DNA from: Asparagopsis taxiformis
Lineage: Eukaryota; Rhodophyta; Florideophyceae; Bonnemaisoniales; Bonnemaisoniaceae
Assembly (NCBI GenBank): GCA_030407315.1
Contig: JALQPE010001992.1
Coordinates: forward strand, 17,917-81,916
DNA: 64,000 nucleotides
Reading direction: 5' to 3'
Shown in pieces: positions 1 through 64,000 of this stretch (position 1 is its first letter; each line of letters begins with the position of its first letter). A program made the translations under genes and the position numbers. The notes beneath the pieces were generated by a model. It saw only the letters and a list, made by a program, of their open reading frames with translations, had not been told where the DNA came from and did not search any database.

Positions 1-1726
1 AGGTAATCTGAATTGAAGGCGGTCGTATGCGGCCTGGAGCTCGGAGCCACGGTGCAAAATATGAAACAATACGTTTTGTAACCCCCCTACTGCAACTCGT
101 CCATGCGAGAAGCAAAAGCTGCAGATTTTTAGCAAGTATCGATAGCTACAAAAAACCACTGCAACGTTTATTCCAGACTTGTATAAATTTTCATTAGCAA
201 TTACATTACCAAACACGAATAGTATTGCATTAAGATTTTTATGAGAATGACAGGGGTCAGCGGCCGGGTTCCCTCCAGCTCAGCTTAGCTCAGCTCCGGA
301 TGCAGATGTGGTGAAGGGAAGAGAGAACAGTCAGATATTCTACCATAATCTGATTTGATTTGCAATCCGAGAACTTCTTGACTCCCAAATGGTGTAAACA
401 GTATCCCTGCATATTGGCATCGACCAAAGAACTGCAGCACTAACTCAATTTTCATTGCAGAGATCAGCACAACGTATTCGTCTTGAGTGTCACAAGTTGC
501 TCTTAGATGGCGCTAGCTCGAAGCTAGGAGAGTTGGTAGTTGTGCCGAGTCGGCGTCTTCGGTTTGATCGCTCGTGTGAATCATTTATGATATGATATGA
601 TATCCAAGCAAAATGGCAGGCAAGGAGATACAAAGCCACGCAACAATCAAGCTTACCACATTCCCCAGCCAGAATCACCATAGCAATCCTTGCAGTCTGC
701 ATCCCACAGATCATCTTACGCAGTGCGTGCTGCCCAGGTCGTTATTCGGCCCTATCCAGAAACACTTTCAGGCCTAGTGCAACCAGTAGATCTGAAATGG
801 AAATGGACGTCCGGTGATTTTGACCGCCCAAATCGATGTATTTTTGCATTTTTTTCTGACTGAAATTTTAGAATTTCTGGGCTCGCCAGCAATGCAATTG
901 CGCTGGTCATTCACCGGACGTCCATTTCCATTTCAGATCTACTGGTTGCACTAGGCCTGAAAGTGTTTCTGGATAGGGCCGAATAACGACCTGGGCAGCA
1001 CGCACTGCGTAAGATGATCTGTGGGATGCAGACTGCAAGGATTGCTATGGTGATTCTGGCTGGGGAATGTGGTAAGCTTGATTGTTGCGTGGCTTTGTAT
1101 CTCCTTGCCTGCCATTTTGCTTGGATATCATATCATATCATAAATGATTCACACGAGCGATCAAACCGAAGACGCCGACTCGGCACAACTACCAACTCTC
1201 CTAGCTTCGAGCTAGCGCCATCTAAGAGCAACTTGTGACACTCAAGACGAATACGTTGTGCTGATCTCTGCAATGAAAATTGAGTTAGTGCTGCAGTTCT
1301 TTTGGTCGATGCCAATATGCAGGGATACTGTTTACACCATTTGGGAGTCAAGAAGTTCTCGGATTGCAAATCAAATCAGATTATGGTAGAATATCTGACT
1401 GTTCTCTCTTCCCTTCACCACATCTGCATCCGGAGCTGAGCTAAGCTGAGCTGGAGGAACCCGGCCGCTGACCCCTGTCATTCTCATAAAATCTTAATGC
1501 AATACTATTCGTGTTTGGTAATGTAATTGCTAATGAAAATTTATACAAGTCTGGAATAAACGTTGCAGTGGTTTTTTGTAGCTATCGATACTTGCTAAAA
1601 ATCTGCAGCTTTTGCTTCTCGCATGGACGAGTTGCAGTAGGGGGGTTACAAAACGTATTGTTTCATATTTTGCACCGTGGCTCCGAGCTCCAGGCCGCAT
1701 ACGACCGCCTTCAATTCAGATTACCT
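1..1726. repeat. Large inverted repeat (palindrome), arms about 817 bp, spacer 93 bp
   Basis: Bases 1-817 are the reverse complement of 911-1726. The arms look almost identical; I found one 1-bp indel, a G missing from the right arm near 1456. The 93-bp spacer (818-910) is a piece of the dispersed repeat also seen at 3701 and 4732, and each arm ends at the spacer with the palindromic motif GGACGTCC. The left arm starts at the window edge, so the palindrome may continue leftward. Small reading frames inside are mirrored between the arms and look non-coding. It could be a fold-back element, a recent inverted duplication kept alike by gene conversion, or an assembly artefact. Confidence 0.9.
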
Positions 1727-3110
1727 GGTGCTGCGCATCGGGGTTTGACAGGTGTCGGAACAAGACAAATCCTCCCACTTTGTGTTTGTTTGATTTCTGC
1801 CACAAACGAGAGGCAATCAGGGTCTCTGTTCACATAGAGAAGGATTTAATATATGCGCTCATTGCCGTCGTAGATGCTTTTAACAATGGCCAGTACGTTA
1901 CTCTCGGCCGCCGCCGGGTACGGTCGGACTGAAAGATCGGGGAGATGTGTGGAGAGTGGTGTTTGGATAGAGACGCACGTTGCGATGGATGGAAGGTGAT
2001 GATTTCATGCTGAAGCGATGGGAGATGGATGGATATGGTTGGATGAAATCTAGTACTCCGAAGGAGGCCTTTTCTCGAGGAAGAGGCATTATATTCTCAC
2101 AAAGCATGTAGATACTGGTTTCCAGTTTGGTATGCTATTGTAGCTCAATTCACATCTTATCTACACGTACGTATGGAGAGAGATCCAAGTGTGCGTGGCA
2201 CAAGTCCAATGGTGAAACAACGCAGTATGAAACTACCACAGATAAGGCGGCGTACAAAAGCCTCGACTCAAGGCAGCTCTCAGGCTTTCGTGAGCACCGA
2301 CTTCGTTCCACCAAGATGTTGCGGAAATATGTGCTGGTCTAACTTGATACGACCATTGGACAGTTTTGCTCTCTAAGCAATGAGCGAAAAATCAATGATT
2401 GCGCGTGTCGTCGGTACGGTCTTGTAATGTTGGCTCAACCAATAACATCTAACGTTGAGTTATCCACCCTCTGCCGTGTCGCGTCGTAAATTTGCACAGA
2501 AAATTTGTTTCAAATCTTTGCTCCAATTATCAGCTCAAATACGGCATTGATCTCCAGCTTCATCTGGACAGAAACACCGATCGCGCGATGTCTGTCTCAG
2601 ATAAACCGCCGTCAAACGCCATGCGGAAAGTTTCATCGCTTCCCGTTGCGACTGAATCTGCAAACGCCACACAACAATTTGCCCTTTCCCGCGTCCGGAA
2701 CGAACGCCGAGTACATGTCGTCAGGTTCCTGATCAACTGGATCGATGGAGCTTGCTCTGCAGGAGAGCAGGACAGGCGGTTTGTTATGCCTGGACAATTT
2801 CCATACCGATCTCCCTTCTTGAGTGCAAAATTATGAGTCTAGAAATTGACCTGCATCGGCTGCTGTATCACATCTGTGCTAAGGATTGATGATACCCGTA
2901 CCGCTGAGAAATTGCAGCTCTGGTAACGTGGGGATGATGTGCTGAACACGCAGAACGCTGATCCATAACAGGACTGCTTCATAGGCATAGTACGGAATGT
3001 ATTGAGACAGCCCAAGCGAATTCAGGAGGGAGCACCAGGGCAGTGCGCGGTGACTCAGCAGATACCAGTGGTGAGTGGTCTAAATGGGGCTACACACGAG
3101 TTTGTCAATG
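1727..3110. other. No recognisable gene
   Basis: I see only short, mutually overlapping reading frames with no family resemblance. A short minus-strand stretch around 2880-3080 can be read as a hydrophobic peptide but has no start and no continuation. Probably decayed intergenic DNA. Confidence 0.5.
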
Positions 3111-3116
3111 AACAGT

Positions 3117-3500
3117 CTATTTTAGTTTGGAAATGTGTCGGATGGATGGTATGTTGTAAATGTCGACAGATTTGAGGAAGCGATAGAAGCAATCAGCACC
3201 GTGTAGTTGCATCAAGGCTTTAGTGGCCATTGCTAGAGAACTTTCTCCAATGCCATTATTGCAGGATAGGCAGAAAACCCGGCCGGCTTCGAGATTGAAG
3301 AATTCATTGCGCAGATTGAATGAATGCAATTGACGGAGAATGCAGAAGTATACAATGGTATCGTTTTGGAGGGTGACGTAGGGGAAACATGTTGGGCTTG
3401 TTGGAAATGCTGAGAGCGATGATGAGATCCAGTCGTTTCCGTCGTAGATGGCGGTGCTTATTTTCTGCACGGCTAGCTTGTCTGCTGGGCGACTGGGCGG
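3117..3500 (-). pseudogene. Unrecognised protein-coding remnant
   Basis: An open minus-strand frame of about 125 codons has no ATG at its beginning; the first in-frame start-like codon is GTG at 3470. The predicted peptide is mixed, with a Cys-x2-Cys pair, and does not look low-complexity. I do not recognise a family. It ends in a stop at 3117, and a hydrophobic stretch follows further downstream on the same strand in another frame. It is either a fragment of a decayed gene or a chance frame. It lies between repeats in a gene-poor zone, which favours decay. Confidence 0.25.
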
Positions 3501-3700
3501 TATTGGCGTACGATGAAGCGGAACTGGTGGTGTTTAAATGACATTTTTTGTTTGGAGATGGATGTATGTGTGCGACTAGAATGTAGTAAGAGGATGAAAT
3601 TGTTTATGTTTGATGGGCGTCGCATGTTAGGGGACTTTATGTCGTGTGGGGCAATAATGTCTCAAGTATTTGAAGCAGACAGCAATCGCTTGAGCACATA

Positions 3701-3970
3701 TAGACGTCCGATGAATGACCAGCGCAATTGCATTGCTGGCGAGCCCAGAAATTCTAAAATTTCAGTCAGAAAAAAATGCAAAAATACATCGATTTGGGCG
3801 GTCAAAAGTGCCGTACGGCACACCCCCATCTCAAAAACATGTTCACATGTGCATGTTTTTGAAATAGCCCAAAAAATAAAGCAATTCAGGACGTCCGCCG
3901 GACATAGGCTTGATTCTAATTTGGCCACAACGGCCCCAGAGGCTACCAAGCGCCCCGAGCGGCCCCTCCC
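3701..3970 (+). repeat. Dispersed GGACGTCC-anchored repeat, copy 1
   Basis: This segment of about 270 bp aligns with 4732-5000. It opens with a GACGTCC motif, continues with the shared core 'cattgctggcgagcccagaa' and an A-rich run, then has two strong palindromes: TGCCGTACGGCA near 3810 and AACATGTTCACATGTGCATGTT near 3838. The far end contains a GC-rich tract shared with the second copy. No protein is encoded. It resembles a non-autonomous, MITE-like element or the terminus of a larger one. Confidence 0.7.
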
Positions 3971-4610
3971 CGCTCACTTACCCACTCACGCCCATCTTGC
4001 AGAAACGTTCCTGCTGGCCTCATCCATGCCTTCACATCCACATCATAATCCTCTGCTGAGCTGTTCACCTTGGACGCTCACTGGAAGTACTCGTCTTCGA
4101 CGTCCGCCAATGCAGGACAACACCATGAATACTAAACACACCGTGGATCTCAGTCATCAACGGTGGGCGTCCTTTAAATGACTGCTATAGAACCATTGCC
4201 CAAAGCCCTCTAGTTTGGACGCTCAGCCAACAGCGATTGCTGCTCTACCTCCTTGGTCGTTCTCCGATGCATGTAAATGCGTCAAAGTACGACCGATGGG
4301 GCAGTCCAAACTTTTTGCACCAGTGCACGCCTAGGGATACCACAAGGTTCGTCATACACACACAAACACACAAACAACCACGCACTGCAGCACCAAACTT
4401 TCGCATGCGTCAGTGATGTGCTGCTGCAGTGTGTATGCGCCGTGCGGTAGCAAGATTTCCATGCTTGCAGCCATTCACATCCAGACATCCAGCCGCCGAC
4501 CAGGGAAGCCGTTTGCAGCCGATTCCCTCTTGTCTGCATGGCATCTCGGTGCTCTCAACACTTGCTTAGTTGCTGCGATGCGAGCAAATGTGCAGCACTC
4601 GCCTAGCTTG

Positions 4611-4680
4611 AAATGGACGTCCAGTGGAAGTCCGGCTCGGTTACATTGCTGGTCAGCCCTGAAATTCTAAAATGTTGGGC
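4611..4680 (+). repeat. Short diverged copy of the GGACGTCC-anchored repeat
   Basis: About 70 bp of the repeat's 5' portion (GGACGTCC, the 'cattgctgg' core and 'gaaattctaaaat') with several substitutions. It lacks the palindromic 3' half. Confidence 0.6.
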
Positions 4681-4731
4681 TGAGAAATAGCTGCAAAACT
4701 GTATCCATGTGCAATACTCGACCAACCTGAA

Positions 4732-5000
4732 ATGGACGTCCGGTGAATGTCCAGCTCAATTGCATTGCTGGCGAGCCCAGAAATTCTAAAATTTCAGTCA
4801 GAAAAAAAATGCAAAAATACATCGATTTGGGCGGTCGAAAGTGCCGTACGGCACACCCCCATCTCAAAAACATGTTCACATGTGCATGTTTTTGAGAATG
4901 GCTCAAAATTCAACTCAAATCAAGGTGTCTAATCTGGCCACAACGGCCCCAGAAGAAGCCATCCGACGCCCCGAGCGGGGCCATCGCTGGCTTCTGTAAG
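4732..5000 (+). repeat. Dispersed GGACGTCC-anchored repeat, copy 2
   Basis: Second long copy, closely matching 3701-3970, including both internal palindromes and the GC-rich tail. The same repeat, in reverse orientation and truncated, forms the spacer of the palindrome at 818-910. Confidence 0.7.
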
Positions 5001-5228
5001 CATCAACTGTAAGCAAAGCCACATCTCACGAAGGATCGATTCCAGGCTCAGGCTCAATACGCCAGGGCAAAGTTTTGGTCCTTGTTTCGACATGCTCCCA
5101 CCCCACTTTCTCACGACAAACACTACTCATCCATCGTGCTGCACATACTACGTGCACTTCGTATGAGCAGTGGGCCCGCCTGCGTGGTTGCTGTAATGCG
5201 TGGATGTGAGCAGCACACGAACAACCCA

Positions 5229-5296
5229 GAATGGACGTCTGGTGGATGTCCGGCTCAATTGCATTGCTGGCCAGCCCAGAAATTCTAAAATTTCCA
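5229..5296 (+). repeat. Short copy of the GGACGTCC-anchored repeat
   Basis: Truncated copy: GGACGTCT, the 'caattgcattgctggccagc' core and 'gaaattctaaaattt'. It stops where the A-rich run begins in the long copies. Confidence 0.6.
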
Positions 5297-5939
5297 AAAG
5301 TCAATTTGGTGGCCCATCATCTCCCGTGCAGAAAACTTTCGCACTCATTTCTGATATACGTTTTGACATGTTTCTTACTTTTAAGCATCAGGAAAGGCGT
5401 TACGGAAATTGGGACTACGCCACTTGTGAGCCGCGTCGTCTGAGATAGCGAGTAGAGTTTGTTGTATAGTATTTATATTGTATTCTAAATGTGCGTTCGA
5501 GACCTCGTTTGTAATGTTCTCGTGGTTTTGTGGGTATCAGTTTTGTGCTCACTTCTGGCAGCCCAATGGTGGAATGTGCCTGAGCGATCATCATCACCTA
5601 CTGCTAGGTCATACATTTTGCTGGAAACGTTTGCTTGGAAGGACGAATGACCGCCGTGGGAGATGGATTTTCAATTAATTCATTTGAAATAATAAAATTA
5701 TATTAATTGCGAACTTCATGGAATAAGTTTGTGCTTTACAGTAGATATTACAGGGATCATTTAAGGGAAGCAAATGGATTGTGATATATATGATTATACC
5801 ATTTCGATGTTTCTCGATCCGGATCTCATCATTCGGGAGTTCAGAGACCATGGCTTGGGCCATTATTAATCTCAATACCGGCGATGATATGGAGTATGCA
5901 CAGCAGGACTTAAGCTGACGTTGAAAGCTGTCCAGTCGA
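5297..5939. other. No recognisable gene
   Basis: Moderately AT-rich sequence with only short frames. No repeat shared with the rest of the window was noticed. Confidence 0.4.
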
Positions 5940-7620
5940 CGCCGCAGGTTAACCTGTGGAATTCCACTTCTCCGCCGTCACTGGCTGAGGTTCTTTGGCC
6001 GTGTTTCCTTTCTTTGGTGTAGAGGATAGAACGACGGTGAGTATGGCAGTTTGGAGAGTATGCAGCGAGGGAAGGGTGTGTTTTGAGTCGTACTGTTGTC
6101 GTTGATGCGATATAGATTCAATAGAAGCTTCGTGAGTCATGGTTTGCATGTTGTGAACGATGGGAGGCAGGTAAGTAAGTGAGTCTCGCGGTGTGCAATA
6201 AGGGATGCATGGGTTTTTAGTCTGACTGTTCTGGTTCATTTTGATGTTGTATAGGTGGTGCAGGAATAGTGATGAAGTAAGGTAAGTTTCATTGAGGTTA
6301 AAGACGGGTTTCGCGATGAAATGGAATGCTGACTACATTTTTTCGTTGCACGATTTGTGACTTATTGGTTGTATTGTTTGTATGATGTAACGAGATGAAG
6401 AGGTTAAGTGCGTCCTGACTCAGGATTCACCCTCGGAGGTACGAAGCGAGGGAAGTGTTTGTTTTGAATTTGACTGTCGTCTTTTATGCAATATTTATTT
6501 ATTGGGAGCTTAGTGATTCATGGTGCATATTTGCTGAAGGGTGGAAGGGAGGTAGGCGAGCATTTGAGGGGTGCAGTGAGTGGAATGTGGTGCAGTGAGT
6601 GGAATGTGGGTTTTGAGTCTGACTGCTGTGGTTGATGCTGATTTTGTGTAGGTGATTCTGGAATGGTGATGACGGAAGGTAAGTTACATTGAGCGCCTAG
6701 TTAAGTTGCGCGAAGATATGGAATGCTGACTACATTTTTTTGTACAACTTTTGACTTATGGTTTCTATTGTGTGCAGGATACAACGAGGGTAAGTGAGTT
6801 CTGAGGGTATGCAGCGAGGGAAGCATGGGTTTTCAGTCCGACTGTTGTTGTTGATTTCGATTTTTTGTAGGTGATGCAGGAATGGTGATGACGGAAGGTA
6901 AGTTGCATTTAGCGCGCAGTCCGGTGGTGCGAAGATGCGGAATGTTGACTTCATTTGTTGGTTGTGAGATTTTTGACTTTTGGTCTGTATTTTGTGTAGA
7001 ATGAAACGAGGGTAAGTGAGTTCTGAGGGTATGCATCGAGGAAGTGTTTGTTTCGAATCTGACTATTGCAGTTGATGCGATATTTATTCATTGGAAGCTT
7101 ATCAAGTCATGGTGCGTATTGTGTCGAGCGAAGGAAAGTGCGGAAGTTTTGAGAGTATGCTGAGAGGGACATGTGGGTTTTGAGTCCGACTGTTGTTGTT
7201 GATTTCGATTTTGTGCAGGTGATGCAGGAATGGTGATGACAGAAGGTAAGTTTCATTGAGCGCCAGGATGTGTTTTGCGAAGATATGGACTGCTGACTAT
7301 GATTATTCATTGCAAGGTTTTGGATCATGGTTTGTATTTTGTGTAGGATGGATGAGAGGTAAGTGAGGAAGTTTCTAGGATATCTGTCGTGGTAAGCGTT
7401 GCTTTTGAGTCTGACTGTTGTGGTTGATTCTGATGTTGTGTATGTGATGCAGGAGTGGTGAAGCAGGAACGGCAGGACTGAAGGAGAGTGAAGAAGGGAT
7501 GTAGGAAGATGGGGAATGAAGCTGTGAGGTGTTTCTGGTATGTGTATATTTTGGGGCATACGATAGAAGTGAGAGTGGGTTTCAAGTGGTGTAAGATTTT
7601 GCTGACCATGTTCGTGTTTG
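5940..7620 (+). repeat. Degenerate repeat field with splice-site-like 27-nt cassettes
   Basis: Units of roughly 200-330 bp recur in various states of decay. The most conserved part is a 27-nt cassette (GTGATGCAGG...GACGGAAG) that is always preceded by a T-rich tract ending in TAG or CAG and followed by GTAAGTT. Copies start near 6255, 6652, 6871 and 7219, with a further one at 12426. A second short block of about 12 nt (near 6780, 6995 and 7348) is also flanked by TAG/CAG and GTAAGTGAG. The pattern imitates small exons between short introns, but the cassettes have stops in two frames and no continuous protein emerges. It may be a decayed repetitive non-coding transcript or a repeat that merely carries splice signals. 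Confidence 0.65.
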
Positions 7621-7810
7621 ATGTCTTGATGATGTAATGGGCTGGGGTGGTGTCGAGGAAAGCGGGGATGGAATTGGGAAGGAGCGGATTTTGTAATCTA
7701 GGTCGTGAGGGTTCTTGCAGTATGTGCGGATGGTGGTGCATGGCGTTCGGATGGTAGGGAGAACGTGATAGTGAGGGAGATGGGTGATCGACGATATGCT
7801 GACAGGTATT

Positions 7811-7960
7811 TTGTATTCTGGCTGGATACGTATTTCGTATTCTGGCTGGATACGTATTTCGTATTCTGGCTGGATACGTATTTCCTTTCTGGCTGGATAC
7901 GTATTTCCTATTCTAACCGGTATTTATTTCCTATTCTGACCAGATATGTATTCCCTATTC
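7811..7960 (+). repeat. Tandem repeat, 24-bp unit, about six copies
   Basis: Head-to-tail copies of a unit reading TATTCTGGCTGGATACGTAT plus four bases; the first three are nearly identical and later ones diverge. The same array occurs at 13013-13170 as part of a larger duplication. Confidence 0.85.
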
Positions 7961-8085
7961 TAGAGAGACGTATTGTATACGAGCAGTTTCCTAAATGAGA
8001 GAATAAAATACGGTCCGATATGGGACCTGAATTTACCATCCGCTGTAATTTCTTCCCTCCCGGTTTTCGCTGATATATTGTATAC

Positions 8086-8257
8086 TGGATGTCGGGTCCT
8101 AGTATTCCGCCAAACGTACTAGAGAAAGTGGATGTCGGGTCCTAGTATTCCGCCATATGTTCTAGGGAAAGTGGATGTCGGGTCCTAGTATTCCGCCAAA
8201 CGTACTAGAGAAAGTGGATGTCGGGTCCTAGTATTCCGCCATATGTACTAGAGAAAG
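8086..8257 (+). repeat. Tandem repeat, 43-bp unit, four copies
   Basis: Four back-to-back 43-bp units beginning TGGATGTCGGGTCCTAGTAT, with alternating variants (CAAACGTACTAG and CATATGTTCTAG). Two units occur in the duplicate at 13292-13377. The unit end (GTACTAGAGAAAGTGGA) runs into the following GGACGTCC hairpin, so the array may have grown from an element terminus. Confidence 0.85.
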
Positions 8258-8394
8258 TGGACGTCCGCATCCAAAAAATTTTTATTTTTTTTTGGACGCG
8301 GACGTTCATTTGTTCTAGTAAATCTCGGGCCGACTAGGACCCGTACTAGAGAGACTGGACGTCCGCGTCCACTTCCGAAAACACAGACGTTTCC
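8258..8394 (+). repeat. GGACGTCC hairpin block
   Basis: A hairpin formed by GGACGTCCGCATCC, an A/T run, and GGACGCGGACGTTC is followed by a second GGACGTCCGCGTCC and the conserved tail CCGAAAACACAGACG. The same block is at 13378-13511, and in both places unrelated sequence begins directly after ACAGACG. That marks ACAGACG as a repeat end or an insertion breakpoint. Confidence 0.7.
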
Positions 8395-9455
8395 CACCAT
8401 CTCTGTCATTCTTCCTGAACCCTTTTGCTCTTTCGATGACGGCAACCTGACGAGCTCCTGGATGACATCGGATTCGAATTGCTGTTCCATCAGGTACATA
8501 AATGTGCTTCAAACCCTTTTTCCCATCGCTGTCAATGGGAACAACTGCTGTGCGAACGAATGGGTCGCTCAAAACACCCCTCCTGCACTTTGCAATGAAC
8601 GAATCTTCAATGCTGCACTCTGCGGTTGATTTTTCTCCTTCCGAGCTTCGATTGTTCGCATCACTGCGGAATGCTTTAAAGATTGGTCGAGTCTGGACAT
8701 CTTTCAGAGCCCATGTGCTTGGAGTACAATACGAACTTTCGCCATTCCTCCACAATTTTCTCTGTTATCTGTTGTTCCACGGGTTCCTACTGCACCTCGA
8801 TGCTGTGCAGCTCTTGCTCCGCTCTTTCGAAGGTCTATCGGAAACTCGATGTCACAGCTCTTTGCATAGCAGTGTTTCCTCAAGAATGGTAGTATCTTCT
8901 GTCGCATCACAGAGTCCGACGGGACATGCTCACTTGGATCTCTGCGGAAATTCATTCCGAACAGGGTACCTTCATAGTGGGCTCTTGTCATTCTTTGAGT
9001 TCCACTCAGCTGAAGAGCCCCATACATCGCAGGCCATTGTAGTAATGCCTTGAAATCACCACATGCTTCATCCCCAGCATTTCGGTCTATCGGGCCTCCA
9101 GTTGAAATGGAATCAGAACCTCGTCCGGTTGCTTCTTCCGATTCCATTAGCGTGCTCGATGCTACGTAGATGTCACTTCCAGCTTCATCGTTGTTGCTGT
9201 ACACATCAATACAACCTTCTATTGTGTCACCCATAGGGATTGGGGACTCCAATAGGTCATCTGTGGTACACTCACGTCGTAGCTCATTACCTCTCGGGAT
9301 TTCTTTGTTCATGCAGGCTGCATCACTGCTGCGGATTTCTCCCTGCAGTTTCCCAGGAAGCTGTTTACTGGGACTGGCCACATTGAGTGAATCGAATCTC
9401 GCCTTTGTCCTACGACTTGTGGTTTTTCTTTCGAATAGGAGTCCGTCTCGGAGCC
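8395..9455 (-). pseudogene. Hypothetical protein gene, broken, unrecognised
   Basis: Two long overlapping minus-strand frames (9381 down to 8704, and 8755 down to about 8395) read as one protein interrupted by a frameshift near 8704-8755. A third frame supplies an ATG near 9453 followed by a basic start (APRRTPIRKK) that then runs into a stop, so a second frameshift is likely. The 3' end runs into the GGACGTCC repeat at 8394, where the protein loses its character. The middle has mixed, non-repetitive composition typical of real coding sequence, but I recognise no family. Position among repeats suggests a decayed gene or part of a transposable element. Confidence 0.4.
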
Positions 9456-9459
9456 ATCT

Positions 9460-11264
9460 TGATGTTTTTGTTCTTTTCTTCTTCGCTCAGTTTTGTTGCA
9501 TAGAATACAACTCTAAACTTCTACGACATGACTACTATCTCAATACAGTACTACTACTTTTAACCGTTACGAAACCTTTCCAGGCTTTCATTCGATCCAA
9601 TGAACTGGTTCACCACAATGCTTTGCCCTATGCTCATTGCTTTATGCACATTGATTGCTATTTCATCCGGACTCAACATCGTTTTGCTATCTTGTATCGC
9701 ATTCCCTAACCACAAACCCAGCCAAGATGTATCCATTTCCGGAAAACGGCCGTTTATTTTGCAGTGATGCTCTAGGCACTAATACTGAATCTGATTTTCT
9801 CATACACGTACTTCCTACTCGTATACTCTACCACATTTTCGGCCCTATTTACAAGTGAAAGCACAATCTCTCGTTGAATCGTACTCGGTGTGATATCTTA
9901 AATTAGCATAAATTATATATTGCAATGCAGATTCACTGCTCGCTTGCAACATAAAAATTATAAAATTTCTCCCACACTGCTGTTTCCTAGCCGCCCACAT
10001 CCACGTGGCCCGCTTTGACTGCCTGCCAAGTGTGCTCAGAGCATGCAATGACGTCATCGATATATACCGTCCAAATCATCACTGGAAGCGCGGACTCCTC
10101 GTCCAGGAAAGTGCGCCATTTTTCCTACTCTTCACCTCCCCCCTTTCCAGTAGGCCCCATATGCTAGTGTTTTTCCTATATTTCTGTAGTGATGACGTCA
10201 TTATAGACTAGAGAAGGCGGTAGAAGATACAATAATTTTGCGCCTGTTCTGCCAGGTCATGTGCTTCAAAGCGTAATTCGCACCCTAGGTATCGTTTTTC
10301 TGGGCCTCCCATCGCACCGCTCCGTTTCAATTCATCCCTCTATTGTTCCTCCTACTACACGTCATTTCCGCCCGCAGAGTGCTACTTAAACGACAGATTC
10401 TGGAAATCCCTGTTTCCATCTTCATATCCGTCGGAACAAAGCAACAACTTTGGCTGTGGAAGCAGTATAGATCATCTATACTGCTTCCAAAGCGTAAGTT
10501 GTAGATCATCAATACTGCTTCCAAAGCCAAAGTTGTTGCTTTGTCTCCGACTGATATGAACCATGATGGTACGTTTCCACAACTCACGCCACTAACCCAG
10601 TTTTCTATTCGTTTTCTCTTTCTCAGGTTTCCAGTCGGTGAGTGTTCCACTTCTACTTTCATTTATCTTTCTCTCTTACCACTTCTCCAATACTTTTCTT
10701 TTCTGCTCTGCCTGTGAGTACATATCTCAATTTGGGATGCAATGGTATTTGTTAAGGTACGTTAGTCTCCTAATCACCATCAATTTCCCTCTCCAATTCA
10801 ACGTCACTAACTTGTTTCCTTTCTCTACATCATTTTTTCTTCTTCTCTTCATTTCCTAGCTTATTCATGCAGCTCAATCAGTTGATAGATTTCTAGACTT
10901 TTCTAGTAGTTTTAGTTTTACTCGTCGGAAAAGTGTTCGTTGTAGTAGCATTTTTAACATAGGGATTGTTTATTCTCAATGTAGCCTGCGCAAATAAACA
11001 AATCCAGAGTGAAGCTTCCCATATCGCACCCTCTTAGATTGCTACCTATCATACCGCGTATACCTCTCGCTAGCTCATAGTCACTACGAAATAAAAATTC
11101 CTAGCCGTACTATTCTGTCCATTCCCATATGAATACCGTCCATGCCCATCCTCATAGCGCTAGAACTGCCTCCCTCTACCCAAAAGATGCCCACGACAGC
11201 GTGACGCTCCATCTCATCCACCACTCCCAGACACCGAATTTTACTATATCAGGACACTACTTTT
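9460..11264. other. No recognisable gene; AT-rich intergenic DNA with one hairpin
   Basis: Short frames only. It contains pyrimidine-rich stretches (10590-10860) and TGATGACGTCATTA near 10191, a palindrome that could bind bZIP factors, though nothing nearby needs it. The clear structural feature is the hairpin at 10441-10539. Confidence 0.4.
10441..10539. repeat. Nested hairpin (inverted repeats)
   Basis: GCAACAACTTTGGCT at 10441-10455 pairs with AGCCAAAGTTGTTGC at 10525-10539. Inside lies a near-perfect palindrome at 10459-10489 with 15-bp arms (GGAAGCAGTATAGAT) around one base. The GGAAGCAGTAT arm recurs a third time near 10513. It would form a stable foldback in RNA. Confidence 0.8.
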
Positions 11265-11790
11265 ACTGTCTCCAGGTGCTGCCCAGGGCAGCACGAAATA
11301 CTGTCTCCAGATGCTGCCCAGGGCAGCACAAAATACTATTTTGTAGTAGTAGTAGTAGTAGTAGTAGTAGTGACAGTAGTACTGTCTACAGGTGCTGCCC
11401 AGGGCAGCACAAAGTACTGTCTACAGGTGCTGCCCAGGGCAGCACAAAGTACTGTCTACAGGTGCTGCCCATGGGTAGCAGGGCCCTGCAGGGCAGCACG
11501 AAATACTGTCTACAGGTACTGCCCAGGGCAGCACAAAGTACTGTCTACAAGTGCTGCCAAGGGCAGCACGAAATACTGTCTACAGGTACTGCCCAGGGCA
11601 GCACAAAGTACTGTCTACAAGTGCTGCCCAGGGCAGCACGAAATACTGTCTACAGGTACTGCCCAGGGCAGCACAAAGTACTGTCTACAAGTGCTGCCCA
11701 GGGCAGCACAAAGTACTGTCTACAGGTACTGCCCAGGACAGTGAAAATCACTGTCTCCAGGTACTGCCCAGGACAGTGCACCGTGTTGGT
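11265..11790 (+). repeat. Satellite of about 35-bp hairpin-forming units, roughly 13 copies
   Basis: The unit reads GTACTGTCTACAGGTGCTGC followed by CCAGGGCAGCACAAA. Each unit contains the perfect palindrome GTGCTGCCCAGGGCAGCAC or a one-base variant. Because 35 is not a multiple of three and few stops occur, all three frames stay open, giving spurious repetitive 'proteins'. ACTGTCT and its complement AGACAGT continue, more scattered, to about 12110. A (TAG)n microsatellite interrupts the array at 11343-11370. Confidence 0.9.
11343..11370 (+). repeat. (TAG)n microsatellite
   Basis: About nine uninterrupted TAG triplets inside the hairpin satellite. Confidence 0.9.
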
Positions 11791-12136
11791 TCCATCTATT
11801 GTCCCAGGCAGCGTATTTCACTATCCGGCCATGTTGCCTTGGCCAATACAAAACACTATCCACCAACACTGCCCAGTACAGTAAATTACATCATATCCAA
11901 CTATTGAATAAATCATTAATTTTTACTGTCTCCATTCACTGCCTCAGACAGTACTGTGCGACAGTGTTCTTTACTGTCTGCAGACAGTGTTCCGTACTGT
12001 CTGCTAGACAGTGCAAATCACTGTCTCCAGGTGTGGCATTAATTTTCATTTGCCGCATAGTGATTTTTACTGTCTCAGACAGTAAAAATCACTGTCTCAC
12101 CGTACTGTCTGAGGCCCCCTTTTCAACACCGTAGTG

Positions 12137-12359
12137 CTACTTGTAACGTCCCCGAATGGGAAAGGACCTTGTGGGTCGCACGTAAGGACCCGTTGGTCCG
12201 TTGGTCGTTGCCAGTACGTTCGTTGCACACGTGTGCCGGTTGCGCGCGCGCATGCGCCAGCAATGTTCGTGCATTGCTGTCGCCGGTCGTGTTCGCCGAA
12301 ATTCGAATTCCGCGGAAATCGTAAATATTTGCAATTTCGGAATTGCCACGTATACTACA
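12137..12359 (-). mobile_element. LTR fragment of the inner Ty3/gypsy family
   Basis: This 220-bp segment matches the right-hand third of the LTRs at 44565-45224 and 54776-55434, ending in the same terminus TATACTACA. It differs by several substitutions, so it is an older relic. The rest of the LTR and any internal region are absent. The repeat duplicate at 12370 follows directly after a short A run. Confidence 0.85.
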
Positions 12360-12369
12360 AAAAAAAGCA

Positions 12370-13511
12370 GCGAGGGAAGGTTGGTTTTGGGTCTGACTGT
12401 TGTGGTTGATTCCGATATTGTGTAGGTGATGCAGGAATGGTGATGACGGAAGGTAAGTTTCATTGAGCGCCAGGATGTGTTTTGCGAAGATATGGACTGC
12501 TGACTTTGATTATTCATTGCAAGGTTTTTGGATCATGGTTTGTATTGTGTGTAGGATGGATGAGAGGTAAGTAAGGGAGTTTCTAGGATATCTGTCGTGG
12601 TAAGCGTTGCTTTTGAATCTGACTGTTGGGGTTGATGTTTTGTATGTGATGCAGGAGTGGTGAAGCAGGAACGGCAGGACTCAAGGAGAGTGAAGAACGG
12701 ATCTAGGAAGATGGGGAATGAAGCTGTGAGGTGTTTCTGGTATGTGTATATTTTCGGGCATACGATAGAAGTGAGAGTGGGTTTCAAGTGGTGTAAGATT
12801 TTGTTGACCATGTTCGTGTTTGATGTCTTGATGATTTAATGGGCTGGGGTGGTGTCGAGGAAAGCGGGGATGGAATTGGGAAGGAGCGGATTTTTTGTAA
12901 TCTAGGTCGTGAGGGTTCTTGAAGTATGTGCGGATGGTGGTGCATGGCGTTCGGATGGTAGGGAGAAGGCGATAGTGAGGGAAATGGGTGATCGACGATA
13001 TGCTGACAGGTATTTTGTATTCTGGCTGGATACGTATTTCGTATTCTGGCTGGATACATATTCCGTATTCTGACTGGATACATATTCCGTATTCTGGCTG
13101 GATACGTATTTCCTATTCTAACCGGGTATTTATTTCCTATTCTGACCAGATATGTATTCCCTATTCTAGAGAGACGTATTGTATACGAGCATTTTCGTAA
13201 ATGAGAGAATAAAATACGGTCCGATATGGGCCCTGAATTTACCATCCGCTGTAATTTCTTCCCTCCCGTTTTTCGCTGATATATTGTATACTGGATGTCG
13301 GGTCCTAGTATCCCGCCATATGTACTAGAGAAAGTGGATGTCGGGTCCTAGTATTCCACCATATGTACTAGAGAAAGTGGACGTCCGCATGCAAAAATTT
13401 TTTATTTTTTTTGGACGAGGACGTTCATTTGTTCTAGTAAATCTCGGGGCCGACTAGGACCCGTACTAGAGAGACTGGACGTCCGCGTCCACTTCCGAAA
13501 ACACAGACGCT
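12370..13511 (+). repeat. Duplicate of the 7170-8394 repeat block
   Basis: Colinear with 7170-8394: the same splice-like cassette (12426), the same 12-nt block, the same 24-bp array (13013-13170), two instead of four 43-bp units (13292-13377) and the same GGACGTCC hairpin block ending in ACAGACG. Similarity is high with scattered substitutions and small indels. The left junction abuts an LTR relic and the right junction abuts a truncated retrotransposon, so these segments were assembled by successive insertions. Confidence 0.8.
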
Positions 13512-13703
13512 CCCAAGGAGCTCGCAAATACCTTGCAAAAGGCAACTCGTGTGAGTCGAAGACCATGAGTTCCGAAGCATTCGAAGGGTAAAATTCGCCT
13601 TCGCGACGCCAGTCGGCGGAAGGAGCCGGTACCCTCTTTGGGGAATAGTAAGTCGGTGCCGCCGAACTCCCCACAGGGGCGGAAGATTGATATGGATCCA
13701 CAA
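13512..13703 (-). pseudogene. Antisense frame of the outer retrotransposon family, downstream fragment
   Basis: The peptide here (motif PAPSADWRREGEFYPSNASE) is almost identical to the one encoded on the minus strand at 63600-63720. It is cut at 13512 by the repeat junction. Function unknown; it belongs to the antisense reading frame described at 14456. Confidence 0.6.
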
Positions 13704-14455
13704 GAGTGTAGGACCAGCCGGGGTGGCGATCGCTAAGGGAGTTCTAGAATTGCAACCGTGTCAGGGCGAGATGAACCGTAACGCGCTGGTTGAACTTGCG
13801 TTTCGCGCGTCGCTCGGTCGCGCTGGCGAACGGGTGGTACAATGGCGGAACGCGTAGGGAACGATCGCAACACGGGATTCGCGGGCCGGCGCAAGCCGTG
13901 ATCTCAGGGTGAGATCACCGAGTAAACTCGAGCACAACGCGATCCACACAGGGGTCGTAAATCCCTGGCCTAGTGGCGTGCGACGCAACGCGCGCTATCG
14001 CGGTGCGACGCGGTTCGACGATCGGTTTATGCGCAGCGCGCACGCGAACGTCGGCGATCGTGAGCAACCCGCACGCAACGTTGTAACGCAATCGGTCATC
14101 GCGATTCGCTAAACGCTTAACTCGTAGCTGCGAAGATGCTGGCTGTTTATTGGTATGGTGCGAAGCAGAACGACCATTAGTAGCTAACTACTCAGGACAG
14201 GTTGTCCTTACGCGGCCGGCCGGCGGCCGCTCGCTCGCACGCAAAAGGGAAATATTTGGGAAAAAGACTTTCCTCATAAAAAACCCAAAAACGGAAATAA
14301 AAGGGAAATTCGTAAAAAGCGCTACACGTGGCGCCGGGCTCGCGGTTTCGTGGCAACGTACGCGCGCACGCGCTCGCATCAACGCTCCGTGACACGTAAT
14401 CAAAACGCCACGCGTACGCTCGCTTACTAACTAACTAAGATAGATGCACGCGAAT

Positions 14456-15301
14456 TCATCCCGACGCAATCGCAGCGAACGCGCGCGCGTCGACGAAATA
14501 AATTGCGGCACAAAGAGGACCTCGACCCAGGCTTGTATCTTGCGGCAGTGCCGTCCCGCTTCCACCATAAGCATACGCCGCTAGCGTTGAGTTGCAGGCC
14601 ACAGCCCCGCGATTAACTTCTTCGGCCGCTTGGCGATTTCGAGCATCGATCACAAACTGCCGATTACAGCTGTACAAGTCCTCGTAGGGGTTCCTAGACG
14701 CGACCGGCTCAGCCGTAGCGGGATTCCGCGCATAGGGATCCGGATACTCCGAGGGTCGGGGAACGATGGTACGACCTGTGGTGACAGGAGCGACGGCAGT
14801 CGCGGGAGTCGGAATAGACTGCGAAGCAACAGGAGCGTCAACAACAATCTCTTCCGGTTCCGGTGTCTGGCGAGGCGAACGGGGGGAACCCTGCTTGTCG
14901 GTTGGCGGTGAACGCGGAGTGTTCCGTTGGATTTCTACTTCTTCTACCTCGGGACGAGGACCGCTGGCAGACACAATTTCCCTTGACGGCGCCGCCGGTT
15001 GACTTGACTTGGCCTTGAGAGGCGTCCCCTTCGGCGAGGGTTCCGTGGAACGGCGAGTGGATGAAGACGACTTAGCCTGTTCTTGAACATTCCCTGAAGA
15101 GGGTGGGACTTGAGAACCGGTAGCCGGCGGCTGCGCAGATGATGCAGGGGCTGCAGCGGCGGATGCCGAAGGGTTTGCTGACGGCGTGGCCGGAGTCGCA
15201 GTCGCACGAGACGCTTGATGGCGTGTTGTTGGTCGGCGAGAAGACGCCCGGGTTGAACGAGGAGGCATGTTGCCTTGTGGGCTATTACCGTGTGCAGCCA
15301 T
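14456..15301 (-). CDS. Antisense protein of a Ty3/gypsy family, Pro/Ser/Ala-rich N-terminal part
   Basis: A 281-codon minus-strand frame opens with ATG at 15301, on the strand opposite to gag and pol of its element. Residues 1-180 are low-complexity (Ser, Pro, Ala, Thr, Arg), probably disordered and basic. Residues 190-225 (ATAEPVASRNPYEDLYSCNR and following) are closely matched by the antisense frame at the right window edge (63880-64000), so the frame is conserved between two element copies. The stop at 14456 lies near the block that differs between copies, so the natural protein is probably longer. I recognise no family. The position, between integrase and the 3' LTR, is where some retroelements carry an extra gene, and antisense orientation is unusual. 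Confidence 0.55.
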   Translation of the reverse strand: MAAHGNSPQGNMPPRSTRASSRRPTTRHQASRATATPATPSANPSASAAAAPASSAQPPATGSQVPPSSGNVQEQAKSSSSTRRSTEPSPKGTPLKAKSSQPAAPSREIVSASGPRPEVEEVEIQRNTPRSPPTDKQGSPRSPRQTPEPEEIVVDAPVASQSIPTPATAVAPVTTGRTIVPRPSEYPDPYARNPATAEPVASRNPYEDLYSCNRQFVIDARNRQAAEEVNRGAVACNSTLAAYAYGGSGTALPQDTSLGRGPLCAAIYFVDARAFAAIASG

Positions 15302-15799
15302 GCTGATTATCTTCCGTCCTTATATACACTCCACTGGAGTTAGTGATCGCCACTGAAGAAAACAACGGACAAGCCGTACGGTCGCCGCAGGCGTACGCCT
15401 TTTTCTTGGAAACCGAAGGGACGTCGCAGGAGCGCGCAAAACGGGTGTTACCCTTAACGCAAGAAAGGTCGCGTATCAAGCGCGCAGACCTCCGCGAGGT
15501 GCAAAATTCAAATCGCCTGGCGCGGGATCGCTTCGCAAACCGGAACGCCAGCTAGAATCCGATATTGGAAAGGACGGCAAAGCCGATGAACGGATGGAAC
15601 CCGAAGGGTCGTGAGTCAGATGGATGAGCGATGCTCGGGGTGGAACCGTGTGCACGGGTAAATATATTAGCCAATTTTTGGCGCGCAAAATTTTTACCCG
15701 GCTGGCCGGCCACGGCGGTGGAAATTATTTGGGAATTTAAAATCAACGGATTTTTGGAATTTTAATTGTCGGGACGACAATTGGCTTAGGAGGGGGCGA

Positions 15800-16457
15800 T
15801 GTCATACCACGGAGTGGTCTGCCCTGGTGGGGTCGTGTCGACATCCTATTGGACGACCCCGGTTCGGGAATAACCAATGGAAACAGCCTCTCTGTACCTC
15901 AGACCAGTGAGGGAGAGGGACCCATTGGGACAACTAAAGACCCCACAAGGGGCAAATTTTAACTAAGCTGACTCAGCTAACTGTACACTGTAACACTAAC
16001 AGTCGGTGATCTCGCGGGCTCCCGCAGTCGCCATAATCAGGGATCTGATTGGTGCACATAAGGATATTTATTCCTAACTGTATACCTACCCTAACTGTTT
16101 ACAGTGACTTAGTTTAGTATAAAATGCCTCTGGATTAGCCAGAGTGCTTAACCTTTAGAGGTAACGTAAACTCAGGTGGAATTTACGACTCCACTGAACA
16201 GTGTTTGCATTGCTCTATTCCATCCTTCCAGGACGAATTAGCTTTAGCTATACAGCTCGACGGGTTACGTCTTTCGCTCCATCAATACGCACTTCGTGCG
16301 TGAGCACCCCCAACCTTCACCCGGCATTACCGGAAGAGCTTTCGTGGTATACTCGCTAGTGGCGGTTGACGCAAGATTCGCTTGCTCTACCACACTACCG
16401 AGGCTCGGGACACCTGTAGGGTGGTTTTGCCGCTTTGCGGATTTTCTACCTACTACA
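15800..16457 (+). mobile_element. LTR (658 bp) of the outer Ty3/gypsy family
   Basis: Begins TGTCATACCAC and ends CCTACTACA, matching the LTR at 42743-43401 over its whole length with modest divergence. A TATAAAA box lies at 16118-16124. The polypurine tract directly to its left identifies it as a 3' LTR. Confidence 0.9.
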
Positions 16458-16807
16458 GACTGGACGAGTAATCGTTGTAAAGATATTTTGACCGGCAGAG
16501 GGTCCGCTGCTAGACACCACGCTGCGATCGAGATTTCTCAATTTTCTTAGCAGCGATCACTGTTGCTCGCCAAGGGGGCGTGAATGAATCTAAGGACTCT
16601 GCCTTCGTCAACATCCTATTTCTACAATAGAGAAGTAAATAACTATCTTATAGGGAAGGAAAACGCGCACTGCAATGTTAGGCTTTAGGCTGATGACGCA
16701 TGGTAATAATGTGATTACAGTAACTCAAATTTCTATACAATACGAATAGCAGCTTGACATTATGGAGCGAATGATGCATTGCTGTCCAGAAATGGACAGA
16801 TGGTCAG
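16458..16807. other. No recognisable gene between two LTR copies
   Basis: Short frames only; no shared repeat noticed. Confidence 0.4.
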
Positions 16808-17024
16808 GTCCACCCAACAAGCTCAACGGGTTACGTCTTTTTGCTCCATCAACACACACTCCGTGCTTAAGCATCCCCAACCTTCACCCGGCACCACCGG
16901 AAGACCATCCGTGGAAACCTCGCCATTGGCGGATGACGCATGATTCGCTTGCTCTATCACACCACCGAGGCTCGGGACACCTGTAGGGTGGTTTTGCCGC
17001 TGTGCGGATTTTCTACCTACTACA
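16808..17024 (+). mobile_element. LTR fragment (3' third) of the outer Ty3/gypsy family
   Basis: Matches the last 215 bp of the LTR at 15800-16457, including the terminus CTACCTACTACA, with more substitutions. The 5' part is missing, so it is an older relic. Confidence 0.85.
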
Positions 17025-17373
17025 CGTACCACTCTGTCAACCTCCCTTTTCTTCGCTCACGCAATTCTGCAGTACAATATATCATCCGTGTTGCTAATAG
17101 TGGGTCAAAACTGAAATTTAAAGAAAAAACAAAGATTCAAGCCTCGCTCGACCTCGTGCTTCCAGGATGCAGTTCACCATACGATCGCCCGTCGTTTGCA
17201 ACCCTTTTTCCTGAAAGAGAAGCTTGGGAACTGGCTCAGTTCCACCAAATAAGTTGGCATCCAGTATCCCCTTAGTGATCATCAGTGGAGCAAATACTGG
17301 TTCATAGTTGATGCGTGCAATTCAAGAAATCTTTATTTTCTACTAATTCTGAAGAGAGCTCATTACTAGCCGT

Positions 17374-17633
17374 TCAATGTACGTTGGATTTTAGCCGTGC
17401 CCGCATCTGACGCAATCCCCTCGTCTCGTTCAGTAACCGGAGACGTGAATGTCTTAGAGCTAGCCACTTCGCATGTCTCTCTTTATCCTCTTCCTCCCTT
17501 TCCCTGCACATCCTACGGTAGTTGGCTTGTTCTGATCTCTTCCCACGACGCAACACGACCTCCTTCGCCCGCGCCACTCGTGCTTCAAATGTTATCGCCC
17601 TCTGCCGTTCACGATCTCGAAGTTAATTCATCA
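17374..17633 (-). pseudogene. Basic coiled-coil frame, possible C-terminal exon of the pogo-like transposase
   Basis: An open minus-strand frame without ATG encodes about 85 residues rich in Arg, Glu and Lys (for example REREEEDKERHAKWLALRHS), ending in a stop at 17374. Such charged tails are common at the C-terminus of pogo/CENP-B-like transposases. It lies directly downstream of the transposase frame at 17767, whose last codons contain a possible donor (CATGAG|GTAATT). An intron joining the two is plausible but I could not fix the acceptor. Confidence 0.35.
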
Positions 17634-17766
17634 CATCAATGTCAGTAAGCAAGACACCGCTTGCACTGTTTATTGTGCCGCTATGAAGTACCTCTCCATC
17701 CGATCGGAGTAAATTGCGACTGCTTTTCATCTTCTCAACCAAAGATTTGAATGAAATAAACGCATC

Positions 17767-19056
17767 TTATTGATCACTGTATCCGTCATAGTTAGATATG
17801 CCTGAACAAGAAATTACCTCATGAATAACATCTTTCCTTTGCTGACACCACAAACCGATACCACGAAAACCGTTCACTATGTTATTGTACGTGACAGACT
17901 TCTTGTAAGCCTCATGAACAATCTCACAGAGCGTGTACACGTCGTTTCTCTGCTCTTTAGAGGTAGATAGTGACCTTTTGTTGAACTCATTCCCAACAAA
18001 AGTTTTGAATGGCGAAAAGACGGCATAATCTAGTACTTGCGTACGATTACTTGTGTGGGATGGCATTCCAACTACCACAATTCTATTCTGATGCAATATT
18101 TGTAGCTCTTTGTAACATACGTGAGCCCCATAACCGTCCAGTGTCAGCACAATATTGCGGTACCGGCGTCGTAGTGCTTTTGTTTCGTCAACAAAGTGCA
18201 TTGCCCATTGGAAAAATATGTTGGAATCCATTCCAGCAGGATCCCGGTAGCACACCATAGCATTGAGTGGAAGGAAGTCTGCTGGTGTTTGTTTTGTACC
18301 GTCTGGCAGGACACGAAACTTTGCCCTCTTTCCTTGCAGAATGACGACTGGGCTCCATGACTTTCCATCTGCAGAAACAACCGGCATGATAGTGACATGT
18401 TGTGCGTTTGCAGCCCACTGAAGCTCCATTGAATTGCTTCTTGAACCTTTCGTATGTTCAAAAATAGCCTTTGCCCTTCCCCTTCTCCGATTCTGGGTAC
18501 TAATCCCACTCTCATCTAGGTTGAATATCTGCTCTGCACTACAAATATGATATTCCTTGTAGATTTGATGCATCCGAGCGAAATGTTGCGCAATGTTCTG
18601 TGGTGACATTGCACGTGCTCTGAGGCACTCTAGATTTTCTCTTCGTTTCAACGTCAAGCATTCATGACGCTTGAGAAAATTACGTACAAACACATCACCT
18701 GGAACCCCGTTTTTCCAACCAATACGCTCACGCCTTGATGAAGGTAGGTTGCGTACAAATACACCGACCATCTCCTTGTAACACTGTCTTGATAATGGAG
18801 TACTTTTCCTGGAGAACTCCCTCACAGCGCGTGATATCTCCGCCTCCTCATCCTCTCGAAGAATCGGCTTCCGCCCTCGCTGCTCCCTGTCCAAACAAAG
18901 TTCTCCCCGCAAATACCTTTGAAGCTGCGAGTTCGACACACCGAATGAAAGAGCTGCTTTTCGAATCGAGTAGTTTTGCTCGCAGATTGCACGCGCTGCT
19001 GCACGAAATAATGGCGCTTGAGATGCTGCAGATTTTTTTGAGCCATTCAGTAACCG
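17767..19056 (-). mobile_element. pogo-like (Tc1/mariner superfamily) transposase
   Basis: The minus-strand frame is open from 19056 to a stop at 17767. It starts with a psq-type helix-turn-helix (YSIRKAALSFGVSNSQLQRY) that binds transposon ends, followed by a DDE_1-type catalytic domain. NLDESG carries the first Asp, LTLDGYGAHV the second, and PSHTSNRTQVLDYAVFSPFK corresponds to the pogo 'PPHTTHLLQPLDVGVF' block. Family proteins cut and paste DNA at TA sites. No in-frame ATG precedes the HTH, so the first exon is missing, spliced, or lost by decay. I did not find inverted termini. It could be a domesticated gene, but the missing start and the transposon-rich surroundings favour a relic. Confidence 0.8.
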
Positions 19057-19059
19057 TTA

Positions 19060-19574
19060 ATTTATCCGAGGCAACCGAAACGAAAGAATGGGATGTTTGG
19101 TAAGGACGGGAGGGATATTCCACCTACCCTGCAGTGTTCCATCATGAATGGGGTGAGTGTATGTGAAAGAAGGGCCGTTGGAACGATTGGCGAGCTCAAA
19201 AACCATCTATCTATTACCGTTTCAGCGATATACGGTGATTCTCATGTTTCGCGGGAAAGTTTAGAGCAAAGCGCTCAAAATATAATGAAAAAGATGACCC
19301 ATATTAGGTCGCTGACCCAAAATAACACGCCAGGTGATATGTGTAGCGCCGGATACGGTGTGGCGCCCCTCAATGAGGTGCTACTTGTACACAATCCATA
19401 ACCTGGCAGCGCCGTACCGGAACCAATTCCCAAGGCCACGTGTAGCTTACAATAGGTACGGAACGTTTCGAGAATCCCGTGCCCCTTGAATAACGATCCA
19501 TGGATGATACACTCCAGCCCGCATGATGCAGTCTGGTACCGGTAGATATATTTTTTCTTTGCTACAGGCGGTGG
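19060..19574. other. No recognisable gene
   Basis: A 102-codon plus-strand frame (19093-19401) has no family resemblance and no obvious coding bias. The region is the left flank of the Tc1 insertion. Confidence 0.4.
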
Positions 19575-19576
19575 TA

Positions 19577-19786
19577 CAGTGCGCGAAATTTTAATGTCAC
19601 ACCACTCATGACCATGGCAATTGCACTGATTCGTTCCGCTTCAACAAAGCACAGTACATGGTTCCCTTCCCCATAACGGTCAGAATACAATGCATGCAAC
19701 GGATTCATTGCGGCGCCCCTCATTATCCATCTATGTGCCAATATTGGTGCGAAATTTTATTGTCGGCGCGAAATCTTATACAGACA
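19577..19786 (+). repeat. Left terminal inverted repeat of the Tc1-like element
   Basis: 210 bp, far longer than the classic 54-bp Tc1 termini. The outer end CAGTGCGCG and the inner block GCGAAATTTTATTGTCGGCG may be transposase binding sites. Confidence 0.9.
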
Positions 19787-19910
19787 CAAACTATTGTGGA
19801 TCCTAAAGCTCACCAAAATGTCAGCTTCAACCTCCCAAACTTTGCACATATAATGCTTGCACTGTTTCCTATGGAATCCAACTGTTGCAATAGCATTACG
19901 AAAACCCCAA

Positions 19911-20906
19911 ATGCCACGTGGGCGTCAACTGAATGATGCTGAGAAGGCTGCAATAGTGGCTCACCATCACCACGGAATGAGTCATGGTGAGATTGCATCT
20001 GAGATTGGACGCTGCAGGACTACCGTGCAAAAGTTTTTAGCCCGTCCGAAAGTATCTCAACAACGCAAATGGGTGGCTAGGAACAAAAAGGTGACCGATG
20101 CTGCTAAAAGAGCTTTATTACGTGAAGCTTGTAAGGGTGAAATGAGTGCTGCCGAACTGAAAAAACATTTCAAACTGGACATAGGCGTGCGAGGAGTCCA
20201 GCAGATACTAAGCGCGGTACCATACTTGAGGTACGAGAGAATGAAAAAGGCCTGCTTCATGCTTAAAAGACATAAAGAAATGAGGCTAGAATGGGCAAGG
20301 CATCATTTGGAGTCGGGTACAGTTTGGCGTCGACACATCTTCACAGATGAAAAAAAGTTTAATGTTGACGGCCCTGATGGCCTAGCATGCTACTGGCATG
20401 ACTTGAGGAAGGAGCCTGCGATATTTTCGAAGCGACAGCAGGGAGGGAAATCTCTGATGATTTGGGGAGCAGTTTCTTACAAAGATTTGTCTGACCTTGA
20501 CATTTTAGACGGTAATGTAGACTCTGCACGGTATTGCCAAACACTTAATGAAACTCTCCTACCGTTAACACGGAAGCATCATCAAAATAATTGGAAGTTG
20601 GTTCATGATGGTGCTAGTGTCCACAGGTCAAATGAGACAAAACGTTGGCTTTCAGATAATGATGTGGATGTATTGGAGTGGCCAGCAAAAAGTCCAGACC
20701 TCAATATCATTGAAAATGTTTGGGGTATTCTTGTAAGGAAGGTTTACGCCGGATGCAGGCAGTTCAATGGGCTTCGCGAGCTCGCAGATGCAATCTTAGA
20801 GGCATGGAATGAGATAGAAGTATCAACGGTAAGAAAACTATACGATTCTATTCCCAAACGTCTTCTTGGTGTGATAGAAAACAAGGGTGGGCCTACAAAG
20901 TACTAG
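19911..20906 (+). CDS. Tc1-type transposase (DD34E)
   Basis: A 331-residue protein if translated from the ATG at 19911 (MPRGRQLNDAEK), the usual Tc1 start; an upstream in-frame ATG at 19857 would add 18 residues. The N-terminal paired-like HTH (HHHHGMSHGEIASEIGRCRT) is followed by a second HTH. The DDE domain has IFTDEKKFN (first Asp), LVHDGASVHRS (second Asp) and KSPDLNIIENVWG (Glu). I count 34 residues between the second Asp and the Glu, the DD34E signature of Tc1. The enzyme excises and reinserts the element at TA. The frame is uninterrupted and lies alone between the inverted repeats. Confidence 0.95.
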   Translation: MPRGRQLNDAEKAAIVAHHHHGMSHGEIASEIGRCRTTVQKFLARPKVSQQRKWVARNKKVTDAAKRALLREACKGEMSAAELKKHFKLDIGVRGVQQILSAVPYLRYERMKKACFMLKRHKEMRLEWARHHLESGTVWRRHIFTDEKKFNVDGPDGLACYWHDLRKEPAIFSKRQQGGKSLMIWGAVSYKDLSDLDILDGNVDSARYCQTLNETLLPLTRKHHQNNWKLVHDGASVHRSNETKRWLSDNDVDVLEWPAKSPDLNIIENVWGILVRKVYAGCRQFNGLRELADAILEAWNEIEVSTVRKLYDSIPKRLLGVIENKGGPTKY

Positions 20907-20935
20907 TCACACTATAAACATTCTTTGAAATATGC

Positions 20936-21145
20936 TGTCTGTATAAGATTTCGCGCCGACAATAAAATTTCGCACCAATATTGGCACATAGATGGATAAT
21001 GAGGGGCGCCGCAATGAATCCGTTGCATGCATTGTATTCTGACCGTTATGGGGAAGGGAACCATGCACTGTGCTTTGTTGAAGCGGAACGAAGCAGTGCA
21101 ATTGCCATGGTCATGAGTGGTGTGACATTAAAATTTCGCGCACTG
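20936..21145 (-). repeat. Right terminal inverted repeat of the Tc1-like element
   Basis: Reverse complement of 19577-19786 with very few mismatches. It begins about 30 bp after the transposase stop. Confidence 0.9.
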
Positions 21146-21147
21146 TA

Positions 21148-21443
21148 CCTCGTTCTTCCAAGTTCTTCTGAAGGTGCAGCGAGACAAGTATGAACAATTC
21201 TTTTTTAAAAATGTTCAAACCTGTCTCTTGGTCTCATACAAACCATCCATTCTGCTTGGAAGATGGCGGAGTTAGTTTGCTCTAGGGCCCATTTTGTACA
21301 CCAATGTACATCAACTTTCCAGCAATTTCACGTCCTTGTTGACTGTGAACAGCTCCATACATGTATGTTAAGTCAGCTTTCCCTTTAGTCTGTTCACCTC
21401 GTGATCAGACAACTTGACTTACTTGCCAATCAAGCACTTCACC
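21148..21443 (+). promoter_or_regulatory. Upstream region of the haloperoxidase-like gene
   Basis: About 300 bp between the right TA flank of the Tc1 insertion and the ATG at 21444. No TATA box is obvious. The insertion therefore sits close to, possibly within, the gene's promoter. Confidence 0.35.
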
Positions 21444-22991
21444 ATGAAGATCGATTTTCTCACTACCTTTCTGCTCACCTCCCTCGCACTTTGCGCCTTC
21501 TCCCAGCCACCACCTTCCAATGGCACACAGTCAGCGCAATTTCCACCAGAACTGGCTTCCGTCCTTCTTCCAGACTTCAACACATTAGGCCAAGCTAATG
21601 ATGCTGCCGCTGCCCTTTTTTCTAATGTGATATTTCGCGTTCAGACTCCAATAGCCGTTCGTTACGCTCTCATTGTAGCCGTGGCTACTTATCAAGTGCG
21701 TGCCGGATGTCATCCAGTCGCTCTCTCATTCTTCGGCAAAAAGGATAACATTCCCCCCGCCCTTTGTGAGGTTGGTCCAATGGCAGCTACTACCGCCTAT
21801 GCTTATTACAGGTCTGTTCTCCTCGAATTCCCTCAAGAGGCTTCTGCTTATGCGCAAGTTCTTGTAGAGAATGGCCTCAACCCTTTCGATGACTCTACAG
21901 ACCTTACCTCACCACTAGGGTGGGGTAACGTTCTGGGATCCGCCGTTGCAAACTTCTTCGCACAAGATGGATGGAACTCTCTCGGCGATGCTACCCGCAC
22001 CAACAACCGCCGTCAGTTTGAAGATTCAACAGATTACACTCCAGTGAACCATGCCGATTTAGAACCATTCGAGCTCATCAAGCCCCTGCGATGGCAACCA
22101 CTGACACAATCGATTGATTCGCGCGGGCTGTTTGGATCTCAGAAGCATGTTACGCCGCATATTGGATTGACATCTACTCCGCTGGTGTTATCGAAGGAGG
22201 ATTTTGAGGCTAGGGAAGTAGAAGGGCCGTATAAGAGTCCGAACAAGTTGAAGCAGCTCACGGCAGAAGATAGGAAGAAGGTGATGGGGTATATTGATGA
22301 GCTATTTGAGATATCTCGGAATTTGACTCCACTTCAGATTGGAAGAGCATTCTATTGGGACAATAAGTTCCTATCTTTAGGAACTTTCATTGGGTTCTAT
22401 GCCAATGCGATTGGCTTCGACAGCTTCACTGTCGATAGACTGGCGGTGGGAGAAATGCTAGCACAGTATGACGCAGTATTGATAGCATGGAAGGAGAAGA
22501 GACGTCATGATCTTGTGCGGCCGTCAACCATGATCCGGCGACTACGCAATGGTACCCGAATCAATGTGCTGGTCAACGCGTTTCGAGGGGTTGGAAATAT
22601 TGATGCGTCAGAATGGGAGCCATTGGTCACTACACAGCCGCATTCTGAATTTCCGTCTGCATCAGCAACAATATGCACAGCATCACTAGAGCATCTGGAA
22701 GTTGCGCTGAGGGATATTGTAGGGCCAAATGGAACTATACCACCGTACCAGTTCACTTTCACACCTTTATTTTTCCCGTTCTTCAACGAGCCAATTGTTA
22801 GTACTTTCCCCAATTTGAGGGCAGCTGCTAAGAACTGTGGACAATCTCGTTTGTTCGCAGGGGTACACTTCCCGCCATCAGTGCCTGCTGGAAACAAGTT
22901 GGGAAGTGGCATTGGCAGGGCGGCGTTTGAGCACGTGTCAGATCTGGTGGCAGGTCGTGTACCAAAGAATTGTGTGAGATGCCAGTCGTAA
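21444..22991 (+). CDS. Secreted vanadium-haloperoxidase-family protein, catalytic His replaced
   Basis: A 515-residue protein from the ATG at 21444; the in-frame TTG at 21414 is not a eukaryotic start. The N-terminus (MKIDFLTTFLLTSLALCAFS) is a clear signal peptide, so the protein is secreted. Vanadate-binding motifs of vanadium haloperoxidases are present in order: WKEKRRHDLVRP (Lys and Arg, about 350-359), PHSEFPSASATIC (about 399-411) and SRLFAGVHFPPS (Arg about 468, His about 474). The spacing resembles fungal chloroperoxidase (K353, R360, S402-G403-H404, R490, H496). The SGH triad reads SAS here, so the acid-base His is missing while the vanadate-ligating His remains. Family enzymes oxidise halides with peroxide, a well-known red-algal activity. 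Whether this one does is doubtful; a phosphatase-like or altered oxidase role is possible. No introns. Confidence 0.75.
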   Translation: MKIDFLTTFLLTSLALCAFSQPPPSNGTQSAQFPPELASVLLPDFNTLGQANDAAAALFSNVIFRVQTPIAVRYALIVAVATYQVRAGCHPVALSFFGKKDNIPPALCEVGPMAATTAYAYYRSVLLEFPQEASAYAQVLVENGLNPFDDSTDLTSPLGWGNVLGSAVANFFAQDGWNSLGDATRTNNRRQFEDSTDYTPVNHADLEPFELIKPLRWQPLTQSIDSRGLFGSQKHVTPHIGLTSTPLVLSKEDFEAREVEGPYKSPNKLKQLTAEDRKKVMGYIDELFEISRNLTPLQIGRAFYWDNKFLSLGTFIGFYANAIGFDSFTVDRLAVGEMLAQYDAVLIAWKEKRRHDLVRPSTMIRRLRNGTRINVLVNAFRGVGNIDASEWEPLVTTQPHSEFPSASATICTASLEHLEVALRDIVGPNGTIPPYQFTFTPLFFPFFNEPIVSTFPNLRAAAKNCGQSRLFAGVHFPPSVPAGNKLGSGIGRAAFEHVSDLVAGRVPKNCVRCQS

Positions 22992-23198
22992 AATGAATTA
23001 AAAATTGCGTAGACCTTTGATTGGTAGTCTCGAAAGATCTGGACGAAACGCATCATGGTCCATATAGGAACCAGCAATGATGTTCGGATATGACAATGTC
23101 CATCATCGCGCGAACAAAAAAAACGACGACCGTCACAACTCTTCATCACAACCGTGCCGTCCCAGTGGTAGCATATCAATTCAAGATCACCCGACACT

Positions 23199-24287
23199 AT
23201 GGACAAAGCCACCTTGCCAGACATTGCCGATCTGTTGAGTGCCACTATCGGGCCTTCAACGCGTAATGCCACATGTGCAGCCATTGCAGGCTGTTCCGGA
23301 GGTGAAGCTGGCGCTGACTTACGCCACCTTCTCGGAACAACCAAGTCAGGGGAAACAATTATTCGAAGGCTTCTGATTCTATGTGGAGACTCTAATTGCG
23401 CCAGATTGGCCTTATCTGCATTAGTCAATATATCTGAAGGTGAACATGCAGCGGAAACAATGACCAGAGCTGGTGCCGTGGAGCGTTGCACCGAAGCACT
23501 TCTGGACCCAGAGCAGCGTCATTTTGCTCATTTCTACTCGGGTCTCCTCTCGAACATAACTCGTTTCCCATTTGGTGTTGATGCGCTCGTGAGCAAGGGG
23601 AAAGGAACAGCCGCCGCGCAAGTATCCATCAACACTTTGTTTCGTTTGGTTACTATTATCGACCGAATTCCAAACGTACTGTGGATGTCCAATGCATGTT
23701 CGACCCCTGAAGGCAGAGCTGCTCTTTTGCTTAAGGGAAACAGATCCTCAGCGTCAGTAGAGAGCCAGTCAAATCACCGGGATCCATCACAGCAACCATT
23801 AACATGGTTACTTCGTTTATTGGCAAATGAGGATGATTCCACACGTCTGGCAGCCGCGTCAGCACTCCGCAATTGCGCAATGGCCACAGATTGCCATGAT
23901 GTTCTTATAAATAGTACAAATGCTATTGGCACATGTCTGGCTCAACTGATGACGCCATCCCGACCGATACCATTTGAAGAAGTGAAGGATGCCCCCTTCG
24001 AAGTGAAGAACATTGCTCTCAATCCAACAAACGCGAAACCGGAGAAATTTGTTGAAATTCGTCTGTTACTGGTGGAGTCACTTCTTCTGATGTGCAAAAC
24101 ATTGATTGGTAGAGAGGCTTTACGAAACATGGCCGCTACTCCTGTACTTAGAGAGCGACTAGACATTGAAGAAAACCAACAAGTACGTGACGTGATAGAA
24201 AATCTCATGGGCAGGATTGCCGCGATAGAAGATGGTGAAGCTCCCGAAGGCATTCTTGGAGAAAACATATCCATTATTCAAACTTGA
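23199..24287 (+). CDS. HGH1: HGH1 homologue (FAM203), eEF2-folding cochaperone
   Basis: A 362-residue, all-helical, armadillo-like protein, close to the usual 350-390 residues. Recognition rests on the repeat pattern and the C-terminal half: SALRNCAMATDCHDVL, then PFEEV...PFEV, then EIRLLLVESLLLMCKTLIGR and a charged C-terminus, all in the order of the HGH1 family. In yeast, Hgh1 binds eukaryotic elongation factor 2 and helps the TRiC chaperonin fold it; the same cytosolic role is inferred here. The start (ACTATGG) is a good context. Its 3' end is convergent with EAF6, with 36 bp between the stops. No introns. Confidence 0.75.
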   Translation: MDKATLPDIADLLSATIGPSTRNATCAAIAGCSGGEAGADLRHLLGTTKSGETIIRRLLILCGDSNCARLALSALVNISEGEHAAETMTRAGAVERCTEALLDPEQRHFAHFYSGLLSNITRFPFGVDALVSKGKGTAAAQVSINTLFRLVTIIDRIPNVLWMSNACSTPEGRAALLLKGNRSSASVESQSNHRDPSQQPLTWLLRLLANEDDSTRLAAASALRNCAMATDCHDVLINSTNAIGTCLAQLMTPSRPIPFEEVKDAPFEVKNIALNPTNAKPEKFVEIRLLLVESLLLMCKTLIGREALRNMAATPVLRERLDIEENQQVRDVIENLMGRIAAIEDGEAPEGILGENISIIQT

Positions 24288-24323
24288 CGGAAATTGTTCT
24301 CTCATGTATTTTCTGTGTAACCA

Positions 24324-25157
24324 TTACCTCTTTTTTTTCTTCTTCAACGCACTCGGTCGTTTAACGTTAATAGCATCTGGGTTCTCGCGGCGAAAGTTAG
24401 AAGTAGACGAGCTCAAGCTAAATATTCTGTCACTAGGGCGCGATTTGCGATGCTTCGGGCCCCCTGTGGCCGTACCGCTTCCGTTACCTGTTGCAGTTTT
24501 TTCCGACTTGTCGACACGCCTGACAAAGCCGTCCCATCCGCGCATGACATTGCCATGGGCCCATGTCTGCGCTATGTACTCCTCTTCCTGTTTTTCAATA
24601 TCGGCTTCCAGTGATTGCAGTTTCTTTGCTAGTGATGTAGCAATATTTTCAAGATTGTGCTCCAAGGCGAGACGCTCGTTCGCTAATGCGTTCACTTCAG
24701 CAGCCTTCAACGCAACAAGTTTAGCAGTAGCTTTAGGATCAGTCAAGGGCTTCTTGGTCTGCAATGAGTGAGATCTTTCCCCCTCTTTTTCTACTGACGT
24801 TGTGTCTGCAGTAAGGACGTCTTTGGGCTTTTCGTTACTGGTCTTCACAAAAGTTGCGTGGGGCATTTTGGGTTTAGACGCAGCCTTTGTTTGTACTACG
24901 GGTTGTTGTTTGTCCGCTAGGTTGGCGGATAGAGCATTGCTGAGTTCTTTGTTTGTACCTTGGTGTGGTTTGGCAAGTACAGTAGGTTGCCTAATTGTAG
25001 CTGGTGTCGCGTTCTTGGGGACGGCTTTATCCTGATCAAGTTGCGTCTCTGGTGTTACGACATGAGTTTTGCTTTTTTCCACGTCTGCTGAAGTTTTCTG
25101 CCTTTTCTTATCGGGTTCGCTGGCTGCTGTCAGATCGGGAGTTAGTTCATTTTCCAT
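24324..25157 (-). CDS. EAF6: EAF6/MEAF6-like histone acetyltransferase subunit
   Basis: 277 residues. Residues 1-140 are Lys/Pro/Thr-rich and probably disordered. Residues 145-195 form a coiled coil (EVNALANERLALEHNLENIA), followed by EEEYIAQTWAHGNVMRGWDG (191-210) and RPSDRIFSLSS (240-250). That order, helix then Y-x5-9-GN-hydrophobic-RGWD then R-x-F-S-x-SS, is the signature of EAF6, a small subunit shared by NuA4 and MYST/HBO1-type acetyltransferase complexes. The C-terminus is a Lys-rich run that could act as a nuclear localisation signal. It is longer than yeast or human EAF6 because of the N-terminal extension. It is transcribed towards HGH1 and divergently from the rubredoxin gene. Confidence 0.8.
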   Translation of the reverse strand: MENELTPDLTAASEPDKKRQKTSADVEKSKTHVVTPETQLDQDKAVPKNATPATIRQPTVLAKPHQGTNKELSNALSANLADKQQPVVQTKAASKPKMPHATFVKTSNEKPKDVLTADTTSVEKEGERSHSLQTKKPLTDPKATAKLVALKAAEVNALANERLALEHNLENIATSLAKKLQSLEADIEKQEEEYIAQTWAHGNVMRGWDGFVRRVDKSEKTATGNGSGTATGGPKHRKSRPSDRIFSLSSSTSNFRRENPDAINVKRPSALKKKKKR

Positions 25158-25551
25158 TTCGAGGAATGGTGTTCATTAGTATATTGAGAATTTTGTCAAC
25201 GACCAAGTCTGGCGGTGTTTCTGAATCAAGGAAGCACAACTAGCGTTTGCAAACGACAATTGTAGAGCACAATCACGGTGCAGATGCCGAGGACGACTCT
25301 GCAGAGTCGAGTTGATTGTCAGAGTATGCGAACACGGCTGTCAGAAAGTCGAATTTAAGTGCCAACAGTTGTTTCAAAATGAATGGTGACAAGAGAAATT
25401 TCAAGGGATTTTGTTCAATGGCAGCCGCAGAATTTCGAACTACATCATCATTCACACATTTTTCTGCAGCTCGTCTTTATCATCCGGCGATAGATGAAGT
25501 CGTCGAGATTTGCATTTTCTCAGTGAGCGAAACTAACAAACTTGTTTCAAC
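25158..25551. promoter_or_regulatory. Shared divergent promoter region (EAF6 / rubredoxin)
   Basis: 394 bp separate the two ATGs, which point away from each other. Small frames inside do not look coding. No classical TATA box is evident. Confidence 0.4.
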
Positions 25552-26157
25552 ATGGCCTTTGTTTCATCTTCCGCTACAATTTTCAATTCCCCACTCACGC
25601 TAGGTTCCACAACATCCGTCTGTCGGCGTCGACCTCAGCGCTCCGCTTCACAACGTTTTCCAGTATGTGTGCCGACGATGACCAGCGATTCTACAGACGA
25701 GGAGGTGTCTGTTCCAATTTCATCTTTGAAGGACTTTAAAGAACAGGCAACGAATTCAGAACCAGCTGCTCCTACTGAACCGGAAGTCGATGACCGAACA
25801 GAGGCACAAAAAGAAATAGATCGTTTGCGTGCTGCTGAAAAGTTTATTACTATTGATGAAGGCAACCATGAATGTATGGCTTGCGGCTATCTTTATGAAC
25901 CCGCCAAGGGAGAGAGGCAAAGCGGTATTGCTCCAGGTACTGCCTTCGAAGATCTACCAGATTCTTTTATATGCCCTGCCTGTAGGTCACCGAAGAAATC
26001 CTTTGTACCAAAGAAAAAAGTTATCGCTGGATTCGCAGACAACCAAAAGTATGGTTTCGGCAGCAATAGTTTAACTGGCGGGCAAAAAAATGCTCTCATA
26101 TTTGGAGGATTAGCGTTCTTCTTCCTCCTCTTGCTCTCTGGTTATGCCCTCAATTAA
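25552..26157 (+). CDS. Plastid-targeted membrane rubredoxin
   Basis: 201 residues. Residues 1-40 are Ser/Arg-rich with few acidic residues, as in a chloroplast transit peptide. An acidic linker follows (44-100). The rubredoxin fold is at 104-155 with both iron-binding knuckles, CMACGY (C108, C111) and CPACRSPK (C141, C144). One transmembrane helix closes the protein (181-200). This is the architecture of the RubA/RBD1/ENH1 family of cyanobacteria and plastids, a thylakoid one-iron electron carrier needed for photosystem assembly. All four cysteines are present. No introns. Convergent with MED15, 118 bp apart. Confidence 0.9.
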   Translation: MAFVSSSATIFNSPLTLGSTTSVCRRRPQRSASQRFPVCVPTMTSDSTDEEVSVPISSLKDFKEQATNSEPAAPTEPEVDDRTEAQKEIDRLRAAEKFITIDEGNHECMACGYLYEPAKGERQSGIAPGTAFEDLPDSFICPACRSPKKSFVPKKKVIAGFADNQKYGFGSNSLTGGQKNALIFGGLAFFFLLLLSGYALN

Positions 26158-26275
26158 TCTTAGTATCAGCTCTATTTTGACGACTGAAATGCTGGTAGCA
26201 AGTTGCGACATGATAAAGCTACAAGACACACTACATTTACAAAACATTCAACTCATACAGGAAACAATTATTCTC

Positions 26276-29200
26276 TCAACGACTATCTGTCAAGTGAGAT
26301 CCGTTAATCACAGCATCTGCTTCCCGAGCCCATGCATCTAGAAAAGCTGCGACGCCAACAGAAGCTGCTGGTGCTGTTGCCAACGCTCTCTTAAATCGCG
26401 TTCGGATTTCCTCCAAGACTCCAACCCATCCAATCGGTGGACGTTCAAAACCATATGTTGCGCCGCCCTTCCGAGGGTACCCTCTCTGTACACGAAGAAC
26501 CAACTTGGGCAGCCTAATCTCTGCAATCAGAAGCAGACAGGTAACTACAGGCTGCCCAAACTCCTCCAATATTTCTATAGAAAGCAGGGGATTTCTTTGC
26601 TTGGCTGCCTCACAGTCTGCCTCAACTGCCTCTCGCAACGCTTTCAAGTCAGCAGCTTCATTTTTTGGTCTCTTTGCCAGTCGCAAACCAGCTTCACTGG
26701 AGCATTCGAATACTGTTTTGGATTTGATGACACTGTCTTTGCCACCAAAATTATCCACATCGACAAGTGAAGCTGGTCTCTTCTTATCGTTTCCACCAGC
26801 GCCGGATGCAGACACATTCGCGTTATTACGCAATGCAGCTAGCGTGTTCTGGATCCGTTCACTCCTTGCTCTCTTCATCTCCGATTCCACAAATACTTCC
26901 AGACGATATGTTTGTTCCACAGCCTCTTTCACTGTCGTTTCCACTTGATGTACTCGCTGTTGAACAGTCAACTCATGACGTTTCGGCCGATTAACTGGTG
27001 GGGTAATGTTCTGTGGCATAACATTCATCGGAACATTTGTAGGCTGTTGTCCATTTCCCCAGGTCGGAAACGGTCCTCCTGGTTGTGGTTTTACTCCATT
27101 AGGCACACCTCCCACTCCCGCTACTCGCGCCTGTTGCGCTTGCTGCTGCCTCAATGATGGGTTTTGTACGACCCGTTGCTGACTCGCCCGCTGTGCAGCC
27201 TCATGTACGCGCAGCTGTTGTGCGCGCTGTTGGTGCAGACGAGATTGAGCTTGGGCAGCCTGAGCCTGTGCAAGCGCTTGAGCCTGTGCTTGAACTTGAG
27301 CGTGGGCCTGCGTTTGTGCCTGTACTTGTGCACGAGCTTGCGCTTGTGCATCAACCTGCGCCTGGACTTGGAGCTGAACTTGGGCTTGAGCGCGGGCCTG
27401 TTCATCAGTATGGGATTGGAGTACAGCAGCATGTTGAGCCTGAACTCTAGGGTTTTTTGGGTTGGTAGGACGCACCCTATTTACAGCTTTTGGGATAGAC
27501 GTCCTGTTAACACTTTTGGTACCTTCGCTTGCGGCATGCTGTGGAATGGGATTCGGACGTGGTTGCTGTTGCTTCTGCTGCGGATGATGTATCTGCATCT
27601 GGTTCAGCAGTTGCATTTTGCGCTGGCTGTCCAACAACTGTTGTTCTTGCAACCGTGCATACTGCTGCTGTTGCTGTAAAGTCAAATGAGCTTGGCTGCC
27701 TGGCGGGATTGTTTGTTCAACTTTGTCTGAGGGGGTCAGCCCTGCTGGTGGAACACGCACAACTTGCTGCCCTTGCACACCAGACCTGCTCTGCGTAGAT
27801 TGCTGCCGGTTGCTTGCTTTCGTCACATGGTCAATTTGAGCGACAAGTTCCGCTCTTCTTGCAGGGTCAGCTGATGAATTATTGACCATATTCTTCAGGT
27901 AGCTAGAATAAACAGAAACCACTTGGTCAAGGAATCTCTCAGCACGATCTAGAACCAGAATTGTCAGTCTAGGTGGGATCTTTGCAGACCTCTGCAAGTG
28001 AAGAATGTTATAACAATCTCTGAGGTGTTTCATGAAGAACTCCTGCTTCGGTGGAGGCTGTCGCTGTTGAAGCTTCTCAATGATCGGGTAGAGCTTTTCC
28101 AAACTGAGCTTATACTTGTCCTGCATTTCATCTAGCTTCTGCCAGAACTCTTCATCCGTGCCACTGGGAGCCGGCTGTGTTCTTTGATTATTTCCAAGAC
28201 CAGATGAAGACGAAGCAACGCCTGTATGTGAATTAGAGGGCTGGGGGAGGCCGTTAGATGATATTCCATGAGTCGTGCGAGAATTATTCGATGTTTGTAA
28301 GACGTCGTTGATGGATGTTTTCTTATCTTGTGGCGCTGCCCCCGGCTTTTCCAACTTTGCCTTCTGTGCTGCCAATATTGCCGTCATTTGAGATGACGTG
28401 ATACCTGCTGCGGCAGCGGTTTCAGCAGCGCTCATTGAATTTCGCTTGCCTTGTGGATTCGGCATAGGCTGGGAATTAGAAGATTGCTGCAGTTGATGCT
28501 GTCGTGCTCGCTGTAATTGGCTCTGCTTGTCAAAGGCAACAGATTGACTTAGAGATTGGTTCTGACTCAGACTCATGTGCATTGGAGTACTAACATTCCT
28601 ACCTGCGTTAACAGATTGATTCATCCAATTCGTCATATTTGCAGCAGATGAAACATTAGGGACAACTGGATTGTTGTTAGAGTTGAGCTGTTGCATGTTA
28701 CCATTTTGTCGCTGGGTGATAAGAGTTATGAGACCCTGGAGCTGATGGGGATTGAGCTTTTCAATTTGCTCCGGGGAAACTTTTAGTCCTGTTGCAGTTG
28801 CATTTGCAGCTAATGCCGCCATGGTCGCGGCACGATGGGTTCCAGCGTTCATGTTGGAGGGATCGGATATCATGGCTTGCTGGTGTGTTTGTGCCGATGA
28901 TTGCAATGGTTGCGGAGGACGCTGTTGTGCTTGTTGCGACGGCTGCTGGGATTGCTTGTGGGTCTGTTGATTCTGCTGTAGCTGAACGTGTTGGGCCTGC
29001 TGTTGCGCTTGCTGTTGATTAGGCTGCCCATTCGTCTGTTGAGATTGGTGTCTGCTCAATGCCATCAAATATTCGTTATTGCCAACGGCGGCTTGCCCCG
29101 GGGAAAACATGTTCTGCTTGTTGGTGGGAAGATTTTTGGTGCGATATGGTTCAGAAACTGCTGCTTGAGGATGAGGTAAACTCTGTGGTTTGCCTCGAAC

Positions 29201-29511
29201 GGCGGCTGCGGCTGCATTGGGTAAGGAGGCGACATTTGTTTTAGGACGATTTGCCATAACCTTCTTCTAGGAACGCCAAAACGAAAGGGGCGGTGGGTTA
29301 GTTACATCAGAATTACCCAAGCGGTGCACTGAAGAAAAATATATGAGCAACTAAAATGAAAGCGGTGGGACAACGAACCTTTGAGTCGGCGGCAGTGGTG
29401 GTGGGAGCACGCTTAACAGCAGGTTGGGGCTTGCGTGCGGGATCCTTCGAATTTGCTTGCTGCTGAAGGAGCATGTGCGCTTGCTGGAGATGAAATTGCT
29501 GTTGGTGTTGT

Positions 29512-29543
<32 letters not shown>

Positions 29544-30038
29544 GAACATTTGATTCTGTTGATTCTGTTGGAGACGAGCTTGGTGCTGGGCTTGACGCTG
29601 TTGCTGTATCTGCTGATGGAGCGTTGCTGCAGGGCCGTTTGGACCAGGGACTGCGGTACTGCGAGGTTGCTGCTGTTGCTGTTGATGGTTGAGGGAAGCG
29701 ATTGCAGCTTGGGAGCTGTTCTGCACCTGACTTTCAACCTTACTGAGACCCTCTGCGATTTTTTCGAGATAATCGCGTCGGCTGGTAGCGCGCGTGTATG
29801 CTTGAGACTCAAACGCCCTTGTTCGTTCCTTAAGGTCATGTTCGGGAACGGTTCGATAGTACGCTGTGCGGAGAGAGAGAAAGAGTGAGAGAGATGGTTA
29901 GAAAGGCGGATGGAATGGATATCGGAAAGCGTGGAGCGGGGGATACTTACTCGCAAGTTTACCCATGATGTGTTTGCAAACCTTGACGCGGTCATCTCGA
30001 GAGGTATTGGTCCTCCAATCAGCCTCGGGTTCAGCCAT
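26276..30038 (-). CDS. MED15: Mediator subunit 15 (MED15), Gln-rich coactivator, three exons
   Basis: Exons 30038-29951, 29863-29379 and 29266-26276 join at GTAAGT/CACAG and GTTCGT/CCTAG to give 3564 nt, an exact 1187-codon frame plus stop. The N-terminus is a KIX domain split by intron 1: DWRTNTSRDDRVKVCKHIMG (7-26), then ERTRAFESQAYTRATSRRDY and LEKIAEG, matching plant MED15 (helix, then F-E..IYTAATS..DYL..I). A long Gln-rich region follows, with a pure CAG/CAA-type poly-Gln run near 29505-29540 and an Ala-Gln dipeptide tract (27240-27400). The C-terminus has the conserved MED15 block (LRLPKLVLRVQRGYPRKGGA). MED15 sits in the Mediator tail and its KIX domain contacts activators. Its promoter is shared with the complex I gene. 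Confidence 0.85.
29495..29545. repeat. CAG/CAA trinucleotide run inside MED15
   Basis: A run of Gln codons (CAA and CAG mixed) encodes about a dozen consecutive glutamines in MED15 exon 2. It is prone to length change but in-frame. Confidence 0.8.
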
Positions 30039-30520
30039 GGCGAGAGTTGGGTAGAGTAACCGGTTGAAGCACAGTGCAGGGGGAGGCAACAAACAGGCGC
30101 AGAGGAGGGGCGGGGTGGGAGATAGGTAGGTCGCAAAGAGAGGAGGGAGGCCGAAATTGTGGTAGCAGATGGAACATGCAGTCTTAGAATTGTGCGGAGT
30201 CGTGTCGGTGTGGGACGTTGATAACTGGAAAGATTTGGAAGAATGCGCTGTTGTGCATGAGCAGCAATATGAAGGCATTCGAAAAAAAATAATGACGTAA
30301 ATGCAATTTTCACCAAGTGTAAGCTTTTTATTGGCTTTGAACAACGTCCCTGCGGTCCAATACTGGTCCCACAGTTAGTGCAACAATTCAACTCGATTTT
30401 ATTATACTGAAACAGGGCGGACCATTCTGTAAGTTGAAAATTTTCGTCCAACACACACACTAACTGGCCGCTTCGCGCTCGAGCCACAATCGTGCATCAA
30501 CCGCAACTGCGATCTTCACC
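30039..30520. promoter_or_regulatory. Shared divergent promoter region (MED15 / complex I B15)
   Basis: 482 bp between the two start codons. A long open minus-strand frame through here is an artefact of low stop density. No recognisable control element. Confidence 0.4.
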
Positions 30521-30848
30521 ATGGCGGGCGGCATGGGAGCGCGCAAGAACATTCACATTGAGAATTGGGCTGGCTTCCGAGAAAATTGCGAGCACGTCTT
30601 CAAGTTCTCAAGGTCCAACTGGGCTAAACTCGCTGTTTTCGGCATCGCTGCGCCCGTTGGCGCTTATTTCCTCATTTGTTCAGAGCTCGTAAGTTGCTTC
30701 TTCCTGCGCGCCCCATCGTTCATTCATCGCACACTAACTATATACCCTGCACTGCGCTGCGCAGCTAACCGAAGGCCAATCACATGGATTGGGACCAGAG
30801 CGATATGGAATGAAGCGCAAGTACATGGGCTTTGATCCTAAACAGTAG
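30521..30848 (+). CDS. Mitochondrial complex I subunit NDUFB4/B15 (plant type), two exons
   Basis: Exon 1 (30521-30688) and exon 2 (30765-30848) are joined across a 76-nt GTAAGT...GCGCAG intron, giving 83 residues. The N-terminus MAGGMGARKNIHIENWAGFR and the following ENCEHVFKFSRSNWAKLAVF closely follow the land-plant B15 pattern (MGGGM...NKFIEDWGSARENLEHNFRWTRRNFA...GI). A single transmembrane helix is at about 36-54. B15 is an accessory subunit in the membrane arm of NADH:ubiquinone oxidoreductase in the inner mitochondrial membrane. The C-terminal tail differs from plants. Its stop is only 16 bp from that of COG3, which comes from the other strand. Confidence 0.8.
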
Positions 30849-30864
30849 CTGTCAATTTTACATT

Positions 30865-33519
30865 TCATCTCTCGTCCGATATAAACTTGGATGTCTTTAT
30901 ACCAACATCCATGATCTTATCCGTTTCGTCTAGCAAGCCACCAATCTCATCGCCGTCAATTCCGATAACCTCCCGTTCGTCGAGTGAATAGCGAAGTTGA
31001 ACCGTAGACAGCAACTCTGTGGCCGCTTCCGCAATATTAGCTCGTATCGGTCGTAGTAGCACCGCACGAGAAGCAGCTTTCGAAACGTAGATTTTCAGTC
31101 GATCCACAATTGGCGGCAATTCACTACCAATTGCTTTTTTCACCTTGTCCCATGTCTCACGCAACCTCTTCGGATGTGCAAATGATCCAGAATTCGCTTT
31201 CAGCGTTTCAAATGGCGCCGTTGGTGGTGTCGGCGGCGCTTCTCCATCTGCAATGTCGGCAACATTACTGCCGTTCTTTGCAGACGGCAATGCATTGCTC
31301 TTGGCAAGAAACGAAACTATCGGATCTAGCAGCAATCGTGTTGTCTTCAGAATGAATGACTCACACGCAATGCGAACGCGATGGTCCAGCTCTCGCTTCG
31401 AATCAAATACCTTCTCTCGCACAGCTGGCGGTGATGCTAGCGATCTTGCAGACAATTGTCCCCGAATTACCGATCCTAGTAGAGAGCGCAGTTCGAAAAA
31501 GTCCAATTCATGCTCGGTATAACTCATTTCAACATCGAACGGCGAAATCTGCTCTCGAGTCATCAATAACTGCCAGATTAGGAATAACTGTGCATGGTCC
31601 TCTGCATGTGGCTTGTTCGTTGCTGCAATACGTGATGCTGCAGAGTCTACCGATTTCACACAGATTGCCACAACTTCCTGTGCAACACCGGCAAACACAC
31701 TTCCATCGACACAACGATACAGCATAGATAATAATCGTAGAGTGCGTTCCACTGGTGGATACCATGTGGCATAGATTCCGACATTGCGAACATCACTTGG
31801 TGACTTGCCACTCGATCCAGACTTTTGCTTGCTGTCTCCTGCATGCTCACTTCCCGACGTCTTGTCAATAGTCATATTTCTGTGATGTTGCAAAATCCTT
31901 TCGGGGTAGTCCAAATGTTCAGCTCTTGGCACAAAACTCCGAATTTCATCCCTCATGAACACTTCTGCTCGGTATATTATGCGCTCTTGTGCATCAGCAA
32001 TAGCTCTTATTGCCGATGGAGCAAAGGCGGCGCCAGCATAGCCCCTCCTAGGAACCTCGTCTCCTAGGATTTCAGTTTTCAACACTTCAATGAGATAAAC
32101 AAGTTTATCTAGGTCGCTCTCTTGCAAAATCTGCGGACGCAACTCAGTGTAAACCACATCACATACTCCTCGCAGGGCTGCAGTGAGTGTCGGGCTGTCG
32201 TCGTTTTCCACTGCTTCTAGTGGAAAGAAGTGTTCATAAAGCTGCCGTTCCAATTGGCACACACGCAGGACGTATGCAGATCCTAACCGTGCTAGAGCTA
32301 TCATATTTTTGACATCTGCCAGCGACTTGATATGGGCAGCAACTGATGGCTCCAAGAGGCGCTTCCTCTGCTCAAAGAAGCACTCTTCGCAATCTGAATA
32401 TAAAGATAGTGCTGTTGATCGAGTAGAGAACGACGGGTTCGCACCCAGATTAGATAATGTATTTGACGCCGAATTGGCATAAGGATCAGAGGTTGAAGAT
32501 TTGCCATGAACGTATGGGGAACTAGGGCCCAAATCTGTGAGGCGTGCGTCATTTGCTTTTCTACCTGCTTTGAGATCAGCAGGTAAGCTAGCTCTCGAGT
32601 GCAATTCTGTCATGAGAGATTTGACTTTGGGTGCAATCGTTCGGAAGCGTAAATATTCTTTCGATGCATCGGTTAGGTCCGCATGACGGAAGCCAGCACC
32701 GCTGACTCGATCTTGGCGAAGCTCTTTAGCTACTTGGGTTGTTGTGTCTCGCAACGCGGTGACAGTATAGTCCCTGATGGAGGTAAACGCACGGCGTTGG
32801 AGCTCAAGGAAACGGGCGAGATATCCGTCAGCGTCTGCTACAGCTCCTGTTGAACTGGAAGCATATGCAACACACTCATCAAGGCGATGCAAGAGCTTGA
32901 CGAAATCTGGATGATTTGGATCAATAGCATTCTTACCACCTCCAAACTTTGTTTTCAAAGTTTCAAGTTCTTCAAAATAGGTCAATCGCTTCCTCAATGC
33001 ATCAGCAAGCTCGCCCATTATCTTGCGCTCTGAGAGCATGTTCTCGCAATCGGATTTGAACCTAGCGACGATATCGGAAACAAACTGTCGGCCACTTTTG
33101 ACGTCATCCAATGCAACTGCGGCCTTGTCGACGACGTCAAGAAGTTTGGAGCATATTTGGCGGTCGCTTTGGAGACCTTCGATCAAGATGCGATACTTGT
33201 GTTCATTGGCCTCTTCCAGTCTGCGTTCCATTTCATCATGCCACAAATGAAATTGTTCTGCTGTACTAACATTTGCCAACCCCTTCAATCCATCTACACC
33301 CTTGTACGCGAAAGCGAGCTGTTGAGGCGATGAGTCGGATAGATGTTGAGATTTGGGATGGGACGCATCGGCAGAGAGCGAAATCGTGGACACATCTGCT
33401 TCAATGGCAGCGCAAAGACGAAGCTGACGATCGGTGAGTGGGGCACTGCTTTCCCAGACGCGGAGAAACTCACCATGTCCACGCGCGCGCACCGATGGTT
33501 CGAATGAATCAGCGGCCAT
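30865..33519 (-). CDS. COG3: Conserved oligomeric Golgi complex subunit 3 (COG3/Sec34)
   Basis: 884 residues from the ATG at 33519 (MAADSFEPSVR); the frame stays open 34 codons further up, but that stretch looks untranslated. The family core lies in the first third: coiled coil, then CSKLLDVVDKAAVALDDVKS, SERKIMGELADALRKRLTYF, ELETLKTKFGG, DFVKLLHRLDECVAYASSS, and LELQRRAFTSIRDYTVTALR, all in the order seen in COG3 of animals, plants and yeast. COG is a tether for retrograde vesicles within the Golgi and keeps glycosylation enzymes in place. Length is near the usual 800-850. No introns. It lies between the complex I gene (convergent) and two Golgi-type sulfotransferases on the same strand. 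Confidence 0.85.
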   Translation of the reverse strand: MAADSFEPSVRARGHGEFLRVWESSAPLTDRQLRLCAAIEADVSTISLSADASHPKSQHLSDSSPQQLAFAYKGVDGLKGLANVSTAEQFHLWHDEMERRLEEANEHKYRILIEGLQSDRQICSKLLDVVDKAAVALDDVKSGRQFVSDIVARFKSDCENMLSERKIMGELADALRKRLTYFEELETLKTKFGGGKNAIDPNHPDFVKLLHRLDECVAYASSSTGAVADADGYLARFLELQRRAFTSIRDYTVTALRDTTTQVAKELRQDRVSGAGFRHADLTDASKEYLRFRTIAPKVKSLMTELHSRASLPADLKAGRKANDARLTDLGPSSPYVHGKSSTSDPYANSASNTLSNLGANPSFSTRSTALSLYSDCEECFFEQRKRLLEPSVAAHIKSLADVKNMIALARLGSAYVLRVCQLERQLYEHFFPLEAVENDDSPTLTAALRGVCDVVYTELRPQILQESDLDKLVYLIEVLKTEILGDEVPRRGYAGAAFAPSAIRAIADAQERIIYRAEVFMRDEIRSFVPRAEHLDYPERILQHHRNMTIDKTSGSEHAGDSKQKSGSSGKSPSDVRNVGIYATWYPPVERTLRLLSMLYRCVDGSVFAGVAQEVVAICVKSVDSAASRIAATNKPHAEDHAQLFLIWQLLMTREQISPFDVEMSYTEHELDFFELRSLLGSVIRGQLSARSLASPPAVREKVFDSKRELDHRVRIACESFILKTTRLLLDPIVSFLAKSNALPSAKNGSNVADIADGEAPPTPPTAPFETLKANSGSFAHPKRLRETWDKVKKAIGSELPPIVDRLKIYVSKAASRAVLLRPIRANIAEAATELLSTVQLRYSLDEREVIGIDGDEIGGLLDETDKIMDVGIKTSKFISDER

Positions 33520-33762
33520 TGCAAAGAGACATAAGTCAGACGGAAGGCGGGAGAGACGAATTGCACATACAAGAACACGACAGACTGACAGCGTGTGCGT
33601 TTTGGTAGACACGGTACACATGTACCACGTGTATTCCCCCTATTTTATTCGATCATATATGTTAAAATTGGATAGTTGGGAATGCTACAGGGCGGTGCTC
33701 CGATATGTATTACGGCATGGCACCACTTGCAGTCCAACTACCCAACCATTAGTTACAGTTGT

Positions 33763-34668
33763 CTAATTACTGACGCCATCCTCGTCCGCAACGGCAAACA
33801 AGGGCCGCACTTGTCGCGCCTCTCTCACCTCGACAGCAACGTCGTAAAGTGTGGCGGCTCTGGCAACGGTTCTTTTGATATCGGCTGTGCGATACGAGTC
33901 GTAGGCGTTGCCACGATACATCTGCTCCTTACTGTCCGTGCACGGAAGTAAAGTCCACTTGGTCAATTGCTCCAGTTCAGCCAGACCTTCATCCATTTTG
34001 GAATTGTCAATAATCAGATCGTACATCAGTAGCTTGCCCATAATTTGTGAGCGCGTCGCATTCAATGGCAAGCCCATGGTTCGGAACAACATCCCCTCAA
34101 ATTCTTCATGTCGTCGACCTTGCAATGCCCAGTCAATTGCGGCCTTGAAGCCCTCCTCCGTTTTCATGGTTTCATACTCTGCATTACCGCGCTGTCTGTA
34201 AAAGAAGCTAGCGGCCGATTTGAACCACGACAAGGGTTCCCTTACACTAGCCAAGTAAATAAAATTGTTGCCATGTGTTGTGCGCAAGTTGGTGACGAGA
34301 GCATGATTTGTTTCGCTGGCATGGCAGGTCATTGTGAGCCCGCCCTTGGTTCCGACATGAGTAGCGGTGCCGTTCATGAGTGACACCTGCATCTTACAGT
34401 CGGCATTCCGACACCCGTAGGCCTCGGAGGTACGAAAGAGTATGTTGGAAATGACGGTGCTGCCAGTCTTGAACTGCTTGTTGTACAGAATGACGGGGCA
34501 TTGATTGGGTTGCACCTCGCCGAATGTGTTATTCGCTGTCAAGCTAACGGAAGTTGAAACATTGGATGAGAAGAGGACAAACACGGCCACGGCGGCGAAA
34601 AAGAGTACAACTGGGACAACACGATTGCTAGCTCTTCGTTCACTTCGGAATGCCATGGTGTCGTTCAA
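33763..34668 (-). CDS. Type II membrane sulfotransferase, tandem copy A
   Basis: 301 residues: short basic cytosolic tail, signal-anchor helix (about 17-34), stem, then a lumenal catalytic domain. KQFKTGSTVISN (64-75) is the 5'-phosphosulfate loop and YLASVREPLSWFKS (138-151) the 3'-phosphate-binding motif of PAPS-dependent carbohydrate sulfotransferases, closest in layout to galactosyl-3-O-sulfotransferases. Several Cys residues suggest disulfides. The reaction would be sulfate transfer from PAPS to a polysaccharide or glycolipid in the Golgi; in a red alga a carrageenan or agaran precursor is an obvious substrate, but this is inference. A second ATG four codons on (34656) is an alternative start. 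About two-thirds identical by eye to copy B in the core. Confidence 0.85.
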   Translation of the reverse strand: MNDTMAFRSERRASNRVVPVVLFFAAVAVFVLFSSNVSTSVSLTANNTFGEVQPNQCPVILYNKQFKTGSTVISNILFRTSEAYGCRNADCKMQVSLMNGTATHVGTKGGLTMTCHASETNHALVTNLRTTHGNNFIYLASVREPLSWFKSAASFFYRQRGNAEYETMKTEEGFKAAIDWALQGRRHEEFEGMLFRTMGLPLNATRSQIMGKLLMYDLIIDNSKMDEGLAELEQLTKWTLLPCTDSKEQMYRGNAYDSYRTADIKRTVARAATLYDVAVEVREARQVRPLFAVADEDGVSN

Positions 34669-34949
34669 GTTTGTGTGTTATCGTCGCGGCTGAAGATTTT
34701 GTACGCCGATTCGACATCGAGCGCAAGGCGGAGCTATGCGGGCGGCGCTATTTACTGGAGTCCACAACGAGTTGTGCATTGACTGAGGCCGTACAGTACT
34801 GTACGCTTTCGTCAAACATTGTCATAAGCAATCACTGAAATTGGTTTCGGCTGCAGCCGCGCAGTCCACAAGTTTGGATGCAAATTGCTGCTAATCGCAG
34901 GCGGGGCGTGTGTGGCCGATTTTACTGCTGCTGTAAAACTACTGTCAGA

Positions 34950-35840
34950 TTATTCCTTTGGAGCGAATAGCGGTCGAACGTTCCTGTCTTCAATAATTGA
35001 GGAGGCAATTTTGTAGAGCGCGCCAACCCTCTTTGTGGCTTCCTTGATGTCATCGGCGCGGTAGCTGTCGTACAATGGACCGCGATATGTCTTGCGTTTA
35101 CTGTTCGTACACGGCAACAAATGCCATTTAGTCACTTGTTCCAACTGCTTGAGGCCGTCGTCCATGTTAGCATGATCCACAATTACATCGTACATGAGCA
35201 GTTTATCGCGAATCTGCAGATCGGTTGCTGTTCGGTTCAAGCCCAATGTGCGGAACAACATGGCTTCAAAACTGCCATACGCATGCTTGCTCAACCCCCA
35301 GTCAATAGCTGCTTTGAAGCCCTCTTCTGTCCAAATGTCTAGAGGCCCCGCACCGCGTTGTCGGTAGAAAAAGGTCGCCGCCGATTTGAACCATGAAATA
35401 GGTTCTCTGACACTGGCTAAATAGATAAAATTGTTGCCGTGCGTCGCACGCAGGTTGGCAACCAATTGCTGGTTGTGCTCTCTTGCATGGCACGCCATGG
35501 TGAGGCCGCCATGAGCACCCACATGAGTGGCTGAGCCATTCATCAGTGCGACTTGCATGCTGCAATCGGCATTTCGACAGCCGTACGACTCGGACGTTCT
35601 GAACAGAACGTTGGACAGCACGGTGCTGCCAGTCTTGAACTGCTTGTTGTAGAGTATAACGGGACAGCTGGGTTTTTGGTTGTTGAGTGTGTTGTGAGCA
35701 ATGGTGCGGAATGAAGTTGTAGAGTTGGATGAGAGAAAGAAGATGAAAGCAGCGCACGCGGAGAACAAAACCAGTGTAGTTGATCGCACTGCGAACATTC
35801 TTTCCCTGAACATGGCGAAAGGGGAGGAGAGCGATTGCAT
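34950..35840 (-). CDS. Type II membrane sulfotransferase, tandem copy B
   Basis: 296 residues with the same build as copy A: signal-anchor at about 21-37, CPVILYNKQFKTGSTVLSNV (59-78) and YLASVREPISWFKSAATFFY. The stretch from CPVILYNKQFKTGST to the 3'-phosphate motif is highly conserved between the copies, while the N-terminal anchors differ. The two genes are head-to-tail, 281 bp apart, and arose by tandem duplication. The catalytic core has no frameshift or lost motif. Start at 35840; an ATG nine codons in is an alternative. Confidence 0.85.
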   Translation of the reverse strand: MQSLSSPFAMFRERMFAVRSTTLVLFSACAAFIFFLSSNSTTSFRTIAHNTLNNQKPSCPVILYNKQFKTGSTVLSNVLFRTSESYGCRNADCSMQVALMNGSATHVGAHGGLTMACHAREHNQQLVANLRATHGNNFIYLASVREPISWFKSAATFFYRQRGAGPLDIWTEEGFKAAIDWGLSKHAYGSFEAMLFRTLGLNRTATDLQIRDKLLMYDVIVDHANMDDGLKQLEQVTKWHLLPCTNSKRKTYRGPLYDSYRADDIKEATKRVGALYKIASSIIEDRNVRPLFAPKE

Positions 35841-36081
35841 GCGGCGTCGGACGATGGGGCGGCGAGGCGAGGCGAGGCGGATAATAAGCGAGCGGGTGAT
35901 TGATCGCGAGCCTGCTGGATGGCAACGTGTTAGGCAACAGGATAAGATGTCGCCGAGGAGGACACCGACACTACAAATTGTAGCAACGAATCGTACCGTG
36001 TAATGTCATTATTTTTCGGACGAGACAGTGCGGCAGCACAACTCGTACACAAATACGATCATTTGTTGGCACTACACAATT

Positions 36082-39000
36082 TTACACGTATGACTCGACA
36101 TGTACGTCAGCGCGCGATGTTTGTTTTTCTAAATTACAATTAATTGGGAAAGCTCCTCGATTCGCTTTGACCACGCTGCCGTTGCCGTGTTGCGAGCAAC
36201 GCAAATTGGTCCGGATCGCCTCAACAGCGTCAACTCGAAACTTTCCCAGCGGCACATCCGATACGTCAGTACCGAAAGGATCCGCGAGCTCCGCACTCCA
36301 TCTCTCGATACCAATCACTCCGTAAGCAATGATAACCACCCATCCAATCGTCCACCATCCACTACTTTCCACAAGCCCCAATGGCAATGTCGAAAGCCAT
36401 ATCACCATCAATATGCGAATGTGCGCAACATATCCAAAAGGCAGAGCAATCCCAATAATTCGTTCGCATTGCGCCCCATACTTCTTCAGATTACTAATCT
36501 CAAATAACAACGTCCACACAATCAACGAACTTATACCCTTGCCAACATTCTTATCCGCCTCCGTCAGATACGCCCGAATCACATCAATGCAATAGTCACC
36601 GCGTTCCGTCACTCGCTCGATTCGAGCAATATCTTCACCATTCATCACATCCTTCAGCTCCTCCGCACACGACCGCTCCCGCCGAAGCCGAGCCGCCGTC
36701 ACAATGGAGAATCCCGCCAGATGAGCCCCAATTCTTTCCAAGTCCCCTCTGTGAATCATACCAGCCGCAAACACCTCAAAGATTCGATTGCTCAAAAGTA
36801 TCGTATCACTCAGAATCTTATCCCTCCACGCCTCCACAGCACTCACATACCTCCCATGACTGTCATATAAACGAAATCCTAGCAGAACGAACAGTGCAAA
36901 CCCAACATACTCCTTCACGACTCCATCAATCGCAATGGGAGAGCAGAAAGCTGGGCTACACGACTCATTCAATGGCCACTTCTGACTCAGACCCCACGCC
37001 AGAAGCACCAAAACAGCACAGTATACGCCAACTCCAATCACCATCCATAGAGGCACAGCGTGTGCAATCATTGACAGAAAAGACAGTACAGAGCGCGGTT
37101 CAATTGCCTTTCTTCCATCATCACCAAGAGTCGCATATATCGACTCACAATCTTCTTCCAACTTTTCCCAAGCCTTCCCAGAATACTCTACGCTTTTTAC
37201 GACAAGAGTTTCACATCCACGACGGTAATTCTGCCTCACAAACAGAATTTCAGAAACAATTATATTCGCCATCTTGTCCAAGTCAAAGTCATTCAAATCC
37301 CTTCCGAATGGCTGTTGAATTTCTTCTGCAACAGAATACATTCTGTGGCATGTTAAAAGTTCACATAAAGTCAGCGCTCCTCTTATACAAGTTTCAAACA
37401 TCTCCGCTATGCAGTTAGCTTACCCAAGAAGTCCATATCCGATCAGAGGAACCCATAGAATTGAAAACCACCCTACACAGAACACAGCGTTAATGGAAAA
37501 CAGATTGACAAAGTTAAAATCTCTGTCAAGTTGTCATTTTGCGCGCCCAGTTCAATTAAGTTCAGAGAACATACCGTTTGATTCAGTCAGTACGAAGGGA
37601 ACGAAGATGAACCATAAGCCTATCAATGCGCGGAGTAAAATCATGAAACCACGAGCAATGGGAAATGATTTCAGGAATTTGCTCTGTCGTACCGATTCCT
37701 GAAGGTTTTCAATCTCGAACTTCACGTGCGCTGATCTATTGCCAGAAATCTTCGCAGAAGGACTAGAAAAATGCTCCGGACGACAGATTCCAGATATGTA
37801 GTAAGCTCTGATCACATCAATACAATAGTCGGACATACTGTTTGCGGTCAAAATTCGGCCAATATCGTCTTCGGACAACAAACCCTTTAGCTCTCTTAGA
37901 TCCCTCTCATTTCTCAGCTCCATCTTCAGAGCAATGGGAAAACTCGCAAGATGCGCAAGCACACGATCAGTGTCTCCTTCATGCCAGCTTCCTGACCTTT
38001 CCAAAAGTATCCACTGTACAGCTAGTGAGTGGCATGCTGCTCGTATATCATCGCCCCATACATTTCCAGCTTCAGAATACCTGTCGAATGCGGCTTGCAC
38101 GTAAAAGCCGAGAAGCAAAAAGGCTGAGTACAAAATTCAATGGAACGCCAAGTAAACTTCGTGGTTAGCCAAAATGTGGTAAATGCAACTCACGATAAAA
38201 GGTGCTAACAAATAATTCCTACCTGGAAACCCGACGTATGTCACAAAGACACCATCAATTGATAGGCTTGACTCCCACCATCTTACGTTTTCCGTTTCCG
38301 TTCTTGACAAATACGAAATCACGACACCCACAGCTGCCCATACAGAAATAAACAAAAGAGCCCACCACGGGACACTGCGTGCCATGTGAGCAAAAAGGGA
38401 CGGCTTGATCATCCCCTTTTTCGGGCCATTGAAATTCGCGATAGGTTTCTCAGCAAAGTTACTCGCGTCGACTTCATCTTCAGTAAACGATGGTAAGCTA
38501 TATTGGTCTCTGATTCCCATCCCATCCAAGCAAGTCCCGATGCGAGCTTCACTATCAACTGGTGATTCCTTAATATGATGTTTGTAATCCCATTTCGTAG
38601 ACCTCACGGCCTCGATTAATCTTTCAACCATCCCTGTCAAAATTTTGTTGACCGGTATATCGAGCTCGTCGTCGCCTAACGGATCTACCAATGTTGTAGC
38701 AAGAAACTCCAGAGCAAGAATTCCGTATGAAATCAGAGGTGCCCATAATATAGTGAAGAACCCGGTGCGGGCAGTCATTCCAAGGGGCAGAAGAATCAAC
38801 CAAAGAATTGTGAAAAGCTTCTGATGATTAGTGTAACTTCTTATGACCGGACACTTTTTTATAAACCGCAACTGGCTCACAATGTTTCCAACGTTGTAGC
38901 ACTGATTAAACAATTGGAAGATCACCACACCTCCTGGGATATGTTTTTTCTTCATCATTTCTAGGCCTGACTCTTTCTTCGGCACATCGACTGTCAGCAG

Positions 39001-41802
39001 ATAAGCCTCCCAAGTCTGAATACAATATCGTATGGGATCTGGACTTTTAACACATTTTTCGTAGTCCTCGTCTGAAAGAAGTCGCTCGTCATCGCATTGA
39101 TTGGTACCCAAAAGCTCATCCCTTAACAAAAGAGGAATTTGCATCAAGTGGGAAATAAACCTGGGTTTGTCACCTTTATGCCATACTCCATCTTGATATC
39201 CATTTGTAATTTCCATGATGCTCGCCCGCAGTTCCATTTCGAGCTTTGAGATCAACGACCCTGAATTCTGATACCTCCTCATAGCATCTGAAGCTCGGAA
39301 AGACAGAATCAGGAATAGTGCAAATCCTGTCTCTAGCAGAATATTCTGGTCGACATCAATCGGACTGCACCACTTACGACATCCTGTATTCCTGCGTTCG
39401 TCATCCCATGTGAAAGAAAGGCCGTAGGATATGAATACTTCAGAAACTATCCATGTTGTTACCACAATCTGGCTAATCCATGGAACTGGTGGCAGGTGTG
39501 AGAGGATTTTCTCGATAAATTGTTTCAATGTCATATGCGATGTATGAGATTCCTCTTTTTGTTGGCGTCGAGAAAAGGATATATTAAACCGTTCTTCATA
39601 GCCAATGGATTCATGGAGGAATCCTATTGGCCCATTACGTGTATCTTTGTAGATTTCGTGCACCAAGACCTTGATCTCAGCACAAAACTTATCCAGACGA
39701 ATATCATTTGGATCAGTGCCGAATGGGTCCGACAAGTCTTGACCCATTACAAGAAGCTTCACAATGGAATATGCAATCGGAGGTAGGTAGAGGTATGAAA
39801 AAAAACCGTTTTGCTGTACGAACGCCAATGGTAGTAATGCAAGCCATATTACAGAGAATACCTGGAGATGGAGGGTAAATGATGGTGAGATCGGAACCTC
39901 TTGCATTGTGATGCATTCATTAATTGCGTTCTCAATACGATAAAAGTGGAAAAACATGAAGAGGAGAGAATTATCAAGAGGACGTTTTCCTGATAAGACG
40001 ACGTCCTTATCCCGTCGGTCCATACTTGAAATGTATCCATACAAGACACGGAAACAGTAGTCTAGAAGGTGTTTCGACTCCGACATGGCCTGGATGTCAT
40101 CAGGGGCCAGAATAGCTTCAAACTCTGAGAGATCACGTTGTTCTTGAAGTTTCTGTTTGCCTGCATACGCCATCGCCACAATGTGCGAAAAGAGACGCTC
40201 AATATCTCTATTGTGCCATGTTCCGTTCTTACACATGATGCCTATTCGAGTAGATACCGTTGTTATAACGGATTTCAAAGTTGATTCCCATATTTCCAAA
40301 CCCGTAGAATATCGAGTGTAGGCATCATTGAACCAGAAGCCCATAAGGAGGAACACTCCAAGTCCAACATACGATGTTGTTGAAACGCTCAAGGGCACGT
40401 AGAGACACCACCAGCGACAGCCTGGCTCGGGGCTTGCCTCTGATATTCCACGAGTTAGAAATACAATGAAAGATAACCACACAAGGAACACAAGCAAAGG
40501 CAACAAAATCTTGTTCTTGAAGGAAATGAATAGACTTCTTTTGAAATATGTGATACCTGATTCATCGTTGAGTTGCTCTTTATACCGTAGTTCGTTTTCC
40601 AACCAGTGAGGCGTGTCATGGTCAATCTTGACAACATCAGGAAGCAATCGTTCTTCATGATACATGTCCAGGAAGCGTAGGGAATCTATACTGGCCAGTC
40701 TATTCAACTTGATATCTTGTATATCGAAACCAAAGGGCTCATTGAGAGCGTTAGCAACTTCGAAAAGCATACCGACTCCATAGGAAATGAGAATGGCCCA
40801 CATAGGAGTGAACCTGGAGAACAGGAATTCATAATGAGCACACAATAATGTGTCAGATGATGAACGACAAAAAGAGCATCGAAAATAATGAACGACTTAC
40901 CATCCACTAGTTTCGACTAAGGCAAGTGGTAAGAAGACGAGCCAAATGTAAAGGAAAATACGAAGGTGATTGACATAACCTAGAGCGGGTTGGAATTCTG
41001 CGATGCGAGTAATGGTAGCCGTTATATTGTCAATGGCATCGACGGTAATGACTTGGGAACACTTTGAGCAAGGACCTGCTGTAGAGGGACAAGCAGGCTG
41101 AAATCCTGTCTTGACCTCGTTTTCTGCACACGAAAAGTAACCTCTGATAACACGAATACAATGAATATGCATCTGTTGTGATTGAATAACATCGTCAACA
41201 TCAAGCGGATCTAGTATAGTACTAAGTTGCTCTGGTTCTCTCTCGTGGCGAATCATCATTTTCAAGGCGATAGGATAGGCCATAAAGTGTGCAATAATCC
41301 TATCTTGATCATTTTGATGCCAAAGCCCCCTAGTAAACACCTGAACCAACACGCGGATAGTTATCCTGGCTTGGGCCATTGACTGATTCCAAGCTGTATG
41401 AGCTGCACGATGACGACTGGAGGCCTCCCTAATGAAGAAACCTAGGAGTACGAACAAGGCCCAGCCGACTCCATAGACAACAGATGAGGAAATGAGAAAG
41501 CTAGATGTCCAGAACGGGACGGAAAGCGAGGTGAAACTTCGATCAGCGAAAGCATATGCTATCATCATAACAGCGGAAGACCAGAAGGCTTCGACGACAA
41601 GCATGCACCACGGTATTGTCTTGAGTACGATGCGAAGCGGTGTCACTGCTGAAGGCGGCAGCTCGGCAGGGCCGGATCCCAGAACGCCCGTTGTGGCGGC
41701 ATTAGCCAAGAATTTGGCTGCGGATGCATAGCCGGGAGAGCGGTATAACGGGGCGGACTCTGCCGGAGCTTCAAGATCGAGGATTGGGGTTGGAAGCGGC
41801 AT
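36082..41802 (-). CDS. Five-domain bestrophin: putative single-chain pentameric anion channel, five exons
   Basis: Exons 41802-40901, 40813-38223, 38123-37575, 37472-37424 and 37342-36082 join at GT/AG sites (introns 87, 99, 102 and 81 nt). They total 5352 nt, exactly 1784 codons with stop: 1783 residues. Five divergent copies of the bestrophin (RFP-TM/UPF0187) domain follow each other, each with about four membrane helices. The TM2 signature recurs with its Phe at residues 122, 460, 806, 1171 and 1520 (LLGF..., LMGF, ILSF, LLGF, LLGF), each followed by R[HY]. The post-TM4 motif [DEQ]P[FL]G.D..D recurs near 327, 663, 1011, 1375 and 1717. Repeat spacing is 335-365 residues. Bestrophins are normally homopentameric chloride/bicarbonate channels, so one chain holds a full ring. 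Splice junctions fall inside domains, so these are not separate genes. The ATG follows TTCCAG, so an additional upstream exon cannot be excluded. Membrane location (plasma, plastid or other) is unknown. Confidence 0.88.
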
Positions 41803-42742
41803 CTGGAAATTGTGGAGAGGATAAAGAGTTAGGTGGATAAATTGAAGGCACGAAGCATTAGATGTTGTATAAAAATGAAGGTGGAAGTTAATCTCCCGGG
41901 AACCGGCTCATTAAACAATTCCTTGCATATAAACTGGTGAGCTGAACTGGCGAAATGGTATGAGCTCTGTGCCGCACAGGTGTCTCGCGCCGTTCTACAC
42001 GTCTTTCGCAACGCCCTGTGAATCTTTTTCACCTTGTTAATTTCAATACCTTCAGCCAATGGCAAATTCCAGAAGCTCGCATACACCGTGGACTATATTA
42101 TCAGCCAGAGGAATTGCTCTACCCGTCGGTATATATGGAATCATATCGAGCCGTATACGACAATATAGAACAGACGTACGTAGGGGTAACTCTGGACGCC
42201 CACCCGAACACCTTGTCCGTTTTGCTTCGCCTCTCGTGAGGATGCCAATGCAGCATGCAGTGGCATAGCTCAAAAAAATTCGGTTTCCCAGGAAAGGTAT
42301 CTGTGGTGCGTGAAAGGCGCGGAAAAACAGGGGGCGACAGCGGCGGGAGAGGAACCAATAAAAAACAAGCGGTAGCGTAGACTGTGCAAAGGAGCTATAC
42401 AGAGATGATGTGAGACATTCCTGGTCACCCTCTGCTGGATAGCTTGGCGGACGTACATTTGCAGATTTCCAGACGTTCCAGTAAACCTAAATCAAAAATA
42501 TATATCGAAATTGTATTCAAAAAAATTTAACACAAACGCTACGAACGCTTCCTAACGCAAGATCGATTGAGTGGAACGGTGCGCGCGAATCGGTAGGTAG
42601 AGTAACAGAGAGTGAAATGGTAGAAAATCATCACTAAAATTTAGTTACCGGCAGGGTTGTGAACGCGTTTTGGAGCGGGTTGACGAGACGAACCGGTGCG
42701 GGTGACAATGTGATAACGGAGATCAGAACGGCGGCGGTCGTG
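41803..42742. other. Intergenic; upstream region of the bestrophin gene
   Basis: Short frames only. No repeat shared with the rest of the window. It ends at the 5' LTR of the outer retrotransposon. Confidence 0.4.
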
Positions 42743-43401
42743 TGTCATACCACGCGGTGGTCTGCCCTGGTGGGGTCGTGTCAACATCCTATTGGATGAC
42801 CCCGGGTCGGGACTGACCAATAGAAACAGCCTCGCTGTATCTCGCCCAAGTCAAGGGAATGGACCCACTGGGACAATTAAAGACCCCACAAGGGGCAAAT
42901 TTTAACTAAGCTGACTCAGCTAACTTTACACTGTAACATTAACAGTTGGTGATCTCGCAGGCTTCCGCAGTCGCCATAATCAGGGATCTGATTGGTGCAC
43001 ATAAGGATATTTATTCCTAACTGTCTACCTACCCTAACTGTTTACAGTAACTTAGACTAGTATAAAACGCCTCTGGATTAGCCAGAGTGCTTAACCTTTT
43101 AGAGGTAACGTAAACTCACGTGGAATTTACGACTCCACTGAACAGTGTTTGCATTGCTCTATTCCATCCTTCCAGGACGAATTAGCTTTAGCTATACAGC
43201 TCGACGGGTTACGTCTTTCGCTCCATCAATACGCACTTCGTGCGTGAGCACCCCCAACCTTCACCCGGCATTACCGGAAGACCTTTCGTGGTATACACGC
43301 CATTGGCGGTTGACGCAAGATTCGCTTGCTCTACCACGCTACCGAAGCTCGGGACACCTGTAGGGTGGTTTTGCCGCTTTGCGGATTTTCTACCTACTAC
43401 A
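42743..43401 (+). mobile_element. 5' LTR (659 bp) of the outer element
   Basis: Runs from TGTCATACCAC to CCTACTACA, TG...CA ended, and matches the LTR at 15800-16457. The next bases are the primer-binding site. Confidence 0.9.
43061..43067 (+). promoter_or_regulatory. TATA box in the outer LTR
   Basis: TATAAAA in the context ACTAGTATAAAACGCCTCTG; the corresponding TATAAAA is at 16118-16124 in the other LTR. It is the likely promoter for the genomic transcript. Confidence 0.6.
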
Positions 43402-43402
43402 T

Positions 43403-43419
43403 TGGTCTCTCGACCTAGA
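43403..43419 (+). other. Primer-binding site of the outer element
   Basis: TGGTCTCTCGACCTAGA begins one base after the LTR, with the TGG expected to pair with a tRNA CCA end. The identical 17-mer serves the inner element. I could not name the tRNA. Confidence 0.75.
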
Positions 43420-43517
43420 ATCTTACCGACATCTTAGCCGACCGGCGACACACCGAAACCACTCAAGAAGAGTAAACTAGTCGTGAGACGTGAGCTCATT
43501 GAACAAGAGTAGAAGTG

Positions 43518-44564
43518 ATGCCATCGGACAAGTCTCCGGAATATTCTGACTCCGAGTCAGGCCCTAACGGGGGAGGTTCAAACGAAGAATTCGTCACTGA
43601 GGAAGGAGTCTTCCGACTTATGCATGAACATGCAGACAAGATTCTCAATGATAAATTGAAAGAGATGCGCGACGAGATCAGCCAAGCTGTTGAGGACACC
43701 CTCGATGATAGACACGGCGATCTCGGCTCAACTCTCGTGGATCACACGATTGATTTGCTTGCACCCAAGCTGAAAGCCATTTGCCACGAAGTGGGAGATG
43801 AGAAAGAAGTAGAAGTCTTCTCGGGGACGTGGAAGTCTATCCGTGTGGATTTTCTACAACGGGTTATCCGGCTTGAGAAGAAGGTCACCGACCTACAAAG
43901 GAGAAGCTACGCTAGTTCTTCTTCCGATCATCAGCACCAAGGGCTGTGGAATCAACAAGACGGCACTGCCGAGAACAGCGTAGCTGTGGAAGCCGAGAAG
44001 CTCGACAAAGTCGTTGACGTCACCAGACGTTTGTCGGATCGAGTGGATTTACTCAGCGAGTCTCTCGCCCGTCCGGTACCAAGTCGAAATCCCAACGTGA
44101 GTGACCCAGTCTTTGGGTTTGGTGATACACCTTCGAATCCATTCGAAACAGAAGAAGGACCCTTGGAACCAGGCTTAACTCCTTTAAGAGCCCGCGAACC
44201 CGCGTTCGATCGTGTAGTATCCTACCGGTATTACCGGTTACAAGACAAGTCGTCATCGACAGAAGCTCCGAACGGAAAGAGTAGAAGTCTCTACAAGATA
44301 ACGGAAAAGATCCGGAACTTCAATGCGTCCTTGACGCCGTTCAATGGAACGCAATCCATCGATATACTTCGATTCCTTGCGGAGTACCAAGATGCTTGTG
44401 ACTCCTGCGGAGTATCAGAAGGAATAGCAACAAAGTTGCTACGTTATTTCCTTGAAGGAGATGCGCAACGATTCATCGCGTCCGAATCTCGGAAAAGGAA
44501 GTTGCTAAATCAACTGCACCAGCAGATAACGTGGCCACAGGCCGTCCATGCTTTACTTTCTCGT
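43518..44564 (+). pseudogene. Outer element gag, N-terminal part (split by insertion)
   Basis: 349 codons from the ATG at 43518 (an in-frame GTG precedes it). The N-terminus is acidic and Ser-rich, followed by coiled-coil segments (about 30-70 and 110-135) and the capsid-like region starting near residue 260 (FNGTQSIDILRFLAEYQDAC). The frame is cut after codon 349 by the inner LTR; the few further in-frame codons to 44660 belong to the LTR. The frame resumes exactly at 55440. Confidence 0.85.
44560..44564 (+). other. Target-site duplication, left copy (CTCGT)
   Basis: CTCGT precedes the inner element and recurs at 55435-55439. Removing the element and one copy restores the outer gag frame. 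Confidence 0.95.
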
Positions 44565-45224
44565 TGTGGAACCACGTTAGTTCTAGAAGTAGCTGGTACG
44601 AGCCACGGACACGCTGTCCTTAACGAAACGAAACGAGCAGTCCACCCGCTGGTGTTTTGACTGTATTGTTAGGTAGGAAGGTAGAGTGGTTAGCGAGTAG
44701 ACACGAGCGTCACGACGCAACAATCCACGCGAGGATTACGTTAGCACACGAGGTGGTACGTCACCGGAGGCGCTCTCGACCAAGCCCGGAGGCACTACAC
44801 GCAATCAGCCTTACGTGCGGCGATGGGTAGGGAGTACGCAGCTCGACGGAGACGAAGCCTCGTTAGGCAAAACGTAAACGTAAACGTAGAAGTCAGTCGT
44901 AGACTAGAGCCGTTGCTCGATCGTTGTCTTGTCCCCTTTCCCTCCCGGCACGATGCCAATACCTATATGGCCACGATGGCATCGCTTTACAGTGTAAACA
45001 CTGTTCGTAACGTCCCCGAATGGGAAAGGACCTTGTGGGTCACACGTAGGGACCCGTTGGTCCGTTGGCCGTTGCCAATACGTTCGTTGCACACGTGTGC
45101 AGGTTGCGCGCGCGCATGCGCCAGCAATGTTCGTTCATTGCTGTCGCCGGTCGTATCCGCCGAGATTCGAATTCCGCGGAAAAACGTAAATATTTGCAAT
45201 TTCGGAATTGCCACGTATACTACA
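44565..45224 (-). mobile_element. 3' LTR (660 bp) of the inner element
   Basis: Read on the minus strand it begins TGTAGTATACGTGGC and ends TTCCACA. It is one base longer than the other LTR (CCTTAACG versus CCTTACG). Confidence 0.95.
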
Positions 45225-45240
45225 CAGCCCCACCCCCACA
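45225..45240 (-). other. Polypurine tract of the inner element
   Basis: Minus-strand TGTGGGGGTGGGGCTG lies directly against the 3' LTR, the place where plus-strand DNA synthesis is primed. Confidence 0.8.
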
Positions 45241-47736
45241 CGTGGACGTCCCGGCCACGCGAGGCCCTTCAGGACGCGCCTGAGACACGGGGCCGTGGCG
45301 CCTTTTCGGGTACAACTGCGGACGTGGCAGTTGTCCCGAAAAATCTCGTTTAAACGTACGCGGCCCGGTTGGCTGATCGAATCGCCACGGCGCCGGAGCG
45401 CGCGCGTGCGCTCCGGCTCTTTCGTAATCATCGCGGCCCGCCCGTTGGCATCGTTCCGTGGTTAGTCGTAGGCCTCGTAGGCTTTTAGCATCGAGCTGCT
45501 TCGTAAACCTTCGTTTGTTTCTTTGCGTAATCGCATGGCTCCGTTGAGCTTCGTAATACGTGTTGGCAGGTCGTCTGCAGCGGGGGAGGGGTTAGCGTTA
45601 AGCCCCTCCCCACAATTTTTTTGTTGTGGCGTCTACCCCGTCGGGTGTCGTAAGGCTTACGTAGCCCGTGCTTCGAGTTCGCGGCGGCGCGTGCCCGTTG
45701 GCAGGTTCGTAACACACGCGATTATTCGGCAAAGCGGCGGCGCGTAGCGGCGGCTTTTCACTGCGAGTGGTACGTTAACCTCGACCGTAGAGCCCGTTGG
45801 CGTGCGTATCATTTAGTAACTAACTCGAAAATCGTTTCCACCGTCGTTTCTCGTTCGGATAACCCCGTCGGGTGTCGAATTTCGTTGAGCATTCGAGCTC
45901 CTTAGCGCGTAGCACATCGGTGCCAATTTTAATTTTGCTCCGATGAGCTTGGCGGAAAATTCGTCGAACATCAGACCGACGCGCACGTGAGTCGGTTTGA
46001 CGTTCTACGCCGTGGCGTGTACGCAGTAATTCGTCGCAGTACGTTGCGGTTTCGTTGACAACGTGGTGGCCGGCGGGCTTGGCTTTTCGTATAGCCGTTG
46101 ACGTCATTAGCGCCGTCGCGCTTCGCGTTGCCGCGGCTTCACGTTGGCCAGTGGCGATATCATTTTGTAACTATCTCGGAGTTCGTTTCCGCCGTCGTCC
46201 CTCGTGCGGATAACCCCGTCGGGTGTCGAATTCCGTTGAGCATTCGAGCTCTCTGGCACGTAGCACGTCGGTGCCAATTTAATTCGCTCCGGTGAGCCGG
46301 ACGAAAAATTCGCTAAGCGTCAGGCCGACTCGCGCGTGAGTTGGCTTGACGTTTCACGCCGTTGCGTGTACGCGGCAGTGCGTCGTGGTTCCCTAGACAA
46401 CGTTTTTGCCGGCGGGCTTGGCTTTTCGTATAGCCGTTAACGTTATTAGCGCCGTCGCGCTTCGCGTTTGCCGCGGCTTCACGTTAGCCGGTGGCGCAAT
46501 CGTTGCGATAGTCCACTTCGCGTGGTAGCGACGTTCGCTGCGGCGTCCGAGGAGCGTTTCGTTAGCTCATTCGTTATGTGGTGTGACGTGCACCTGGGCA
46601 TACGTAATGCTCGCCCTCTACGCCGTTGCGTAATTTCGTTTATTCGCCTTGCGAACCCGACGGGGACGCGATTGACGGGGTCGTTTCGCATGCCCGCGGG
46701 CGTTTGAGGCTGCCTCGTGAGCCAAGTTCGTCGGCAGACGTTGCCTTCAGCTGTGCCGTTTACGTTGGCTACCGCTTGGACGCCGTTGCGTATTCGTGTT
46801 TCGTTACGTGCGTTCGACTGGCCGGCGGGCTTTTCGCTTCCGCGCGTCGTTCGTTATGCCCGCGTGGCAGGACACCGTTGTGTCGTTCCGTGGTTGCCGT
46901 ACGTGGCTACCGCGTTCGGCGTCGTGCCTCACGGTGGCGATACGGTTCGCCGCCCGTCGTCGCGGCCTCGTTGGCTCGTCGTTCGCACGCTTTACTCGCG
47001 CGTTTCGTGCGCTGAGACCCGTTGGTCTAATTCGTCGGCTAACGTATAGCTTCGTTCCGCTTCGTGCGGGAAGTTTCGTAATGAGGCCGTTGCCATCTTC
47101 GTTGGGGACGCGTCCGTCCTACGTCGTTTCTCCGCCTTCCGGCGTCACGTTGCCGTTAGCTCGCGAGCTGTTTGGCGTTGACCTCGTTGGTCGATGCGAC
47201 TCGTTGTCAGCGGCTGTCCACGGGGACGTGCGATGGCTCACGTGACGTGCCAAAATTACGAAATTTTCGGGGCACGCGTGTCCCGAGATTTGGCCGGATT
47301 AGCGCACTGTAATCGGCCCGATGTTTCGTACCGTGCGCCCATGGCCCGCTGGCCCAAGTATAATTTTTCGCGCGAAAAATCTGACGTGTTGTCCGTCCGT
47401 GGCCCGTGGTGTCGTCACCTTTGCCCGTGGGGCGGTCAACACTGTCGAGCCAGTCGTGGCTCTTCACATCGTGTGAATCGTCCGCGCGTGGACTCGTCGT
47501 CCAATCTTTCGTTGGCGCTCGTGCCTCCACCAACGTATGGTGTCGAAAACGAAAAGAGCGACGGCTCTAGCACGCATCGCGCCCCCCCAACGCAAGGGTG
47601 GACGTCCCGGCCACTCGTTGTGCCTTCGCTTCTCGTTCGTGCGGCTCGTCGCCTTCGTTTGTTGCATCGTGCAACGTCGCGCACGCGTGCGCTTAACCCG
47701 ACGCTCGTGTGCGTTTTCGGGGGCCGTCGTGGCCTT
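45241..47736 (-). other. Non-coding 3' internal region of the inner element
   Basis: About 2.5 kb between the pol stop and the polypurine tract with no convincing minus-strand gene. Several plus-strand frames of 110-220 codons are Arg/Val/Ala-rich and look like products of GC-rich, stop-poor sequence. It contains an internal tandem duplication (45837-46497). Confidence 0.6.
45837..46497. repeat. Tandem duplication of about 310-320 bp in the inner element
   Basis: 45837-46155 and 46188-46497 align along their length (shared blocks such as GATAACCCCGTCGGGTGTCG and GGCTTGGCTTTTCGTATAGC), offset by about 350 bp. They have diverged clearly, so the duplication is older than the present insertion and belongs to the family. 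Confidence 0.8.
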
Positions 47737-50700
47737 TCACGTTGTTGCTCGTCGCACGCGTGCGAAGTATCGAGAGACGCTCTCTTCAGATACGTTCCGG
47801 CGGGGCTCCCACGTAGGGGTACGATACCCGACCCACTTCACGAGGAAGTCTAACGTTCCGTCCTCGTTCACGCGGTGGTTGAGTAGGTCGTCTACTACAT
47901 ACGCCGGACCGTCGCGGTTCTTGTCGAGGTCTGCCTCGGTGGCATCGTATGGCTCCGGCGGGGGCGCGTTCGCCGGCGTTGGCGCGTACGCAACGCGGTC
48001 CGAGTTGACACGTTCAACTACGTCTCCTCGTTGGATGACGAACGTTCGTACGTCGTTACGTAGTACGCGGAACGGTCCCAACGCGTGGTTGCCGAGCTTC
48101 GTGCCCTTCGTGGTCCCGTCCGTCGGGTCGATGAATACGTATTCTCCCGCGCGGATGTTTCGATTCGAGACACGGACTCGTTTGTCGAAATTTCGTTTAT
48201 AACGTGCCTGCGCGGCCTTCAGCGTTCGATACGCGTTATCCATCGTTGTGGCGAGCTCACGCACGTAAGTGGCTCGCCCTCCCCCGTCGGGTAGTTCGCG
48301 GTTCGTTACCGACGTGTGTAGCGCCAACGGTGGCGGTGGATTCGTGAGAATCAAATCGAAGGGCGTCGTGCCCGTGCTCGAATGCACATGCGTGTTGTAC
48401 GCAAACGTTAACGCCGATGCGTATCGATCCCAGTCGTTCTGGTTTTCGTTCACGTAATTGCGCAGCATCGCCAGGATCGTCCTGTTGTAGCGCTCCACCT
48501 GCCCGTTCGTTTGGGGGTGGTACGTCGACGTAAAGACGTTCGTTACGCCAATCTCGTTGCAAACGCGCTGGAAGAACTTAGCAGCGAACTGCTTTCCGTT
48601 GTCGCTTATGAGCGTCCGTGGGGGTCCATACGAGAAGACCCACGCGTTGACGAACGCGCTCGCCACGTTGGCGGAATCGATATTTCGTAGAGGTACGACT
48701 CTAGTCAGCTTCGTGAAGCGGTCCGTTATCACGAGGATAAATCGGTTACCACGCGTGGTTTTCGTAAGCGGACCTAGTATGTCGATACATAGGTCTCGCA
48801 ACGGCTCCGTAGCCGGAAATAAACGTAACGGGTTCGTCCGTTTGCGAAGCTTCACGCGGTTCTTCGCACATCCAACGCAGTTTCGTACCGTTGCGTGGAT
48901 GTCGGCGGCCATCGCGGGCCAGTAGTACGTCCTCCGTAGGGTGTAGTACATACGCGTTTGTCCGGGGTGTCCAGCGAGGACGTGGTGGTGCGTTAACTCC
49001 AGCAGCCGCGGCCGTAACGAAGCCGGCACAACGATTTGTGTACGTTCCTCATCGTGAGGGTTCCGGCGTCGGAGTAGGCCATCGTGGCCTTCGAAGAATG
49101 CAGCGTCCTGCGTCTCGGACTGTCGTGTCAGTATCGTTTGACAGAACGCGTCCTCGCGTTGAGCTTCGATAAGCTCGTCCCTCGTAATGGGAAGCTGAAC
49201 GTCAGCTGGTGGCACGCGTGCCGAATCGTCTTCAGCAGCGCGCTGTTCGTCGAGGAAATCCGGTTCCTCGTCGAGAACGTCATCGAGCGACGCGTCGCGG
49301 TTGAACTCGAGTCCCTCGTTGCCAGCCGTCGCGGCTGGTGTTCGTTCGTCACGAGTCTCGTTCGACGGGTCGTCGTGACCCCTGGCATTCGTTGCCTTTT
49401 TACGTACGGACGTCGTTCGTCCTTGCCCATTTCGTGTGGGTTGTCGACGACTGCGAGTCGTCACGAGGACCGCGTCCCCGTACGATGGTACGTCATCGTC
49501 GACGGGTCGACCGTCGTCATACGTAGATATCACACGTGATAAAGCGTCAGGTACCTGGTGCACGCGCCCAGGCCTGTACGTAACTTCGAAATCGAATTCG
49601 GCAACGCGTAGCCTCCATCGTAGTAGTCGTCCGGACGCGTCCGTCAACGTCATCAGCCAACGTAAGGCTTCGTGGTCCGTACGTACGGTGAACCGCTGAC
49701 CCTCTACGTAGGGTCGGAGCGACGTTATCGCCCAGACGACGGAGTAGCACTCGCGCTCGGTCGCCGAGTAACCACGTTCGGTTTCGTTAAGGGTCTTCGA
49801 CCAGTACCCAATCGGCACCCATTCGTTGGGCTTATCTTCGTTTTGCTGCTGGAGCAACGTAGCTCCCAGCTGATACGCCGACGCGTCGGTATCGATCATG
49901 AACGGACGTCCCGCCTTCGGAAGGTGCAATACTGGTGGCGACACCAGTATTGTCTTCAACGTTTCGAACGCATTCGTTTGCGCGTCAGTTGGATTCGTCC
50001 AATCGGGGGAAGCGTCCTTCTTCAACATCGTGTTGAGTGGCCGAGCGATCTCGGCATACGCCTTTACGAAACGGCGGTAAACGTTGGCCGCGCCCAAAAA
50101 CGATCGACATTGCGTCTTGTCTCGCGGGAACGTAGCCGTACGAAAGGCTTCCTTGTTCCGTGCTGCGACGTGCAGCTTCCCTGGGGTAATCACGTGCCCC
50201 AGGTAGTCAACTCGTGGTTGAAAGAACGAGCACTTCGTGAGCTTTAACGTTACTCCCGCTGCGCGTAGCAGGGAAAGCACCTGGTCAACGTGACCCAGGT
50301 GAGACTCGAGGTCTTTCGAAAAGACGATTACGTCGTCTAAGTAGACCAGGCACGATTGCCAACGTACTCCGGAGAGGATGATGTCCAACGTCCGCTGAAA
50401 CGTAGCGGGGGCATTTCGTAGCCCGAATGGCATTCGCACGTAGCGATACGTTCCCATGAAAGACGTAAACGTTGTCTTATCACGGTCCTCGGCGGAGACG
50501 GGCACTTGCCAGTAACCGGCGTTACAATCGAGTGTCGTGAAGATGGCGGCGTCGCCCAACGAATCGAGGCAGTCTTCCATACGAGGAAGCGGGTACGAAT
50601 CAGCGATCGTTTTCGCGTTCAAACGCCTGTAGTCGACACAGAAACGTAAGGATCCGTCCTTCTTCGGCACCAACACGATTGGTGACGCCCATTCGCTGGA

Positions 50701-52326
50701 CGCGGGTTCGATAACCCCTTCGTTGAGCATCTTCGTGATCTGCTCCTCGGCTATCGTACGTAGAGCCGGACCCTGACGATAGGGCATTGAACGTATGGGC
50801 CGCGTGCCCGGTTCGAGTTCGATTCGATGCTCCGTAGCATTGATTTCGCCGAGGCGTCCGCTCGTCCACATTGACGAATGTGTAGCTAGCATCTCGTTGA
50901 TGCGCTTTCGTAAATCCTCGTCGTCGAGGTGCGACAAATCGATTGTCGACTGCCAATCCGTGGCGGGGTCGTTCCCCTTTTCGTTGACCAACGGGTCTGG
51001 CGTTTCGTCGCCCAACCCGTTCGTAGTTGTCCGCGTCGTCGCGTCGACTAGCGGTAGGTTCAAAACCTTCGCGAGGGCTTCGCCGCCCTCACGCTTGAGT
51101 GGGACGATTCCCAACGGGGAGCGTACCGCGTACGCAATCGTCGCGCCTTTCGGCAATTCGCGGTCCTTCTTCGTGAAGTTCGACACGATAATAGAGAACG
51201 TCTCTCTCGGTCCTACGTCGACCACTCCGTTGGCTATGCGCAGCCCATGCCGGAATTGCACCGACGCTTTCGGTTCGAGGAACACGAGTCCGGTCGCATC
51301 CGTCGTCACGTTGACGGTCCGTTGCGACATCGCCGGTACACGCGTGTACTTCGTCAGGCGAACCGAGAACGTTCGGCTCGGCCTATTCGAGGCCGCGTTA
51401 CGCTCGCGGCGTCTCGGGTGTTCCACGTTTGGATTCGTCTCTTCCCCCTCCTCGTACGGAGTCGTCGTATCGCCCTCCGCGATAATGGGTATCGTATCCC
51501 CCCGATGGAGGTCGATTGTCTGCGCTCGACAGCGTATAGCATCGACATGCTTCGACATGAACGACGTACCCATTATAACGGGAACAGCCAGCGTGTTGGC
51601 TACGAAGAATTTTACGCGGAACAGCGAGTTCCCCAACCTGACACGAAGCAGGATGGCGCCTTCGATAGGCAAACGTCGCCCGTTGGCGTCTCCGAGCTTC
51701 GGCAGCTCTTCGTCACGTAGACAGCGGTCGACCCAGTCGTAGGGTAGTAAACTTGTTCGTATCAAGTTGTAGCCGCTGCACGTATCCATCGCGATGGTAA
51801 TCGCCCTCATCACGTTGAGGTCTAGTCCGATCGTTCCGGACACGATATAATGCTTCGACGCAAGTAGGCACGTATGCCCGTCGAGGACCAACGGTTCGGT
51901 CCTGACCGGCGCGCGGTCTACGTCTTCGCTAGCGGTTCGTCGCTTCGTCGTGTGAGCCCGTATGGCTTCTTTTGCGTCGACACGCTTCGTATAAGCCGCG
52001 TGTTTGGCTTTCTCGCGCTCGGAAGCGTCGTGCTTCCGGGTAGCGCGTCTCGCTCGTCTGCGAGGCTTCCTCTTCGTGTGAGGTTCGTTCGTCCCGTCGG
52101 ACTTCGTTTCTTCCCCCACGTCGGGTGTCGTGTGACTCGAGTTGGCCTTCGCGGCCGTGAGCTTTACGTAACTCTCGTTCATCGGTGAGCCTGCGGAGGA
52201 CCAATCATCGACGTCGGTCGTCCCCCTTTTACGTAAGGGTTCAGGCGATGTGGGTGGCTCGTGACCTACATCGCCTGGTCGTTTCCCGGCGCGGGGCCGT
52301 TCGACACGTCGTCGTCGTGAGCCCAC
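47737..52326 (-). CDS. Inner element Pol: protease, RT, RNase H, integrase, chromodomain
   Basis: An open frame of 1529 codons that has no ATG at its start; it overlaps gag by 61 nt in the -1 frame and is expressed by frameshifting. In order: aspartic protease around 181 (DTCSGYNLI, where the family triad is normally DTG), reverse transcriptase with FCVDYRRLN, LDCNAGYWQ and YLDDV (about 660), RNase H (IDTDASAYQLGA), integrase zinc region near 1110-1145 (H..H..C..C), catalytic D, D, E at IDILGP, SDNGKQF and NGQVERYN (about 1179-1273), and a chromodomain at the C-terminus (LDFLVKWVGYRTPTWEPRRN). The chromodomain would direct integration to marked chromatin. Apart from the odd protease triad every catalytic motif is intact. 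Confidence 0.95.
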   Translation of the reverse strand: MGSRRRRVERPRAGKRPGDVGHEPPTSPEPLRKRGTTDVDDWSSAGSPMNESYVKLTAAKANSSHTTPDVGEETKSDGTNEPHTKRKPRRRARRATRKHDASEREKAKHAAYTKRVDAKEAIRAHTTKRRTASEDVDRAPVRTEPLVLDGHTCLLASKHYIVSGTIGLDLNVMRAITIAMDTCSGYNLIRTSLLPYDWVDRCLRDEELPKLGDANGRRLPIEGAILLRVRLGNSLFRVKFFVANTLAVPVIMGTSFMSKHVDAIRCRAQTIDLHRGDTIPIIAEGDTTTPYEEGEETNPNVEHPRRRERNAASNRPSRTFSVRLTKYTRVPAMSQRTVNVTTDATGLVFLEPKASVQFRHGLRIANGVVDVGPRETFSIIVSNFTKKDRELPKGATIAYAVRSPLGIVPLKREGGEALAKVLNLPLVDATTRTTTNGLGDETPDPLVNEKGNDPATDWQSTIDLSHLDDEDLRKRINEMLATHSSMWTSGRLGEINATEHRIELEPGTRPIRSMPYRQGPALRTIAEEQITKMLNEGVIEPASSEWASPIVLVPKKDGSLRFCVDYRRLNAKTIADSYPLPRMEDCLDSLGDAAIFTTLDCNAGYWQVPVSAEDRDKTTFTSFMGTYRYVRMPFGLRNAPATFQRTLDIILSGVRWQSCLVYLDDVIVFSKDLESHLGHVDQVLSLLRAAGVTLKLTKCSFFQPRVDYLGHVITPGKLHVAARNKEAFRTATFPRDKTQCRSFLGAANVYRRFVKAYAEIARPLNTMLKKDASPDWTNPTDAQTNAFETLKTILVSPPVLHLPKAGRPFMIDTDASAYQLGATLLQQQNEDKPNEWVPIGYWSKTLNETERGYSATERECYSVVWAITSLRPYVEGQRFTVRTDHEALRWLMTLTDASGRLLRWRLRVAEFDFEVTYRPGRVHQVPDALSRVISTYDDGRPVDDDVPSYGDAVLVTTRSRRQPTRNGQGRTTSVRKKATNARGHDDPSNETRDERTPAATAGNEGLEFNRDASLDDVLDEEPDFLDEQRAAEDDSARVPPADVQLPITRDELIEAQREDAFCQTILTRQSETQDAAFFEGHDGLLRRRNPHDEERTQIVVPASLRPRLLELTHHHVLAGHPGQTRMYYTLRRTYYWPAMAADIHATVRNCVGCAKNRVKLRKRTNPLRLFPATEPLRDLCIDILGPLTKTTRGNRFILVITDRFTKLTRVVPLRNIDSANVASAFVNAWVFSYGPPRTLISDNGKQFAAKFFQRVCNEIGVTNVFTSTYHPQTNGQVERYNRTILAMLRNYVNENQNDWDRYASALTFAYNTHVHSSTGTTPFDLILTNPPPPLALHTSVTNRELPDGGGRATYVRELATTMDNAYRTLKAAQARYKRNFDKRVRVSNRNIRAGEYVFIDPTDGTTKGTKLGNHALGPFRVLRNDVRTFVIQRGDVVERVNSDRVAYAPTPANAPPPEPYDATEADLDKNRDGPAYVVDDLLNHRVNEDGTLDFLVKWVGYRTPTWEPRRNVSEESVSRYFARVRRATT
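52242..52287 (-). promoter_or_regulatory. Programmed -1 ribosomal frameshift signal between gag and pol
   Basis: On the minus strand the gag codons CCG GGA AAC contain the slippery heptamer G GGA AAC (52287-52281) in the correct phase; slipping back one base gives GGG AAA CGA, which is the pol frame. Three bases later a perfect 10-bp stem forms, CAGGCGATGT (52277-52268) with ACATCGCCTG (52251-52242), around a 16-nt loop that includes the rest of the gag stop region. This is the standard two-part -1 signal known from retroviruses. Confidence 0.85.
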
Positions 52327-54671
52327 GAAGCTCGTTCGTCATCGTGACTCGTTTCCACCTCGAGTGGTGTTTCGTCAGCGGAGGTCGTCACGTAGACTCC
52401 GCTGCGGCCATTACGCTGGCCATTTCGTTCGTTCGCCCACGGGCGGGGGTCACGTCGGTCATTACGAAAGTCGCCGCGGCGCCTGTCGAAGGGCCTTCCC
52501 CCGTCACGATTGGGGTTTCGGAGTATCGTAGGCGGCGTGCCGTACCTCCGCGGGGTCACGTTCCCTCGCTCATCAGGTCGTTCCTGGTGACGCTTGGCCA
52601 TTCGTTGGCGGAAGTACTCAGCCTGACGTGGGTTGCTCTTCACGTGGAAGAGGTAGTACTTGTACGCGAAAAAGATCCGTTGATCTGGCGTCAGACGCGG
52701 ACACGTAAACGTCGAGTGGCCATCTTCGCGGCATGACCAACACGACAGCGTCCAGTAATCATTCGGGATTACGGAGTGCGCCAATTGCGTCTGCTCGCTC
52801 GTGAGCTTCGGCACGTCCTCGCATGGACGGTTCAATCGAGCTTCGAGCTCGTCCGGCTTTTCGTTTGCCGTTTTCGTATCGTTGGGCGGCGGCCCGTTCG
52901 TGAAGAGGATCGCCTCCAAATTCTCGGCAACGTGAACCGCAGCGAGCGACACGTCGTCGTCGTCCCTCGCGGGGATGTTCGGGTTACCATCGTGGTAACT
53001 GGGCTCGCTAGCCCGTTCATTACGTAAGTACGCGGACTCATCGTAGTCCGCGAACTTCCTCGACTCGTGGTCGGAAATAGCCAACGTAGGCTTCACCGGA
53101 AACCGCACTTTCGGTTTCGCGGCTGACGCGACAGCTGCCGTACGTGCACGGAAGGTCGTTCCTTCGGCCGTCGCCAATCGTCTCACAACGGTGAGGTCGT
53201 TCCTCTCTCGTTCGGGGAGTGACCGGAGTCGTTCCGTCACGGCTGCCCGCGTCGAGGGCAGCAAACCACGCACGTAGTGGTGAACGAGGAGTCGATCCGT
53301 AAACACGTAGTTACACGCCCGCGTGGCGGTGTCGAGTCTATCAGCGTACTGATTCTCGTCCTCGTTAGGACTCTGCGTGATCATCGTGACCTTTTCGTAG
53401 GCCTCCTGCAGCACGTCGTCTTGCAGGTATCGTTTGATCAACGCGTTGATTACGTGAGGCCACGAGAACCTCTTCGTCGGATCAGTCGTGATCACGCCAG
53501 TCGTACACTGGGAATCGTAGAACCGTCGGGCGTCCCCGTCGAGGAAGAAGTGCAGCGCACGTACTGCCACTCCCTCGCACACTCCGAGTGTGCTGAACCC
53601 ATCACGTATTTGGGCGAGGAATCCGAGTAACGTAATCGGATTCCGGCCGGAGAACGGCTTTAACGTAGGGAAAAGCCCCTCCAGCTCACGTTTGAGCTTA
53701 TGTACGCTTTGACTCTCGTTCACGTAGAGATGTTCACGTACATCGTTAAGTCGGTACATGCGGTACGACACCACGTTCGCAAATGCGTCGAGCATTGTCG
53801 TGTGCTCTGCCAACGCGTGGCAAACGGGTCCGAGGGCGTTCCCTGGTAAGCGTACCGCGTCGGCACGTTCGTTTTCGTGGACTCGCGTGTCCGTCGTGCC
53901 GAACGTACCCAGCCACGGAATGTACGTCTCACGTGGCGGGGGAGCTCTCGTATCGAATTGCGCAGCTCGTGCTGCGTCCGCCGACCGCGCGTGGTCTGGC
54001 GTATCGTTAAAACGTAATTGCCTTCGTGGCGTCTCGTTGGGGTTGGCGATGGCTCGTTGCACTGTCGCCCCCCTTCCGTACGTTGTCGGGGTCGTCGGAC
54101 CGGGTGTTGGTGGGTATCCTCCCGGAACGGCCGGGGAGGATTGCGAGTTATAGGCGCGCGAGCCTTGTTCGTAATTCGGATCGCTTCCGCTCGGCGGAGC
54201 GGAACGTCCGGCGACGATTTCGTTGAATACTACGACAAACGAGTCGAGTCTTCCCTCCACGGCGGAGAGGCGGTTTCGTAAGTCTTCGTTTTCCCGTTCG
54301 AGGGTCGCTGAGCGTTCACGTAACGCACGAGCTTCGCGCTCCGAGACTCCGAGTCTCTGCCTTACGGCTTCGTCGACGGCCGCGTCGCTCGCCCTTTCGA
54401 TGTGACCTCGAAGGTCTTCGTACACTACACGTAGTGCCGTGGGAGTCACGTTCCCTTCGTTGAGCTGACCGCGCGTTGCGGGGTCCATACTCACGGACTC
54501 AAACGGGCTTACCGTACGTGGTAGCTGGCCGATCGCCTCGATATCCGGCGGGATAGATCGATCAGTCGCGAAGATCGCTTCTGCTGACAAGGCCACGTCG
54601 GCTTCGGCGTCCGCTGACGTTGGCAACGGTTGCCTGGGCGACGCGCTGGAATTCGACACAGCGTAATTCAT
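52266..54671 (-). CDS. Inner element Gag with CCHC zinc knuckle
   Basis: 801 codons from the first ATG (54671, MNYAVSNSSASPR); an earlier start-like TTG is ignored. Residues about 90-150 form a coiled coil, then a Pro/Gly/Tyr-rich linker, then a capsid-like segment (FSGRNPITLLGFLAQIRDGF; HHYVRGLLPSTRAAVTERLR) with the same layout as the outer gag. One zinc knuckle near the C-terminus reads CWSCREDGHSTFTC (C-x2-C-x4-H-x4-C) and would bind the RNA genome. A basic Arg/Gly-rich tail follows. It ends in TAG at 52266, inside the frameshift hairpin. Confidence 0.9.
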   Translation of the reverse strand: MNYAVSNSSASPRQPLPTSADAEADVALSAEAIFATDRSIPPDIEAIGQLPRTVSPFESVSMDPATRGQLNEGNVTPTALRVVYEDLRGHIERASDAAVDEAVRQRLGVSEREARALRERSATLERENEDLRNRLSAVEGRLDSFVVVFNEIVAGRSAPPSGSDPNYEQGSRAYNSQSSPAVPGGYPPTPGPTTPTTYGRGATVQRAIANPNETPRRQLRFNDTPDHARSADAARAAQFDTRAPPPRETYIPWLGTFGTTDTRVHENERADAVRLPGNALGPVCHALAEHTTMLDAFANVVSYRMYRLNDVREHLYVNESQSVHKLKRELEGLFPTLKPFSGRNPITLLGFLAQIRDGFSTLGVCEGVAVRALHFFLDGDARRFYDSQCTTGVITTDPTKRFSWPHVINALIKRYLQDDVLQEAYEKVTMITQSPNEDENQYADRLDTATRACNYVFTDRLLVHHYVRGLLPSTRAAVTERLRSLPERERNDLTVVRRLATAEGTTFRARTAAVASAAKPKVRFPVKPTLAISDHESRKFADYDESAYLRNERASEPSYHDGNPNIPARDDDDVSLAAVHVAENLEAILFTNGPPPNDTKTANEKPDELEARLNRPCEDVPKLTSEQTQLAHSVIPNDYWTLSCWSCREDGHSTFTCPRLTPDQRIFFAYKYYLFHVKSNPRQAEYFRQRMAKRHQERPDERGNVTPRRYGTPPTILRNPNRDGGRPFDRRRGDFRNDRRDPRPWANERNGQRNGRSGVYVTTSADETPLEVETSHDDERASWAHDDDVSNGPAPGNDQAM

Positions 54672-54757
54672 AGACCGTCGTCTGTAGCGTAGCACGTAGC
54701 TTTTCGTTAACGTAAAAGAGCTCAACCTCGTTGGTTGTCGTTATGCTCGTAGCAACT

Positions 54758-54774
54758 TCTAGGTCGAGAGACCA
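54758..54774 (-). other. Primer-binding site of the inner element
   Basis: Minus-strand TGGTCTCTCGACCTAGA, one base after the 5' LTR, identical to the site of the outer element. Confidence 0.8.
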
Positions 54775-54775
54775 G

Positions 54776-55434
54776 TGTGGAACCACGTTAGTTCTAGAAG
54801 TAGCTGGTACGAGCCACGGACACGCTGTCCTTACGAAACGAAACGAGCAGTCCACCCGCTGGTGTTTTGACTGTATTGTTAGGTAGGAAGGTAGAGTGGT
54901 TAGCGAGTAGACACGAGCGTCACGACGCAACAATCCACGCGAGGATTACGTTAGCACACGAGGTGGTACGTCACCGGAGGCGCTCTCGACCAAGCCCGGA
55001 GGCACTACACGCAATCAGCCTTACGTGCGGCGATGGGTAGGGAGTACGCAGCTCGACGGAGACGAAGCCTCGTTAGGCAAAACGTAAACGTAAACGTAGA
55101 AGTCAGTCGTAGACTAGAGCCGTTGCTCGATCGTTGTCTTGTCCCCTTTCCCTCCCGGCACGATGCCAATACCTATATGGCCACGATGGCATCGCTTTAC
55201 AGTGTAAACACTGTTCGTAACGTCCCCGAATGGGAAAGGACCTTGTGGGTCACACGTAGGGACCCGTTGGTCCGTTGGCCGTTGCCAATACGTTCGTTGC
55301 ACACGTGTGCAGGTTGCGCGCGCGCATGCGCCAGCAATGTTCGTTCATTGCTGTCGCCGGTCGTATCCGCCGAGATTCGAATTCCGCGGAAAAACGTAAA
55401 TATTTGCAATTTCGGAATTGCCACGTATACTACA
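54776..55434 (-). mobile_element. 5' LTR (659 bp) of the inner element
   Basis: Nearly identical to 44565-45224; the genomic transcript should start in it and run leftward. Confidence 0.95.
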
Positions 55435-55439
55435 CTCGT
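55435..55439 (+). other. Target-site duplication, right copy (CTCGT)
   Basis: Repeats 44560-44564. Confidence 0.95.
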
Positions 55440-56324
55440 TATGCAACGGATACAGTTTTGGCTGACGCCTACGACGCGGTCACGCGTATTAAACAAGAAC
55501 CTCACGAAGATGAGGCAGAATACGCCGATAGACTGCAAGAGGCCGCACTGTTGTGTGCTAATGTTTTCTCTGAGAGAGACTTGGTAAACTACTACCTCAA
55601 AGGGCTACGCCCGGGGGTAAAAGACACCGTTAAGGTGACTGTTGGCCGAGACGGCGAAGACTTCCTTGCGGTACGCAATTTGGCTAAAGGACTCGGAGAT
55701 TCCTTAAGAGCCACCACAGCCGACACGGCTAAGCCCAAGATGTACCCTAGTAGGGAGCTTGCCGAAAGGAAACGCAAAGCGTTAGTAGCTACCATGGCTA
55801 ATGAAGACCTCGGAATGAGGAGAGAAATGTCTACGTCGCAGACGTTACAACCACTGACCGTGGGACCGAACGCGGAGACACCGCCGATGGAGGTACCGCC
55901 CCTCACAGAGGAACATGTGAGTCTTGCCGAATCCATGATCCCGAAGGGAGCGGTCAATTGGCGCTGCTCCGGATGCCGGCAACCCGGTCACGTGCTGTAC
56001 ACATGCCCGTACCTCTCCCGTTCCGTGGGAATGTATTTCGCTTTCGCGAACTATGCATACCAGCAAGAGCCGGAACAAGTCATGCGCCGCCAGCAACGGC
56101 AATTCGACAGGTTCAAGAAGAAGCAGGTCCCTGCTAAAACAGTTCTCCAACGGCAGAAACCGTTTCCGCGAATGGTCGCGTTTGCCGAGGACGACAACGT
56201 CGTTGAACAAACAAATCTGGCTTCCGGATTGCAACGGAGTATTGGTCCTTCTCGTTCGGAAGAAACCGCAGTTGATGCTCTAGCATCTTCAGATGAAACA
56301 TCCGACACTTCGTCGGAAAACTAA
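55440..56324 (+). pseudogene. Outer element gag, C-terminal part
   Basis: Continues the gag frame of 43518-44564 in phase; together 643 codons. Matches the inner gag in layout: RIKQEPHEDEAEYADRL and NYYLKGLRPGV in the capsid-like region and a zinc knuckle CSGCRQPGHVLYTC. Its last codons overlap the pol frame (56293-56324), which here is in the +1 phase rather than -1. Confidence 0.85.
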
Positions 56325-58920
56325 CCGGGGGAGTGAGGTGTCGCGCTCCCGCCAGGGGGTGGAACAGCTTCGCTGTGGGGTGGATATCGCACCATCTACA
56401 CCTCCACAGGGTGGAACGAAGAAACCAAAACGGTTGAACCGTCCTACCCAGACACCAACCGGGGATATCCCTTATCCCCTCCCCTCGCAGCCAAAGGCTG
56501 CATGTCTCTTGAAGGCAGCCCACTACGTGGTTTTAGGTTCGATCGGAATTTCCGAGACACTTCTAACGCCCATGCGTATGGTTATGGACACCGGTTCCGG
56601 TCCTTCGGTCGTCCAAGAATCAACCTTACCGAAGGGATGGAAGGCCTATGCCGCGCAGACCGGGAATATCCCTAAACTGGCAGACGCCAATGGTAATCCT
56701 CTCAGGATAACGGGAAGAATCAAGCTGCTAATACAGCTAGGCCGAAAGCTTCTGGACGCAGAATTCTTTGTAGCCCCTAAGCTGGCAGTACCAGTTATCC
56801 TGGGAACAGGTATCATGAACTCGCATGTAGAGGCAATTCGATGCCGCGCTCAGCGCATTGATGTGCATGATGGTGGCTCGATAGCCATACTGCTTATGCA
56901 GAATGTGAGTAAAATGAACAACTCTTCTTCTTCTTGCTATATACATGATTTAAGCCCTTCGCAGGGTACTGACTTGGACCACCAGTCCAACAGGATCCGG
57001 CTAGCAAGAGAAATCACCCTTCCCCCCATGAGTCAAGTAACCGCATCGGTTGTCTGTGCTGGGGGCGGACTAAGCCTCCTCGAGGCGAAGGGAAATCTTT
57101 TCCACCGACAGCGGATCTCAATGCCGAACGGCATTGCCGAAATCATTCCTCGAACAGTCTTCACTGTTATTCTAACGAATTTTGGGTCAGCAGAGAGATA
57201 CCTCCCGAAGGGGACGGTTGTTGGTATTGCTCGTCGAGCACCCGGCACAGTCGATCGAAAGCTCCCCAGTGAGTTATCCTCTTCCGGTACAGACCGTATC
57301 ATCAGTCTGACCAACCCGGCGACGGGAACCAAGGAGAAAGAGAATCCGCAATGGCGGGAGGATGTATCCTTGGAACACCTTCAGCAACCGCAGTTGAAGG
57401 AGAAAATTATAGCGATGCTATCGCAGCATGAGTCCATGTGGGACGGGTCTCTTGGAGACATTAAAGCAACCGAGCATCGGATCGATGTAATCGAAGGAAG
57501 TCGACCTCGTCGACAGCAACCATACCGGATGGGACCCTTGAGAAGGGAGCTAGCAAGTAAGGAGATCATCTCCATGCTAGAGAAAGGGGTCATCGAACCC
57601 TCGAATTCTGAGTGGGCTAGCCCAGTTGTCTTGGTACCCAAGAAGGATGGTAAGCTACGCTTTTGCGTTGACTACCGCCGTCTCAACGATATCACAATAT
57701 CGGACGCTTATCCGTTGCCTCGTATGGACGATTGTATAGACTCCTTAGGAGATGCACGCGTGTTCACCACGCTCGACTGTAACTCGGGCTATTGGCAGAT
57801 TCCCGTTGCCTCCGAGGATCGGGATAAGACGGCCTTTACGTCGCACCTTGGAACATATCGATTTAAACGATTGCCCTTCGGGCTGAAGAATGCGCCCGCC
57901 ACGTTCCAACGTGCTATCGATATTATCTTAAGCAGCGTACGCTGGCAAACTTGTCTCATCTATCTTGACGACGTCATCGTCTTCTCACGGAGTGAGGAAG
58001 AACACCTTCATCAGGTGGATCAGGTACTCACACTGTTGGGGAAGGCAGGGGTAACCCTAAAACTGGCCAAGTGCCACTTCTTCGAAGCGAAGGTAGATTA
58101 CCTTGGACATGTGGTTATGCCAGGTAAGCTGGCGGTCGCCCAAACGGCAACGGACGCTATTGCGAAAGCAACTTTTCCGACCACACCTACGCAAATGCGT
58201 TCTTTCCTCGGGAGCTGCGGGGTCTTCCGCCGTTTCGTGAAAGGGTACGCGGATATCTCCCACCCCCTCAACGCGATGTTGACTAAGGAAAACCTACCGA
58301 GCTTCGGTTCAATGCCTCCAACAGAGGAACAACGCCACGCGTTTGAACAACTCAAGGAATCCTTGGTGCAACCACCAATATTGGCTCTGCCAAGAGTGGG
58401 TAAACCATACATCGTAGACACGGACGCTTCTGCGTATCAGATAGGGTGTGCGCTGTTGCAACAGCAGGATGACGACGACTATCGTCCTGTAGGATACTGG
58501 TCGCGGACCTTAACCAAACCCGAACGGGGATATTCTCCGACAGAGCGCGAGTGTCTCGCTGTAGTATGGGCAGTCACTACCCTCAGACCATACCTTGAGC
58601 AAACAAAGTTTGTGGTACGATCCGATCATAACGCGTTGCGTTGGTTGATGAACATCACCGACCCATCCGGGCGCCTTTGCCGTTGGCAACTCCGCCTTTC
58701 AGAGTTTGACTACACCATAGTCTATCGCCCCGGTAGGGTTCACCAAGTACCAGACGCGTTATCGCGTGTTGAAACAGAAGGGTTAGACCCACATCCGGTG
58801 GATGACGAAATTCCCACACTCTTCGCGTATGATCTTACCCAGGAAGTACCTGTTACAGAAGAGATGAACCCTTGGTTCTTTGATGTGCTCATCGCGCGGA
58901 ATTACACTGACAATCCCTAA
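56293..58920 (+). pseudogene. Outer element pol: protease, reverse transcriptase, RNase H
   Basis: 875 codons. Protease DTGSGPSVV (normal DTG triad), RT with FCVDYRRLN, LDCNSGYWQ and YLDDVIVFS, RNase H with VDTDASAYQIG and RSDHNALRWL, and the conserved YRPGRVHQVPDALSRVE at the end. The frame stops at 58920, just after RNase H, where the inner homologue continues into integrase. Because the integrase resumes in other frames, the stop reflects decay. Confidence 0.9.
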
Positions 58921-60385
58921 CGGGAATAAACCCAGCTGTCCTAACGACACACCCTCAGACAGAGGGTTCCGAACCGATAACACTCAACGAGTGGATTGAG
59001 GAGCAACGCTCTGATGACTTTTGTCAACAAGTATTGACAAGTCAGAAGTCTGACACTGTCTTCTTCGAAATGACAAAGGTGTCTTGCGACGTAAATCCAC
59101 CCTTGACAATTCCCACCAAGTGGTGGTACCAAGAGCACTCAGGCCCCGCCTGTTGAAGATGTGTCATCACGACGTACTCGCGGGTCACCCCGGACAAAAC
59201 CGTATGTATGAGACTATGCGTCTCTCGTATTATTGGCCTGCCATGGCCGCGGATATAACCGCTACGGTTGAACGTTGTCAGGCTTGCACCAAGAACCGCC
59301 TCAAGTTGCGTAGACACGCAAACACATTGAAACTATTCCCAGCTTCAGCACCGCTGGAAGAAGTCTCTATAGACTTATTAGGCCCGTTGCCTAAAACAAA
59401 GAAGGGTAACCTTCCCCTTTTAGTAATTACCTGTCGCTTCACGAAGCTTACTCAGGTTGTACCATTACGCAGTATCACTGCTTACCATGTGGCTGTTGCC
59501 TTTTGCACCCACTGGGTTTTCAAGTACGGTCCCCCTAGGACGTTGCTTTCCGATAATGGACCTCAGTTTGCTTCCAAACTTTTTCAGGCTGTTTGCCTGC
59601 AACTTGGAACAAAGAACTTGTTCACAACAACCTACCACCCTCAGACCAACGGTCAGGTAGAACGGTATAACCGTACGTTGTTGAACATGTTACGCAACTA
59701 CGTAAATGAGAACCAGAATGACTGGGATGTATACGCACCAGCGTTGACTTACGCGTATAATACGCACGTGCATCGCACGACAGGGACGACACCCTTTGAC
59801 CTTATCCTAAGTCGACCCCCACCACCTTACTCCCTTCATCACTCGACGAGATCACGGCAAAAACCGGACGCTTTCTTGAAACAGGATTTCCTGCAGCGGA
59901 TTGCTCACGCGATTGAGAAGTCCGGTCAACGGCTACAAGCCACGCAAGCGCGTTATAAACGGGACTTTGACCGAAGGATCCGGAAGACCAAACGACTCCT
60001 TCAGGAGGGTGATTACGTCTACCTTGACAACCCCGAAGTACGGGAACGAAACAAGTTGACGCCACTGGCGCAAGGACCTTTTAAGGTTGCTAAAGCCGGT
60101 AGGCGTACCGTCCATATTGAACGTGATGGACTTGTCGAACAAGTTAGCCACGACCGCGTGACGTATGCGCCACAACCTGAACAGGAAATACCGCACTCAC
60201 GGTTAACTTCTAACGGAGCACCCGTACCTGCGGCAAGAACCGACGATCAAGCCGCCAACACGGTGCCGACTATGGCGGAAGAACGACTACGTCGCGAGAC
60301 ATCAGGTCCGCAGCGCGTACCTCTTCACACCGGACAACCCCCAGGTCACCCTGTAACCAAGCCTTTGTCATCCCGCCGCGGTTGA
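58921..60385 (+). pseudogene. Outer element integrase, frameshifted
   Basis: The linker resumes in one frame near 58971 (EPITLNEWIEEQRSDDFCQQ) and in another from about 59084. Zinc region CHHDVLAGHPGQ...CQACTKNR, catalytic core IDLLGPLPKT, LLSDNGPQF and HPQTNGQVERYN, all with D, D, E present. It is alignable residue by residue to the inner integrase, which is in one frame. The conserved TDRFTK block has become TCRFTK. Confidence 0.85.
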
Positions 60386-60491
60386 AGGTAATTCCGTAAC
60401 TAACACACCGAGTATCGGTCCGAGACGAACCGTCTTTGAGGAGGGGGCCCAGGCTGACATACGTCGTAATAACAATGCTGCTTCACAGCCA

Positions 60492-61004
60492 ATGCCCACT
60501 CAAATTGACCTCGCCGAGGATGAAACTCTTGACACAATGCAGGAACCTGCTTCCCAAGACGCCAACAAGACGTTCTCCCGGCTACGCCGATCAACCCATA
60601 AGGCACCAACCGGAACAAGTCCGAAGAAGAATAGTCGCTCTCGTCGACAAACAAGAATAAGCCGACCACACGGCATGGAAATATCCCAAGAAGCCACTTC
60701 GGCTGAGCCGATAAACCCTGCGGGTGACACGGCCAACACCGGAAGCAGACGACGCTCGTCGAGCCAAGAGGTTATACCCGAACCGGGAACTGTCTCCCAC
60801 AACCTGGGACCACCTGAGGAACAGGAATTCGCCATAGACGACTTGATCGATTATGTCGTCGACGACGATCAGGAGGAATGGTTCCTCGTGAAGTGGTACG
60901 GGTATCGTGACCCTACGTGGACGCAACGGCACAACGTGCCAGACGAGCAAATATCTCGGTACTTCCGGAAAGTTGACCGCCAAGCGGGTAAGAAAAACGT
61001 CTAA
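60492..61004 (+). pseudogene. Outer element pol C-terminus with chromodomain
   Basis: A further frame change separates this from integrase. The last 60 residues are a chromodomain (EEWFLVKWYGYRDPTWTQRH), the counterpart of the inner element's. Upstream residues are a variable, polar linker. Confidence 0.8.
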
Positions 61005-61619
61005 ACGACGAACGGCCAAAAGGCGTGGTAAGTAGTAGAACGGCAGAGCTGCCCCACAGCGAAGCTGTTGTACGCAAGAGCGTCAGTAGGAACGGCTAGT
61101 GATCGCGGCGTCACCGCTAATGACCACAAGGTTGAGCCGGTAAGACCCCACGAACAGCACCCGTCGGGTTGGCCAAATAACAAAAACCGCGAGCGGTAGA
61201 AATATGAAGCCAATCGGCGGACGAAAAATTCCATAAAAACAACAAAAACATTCCAAATTTTAATGGGAGACATGACAAAGCCGCACACGGCGCATGGATG
61301 AACGATCTAACATGAGAGTGAAACGCAAATGCGTATAAGAAGTAAACCCGGTTACGGAAGTAAGACGTCTAACGTCGGAAGTTGTCGGAGGGACGGGGGC
61401 GCTGATGCGAAGGGTAGGAAGAGGTTGGCCTCAATGACCGGTTGGTCGGATGTTGAGCCGTAGAACGACGAGTGTCGCGAGGACGAATGCGTCCAGCATC
61501 CCGACGGGAAGTGGTTAAACGAGCCGGTGGGCGATGATGAGGCACAGCAGGACTGAAGGAACCGATACCGTCGGAGAATTAGTGACCCACCTCATCGGAC
61601 ATATCCGGAGACTCCTCCC
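61005..61619. other. Non-coding spacer between pol and the antisense frame of the outer element
   Basis: No convincing frame on either strand. The ends of the pol (+) and antisense (-) reading frames face each other across it, so it would hold both 3' untranslated regions if the antisense gene is transcribed. Confidence 0.5.
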
Positions 61620-64000
61620 TCACGGGATCCCGTGCTTCGATGCGCTGAAGCAACGGCGGAGTCGTGTTAACTGGAGAAGCGCGCCGGGGCGGACATTTCG
61701 ACCATCGTCGCGCTCAGCGGGAGAACGATCCCGACGACGACCGGATATCCCTCCTCGAGGTTGAATACTAGCTGGAGTCTCCAGGGCGTGTGTCGTATCC
61801 CTACCCCGCTCATGCGGTATGCGCCTACGCGCTAAGCGCAATTCTTCCTCAAGCTCTCGGACTCTTGTCACTAGTTCATCGAACGTCTTCTGCCTCGCAG
61901 TTAAGTCCTTTTCCAATTTTGACACCTTCTCTTCCGCTAAGCGGCGACCTGTACGCTCTGCGCGATAGCGCGTTACTGCAGCATCCCGTCGCTCGCGACT
62001 TTCCTTGTACCGAGTACCCAACGTGACACACGTTAACGCCAAAGTATCCAACGCATTGCGAACGGGGTAACCGTCATCCCGTGGATGAAACACCGACGAA
62101 AGTTGGCCATCACCAAGACTATATCCGCCAATTGGCGCACATTCGTAAACGATAATAACTGCGCCGCAGACAAACTGGATCCAAGAACATCCGCGCGAGC
62201 GGTAGCACGACCGACCGTACCGTCATCCTCGAGTGACTGACCGGATTGACGGTCTGGTGACAGAAAACGGCGCTGCCGTAGAAGCCGGAAGACCCCGGAC
62301 GGTAGAGCGAGAAAGATCCAGTGGGGCTGGTGGAGGGACAACTGCCGGGGGTTCCATCGCTTCGTAAGAAGCTGGCTCTACAGGAGCAGTTGGATGAGGA
62401 GAGACGCCGGAATCGGCTGGACGATAATGACCAGCAGGTGTCGAACGCCCAGGGCGTGGAACGTGCATCTCCCGTTCGGGTTTGTACATGTAGTCCTCCA
62501 AAATCTCCGTCGGAGTAACTTGGCGGGTCGACCGTAAGATAGCCGTCCTCGGCAAATTCACCGTCCCGACGAAACGGAGGAGTCTCAACCACAGTCCCGT
62601 CCCGGGTAGTATACGCCGCGGCCTTCGCCGTTTGAAGGGCAAACTCGGATGCGAGTAAAGGAAGATCTTCTCGGGCGCAACGCCTTCGATTGTACAAGCA
62701 ATCTCCTCTATACCATCGGTGGTCTTGTAAGAAGCCTCGAGGAGGTCGATGATAACCTTCACATCTACGCTACGCGTCTTCGGTACAACCGGTGATAACG
62801 GCATCTCATGGAATGTCTTCCACGTCGTGATAGCCGACTCTGCCAAGTGTTTGGCCAATACCGGGAGGAACCCTCTAGTCTCTACGAGACGAGCCAATTC
62901 CAAACCAATCATGAGCTCTCGCTCTAACAGGACATAGTCCAAAAACCGAGGCTTCACCCAAGGACGGGGATCCGCCTCTACCACACTGTGGAAATACAGC
63001 ATCGCTGGTGTATCCCCAATGGGCAAACACAAGGGCGGTGAGTTCTCGCCTTCCCATCGGGAATCTTCCAACGTCGAATTCAGCTCTGCTGTAGGTACCA
63101 CCAAGTTCGCAGTGCGATGGTCTATGCTCCGATTAGCTCGGTAACCGAACACTCGGTAGTCAAGTGACGACACTTGCAAACCGGTAGTCCGGGCTAGGTG
63201 ACGCGCGTGTACACGCATGTGATGTTCCAACATACCGGTATCCGGGCGGGGCGGATACGCAAACCATCTTGACCTAACGATAGGTAAGTCGGGAACGCTC
63301 CCTTGATCCGAGTGTGACTCGAACAATCGACGGTTCATCCGCTCAACGTACAAGGCATCGCCTGGGTGGAAGAAGAAAGGTGCGGTCGCACAGCAACGTG
63401 TGTGGTACACGGAAATGTCGCATCGCCGACACGCCACGACGGCAATTGGGCATAAGCCGACCAGCTGTTATGCAGCGCATGGGTATCACGGTGTTTAACA
63501 CCTGCCATGAGACGGAGGTCTCGACGTAAGTCGGTAACGTCCTCGCTTAAAAACTCCCGTAGGGGCAGGCGCGCAAAAGGGTAATACTCCCACGGAGCTC
63601 TCAAATACCTTGAAAAAGGCAACTCATGTGAGTCAAAGACCATGAGCTCCGAAGCATTCGAAGGATAAAATTCGCCTTCGCGACGCCAATCGGCGGAAGG
63701 AGCCGGAACCCGCCTTGGGCGATGAATAAGTCGGCGCAGCCGTAACAGCAGGAGCTGGTTTTGGTACGGATCTACCAACTGACCTGTCTTCCTTGCGGTT
63801 GCACCGTCTCATATCCACCGGACCCATACGCGGCTCGCGTCGAATTGCTGGCAACCAGCCCGCGACCCGCTTCTTTCGGCCGCCTTGCGGTTTCGCGCAT
63901 CGATGATGAATTGCCGATTACGGCTGTATAAGTCCTCGTAAGGATTCTTGGACTTAACCGGCTCAGCCGTAACGGGATTCCGTGTGGACGAGCGAGGGTT
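61620..64000 (-). pseudogene. Long antisense gene of the outer Ty3/gypsy family (broken, start outside window)
   Basis: Reading leftward from the window edge: NPYEDLYSRNRQFIIDARNR (matching residues about 190-225 of the 14456-15301 frame), a stretch matching 13512-13703, a Cys-rich block (CPIAVVACRRCDISVYHTRC) that may bind zinc, a frame of about 400 codons (63437-62223), and a coiled-coil end (RYRAERTGRRLAEEKVSKLE) closing at 61620. The protein passes through at least three frames, so it is decayed here, in line with the broken pol. Together the pieces would make roughly 1000 residues. No family recognised; it is not an obvious envelope, RT or transposase. Confidence 0.55.

Follow-up and report, generated by a model that had tools for sequence, protein, structure and literature searches.

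The locus described here raises the question of whether one polypeptide can supply all five positions of a bestrophin channel. The gene lies on the minus strand of the window, by which we mean the whole 64,000-nucleotide stretch of Asparagopsis taxiformis DNA that was analysed, and its product carries five tandem bestrophin domains (D1–D5).

Gene model and domain architecture

The coding sequence, rebuilt from the DNA (41802–36082, minus strand), comprises 5352 nt with a single stop at its end and encodes 1783 amino acids (Table 1). This bears out the preliminary description, in which five exons joined at GT/AG sites were said to give one uninterrupted frame of that length. The four introns measure 87, 99, 102 and 81 bp, and all of them begin with GT and end with AG. 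A later AG was considered as the acceptor of intron 4 and was ruled out, as it gives 29 stops. A 49-nt exon recurs in four of the seven paralogue models (L023, L024, L030 and L034).

Table 1. Exons and bestrophin domains of the five-domain gene, in window coordinates
Feature	Position	Strand	Content
Exon 1	40901..41802	-	Start codon, N-terminal tail, most of D1
Exon 2	38223..40813	-	End of D1, complete D2 and D3, start of D4; single frame
Exon 3	37575..38123	-	Middle of D4
Exon 4	37424..37472	-	49-nt micro-exon within D4
Exon 5	36082..37342	-	End of D4, complete D5, stop codon
D1	40588..41679	-	Residues 42-376, spans intron 1; Pfam and motif
D2	39565..40596	-	Residues 374-717; Pfam and motif; fold modelled
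D3	38563..39549	-	Residues 723-1051; Pfam and motif; fold modelled
D4	37153..38451	-	Residues 1089-1427, spans introns 2-4; Pfam and motif
D5	36121..37152	-	Residues 1428-1771; Pfam and motif

The Pfam family PF25539 (Bestrophin_2) matches the protein in five stretches (512 bits, E = 5.3e-154, cut-off 27). The assignment had originally been made to PF01062, but that profile reaches 8.9 bits, below its cut-off of 24.2, and PF25539, the bacterial/fungal type, fits instead. A search of the genome with PF01062 returned no match, and is uninformative because none was returned from 14 control genomes either. In a six-frame search of the genome with PF25539, exactly five matches fall on the window's contig, corresponding to D1–D5 and each above the cut-off; a sixth domain, named beforehand as grounds for giving up the five-fold reading, is absent from the contig.

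The motif [DEQ]P[FL]G.D..D occurs at residues 326, 663, 1011, 1374 and 1718, a spacing of 337–363 residues that agrees with the 335–365 first claimed for the repeats, and the TM2 phenylalanines lie exactly where they had been placed, at residues 122, 460, 806, 1171 and 1520. D1, D3, D4 and D5 are each 24–26% identical to D2, and these are five different domains within one coding sequence rather than the separate identical subunits of a homopentamer. Models of single domains match the fold of KpBest and have the bestrophin fold, and AlphaFold2 models spanning two or three domains, drawn from D1–D3, reach a pTM of 0.84. The observation of five domains is confirmed, far beyond chance.

The DNA on either side of the gene has features of its own. 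High-copy DNA at 42743–43500, 0.9 kb upstream of the start codon, has at least 40 further matches, nearly all 94–100% identical, and is perhaps the end of a retroelement; a 385-codon frame with no Pfam match adjoins it at 43503–44660. Two neighbouring frames at 33763–36005 have sub-cut-off matches to the galactose-3-O-sulfotransferase family PF06990 (E = 6e-4 and 3e-4), and from this resemblance they may serve sulfated wall galactans.

A five-domain family in red algae

The window's assembly (141 Mb, 3156 contigs) contains 87 PF25539 matches. Eight complete loci, including that of the window, were modelled, and all eight encode five domains in 1772–1824 amino acids, the seven others being 54–76% identical to the window protein. 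The paralogue models are automatic, with doubtful introns in L025 (the third, 218 bp, donor GTCGAT) and L021 (donor GTTCGT), and the domain counts are independent of these introns. The five-domain bestrophin is a multigene family.

The remaining fetched loci comprise some near-identical copies of the eight and some that are broken or partial. L032 (contig C2664) is a near-identical copy of the window locus (99.3–99.6%) in which D5 is broken, relative to window positions 36930–36956, by a net deletion of ∼43 bp and a change of frame; it is either an allele or an assembly error. Pieces of a further five-domain gene extend over more than 20 kb of contig C2798 (L026, L027 and L028), where breaks within D2 and D3 look like the result of large insertions. 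Broken repeat fragments are found on C2727 and C967 (L038 and L040) and on C1718, C1719, C1727, C1728 and C2296. The first two, which were compared, are 92–93% identical to the L034 gene, and the other five contigs each hold a match equal in length and score to that of C967. Could such fragments be relics spread along with some repeat? A single-domain bestrophin gene (L035, contig C2259), in two loosely joined pieces, is also present and groups with a cyanobacterial single-domain bestrophin (support 92). An ordinary bestrophin seems to have been kept in this alga alongside the five-domain family.

A full-length search returned 17 homologues, seven of them with five substantial domains (P0002–P0007 and P0013); among these, P0003 lacks part of D5, P0005 part of D2 and P0006 the start of D1. 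Of the other ten, five start in the D1 tail and extend through D5, and five stop inside D4. The named members come from Gracilariopsis chorda, Agarophyton chilense and Gracilaria domingensis, all Gracilariales within the Florideophyceae, and existing database labels include “Bestrophin/UPF0187” and “hypothetical protein.” The Pfam scan found five stretches in each of the five homologues scanned. By position-specific profiles, to which 15 of the 67 homologues had themselves contributed, the order D1–D5 is kept in all 67 as far as each extends, and none of the 67 has a sixth domain; pieces of all five domains are present in 12, the remaining 55 being partial frames. P0008 (GEZJ01002761.1), presumably from a transcriptome assembly given its prefix, runs from D1 into D4 and then shows an apparent change of frame late in D4. 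P0066, a 567-residue “bestrophin” of Gracilaria domingensis that comprises two thirds of D2 together with D3, is probably a split gene model.

The window gene does require four introns, as would be expected had gene prediction or assembly wrongly joined five adjacent single-domain genes. Such an artefact is barely credible here and is already refuted for the family: exon 2 is free of stops from the D1 tail to the start of D4, the paralogue on contig C1040 carries the D1 tail and D2–D5 within one 1562-codon open frame, predicted proteins from other sources span either D1 tail–D5 or D1–D5, and the architecture is annotated in all three named gracilarialean species.

A tree was built from 23 proteins (eight models from this genome and 15 of the 67 homologues), together with four single-domain sequences from bacteria and one from the same genome; only repeats that cover at least 230 profile positions were kept, 101 in all. 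D1, D2, D3, D4 and D5 are each monophyletic (support 93, 100, 100, 100 and 100, respectively), D1 pairs with D4 as its sister (100), and the repeats as a whole form a group apart from the single-domain sequences (78). These position-specific clades imply that the five-domain chain predates the split of these genes, and internal duplication before that split is the most likely origin of the repeats. Intron 1 of the window gene lies at profile position 258 of D1 and intron 2 at position 66/67 of D4. At or near the first site 25 homologue frames start and 23 end, and at or near the second 26 end, so both introns look shared.

Comparison of the window gene with L025 gives dN/dS values of 0.12, 0.11, 0.10, 0.15 and 0.15 for D1 to D5, which are rough because dS (0.9–1.3) is near or above 1. 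By this measure all five domains are under purifying selection and none is decaying. The linkers include low-confidence stretches in the structural models, which leave room for cleavage, and the domains are divergent enough to be distinct subunits, so that the product might be a polyprotein, cut into five different subunits that then assemble into a heteropentamer. We consider this quite unlikely, since the 43-codon linker between D3 and D4 is itself constrained (dN/dS 0.19) and the order of the domains never varies, whereas separate subunits would not need a fixed order.

Residues of the neck and of a putative calcium clasp

The neck is formed by I62, I66 and F70 in KpBest and by I76, F80 and F84 in animal BEST1, according to PMC8496536. 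When the window repeats are aligned to KpBest, the three corresponding positions are hydrophobic in every repeat and read as first reported: W/L/F/F/F, V/L/L/L/V and F in all five. Across the 23 proteins, which are not independent, as one genome supplied eight of them and Agarophyton chilense four, the first ring is W in 18/19 D1, L in 21/22 D2, F in 22/23 D3, F in 18/19 D4 and F in 17/18 D5 repeats, and the third is F in 95/101 repeats overall. The residue that follows the third ring, just below the neck, is arginine in KpBest and in all five single-domain sequences compared; among the repeats, arginine is kept there only in D3 (22/23) and D5 (16/18), and the position is aromatic elsewhere (D1, F in 15/19 and Y in 1/19; D2, W in 22/22; D4, F in 10/19 and Y in 9/19).

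The middle residue of the window repeats is closer to KpBest I66 than to BEST1 F80. As KpBest is a Na+ channel (PMC8496536), selectivity is unreadable from the neck residues. The aperture (KpBest I180) gave no reliable alignment to the repeats.

In BEST1, the calcium clasp, a feature that KpBest lacks, has D301 and D304 as its side-chain ligands (PMC8496536). By an alignment of the repeat motif to BEST1 that rests on equal spacing, Asp occupies the D301 place in 93/101 repeats and the D304 place in 97/101, and all five window repeats carry Asp counterparts of both side chains. KpBest has Ala at the D301 place; in the five single-domain sequences this place holds E, N, Q, S and E, and the D304 place D, D, D, D and S. 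The Asp pair provides a lead for putative calcium binding.

The predicted single-chain ring

We predict, with considerable confidence, that a single copy of the 1783-residue protein folds unaided into a whole five-fold bestrophin ring. The pseudo-pentamer proposed in the preliminary description is supported by the presence of five domains in 8/8 genes, their orthologous positions, the constraint upon them, the multi-domain models and the neck residues. Each domain would fill the place of one subunit, with the domains arranged round the ring in chain order such that D5 closes against D1, and the five TM2 helices would build a single hydrophobic neck. Both ends of a bestrophin subunit are cytosolic. 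Together with the four transmembrane helices per subunit described in PMC8496536, this topology means that short linkers could join neighbours and that no extra helices would be needed.

Since the chain holds each domain in a set place and the five have diverged, asymmetry would be a permanent property of the pore, and the fixed arrangement could let the positions specialise. The protein is probably a natural covalent pseudo-pentamer with an asymmetric W-L-F-F-F neck, a basic ring below the neck at two of the five positions, a potential calcium-clasp pair in each domain, and five non-equivalent gates and sensors that evolve independently, as those of four-domain Na+ and Ca2+ channels do. Going by the family, our guess is that it most likely conducts small anions (Cl-, HCO3-), either through the plasma membrane or through an internal one.

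Engineered concatemers of other channels sometimes domain-swap or share channels between chains, and on this precedent the five-domain chains might oligomerise with each other, either domain-swapped or with several chains per channel. This arrangement is unlikely, because each complete gene holds five domains, as many as a bestrophin ring has subunits (PMC8496536), and one chain per ring is the best explanation of this match.

Close counterparts of the five-domain protein include KpBest and other PF25539 bestrophins, whose fold matches the modelled domains; KpBest can also be aligned to the repeat profile across the neck. In contrast to the five different domains per chain of the red-algal protein, KpBest has one domain per chain and is a homopentamer (PMC8496536). 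The plant VCCN1-type bestrophin (7ek1-3) likewise has a single domain, unlike the five-domain chain. Bestrhodopsins, the rhodopsin-bestrophin fusions (7pl9), also place bestrophin in a long fused algal chain and are called “pentameric” in the title of a paper cited in PMC11453091, but in 7pl9 each of the five chains has a single bestrophin match. Animal BEST1-4 (PF01062) share the pentameric form, the hydrophobic TM2 neck and the clasp Asp pair, which has counterparts in the window repeats; they differ in being homo-oligomers with Phe in the middle neck ring (PMC8496536), and the window protein has no PF01062 match above the cut-off. According to a diatom study (PMC11142338), red algae have bestrophin homologues but lack orthologues of the BST clade that the study defines. 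Among the titles and abstract openings listed from open-licence PubMed Central, no multi-domain bestrophin chain is described.

We know of no earlier single-chain example for any pentameric channel. In the four-domain Na+ and Ca2+ channels, the subunits of the ring are joined in one chain to form pseudo-tetramers, and the passage from tetrameric to four-domain single-chain channels was pivotal to signalling by Na+ and Ca2+. The red-algal chain would represent a like step in an unrelated family, yielding a pseudo-pentamer, and, if this is true, the tetramer-to-single-chain step has been repeated in another symmetry. As each position mutates alone, the family would offer a natural concatemer for probing the roles of single subunits in gating and selectivity, questions that are hard to address in homopentamers.
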